Assembly (NCBI GenBank): GCA_002780065.1
Contig: PEWQ01000023.1
Coordinates: 1-7,993 of the forward strand
Direction of reading: 5' to 3'
Length of the DNA stretch: 7,993 bases
Origin: Candidatus Hydrogenedentes bacterium CG07_land_8_20_14_0_80_42_17
Lineage (GTDB): Bacteria > UBA8481
Under the pieces are notes generated by a model that made no database searches, was not told the origin of the DNA, and saw only the letters and a program-made list of their open reading frames with translations. A program made the position numbers and the translations under genes. This document shows, piece after piece, positions 1 to 7,993 of the stretch; the stretch's first letter is position 1; the number at the start of each line of letters is the position of its first letter.

Positions 1-2050
1 CATCGTATGTCGCAGTGTAAACTCCATTCGAACCGCTCAGTACCTTCCAATTTCCTTTTATGTAAGCGGAGCCTCCGCCTTGATATCTGAATGTCACAAC
101 ATTTCCGCTTACTTCAGGTGAAGAATAACTGCCGGTGAATCTCGATATGAATCCGCCATACATCTCAAGCCCCGCACTTGACTTCGCAGTTCGAGCTACA
201 TTGACCGTATACTTCTGACCTGGAGTAAGACTCATACCGCTAAGAGTCAAGACATTGTTATTCAGAGACCATGTTCCGCCGGGATTCGGAGTCACACTAG
301 CCGCGGCCAATGTAGTTGCCGCGTCCATGTTCTGATCGAACGTAATGGTTATTGTTGAACCGCCATACATTGAAGCGTGACTCGGCACAATCGAAGTGAC
401 CATCGGTTCTACATTCGTGGAAGCAGGATCTCGAATCCATACTCCAACTTCATATTTCGGCAGCGTGATTGAAAGATTCGAACCCACTATCGAAGTACCA
501 TCAACAAAATTGTACCACGTTCCTGATAAGCCTGCGTTGAGGGTTGCAGTCTGTGTTACATTCGTTCCGTTTATCGTAACTAATGCATCGTCGCCGCGCT
601 TGAATGCAAATATACCGTTTTGCGGATCGAGCAATGTTGTTCCTGCTCCCAATCCTGTTCCGATTCTCCTCCGAGCTCTCAACATCTTTGCTATCTTCTG
701 ATACAGCCAATACGTCATGTTGAAATTGTCGCCGACTGCATTGTCCCATTCGTAAGCGTGAGAAAACATCGCTGCATAAGCTCCGCGCCCATCAGTGCCT
801 GATGTGTTGAATGCCTGTTCCGAACCGTAATAAGTGCCGCCTACACCCTCAATCATTGTTAAGAGTCCGGTCACTGAAAGCATTCTGTCCTGATCTCCTG
901 AAGCAAGAAATCTCTGAAGATCATGATTGTCCGCAAAATGAAGATTCATGTTAGCGTAAGTCCAAGAGGGACCTTGACCGAAATCCCAATTCGAATTGTT
1001 CATTCCGGAAATGTAGTTTTTCAAACCCCACTGGTCATTGAAGACCATCCACGGCACTCCAGCCATATACATCGGATAATCCATCATGCCGTTCATGACC
1101 TTGTTTCCCGTGCCTGCTTTGTCTCCTGTGTAATAGCCCACAGCATCCTGGCCGCCGCTGTACGCCTCTCCGAACATATAAAAGTTTGTCTTCCCCAGCG
1201 CAGTCGCGGCCGAGCGCAAAGAGGAACAGATCGTTCCCCAATCGTAAATGTTTACGTGCTTTATTGCATCGACTCTGAAACCGTCAATGTCAAATGCCTT
1301 TATCAGGTTGGTGTATTTCGTGATTACATAATTTCTAACATACGCATCCTCGGTCTTAAGGTCGTCCAATCCTACAAGCTCACCGTGTTCCAGTTGAAAC
1401 TGATCGCTCCAATTATTAATGTTTCCGTAATAGTGAAAATCATCTGTTCCAATCGCATCGCCGAATGTTGAACCATACTGCTTACTTGGATCTGAATATT
1501 GCGGAGTGCCATAGCCGCTATAATTGAAGCTCTGGTCCACAAACCAATTTGCAAAGTGATTTGCAACCATGTCCACTATCACATACATTCCGCGAGCATG
1601 AGCCGCATCGACAAGGTCTCTGAAATCCTGAACAGTTCCGAGTTTAGGATCGATGCAATTATAACTCGTCGGAGCATATCCATTCGCTTCCGTTCCCATA
1701 AACGGATTCGAAATCCATACAACATCGTAGCCGAGCGACTTGATATAATCGAGATGCTCTTTTAATCCCTTGAAGTCTCCGCCAATCGTGCGGCGATTTC
1801 CTTCTGTCGGAGGAGTCCCACTCGGCGCACCGTAATCGGTTGAATAGGAATGAGCAGTATTATTTGTAGGATCAGCATCATAAAATCTATCTGTCATTAA
1901 TTGATAGACTGCATATTGCCGCCAATCAGATGGCGAGGTCGTATAAGTGTGTCCAACCCAATCAGAAGGAACTTGCTGATCTGCAAGGTTCCACGCTTCT
2001 GCAGAACCTATAGCAATGAAAATTATTAAGAAGGAGAATATTGTCTTCAA
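1..2050 (-). CDS. Secreted GH13 alpha-amylase family glycoside hydrolase, 3' end beyond window
   Basis: Probably hydrolyses alpha-1,4 bonds of starch or maltodextrin outside the cytoplasm. The 683 visible residues contain all four GH13 signatures: DMVANH (160-165), GFRVDA with nucleophile Asp261, FGEA with acid/base Glu295, and FADNHD ending in Asp377. The barrel is followed by a bacterial Ig-like segment (about 550-645, containing ITFDQNMDAAT) and the start of another beta-rich domain (FRYQGGGSAYIKGNW) cut by the window edge. I chose the TTG at 2050 because AAGGAG lies 7 nt upstream and the protein then begins with a clean signal peptide (MKTIFSFL...GSAEA, cleavage likely before Trp20). The alternative ATG at 2074 overlaps the repressor stop as ATGA but has a weak ribosome site and adds SWRRRVT. 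It follows the LacI gene closely, so co-transcription is likely. Family assignment is firm; exact substrate is not. Confidence 0.93.
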   Translation of the reverse strand, partial: MKTIFSFLIIFIAIGSAEAWNLADQQVPSDWVGHTYTTSPSDWRQYAVYQLMTDRFYDADPTNNTAHSYSTDYGAPSGTPPTEGNRRTIGGDFKGLKEHLDYIKSLGYDVVWISNPFMGTEANGYAPTSYNCIDPKLGTVQDFRDLVDAAHARGMYVIVDMVANHFANWFVDQSFNYSGYGTPQYSDPSKQYGSTFGDAIGTDDFHYYGNINNWSDQFQLEHGELVGLDDLKTEDAYVRNYVITKYTNLIKAFDIDGFRVDAIKHVNIYDWGTICSSLRSAATALGKTNFYMFGEAYSGGQDAVGYYTGDKAGTGNKVMNGMMDYPMYMAGVPWMVFNDQWGLKNYISGMNNSNWDFGQGPSWTYANMNLHFADNHDLQRFLASGDQDRMLSVTGLLTMIEGVGGTYYGSEQAFNTSGTDGRGAYAAMFSHAYEWDNAVGDNFNMTYWLYQKIAKMLRARRRIGTGLGAGTTLLDPQNGIFAFKRGDDALVTINGTNVTQTATLNAGLSGTWYNFVDGTSIVGSNLSITLPKYEVGVWIRDPASTNVEPMVTSIVPSHASMYGGSTITITFDQNMDAATTLAAASVTPNPGGTWSLNNNVLTLSGMSLTPGQKYTVNVARTAKSSAGLEMYGGFISRFTGSYSSPEVSGNVVTFRYQGGGSAYIKGNWKVLSGSNGVYTATYD

Positions 2051-2057
2051 TGTGACT

Positions 2058-2063
2058 CTCCTT
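2058..2063 (-). promoter_or_regulatory. Shine-Dalgarno AAGGAG for the amylase gene
   Basis: AAGGAG on the minus strand ends 7 nt before a TTG codon at 2050. This spacing supports the TTG over the ATG at 2074, for which the site would lie inside the coding sequence. Confidence 0.65.
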
Positions 2064-2070
2064 CTCCAGC

Positions 2071-3165
2071 TCATTTTCTTGTACTCAACTCTGTTGAAAT
2101 ATTCCGACGCTTTTCGATCTTATTTTCGTGCGGCACAGCAGTAGATTCTCTTATGATAAGTTTCGACGGCCAAATTCTTACTTTTGGTTCGTCGTTGCCT
2201 TCGATTAAATCAATAAGTAATCTCACACATTCCCGAGCAATTTCGTAAATAGGCTGTTCAACAGATGTTAGCGCGGGAACTGTCAATCCGGACGCTTCTA
2301 TGTTGTCGCCACCGATAAGTGATACATCTTTCGGCACGGAAATACTCATCTCCTTCAGAGCGTCAAGCACTCCAAATGCCATAACATCGTTCGAAGTAAA
2401 TATTGCTGTCGGAGGCTCGGAAAGACTCATTAAGTTTTTGGTTGCGCGCCGCGTTTCCTCTCGATCAAAATGACCCTCTACTATCAAACTCTCATCAAAT
2501 GAAATTCCCGCATCGGCCAGAGCCTTTAGATATCCAAATTGCCTCTCCCTTGCTGAGAAAGTACTCCACGAACCTGATATGTGCGCAATTCTTCTATGCC
2601 CGAGTTCGATAAGATGACGCGCTGCAATCGCGCCTGCGCCGCGATAATCAGCAATTACTCTGGGAAGTTCGATCCCTTCCAATGTGCTGTTGACAAGCAC
2701 AAAAGGAAAATCTCCATCTGCAAAATCTTTCAAATATTTGTCTTCCAGAGTCGAGCCGAGATACAGCATTCCTCCAATCTCTTTTCGCAAAAAGAGATTG
2801 ATATATTCCTTATTTAGCGCAAATTCGTACGATGCCTTCTTCAGCATCAATCGATAGTCTTCGGCTTCTATCTCATCGTAGATGCCGCTTAATGCTCGAG
2901 CAAAATATTGGTCTTCAAAAACATGACCGAGCTCCGGCAAAACTAAACTTATTGTTTGATTAGTTTTGGCTGAAAGATTCCTCGCGTTTGTATTTGGTTG
3001 ATAACCTAATTCAGAAATTACCTTCAAAACCTTTTCTCTGGTCTTTTCGCTTATCGAAGAATTATTGTTGAGAACGAAAGATACTGTAGTCTTTGAAACT
3101 CCGGCTTCGGCGGCAACTCTTTCTATAGTTATGCCTTGCCTTTTATTATTTTTCTTTTTTGTCAT
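2071..3165 (-). CDS. LacI/GalR-family transcriptional repressor
   Basis: DNA-binding regulator of 364 residues, normal family length. The N-terminal helix-turn-helix (about 12-33, ITIERVAAEAGVSKTTVSFVLN) is followed by the hinge PNTNARNLSAK (57-67), whose Leu64 matches the leucine that LacI proteins insert into the operator minor groove. A periplasmic-binding-protein-like sensor domain follows, including HRRIAHISG, FTSNDVMAFGVLDAL and SVEQP, ending with KLIIRESTA typical of the family. The frame opens at a GTG at 3177, but I prefer the ATG at 3165, which has AGGTG 9 nt upstream, whereas the GTG has no ribosome site. It lies between a small lipoprotein gene and an amylase, so a maltodextrin or related sugar is the likely inducer (inference). 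Candidate operators sit at the upstream promoter, which would make it autoregulated. Confidence 0.95.
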   Translation of the reverse strand: MTKKKNNKRQGITIERVAAEAGVSKTTVSFVLNNNSSISEKTREKVLKVISELGYQPNTNARNLSAKTNQTISLVLPELGHVFEDQYFARALSGIYDEIEAEDYRLMLKKASYEFALNKEYINLFLRKEIGGMLYLGSTLEDKYLKDFADGDFPFVLVNSTLEGIELPRVIADYRGAGAIAARHLIELGHRRIAHISGSWSTFSARERQFGYLKALADAGISFDESLIVEGHFDREETRRATKNLMSLSEPPTAIFTSNDVMAFGVLDALKEMSISVPKDVSLIGGDNIEASGLTVPALTSVEQPIYEIARECVRLLIDLIEGNDEPKVRIWPSKLIIRESTAVPHENKIEKRRNISTELSTRK

Positions 3166-3214
3166 CAATACTCGCACCTAAAAATACATCGCCTTACTCC
3201 CCAAATTTTTTTAT

Positions 3215-3373
3215 CTATACTCCGTCATGAATACTTTTATTCTCTTGAACAGCTCGTTCAAACGCCATCATATCCGATTTCAAGTCATCGTATTTTATTA
3301 CAATCACATTTGAAGAGGTGCAAGCTGAAAGAAAGAATAGAGTTCCGACTAAAAACATTTTGAGAACAATCAT
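3215..3373 (-). CDS. Small putative lipoprotein, 52 residues
   Basis: Short gene of unknown function. It starts with MIVLKMFLVGTLFFLSAC: a short charged start, a hydrophobic stretch and a lipobox LSAC with Cys18, so it should be lipid-anchored after signal peptidase II cleavage. That leaves a mature chain of about 35 residues containing the charged stretch KYDDLKSDMMAFERAVQENK. GGGAGG stands 5 nt before the ATG, one of the best ribosome sites in the window, and the lipobox falls in the expected place; together these argue it is translated. It is the first gene after the promoter at 3493-3520 and ends 49 nt before the LacI start. It could instead be the stub of a longer lipoprotein or a leader peptide controlling the downstream genes. 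I do not recognise a family. Confidence 0.7.
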   Translation of the reverse strand: MIVLKMFLVGTLFFLSACTSSNVIVIKYDDLKSDMMAFERAVQENKSIHDGV

Positions 3374-3378
3374 ATAAA

Positions 3379-3384
3379 CCTCCC
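3379..3384 (-). promoter_or_regulatory. Shine-Dalgarno GGGAGG for the small lipoprotein
   Basis: GGGAGG followed by TTTAT and the ATG at 3373. The near-ideal match is a main reason for calling the 52-residue gene. Confidence 0.7.
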
Positions 3385-3385
3385 G

Positions 3386-3400
3386 GCAAGGTTTTCTTGC
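3386..3400 (-). other. Small hairpin in the 5' leader
   Basis: GCAAG-AAAAC-CTTGC on the minus strand: a 5-bp stem with a 5-nt loop ending one base before the GGGAGG ribosome site. It could affect translation or mRNA stability. The stem is short enough to be chance. Confidence 0.35.
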
Positions 3401-3423
3401 AACACAATCAGCGTATAAAAGTG

Positions 3424-3445
3424 TTCAGCATTGTTTCAGCATTGT
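3424..3445. repeat. Perfect tandem 11-bp direct repeat
   Basis: TTCAGCATTGT occurs twice with no gap (3424-3434 and 3435-3445), in the untranslated leader between the predicted start site near 3486 and the lipoprotein ATG at 3373. The 11-bp unit is close to one helical turn, so a protein bound to both copies would lie on one DNA face. Function unknown. Confidence 0.75.
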
Positions 3446-3465
3446 AGCAGTGTAAAAGGCCATTT

Positions 3466-3480
3466 GCAAAACCGTTTTAC
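3466..3480. promoter_or_regulatory. Candidate LacI-family operator (CG-containing inverted repeat)
   Basis: On the minus strand GTAAAAC-G-GTTTTGC pairs 6 of 7 positions per arm around a single central base and holds a CG step at its middle, as many LacI-family operators do. It lies just downstream of the predicted transcription start, where bound repressor would block elongation. Assignment to the adjacent LacI gene is inference. Confidence 0.5.
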
Positions 3481-3492
3481 TAAACTAGTTTA
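3481..3492. promoter_or_regulatory. Perfect 12-bp palindrome over the transcription start
   Basis: TAAACTAGTTTA is its own reverse complement. It abuts the -10 box (3493-3498) and covers the expected start site, the classical position for a repressor operator. Its centre is TA rather than CG, less typical for a LacI protein than the neighbouring repeat at 3466-3480; the two may act together. Confidence 0.55.
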
Positions 3493-3520
3493 AGCATACA
3501 ATAATATGCAAACTTGTCAA
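3493..3520 (-). promoter_or_regulatory. Sigma70-type promoter of the lipoprotein-LacI-amylase operon
   Basis: Minus strand: TTGACA (3520-3515), a 16-bp spacer, then TATGCT (3498-3493), with a start expected near 3486. The -35 box is a full consensus match and the -10 matches 4 of 6. It points at the lipoprotein, LacI and amylase genes, and no other good promoter was seen between those genes. Confidence 0.65.
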
Positions 3521-3628
3521 CCCCTTTTTTGATAATAATTATGTATTTTTTTTTACACTACTAAAGAAGAGCACTATTACAACTATTTTGATGTAGAACA
3601 ATCTAAAAAATTAGAATATAAATTTATT
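3521..3628. other. AT-rich spacer upstream of the methyltransferase gene
   Basis: This stretch lies between the minus-strand promoter and the plus-strand methyltransferase start. It has a run of nine to ten T near 3546-3554 and no clear -10/-35 pair or ribosome site for the gene at 3629. A TTGATA (3529-3534) with TACACT (3554-3559) is spaced 19 bp and is weak. Confidence 0.4.
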
Positions 3629-4213
3629 ATGACATTCAAAAATAAAAAACTTTTCGATTTTATTACGCTGATAAGAATTCCGATTTCATTCGTTATTATC
3701 ATTTCACTTCTCGTAAAAGACTATTTTGATAAAGTAGTTCCTCTCGAAATAACTTCTATGTCAGGTTTTTTTTCTCTATCAATAATTATTTGCGGAGTAT
3801 TAATACGAGCATGGTCGGCTGGAACTATCAAAAAAAGTCAAGAGGTCTCTAGAAGTGGCCCATACTCTATCGTTCGGCATCCACTTTATCTTGGCTCTTT
3901 TCTGATCGCGCTGGGATTCTGTCTTTTGATTAATGACAACATAAGTCTTTTTGTTCTTGTTTTCTTAGCTCTATTAATTTATTTGCCAAAAGTCATTCAA
4001 GAAGAGATGGAACTCACGGAAAAATTCGGAGCAGAATATCTGAATTACAAAAAAGAAGTCTCTGCAATTATTCCATTGCGCTTGTCGAAAAAAATATTTA
4101 CGAAATGGGACAGTTCAAAATATATACAGCATCGAGAATGGAAAGTAGGAATTACCTGCTTATTTTTTATCATACTGCTTGAACTGATTTCAATGCGTAT
4201 CTTGATTCTATAA
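3629..4213 (+). CDS. Membrane methyltransferase of the isoprenylcysteine/phospholipid type
   Basis: Predicted integral inner-membrane protein of 194 residues that probably transfers a methyl group from S-adenosylmethionine to a lipid or other membrane-associated substrate. Hydrophobic segments lie near 13-29, 46-60, 88-100, 103-121 and 172-192. The family signature is present: GPYSIVRHPLYLGS (77-90) with the RHP core, then EE (125-126) and FGAEYLNY (133-140), which form the cofactor pocket in ICMT/PEMT-like enzymes. The C-terminal region after about 150 adds one more membrane helix, longer than minimal family members. No clear ribosome site precedes the ATG; the upstream bases are almost all A and T. 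It is alone on its strand and meets the response-regulator gene tail to tail with 3 bp between stops. The substrate cannot be told from sequence. Confidence 0.85.
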   Translation: MTFKNKKLFDFITLIRIPISFVIIISLLVKDYFDKVVPLEITSMSGFFSLSIIICGVLIRAWSAGTIKKSQEVSRSGPYSIVRHPLYLGSFLIALGFCLLINDNISLFVLVFLALLIYLPKVIQEEMELTEKFGAEYLNYKKEVSAIIPLRLSKKIFTKWDSSKYIQHREWKVGITCLFFIILLELISMRILIL

Positions 4214-4216
4214 TTT

Positions 4217-5566
4217 CTACTTTTCGATTAGTCCGTGCTTTTCCATTCTGTATAAAAGCGCGCTCCTTGTTATTCCAAGCAGTCTGGCGGCATGAGCCTG
4301 ATTTCCTTCGGTTCTCTTCAATGCCTGGCGTATCAATTCGATTTCCAACTCTTCCAGAGATACTCCTGTATCCGGCAATTCGATAAACGCTTTTCCAATT
4401 GCAGCTGATTCGTGCCGCACATTAATTTCGATATGCTCAGATAGAATAATTCCATCTTCAGCAAAGACCATAGCTCTTTCCAAAACATTGTCGAGTTCTC
4501 TAACATTTCCCGGCCAGTCGTAATCCAAAAGAAGTTGCATAGCCGCATTCGATATCTCAGGCGAATCCGAATTCTTTTGTTTCATGAGATGCGTTGCAAG
4601 AATAGAAATATCATCTTTCCGTTCACGAAGAGAAGGCAGATGAATCGGAAAAACATTTATTCGATAAAACAAATCTTCACGAAAAGTTTTATTTTTGATC
4701 ATCTCTTCGAGATTTCGGTTCGTAGCAGTAATCACACGTGCATCGATCTTTATTTCTGTCGATGTGCCGACCGGAGTAACAACCTGTTCCTCTAAAACTC
4801 GAAGAAGTTTAGCCTGAGCATTTAGAGGAAGGTCTCCAATTTCATCTAAAAAAATCGTTCCGCAATCTGCAGAGAGAAAAAACCCCTTTCGATCGCTTAC
4901 TGCACCGGTAAATGCTCCTTTCTTGTGGCCGAATAATTCTGACTCGACAAGATTCTCCGGTATCGCACTGCAATTTACAGCAATAAAAGGTTTTGAAGAA
5001 CGCGAGGATATAGAATGTATTGCTCTCGCCGCAACTTCTTTTCCGGTTCCTGTTTCTCCTGAAAGAAGTACGGTTGTGTTTTGCTCTGCTATGCGTGAAA
5101 CTAATTCGCGCACCTTTAAAATTTGCTTCGAATCTCCAACTATAATTGAACTCAATAATTCCTTCCGTGATTCCGATTGCTGATTCAGTTGTGCATTGGC
5201 CCTGCTTAGTTCGAGCGCATTTCTAATTACGATAAGCAAATGATCATTCGAAACCGGCTTAGTTAAAAAATCGTAAGCATCGGACTTCATCGACTCGACC
5301 GCAAGCTCGACGCTTCCGTAAGCCGTAAGAATGATGACAGGAACTTGAGGCACAATATTTTTTACTTCGCGAAGAAACTCTACTCCGTTCATTCCAGGCA
5401 TCTGAAAATCAGTTAGTATGACTTCAGGCAATTCCTCCTGTAGAGCTTTCAGAGCATTCTCCGCATAAGGAAATTCCCTTACTTCATGTCCTTCATCTCT
5501 CATGACAGCACTAAGAATATGTCGAAGATTGTTGTCATCTTCTATGAACCAAATTTTTCCGCTCAT
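4217..5566 (-). CDS. NtrC-family sigma54-dependent response regulator
   Basis: Phosphorylation-controlled activator of sigma54 RNA polymerase, 449 residues and complete. The receiver domain has the acidic pair Asp10/Asp11, phospho-acceptor Asp53 (TDFQMPGMNG), Thr81 and Lys103. The AAA+ domain has Walker A GETGTGKE (170-177), the sigma54-contacting GAFTGA loop (217-222) and Walker B IFLDEI (238-243), followed by FREDLFYRINVF and WPGNVRELDN. A Fis-type helix-turn-helix closes the protein (GNQAHAARLLGITRSALLYR, 421-440). I start at the ATG 5 nt after the kinase stop. A GTG at 5575 would overlap that stop as GTGA and has GAGG 10 nt upstream, so it is a real alternative. The longer open frame to 5629 lies inside the kinase gene and is unlikely. 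It should act on the paired sigma54 promoters at 6646-6661 and 6823-6838 (inference). Confidence 0.95.
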   Translation of the reverse strand: MSGKIWFIEDDNNLRHILSAVMRDEGHEVREFPYAENALKALQEELPEVILTDFQMPGMNGVEFLREVKNIVPQVPVIILTAYGSVELAVESMKSDAYDFLTKPVSNDHLLIVIRNALELSRANAQLNQQSESRKELLSSIIVGDSKQILKVRELVSRIAEQNTTVLLSGETGTGKEVAARAIHSISSRSSKPFIAVNCSAIPENLVESELFGHKKGAFTGAVSDRKGFFLSADCGTIFLDEIGDLPLNAQAKLLRVLEEQVVTPVGTSTEIKIDARVITATNRNLEEMIKNKTFREDLFYRINVFPIHLPSLRERKDDISILATHLMKQKNSDSPEISNAAMQLLLDYDWPGNVRELDNVLERAMVFAEDGIILSEHIEINVRHESAAIGKAFIELPDTGVSLEELEIELIRQALKRTEGNQAHAARLLGITRSALLYRMEKHGLIEK

Positions 5567-5571
5567 CTTTG

Positions 5572-6603
5572 TCACGACTTTGGAACCTCGATTACAAATT
5601 TTGCTCCGCCAAGTAAACTCTCTTCGCAATAAATTCTTCCGCCATGCGCCTCCACGATTTTTTTCGAAATCGGAAGTCCTAATCCTGTTCCGCCTTTCCG
5701 CTTCGAACGGAACGGCTCAAATATTTTCGTGCGCTCCGATTCTTCTACTCCCGGCCCTGAATCTTCAATGGATATCGAAAGAAGATGGTAAATATCTGCA
5801 ACGGAAATTTTTATTTTCCCGGTTTTTCCAGCCGCTTCTACAGCATTTCCTATAACATTCACTAATACCTGCTCAATCTGTAAAGGATCACAAACGCAAC
5901 TCGAAATATCAGCCGGCGCATATATTTCCACTTGCGGCATTTCATCACCACGAGCCATTCCTATTCGTTCTAATGTGACTTCAAGCAATTTTGTTATGTC
6001 CGTTTCTATTTTATGGGTAACCTGCGGCTTCGCTAAAGAAAGAAATTCTCCGGCGAATTTATCGAGCCGTTTCGCTTCGTCATGCACGATTGAAAGAATT
6101 TCATCCACATTGAGCCCAACACTTTTCTTTTTCAAAAGTTCAACAGCGCCTTCGATCGTTTGAACAGGGTTTTTTATCTCATGAACCACTCCTGCCGCGA
6201 ATTCACCGAGCAAAGCAAGCCGTTTCGACTCTTCCAATTTCTCTTCCGCTTTGATTCTGAGATGAACAAGCCAGCCTGCAATCCAACCTACAGCATTGTA
6301 TAAAACAAACTCTAGATAAATATTCAGCTCTGTATTTGTGTGATCCATTCCAAAACCCCAAATAGCAAAAGGAAGATACAAAAAAGTTATCAATATAGGA
6401 GCGATAATTCCTCCTTGAATTTCAAACCATATTGCTGACAGGATTATCGGAATGTAATTGAGCCTGTAATGAAGCGAATGGAATTGAGAATGCTCGCTGA
6501 TCATTTTAAAATGGTAAAAAGCAATAAGGAGCGCAGATGCAAATACAATTATGAATTGAATTACTTTCGTTCGTTTCATATCAGGTGATTCTATTGCAGG
6601 CAC
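5572..6603 (-). CDS. Membrane sensor histidine kinase partnering the NtrC-type regulator
   Basis: Two-component sensor, about 343 residues. The N-terminal third is hydrophobic, with likely membrane segments at about 14-32, 48-60, 64-84 and 95-115 and only short loops, so no periplasmic sensing domain is evident. The kinase core is complete: H box FAAGVVHEIKNP with phospho-acceptor His141, N box EQVLVNVIGNAVEA (Asn249/Asn253), DSGPG (from Asp281), FEPF (295-298) and GTGLGL (305-310). It resembles NtrB/AtoS/ZraS-type kinases that pair with sigma54 activators. The frame extends to an ATG at 6633, but the sigma54 promoter predicts transcription from about 6635, leaving almost no leader. I therefore chose the GTG at 6603, which has GGAG 5 nt upstream; an ATG at 6579 (MKRTKVIQF) is also plausible. 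The regulator gene follows by 5 nt, so the two are co-transcribed. Confidence 0.92.
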   Translation of the reverse strand: MPAIESPDMKRTKVIQFIIVFASALLIAFYHFKMISEHSQFHSLHYRLNYIPIILSAIWFEIQGGIIAPILITFLYLPFAIWGFGMDHTNTELNIYLEFVLYNAVGWIAGWLVHLRIKAEEKLEESKRLALLGEFAAGVVHEIKNPVQTIEGAVELLKKKSVGLNVDEILSIVHDEAKRLDKFAGEFLSLAKPQVTHKIETDITKLLEVTLERIGMARGDEMPQVEIYAPADISSCVCDPLQIEQVLVNVIGNAVEAAGKTGKIKISVADIYHLLSISIEDSGPGVEESERTKIFEPFRSKRKGGTGLGLPISKKIVEAHGGRIYCEESLLGGAKFVIEVPKS

Positions 6604-6645
6604 TGAGTCTCCGCAAGAAAGAGAAGTATTCATAATAATAGTAAA

Positions 6646-6661
6646 AGCAAAATGAATGCCA
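6646..6661 (-). promoter_or_regulatory. Sigma54 (-24/-12) promoter for the kinase-regulator operon
   Basis: Minus strand TGGCAT-TCATT-TTGCT: GG (-24) and GC (-12) are separated by exactly 10 bases, matching the TGGCAC-N5-TTGCW consensus except for the sixth base. It is directly upstream of the kinase gene, whose partner is a sigma54 activator, with transcription expected near 6635. Confidence 0.75.
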
Positions 6662-6690
6662 CGATCTGTTAACGACTTATAATCAAATAG

Positions 6691-6708
6691 TCGAACACAT
6701 TGGTTCGA
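6691..6708. promoter_or_regulatory. Inverted repeat TCGAAC-N6-GTTCGA
   Basis: Perfect 6-bp arms around ACATTG. It lies between the two divergent sigma54 promoters, centred about 65 bp upstream of the kinase start site and 150 bp upstream of the other. It could be an enhancer or accessory-regulator site; its sequence differs from the palindrome at 6735-6752, although GTTCGA recurs at 6757-6762. Confidence 0.45.
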
Positions 6709-6734
6709 AGGGCAAAGACATAAGTTCGCCCCTA

Positions 6735-6752
6735 CTGTCCGATATCAGACAG
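6735..6752. promoter_or_regulatory. 18-bp near-palindrome, candidate activator enhancer site
   Basis: CTGTCCGATATCAGACAG matches its reverse complement at 16 of 18 bases. Its centre is about 108 bp from the predicted kinase start site and about 105 bp from the predicted start of the divergent gene. That is the usual range for enhancer sites of NtrC-type activators and allows one site to serve both promoters. Confidence 0.6.
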
Positions 6753-6754
6753 CT

Positions 6755-6769
6755 CTGTTCGAATTGACA
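6755..6769. promoter_or_regulatory. Second, degenerate copy of the enhancer half-site
   Basis: CTGTTCGAATTGACA repeats the CTGTYCGA...GACA pattern of the 6735-6752 palindrome, starting 20 bp further on (about two helical turns), but with two fewer bases between the halves. Tandem strong and weak sites are common for NtrC-like activators. Suggestive only. Confidence 0.4.
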
Positions 6770-6822
6770 CACTTTTATTAACTCTATTCCAGCGTATCCG
6801 CTTATTTTTCATAAAACTTCTT

Positions 6823-6838
6823 CGGCATAGATGTTGCT
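6823..6838 (+). promoter_or_regulatory. Sigma54 (-24/-12) promoter for the LysM/efflux gene
   Basis: CGGCAT-AGATG-TTGCT, with GG and GC 10 bases apart. It shares GGCAT-N5-TTGCTTT with the divergent promoter at 6646-6661. Transcription is expected near 6849, giving a leader of about 52 nt that ends in a ribosome site before the ATG at 6901. Confidence 0.72.
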
Positions 6839-6891
6839 TTATATCTTCATCTAAAATGTTAATTGACAGTAAAAACATTAAGTTTGAGAAT

Positions 6892-6895
6892 GAGG
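6892..6895 (+). promoter_or_regulatory. Shine-Dalgarno GAGG for the LysM/efflux gene
   Basis: GAGG stands 5 nt before the ATG at 6901 and fixes that start, which also begins a plausible signal segment. Confidence 0.6.
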
Positions 6896-6900
6896 TATAA

Positions 6901-7993
6901 ATGAAAATAACTCGACAGATAATTATCAAACTTGTCGAAACAGCTATTCTCTCATTCTTGATTGTTATTTTTACAGGAACAATTTATTCCTTAGAGCGTG
7001 AGATCGAAATTAAAGTCGGCGACACTCTCTACAAAATTGCACGGGAAAAGCTCGGCGATTCAAAGCGCTGGAATGAAATTGCCGCGCTGAACGGAATCGA
7101 AGCACCTTACAACATTAAAGTTGGAGATAAACTATTGTTGCCGCAGATTAATGAATCACATATCGACGTATCAAATGGACTCATGAGAGCGGCTGCGGAA
7201 AATTCGTCTTCCCCCCTAAGCGAAACCGCACCGTTCTCGCCAATCAAAGAGACAACTGACATAAATAATCAAACTAATAGAAATTTCAATGTATCATCTA
7301 ATTTGCATCAGAGTGAAATTTCTGACACCGAGTTAACCGATACTAATATTCAGAAAATTACATCACTTAAACCCAGCTTCGTCCCCACTTTTGTCGAGCC
7401 TCTTGGCCCGCTCATCACCGGTCTGCGCGCGCATAATCCCTCCATTCACGCCGCCGAGGAAGCGGCTCGCGCGGCCGCGTATCGGCCCTCGCAGGCAGGC
7501 GCCCTGCCGGACCCGATGCTACGAACCGCGGTGCGATTCGACCAACAGCGCGAGGTCATGATCGACAACACCGGCATGGTCAGCGTCCGGACGGAACGGA
7601 TGACGATGCCCATGTTCCAAATCAGCCAGATGATTCCCTTGGGCAAACTCGGCCCCATGAGCAATCTCGAACGCGCGATGGCGGGAACGTATCTGGAGAT
7701 GACGAGCATGGAGCGCGCCACGAAAGAACGCCAACTGAAAACCGCGTATGCGGAACTTTATTACATCGACCAGGCCGCCCGAACGTGCCTGCAGATTCGT
7801 GAGGTTCTTAAACTTCTGGTGGCCAGCACGGAGGCGATGTATCGCGTCGGCGAGGCGCGACAGTCCGATGTGTTCCGCGCGCAACTTGAAATCTCCATGC
7901 TCTCGGATCGCCTGCTGATGCTGGAAGGCCGTCGCGGCGCCACGGTTTCCACCATCAACGTGCTTCTTGACCGCTCGGAATCCGAACGCGTCG
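6901..7993 (+). CDS. LysM domain joined in frame to a TolC/CusC-like outer-membrane efflux segment, 3' end beyond window
   Basis: One uninterrupted frame of 364 visible residues. Residues 1-30 form a basic start and a hydrophobic signal or anchor segment. Residues 35-81 are a LysM peptidoglycan-binding domain (IKVGDTLYKIAREKLGD...VGDKLLLP). Residues 84-157 are a polar linker rich in Ser, Asn, Thr and Glu. From about 161 the protein resembles outer-membrane efflux (TolC/CusC family) proteins: LRAHNPSIHAAEEAARAA, QAGALPDPM, QMIPLGKLGPMSNLE, AYAELYYID, YRVGEARQSDVFRAQLE, with long helices that would form the periplasmic barrel. DNA composition changes abruptly at about 7372, so the last 600 bases look foreign to the rest of the window. 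The N-terminal part, its ribosome site and its sigma54 promoter belong with the local genome. The joined product may be a real fusion or the result of a false contig join. The efflux substrate is unknown. Confidence 0.7.
   Translation, partial: MKITRQIIIKLVETAILSFLIVIFTGTIYSLEREIEIKVGDTLYKIAREKLGDSKRWNEIAALNGIEAPYNIKVGDKLLLPQINESHIDVSNGLMRAAAENSSSPLSETAPFSPIKETTDINNQTNRNFNVSSNLHQSEISDTELTDTNIQKITSLKPSFVPTFVEPLGPLITGLRAHNPSIHAAEEAARAAAYRPSQAGALPDPMLRTAVRFDQQREVMIDNTGMVSVRTERMTMPMFQISQMIPLGKLGPMSNLERAMAGTYLEMTSMERATKERQLKTAYAELYYIDQAARTCLQIREVLKLLVASTEAMYRVGEARQSDVFRAQLEISMLSDRLLMLEGRRGATVSTINVLLDRSESERV
7365..7390. other. Sharp base-composition breakpoint inside an open frame
   Basis: Hand counts per 60-base line: 7261-7320 has 13 G/C, 7321-7380 has 22, 7381-7440 has 38, 7441-7500 has 45 and 7501-7560 has 40. 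Codons switch from A/T-ending (ATT, AAA, AAT) to G/C-ending (GCG, CGC, GTC, CTC) at about residue 158. No terminal inverted repeats, target duplication or transposase gene is seen at the junction. Confidence 0.85.

Follow-up and report, generated by a model that had tools for sequence, protein, structure and literature searches.

A divergent sigma54-type promoter pair predicted to let a two-component system activate both itself and a LysM-bearing, probably metal-type efflux channel

Introduction

The copper/silver efflux locus CusRS-CusCFBA of Escherichia coli places a CusC-type outer-membrane channel under two-component control, with the regulator and target genes being divergent and CusR being a regulator of the OmpR type. 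In zraSR/zraP of Escherichia coli and Salmonella, divergent sigma54 promoters drive a kinase with its NtrC-type regulator and a single exported protein (PMC4987338). ZraSR has a local regulon, is autoregulated and is regarded as being linked to envelope stress (PMC7657598). Sigma54 promoters that diverge from a common region containing palindromic activator sites are also known from the orp operons of Desulfovibrio vulgaris (DVU2106), whose targets are the operons for the orange protein complex and for which IHF sites have been shown to be needed (PMC3897727). Palindromes of the form TGTC(N)10GACA are, in turn, the sites of GlrR (PMC4987338). A literature search for sigma54 or NtrC-type control of cus operons found no description, which does not prove its absence.

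The locus analysed here has features in common with each of these systems. It lies on contig C72, the whole of which (7993 bp) is hereafter termed the window, in a fragmented genome of 2.39 Mb (207 contigs, 87% complete). As in zraSR/zraP, predicted divergent sigma54 promoters serve a kinase-regulator pair and its target; the earlier note had likened the locus to this layout, adding that the kinase and target differ, and both the published arrangement (PMC4987338) and the differences agree with its account. The kinase scores 130.6 against the ZraS cut-off of 479 and the regulator 358 against the ZraR cut-off of 760 bits, while its target is not the zinc-binding chaperone ZraP but an efflux channel with a LysM domain. 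Because the scores fall far below these cut-offs and the target is different, we regard the system as one that is predicted to work like zraSR/zraP but is not a member of that family. With CusRS-CusCFBA it shares two-component control of a CusC-type outer-membrane channel from divergent genes, but its regulator is of the NtrC type, with a sigma54-activator domain and a Fis helix-turn-helix (HTH), its promoters are of the sigma54 type and its channel carries a LysM domain. The likeness to GlrKR lies in an NtrC-type response regulator and TGTC...GACA palindromic sites; however, the spacer here is 8, the GlrKR targets are the small RNAs glmY/glmZ and the regulator reaches 377 where the GlrR cut-off is 763. 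Unlike in the orp operons, the shared control region here holds no exact match to an IHF site, one-mismatch matches being at chance level, and the activator comes with a kinase.

Results and discussion

Genes of the window

The sensor histidine kinase (5572..6633, minus strand) was delineated using Pfam, an alignment of homologues (A1) and a structure model (mean pLDDT 77, pTM 0.50), and comprises a four-helix membrane sensor followed by HisKA and HATPase domains. The NtrC-type response regulator (4217..5566, minus strand) is composed, according to Pfam, of a receiver domain, a sigma54-activator AAA+ domain with the GAFTGA motif and a Fis-type HTH, and its sigma54-activator domain is intact. 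Besides RpoN, the genome encodes about eight clear sigma54 activators. Elsewhere in the window, a secreted alpha-amylase-like protein adjoins a LacI-family regulator in what looks like an ordinary sugar-use locus (2-3177), and a membrane methyltransferase of the PEMT/ICMT family (3629-4213) is convergent with the regulator gene. An Rfam search of the window found no RNA elements.

A divergent pair of sigma54-type promoters

Between the kinase gene and the LysM-channel gene lie two predicted promoters facing away from each other, each with GG-N10-GC spacing. The minus-strand site TGGCATTCATTTTGCTTT (6644..6661) reads into the kinase-regulator genes with a predicted start at about 6635, and the plus-strand site CGGCATAGATGTTGCTTT (6823..6840) reads into the LysM-channel gene with a predicted start at about 6849. 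When sigma54 -24/-12 matches across the whole window were ranked with a hand-weighted matrix, the minus site came first and the plus site second. Each has a single mismatch to the consensus TGGCAYRNNNNTTGCW (in the plus promoter, a C replaces the T before GG), whereas all other matches in the window have two. The best score was equalled in 4 of 1000 dinucleotide shuffles of the intergenic stretch (0.4%) and the second-best in none of the 1000; hence, the presence of GG-N10-GC on both strands is above chance. The promoter region has few matches of the sigma70 type, and these are weak. In pattern searches of the genome, TGGCA-N6-TTGCW occurs 16 times as against 4 for the reversed pattern, and several copies directly precede genes that are plausible targets of sigma54, among them a glutamine synthetase (L010) and a type IV pilin (L017), both named from sequence. 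These results bear out the claim of two -24/-12 promoters on opposite strands with GGCAT-N5-TTGCTTT in common, a pattern that both sites fit, and support the assignment of one to the kinase and NtrC-type regulator and of the other to the exported LysM/efflux protein.

Candidate enhancers in the shared control region

The region between the promoters had been proposed to hold a shared enhancer, with no site named. We found in it the palindrome CTGTCCGATATCAGACAG (TGTC-N8-GACA; 6735..6752), a candidate enhancer lying about 106-109 bp upstream of either predicted start. It is centred on 6743.5, and the midpoint of the predicted starts (6635 and 6849) falls at 6742, 1.5 bp away. With 8 of its 9 pairs matched, a palindrome this good is, taken alone, found in about 5% of shuffles, so that its weight rests on its position and on its sequence, of which the genome holds a single exact copy. 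A second candidate enhancer, the 16-mer TGTTCGAATTGACACA of the TGT-N10-ACA type (6756..6771, plus strand), is located 20 bp from the first. The pattern TGTYCGANNTNANACA, which was derived from these two candidates themselves, has one further exact match in the genome. A TCGAAC-N6-GTTCGA element (6691..6708) with further half-sites might play an accessory role. All three copies of the TGTYCGA half-site in the window cluster in the shared control region, and the four copies of GTYCGA in its 161-bp core, a motif picked after looking, were matched in number by 0 of 3000 shuffles. A genome-wide search for a regulon sharing the palindrome CTGTCCGATATCAGACAG yielded nothing above background.

The LysM-channel gene and its composition break

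The plus-strand gene (6901..7992) begins 52 nt after the predicted start and is cut by the contig end. It encodes an exported protein combining a LysM domain (Pfam, residues 36-81) with an outer-membrane efflux channel of the CusC clade (OEP, residues 176-341; PF02321, 33 bits against a cut-off of 22). At 7372 there is a sharp break within one reading frame, where the GC content rises from 38% to 62%, and the contig ends 620 bp later. The part beyond the break (7372..7993, plus strand) has a GC3 of 0.74, as against a maximum of 0.545 among 265 windows of its own genome. The channel part is therefore foreign in composition and would represent either a recent transfer or an assembly join. Neither 386 genomes nor plasmids yielded a donor for it above 37% identity, and at the DNA level plasmids and phages gave no match.

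These features raise the question of whether the promoter pair is real but its output has been misread: a native LysM start could have been joined to a channel fragment of another organism, with the true output being something else, such as an unknown LysM protein or another LysM-channel. The sharpness of the break, its closeness to the contig end and the mere 35-37% identity of the best channel homologues, with the donor not found, are in line with such a join. Against it, the break is in frame and falls between the linker and the channel domain, giving the LysM-linker-channel layout that is native to the lineage, and CusC-clade channels stand beside this kind of regulator pair in other lineages too. 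These features would seldom come together in a random join, whereas a join with a related strain could yield them, and we consider this alternative somewhat unlikely.

That the combination of LysM and channel must itself be an artefact was dropped, as the fusion recurs at the head of three other efflux operons of this genome and twice more in G001 (L183, L191), the other genome of the phylum that was compared. In the former set, one lies behind a TetR-type gene (C170, L147), one is fused in frame to an ArsR-type domain (C122, L149) and one forms an operon with ABC-transporter genes (C16, L148). Outer-membrane channels with an N-terminal LysM domain are hence recurrent in the phylum, where they head efflux operons and possibly constitute wall-tethered channels. 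The ArsR-type case is a single open frame of 656 aa (L149:263-2233) spanning the ArsR-type domain, LysM and channel, and could be a true fusion or two genes; on contig C98 of G001 an ArsR gene is followed by a LysM gene. Two RND pumps of full length were found in the genome; they belong to other LysM-channel operons, and a separate cusA was not found. In the window the contig ends inside the channel gene, and the downstream position of cusB/cusA would lie beyond the contig. The gene at 6901 had been named as the direct output of the switch. The local nature of the output stands, because the palindrome CTGTCCGATATCAGACAG occurs nowhere else in the genome; what has to be amended is that the gene is incomplete and its 3' part foreign in composition.

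Association with metal efflux in other lineages

The nearest channel homologues adjoin metal-type CusB/CusA genes: an adaptor gene comes next in all eight examined, and six of these adaptors have a heavy-metal-binding motif. We compared the surroundings of 26 channel genes of this kind. Those of three (G074, G215 and G059, from two lineages) include both an NtrC-type regulator and a kinase bearing the same sensor (E about 1e-26). G074 and G215, which belong to one genus of a lineage other than that of the window, match the sensor family with E values of 5e-26 and 5e-27, and in both the kinase and regulator adjoin cusCBA; G059 is similar in gene order, except that other genes intervene. The regulators are 45% (G074) and 44% (G059) identical to that of the window.

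The parallels extend to the DNA before the cus operons. In G074 and G215, tandem TGT-N10-ACA sites, TGTAGAATATTCTACA and TGTAGAATATGCCACA, are conserved before the operon, and the candidate enhancers of the window are of this same type. TGTAGAATATTCTACA is a perfect palindrome and lies before cusCBA (L247:7840-8200 and L248:7240-7610). A sigma54-like site, TGGCACGGCAGTTG, is conserved directly before the first cus gene of both; the sites there end in TTGTT/TTGAT and not in TTGCW. G059 has a TGGCACG...TTGTT site between regulator and channel, and an enhancer pair was not found in that region. Among deltaproteobacteria, this sensor is found in some kinases that are encoded next to copper P-type ATPases or a multicopper oxidase, and in others that are not.

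The earlier note had proposed an autoamplifying envelope-response switch. Its self-activating, zraSR/zraP-like layout is retained here, but the envelope response gives way in view of the CusC-clade channel and the cusCBA neighbours. A version of the same sigma54 autoactivating switch in which the signal is envelope or periplasmic stress, and the LysM channel acts in wall or envelope repair or in drug export, could draw on LysM being a wall-binding domain, on the envelope-stress link of ZraSR (PMC7657598) and on the other LysM-channel operons of the genome, which carry RND or ABC pumps with TetR- or ArsR-type regulators. It is nevertheless unlikely, as the channel belongs to the CusC clade, its nearest homologues have metal-type neighbours, and the same-sensor kinase and NtrC-type regulator are found beside cusCBA in other lineages. 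Metal efflux is thus the most likely output, the preference deriving from the clade of the channel together with the homologous kinase-regulator pairs beside cusCBA elsewhere.

Predicted autoactivation and the relatives of the kinase-regulator pair

Only 2 bases separate the predicted minus-strand start (about 6635) from the first ATG (6633) of the kinase open reading frame, so the kinase is expected to start further inside it. The true start is probably the GTG at 6603, which stands behind GGAG, or the ATG at 6579, near which most homologues begin in alignment A1.

The promoter pair had been expected to recur in related genomes. G001, which shares the order but not the family of the source organism and was the sole other genome of the phylum compared, departs from this expectation. 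The kinase and regulator are retained there as a pair (41% and 53% identity), but the kinase follows another gene by 43 bp and the divergent layout is absent. No sigma54-like site was found on the contig with the pair, and the enhancer palindrome has only two-mismatch matches in this genome, none of them at the orthologous pair. Since G001 is no close relative, what the comparison shows is that the divergent layout is not found throughout the phylum, and not that it lacks a function. The homologous kinase-regulator genes of G001, G074 and G215 have no clear sigma54-like site just upstream; as far as tested, the self-activating layout is specific to the window. Sigma54 regulation at the plus-strand promoter only, with the kinase genes read from another promoter and the minus site giving no strong autoactivation, would accommodate these homologues and the 2-bp distance to the first ATG, but is improbable in that the minus site outscores the plus site, is equally far from the palindrome, and is compatible with a kinase start at 6603 or 6579.

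A proposed switch and its implications

Taken together, these observations favour a self-amplifying two-component sigma54 switch for metal-type efflux, to which we assign a probability of roughly 60%. The predicted promoters and their geometry, the protein domains, the genome-unique palindrome and the association of homologous genes elsewhere can be read from the genomes themselves; the order of events proposed below is built on them. The membrane kinase would sense a toxic metal, perhaps copper, silver or similar, and phosphorylate the NtrC-type regulator, which would assemble on the tandem TGT-N10-ACA sites (6735-6771). Through looping of the DNA, it would then drive RpoN polymerase to open, at the expense of ATP, at each of the divergent promoters. 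The minus promoter would raise the levels of kinase and regulator, amounting to autoactivation, and the plus promoter those of the LysM-CusC-type channel, whose gene is probably the first in a cusCBA-like efflux operon, the rest of it having been lost beyond the contig end.

More broadly, it is possible, and we put this forward tentatively, that a hitherto undescribed NtrC-type, sigma54-dependent two-component family, marked by the four-helix sensor and tandem TGT-N10-ACA sites, controls cus-type efflux in several lineages. In the deep-branching lineage studied here it would have taken a divergent, self-amplifying form with a LysM-bearing channel. Sigma54 promoters are silent without their activator; therefore, a metal-efflux gene under such control would be expressed at a very low level in its off-state and would be switched on steeply. 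The system, if confirmed, would extend the zra-like divergent layout to metal efflux as an output, its sensor family and tandem TGT-N10-ACA motif would offer a means of finding further members, and a lineage that has been poorly sampled would gain a regulatory handle. The LysM-channel fusion, moreover, raises the question of whether an efflux channel might be tied to the cell wall.
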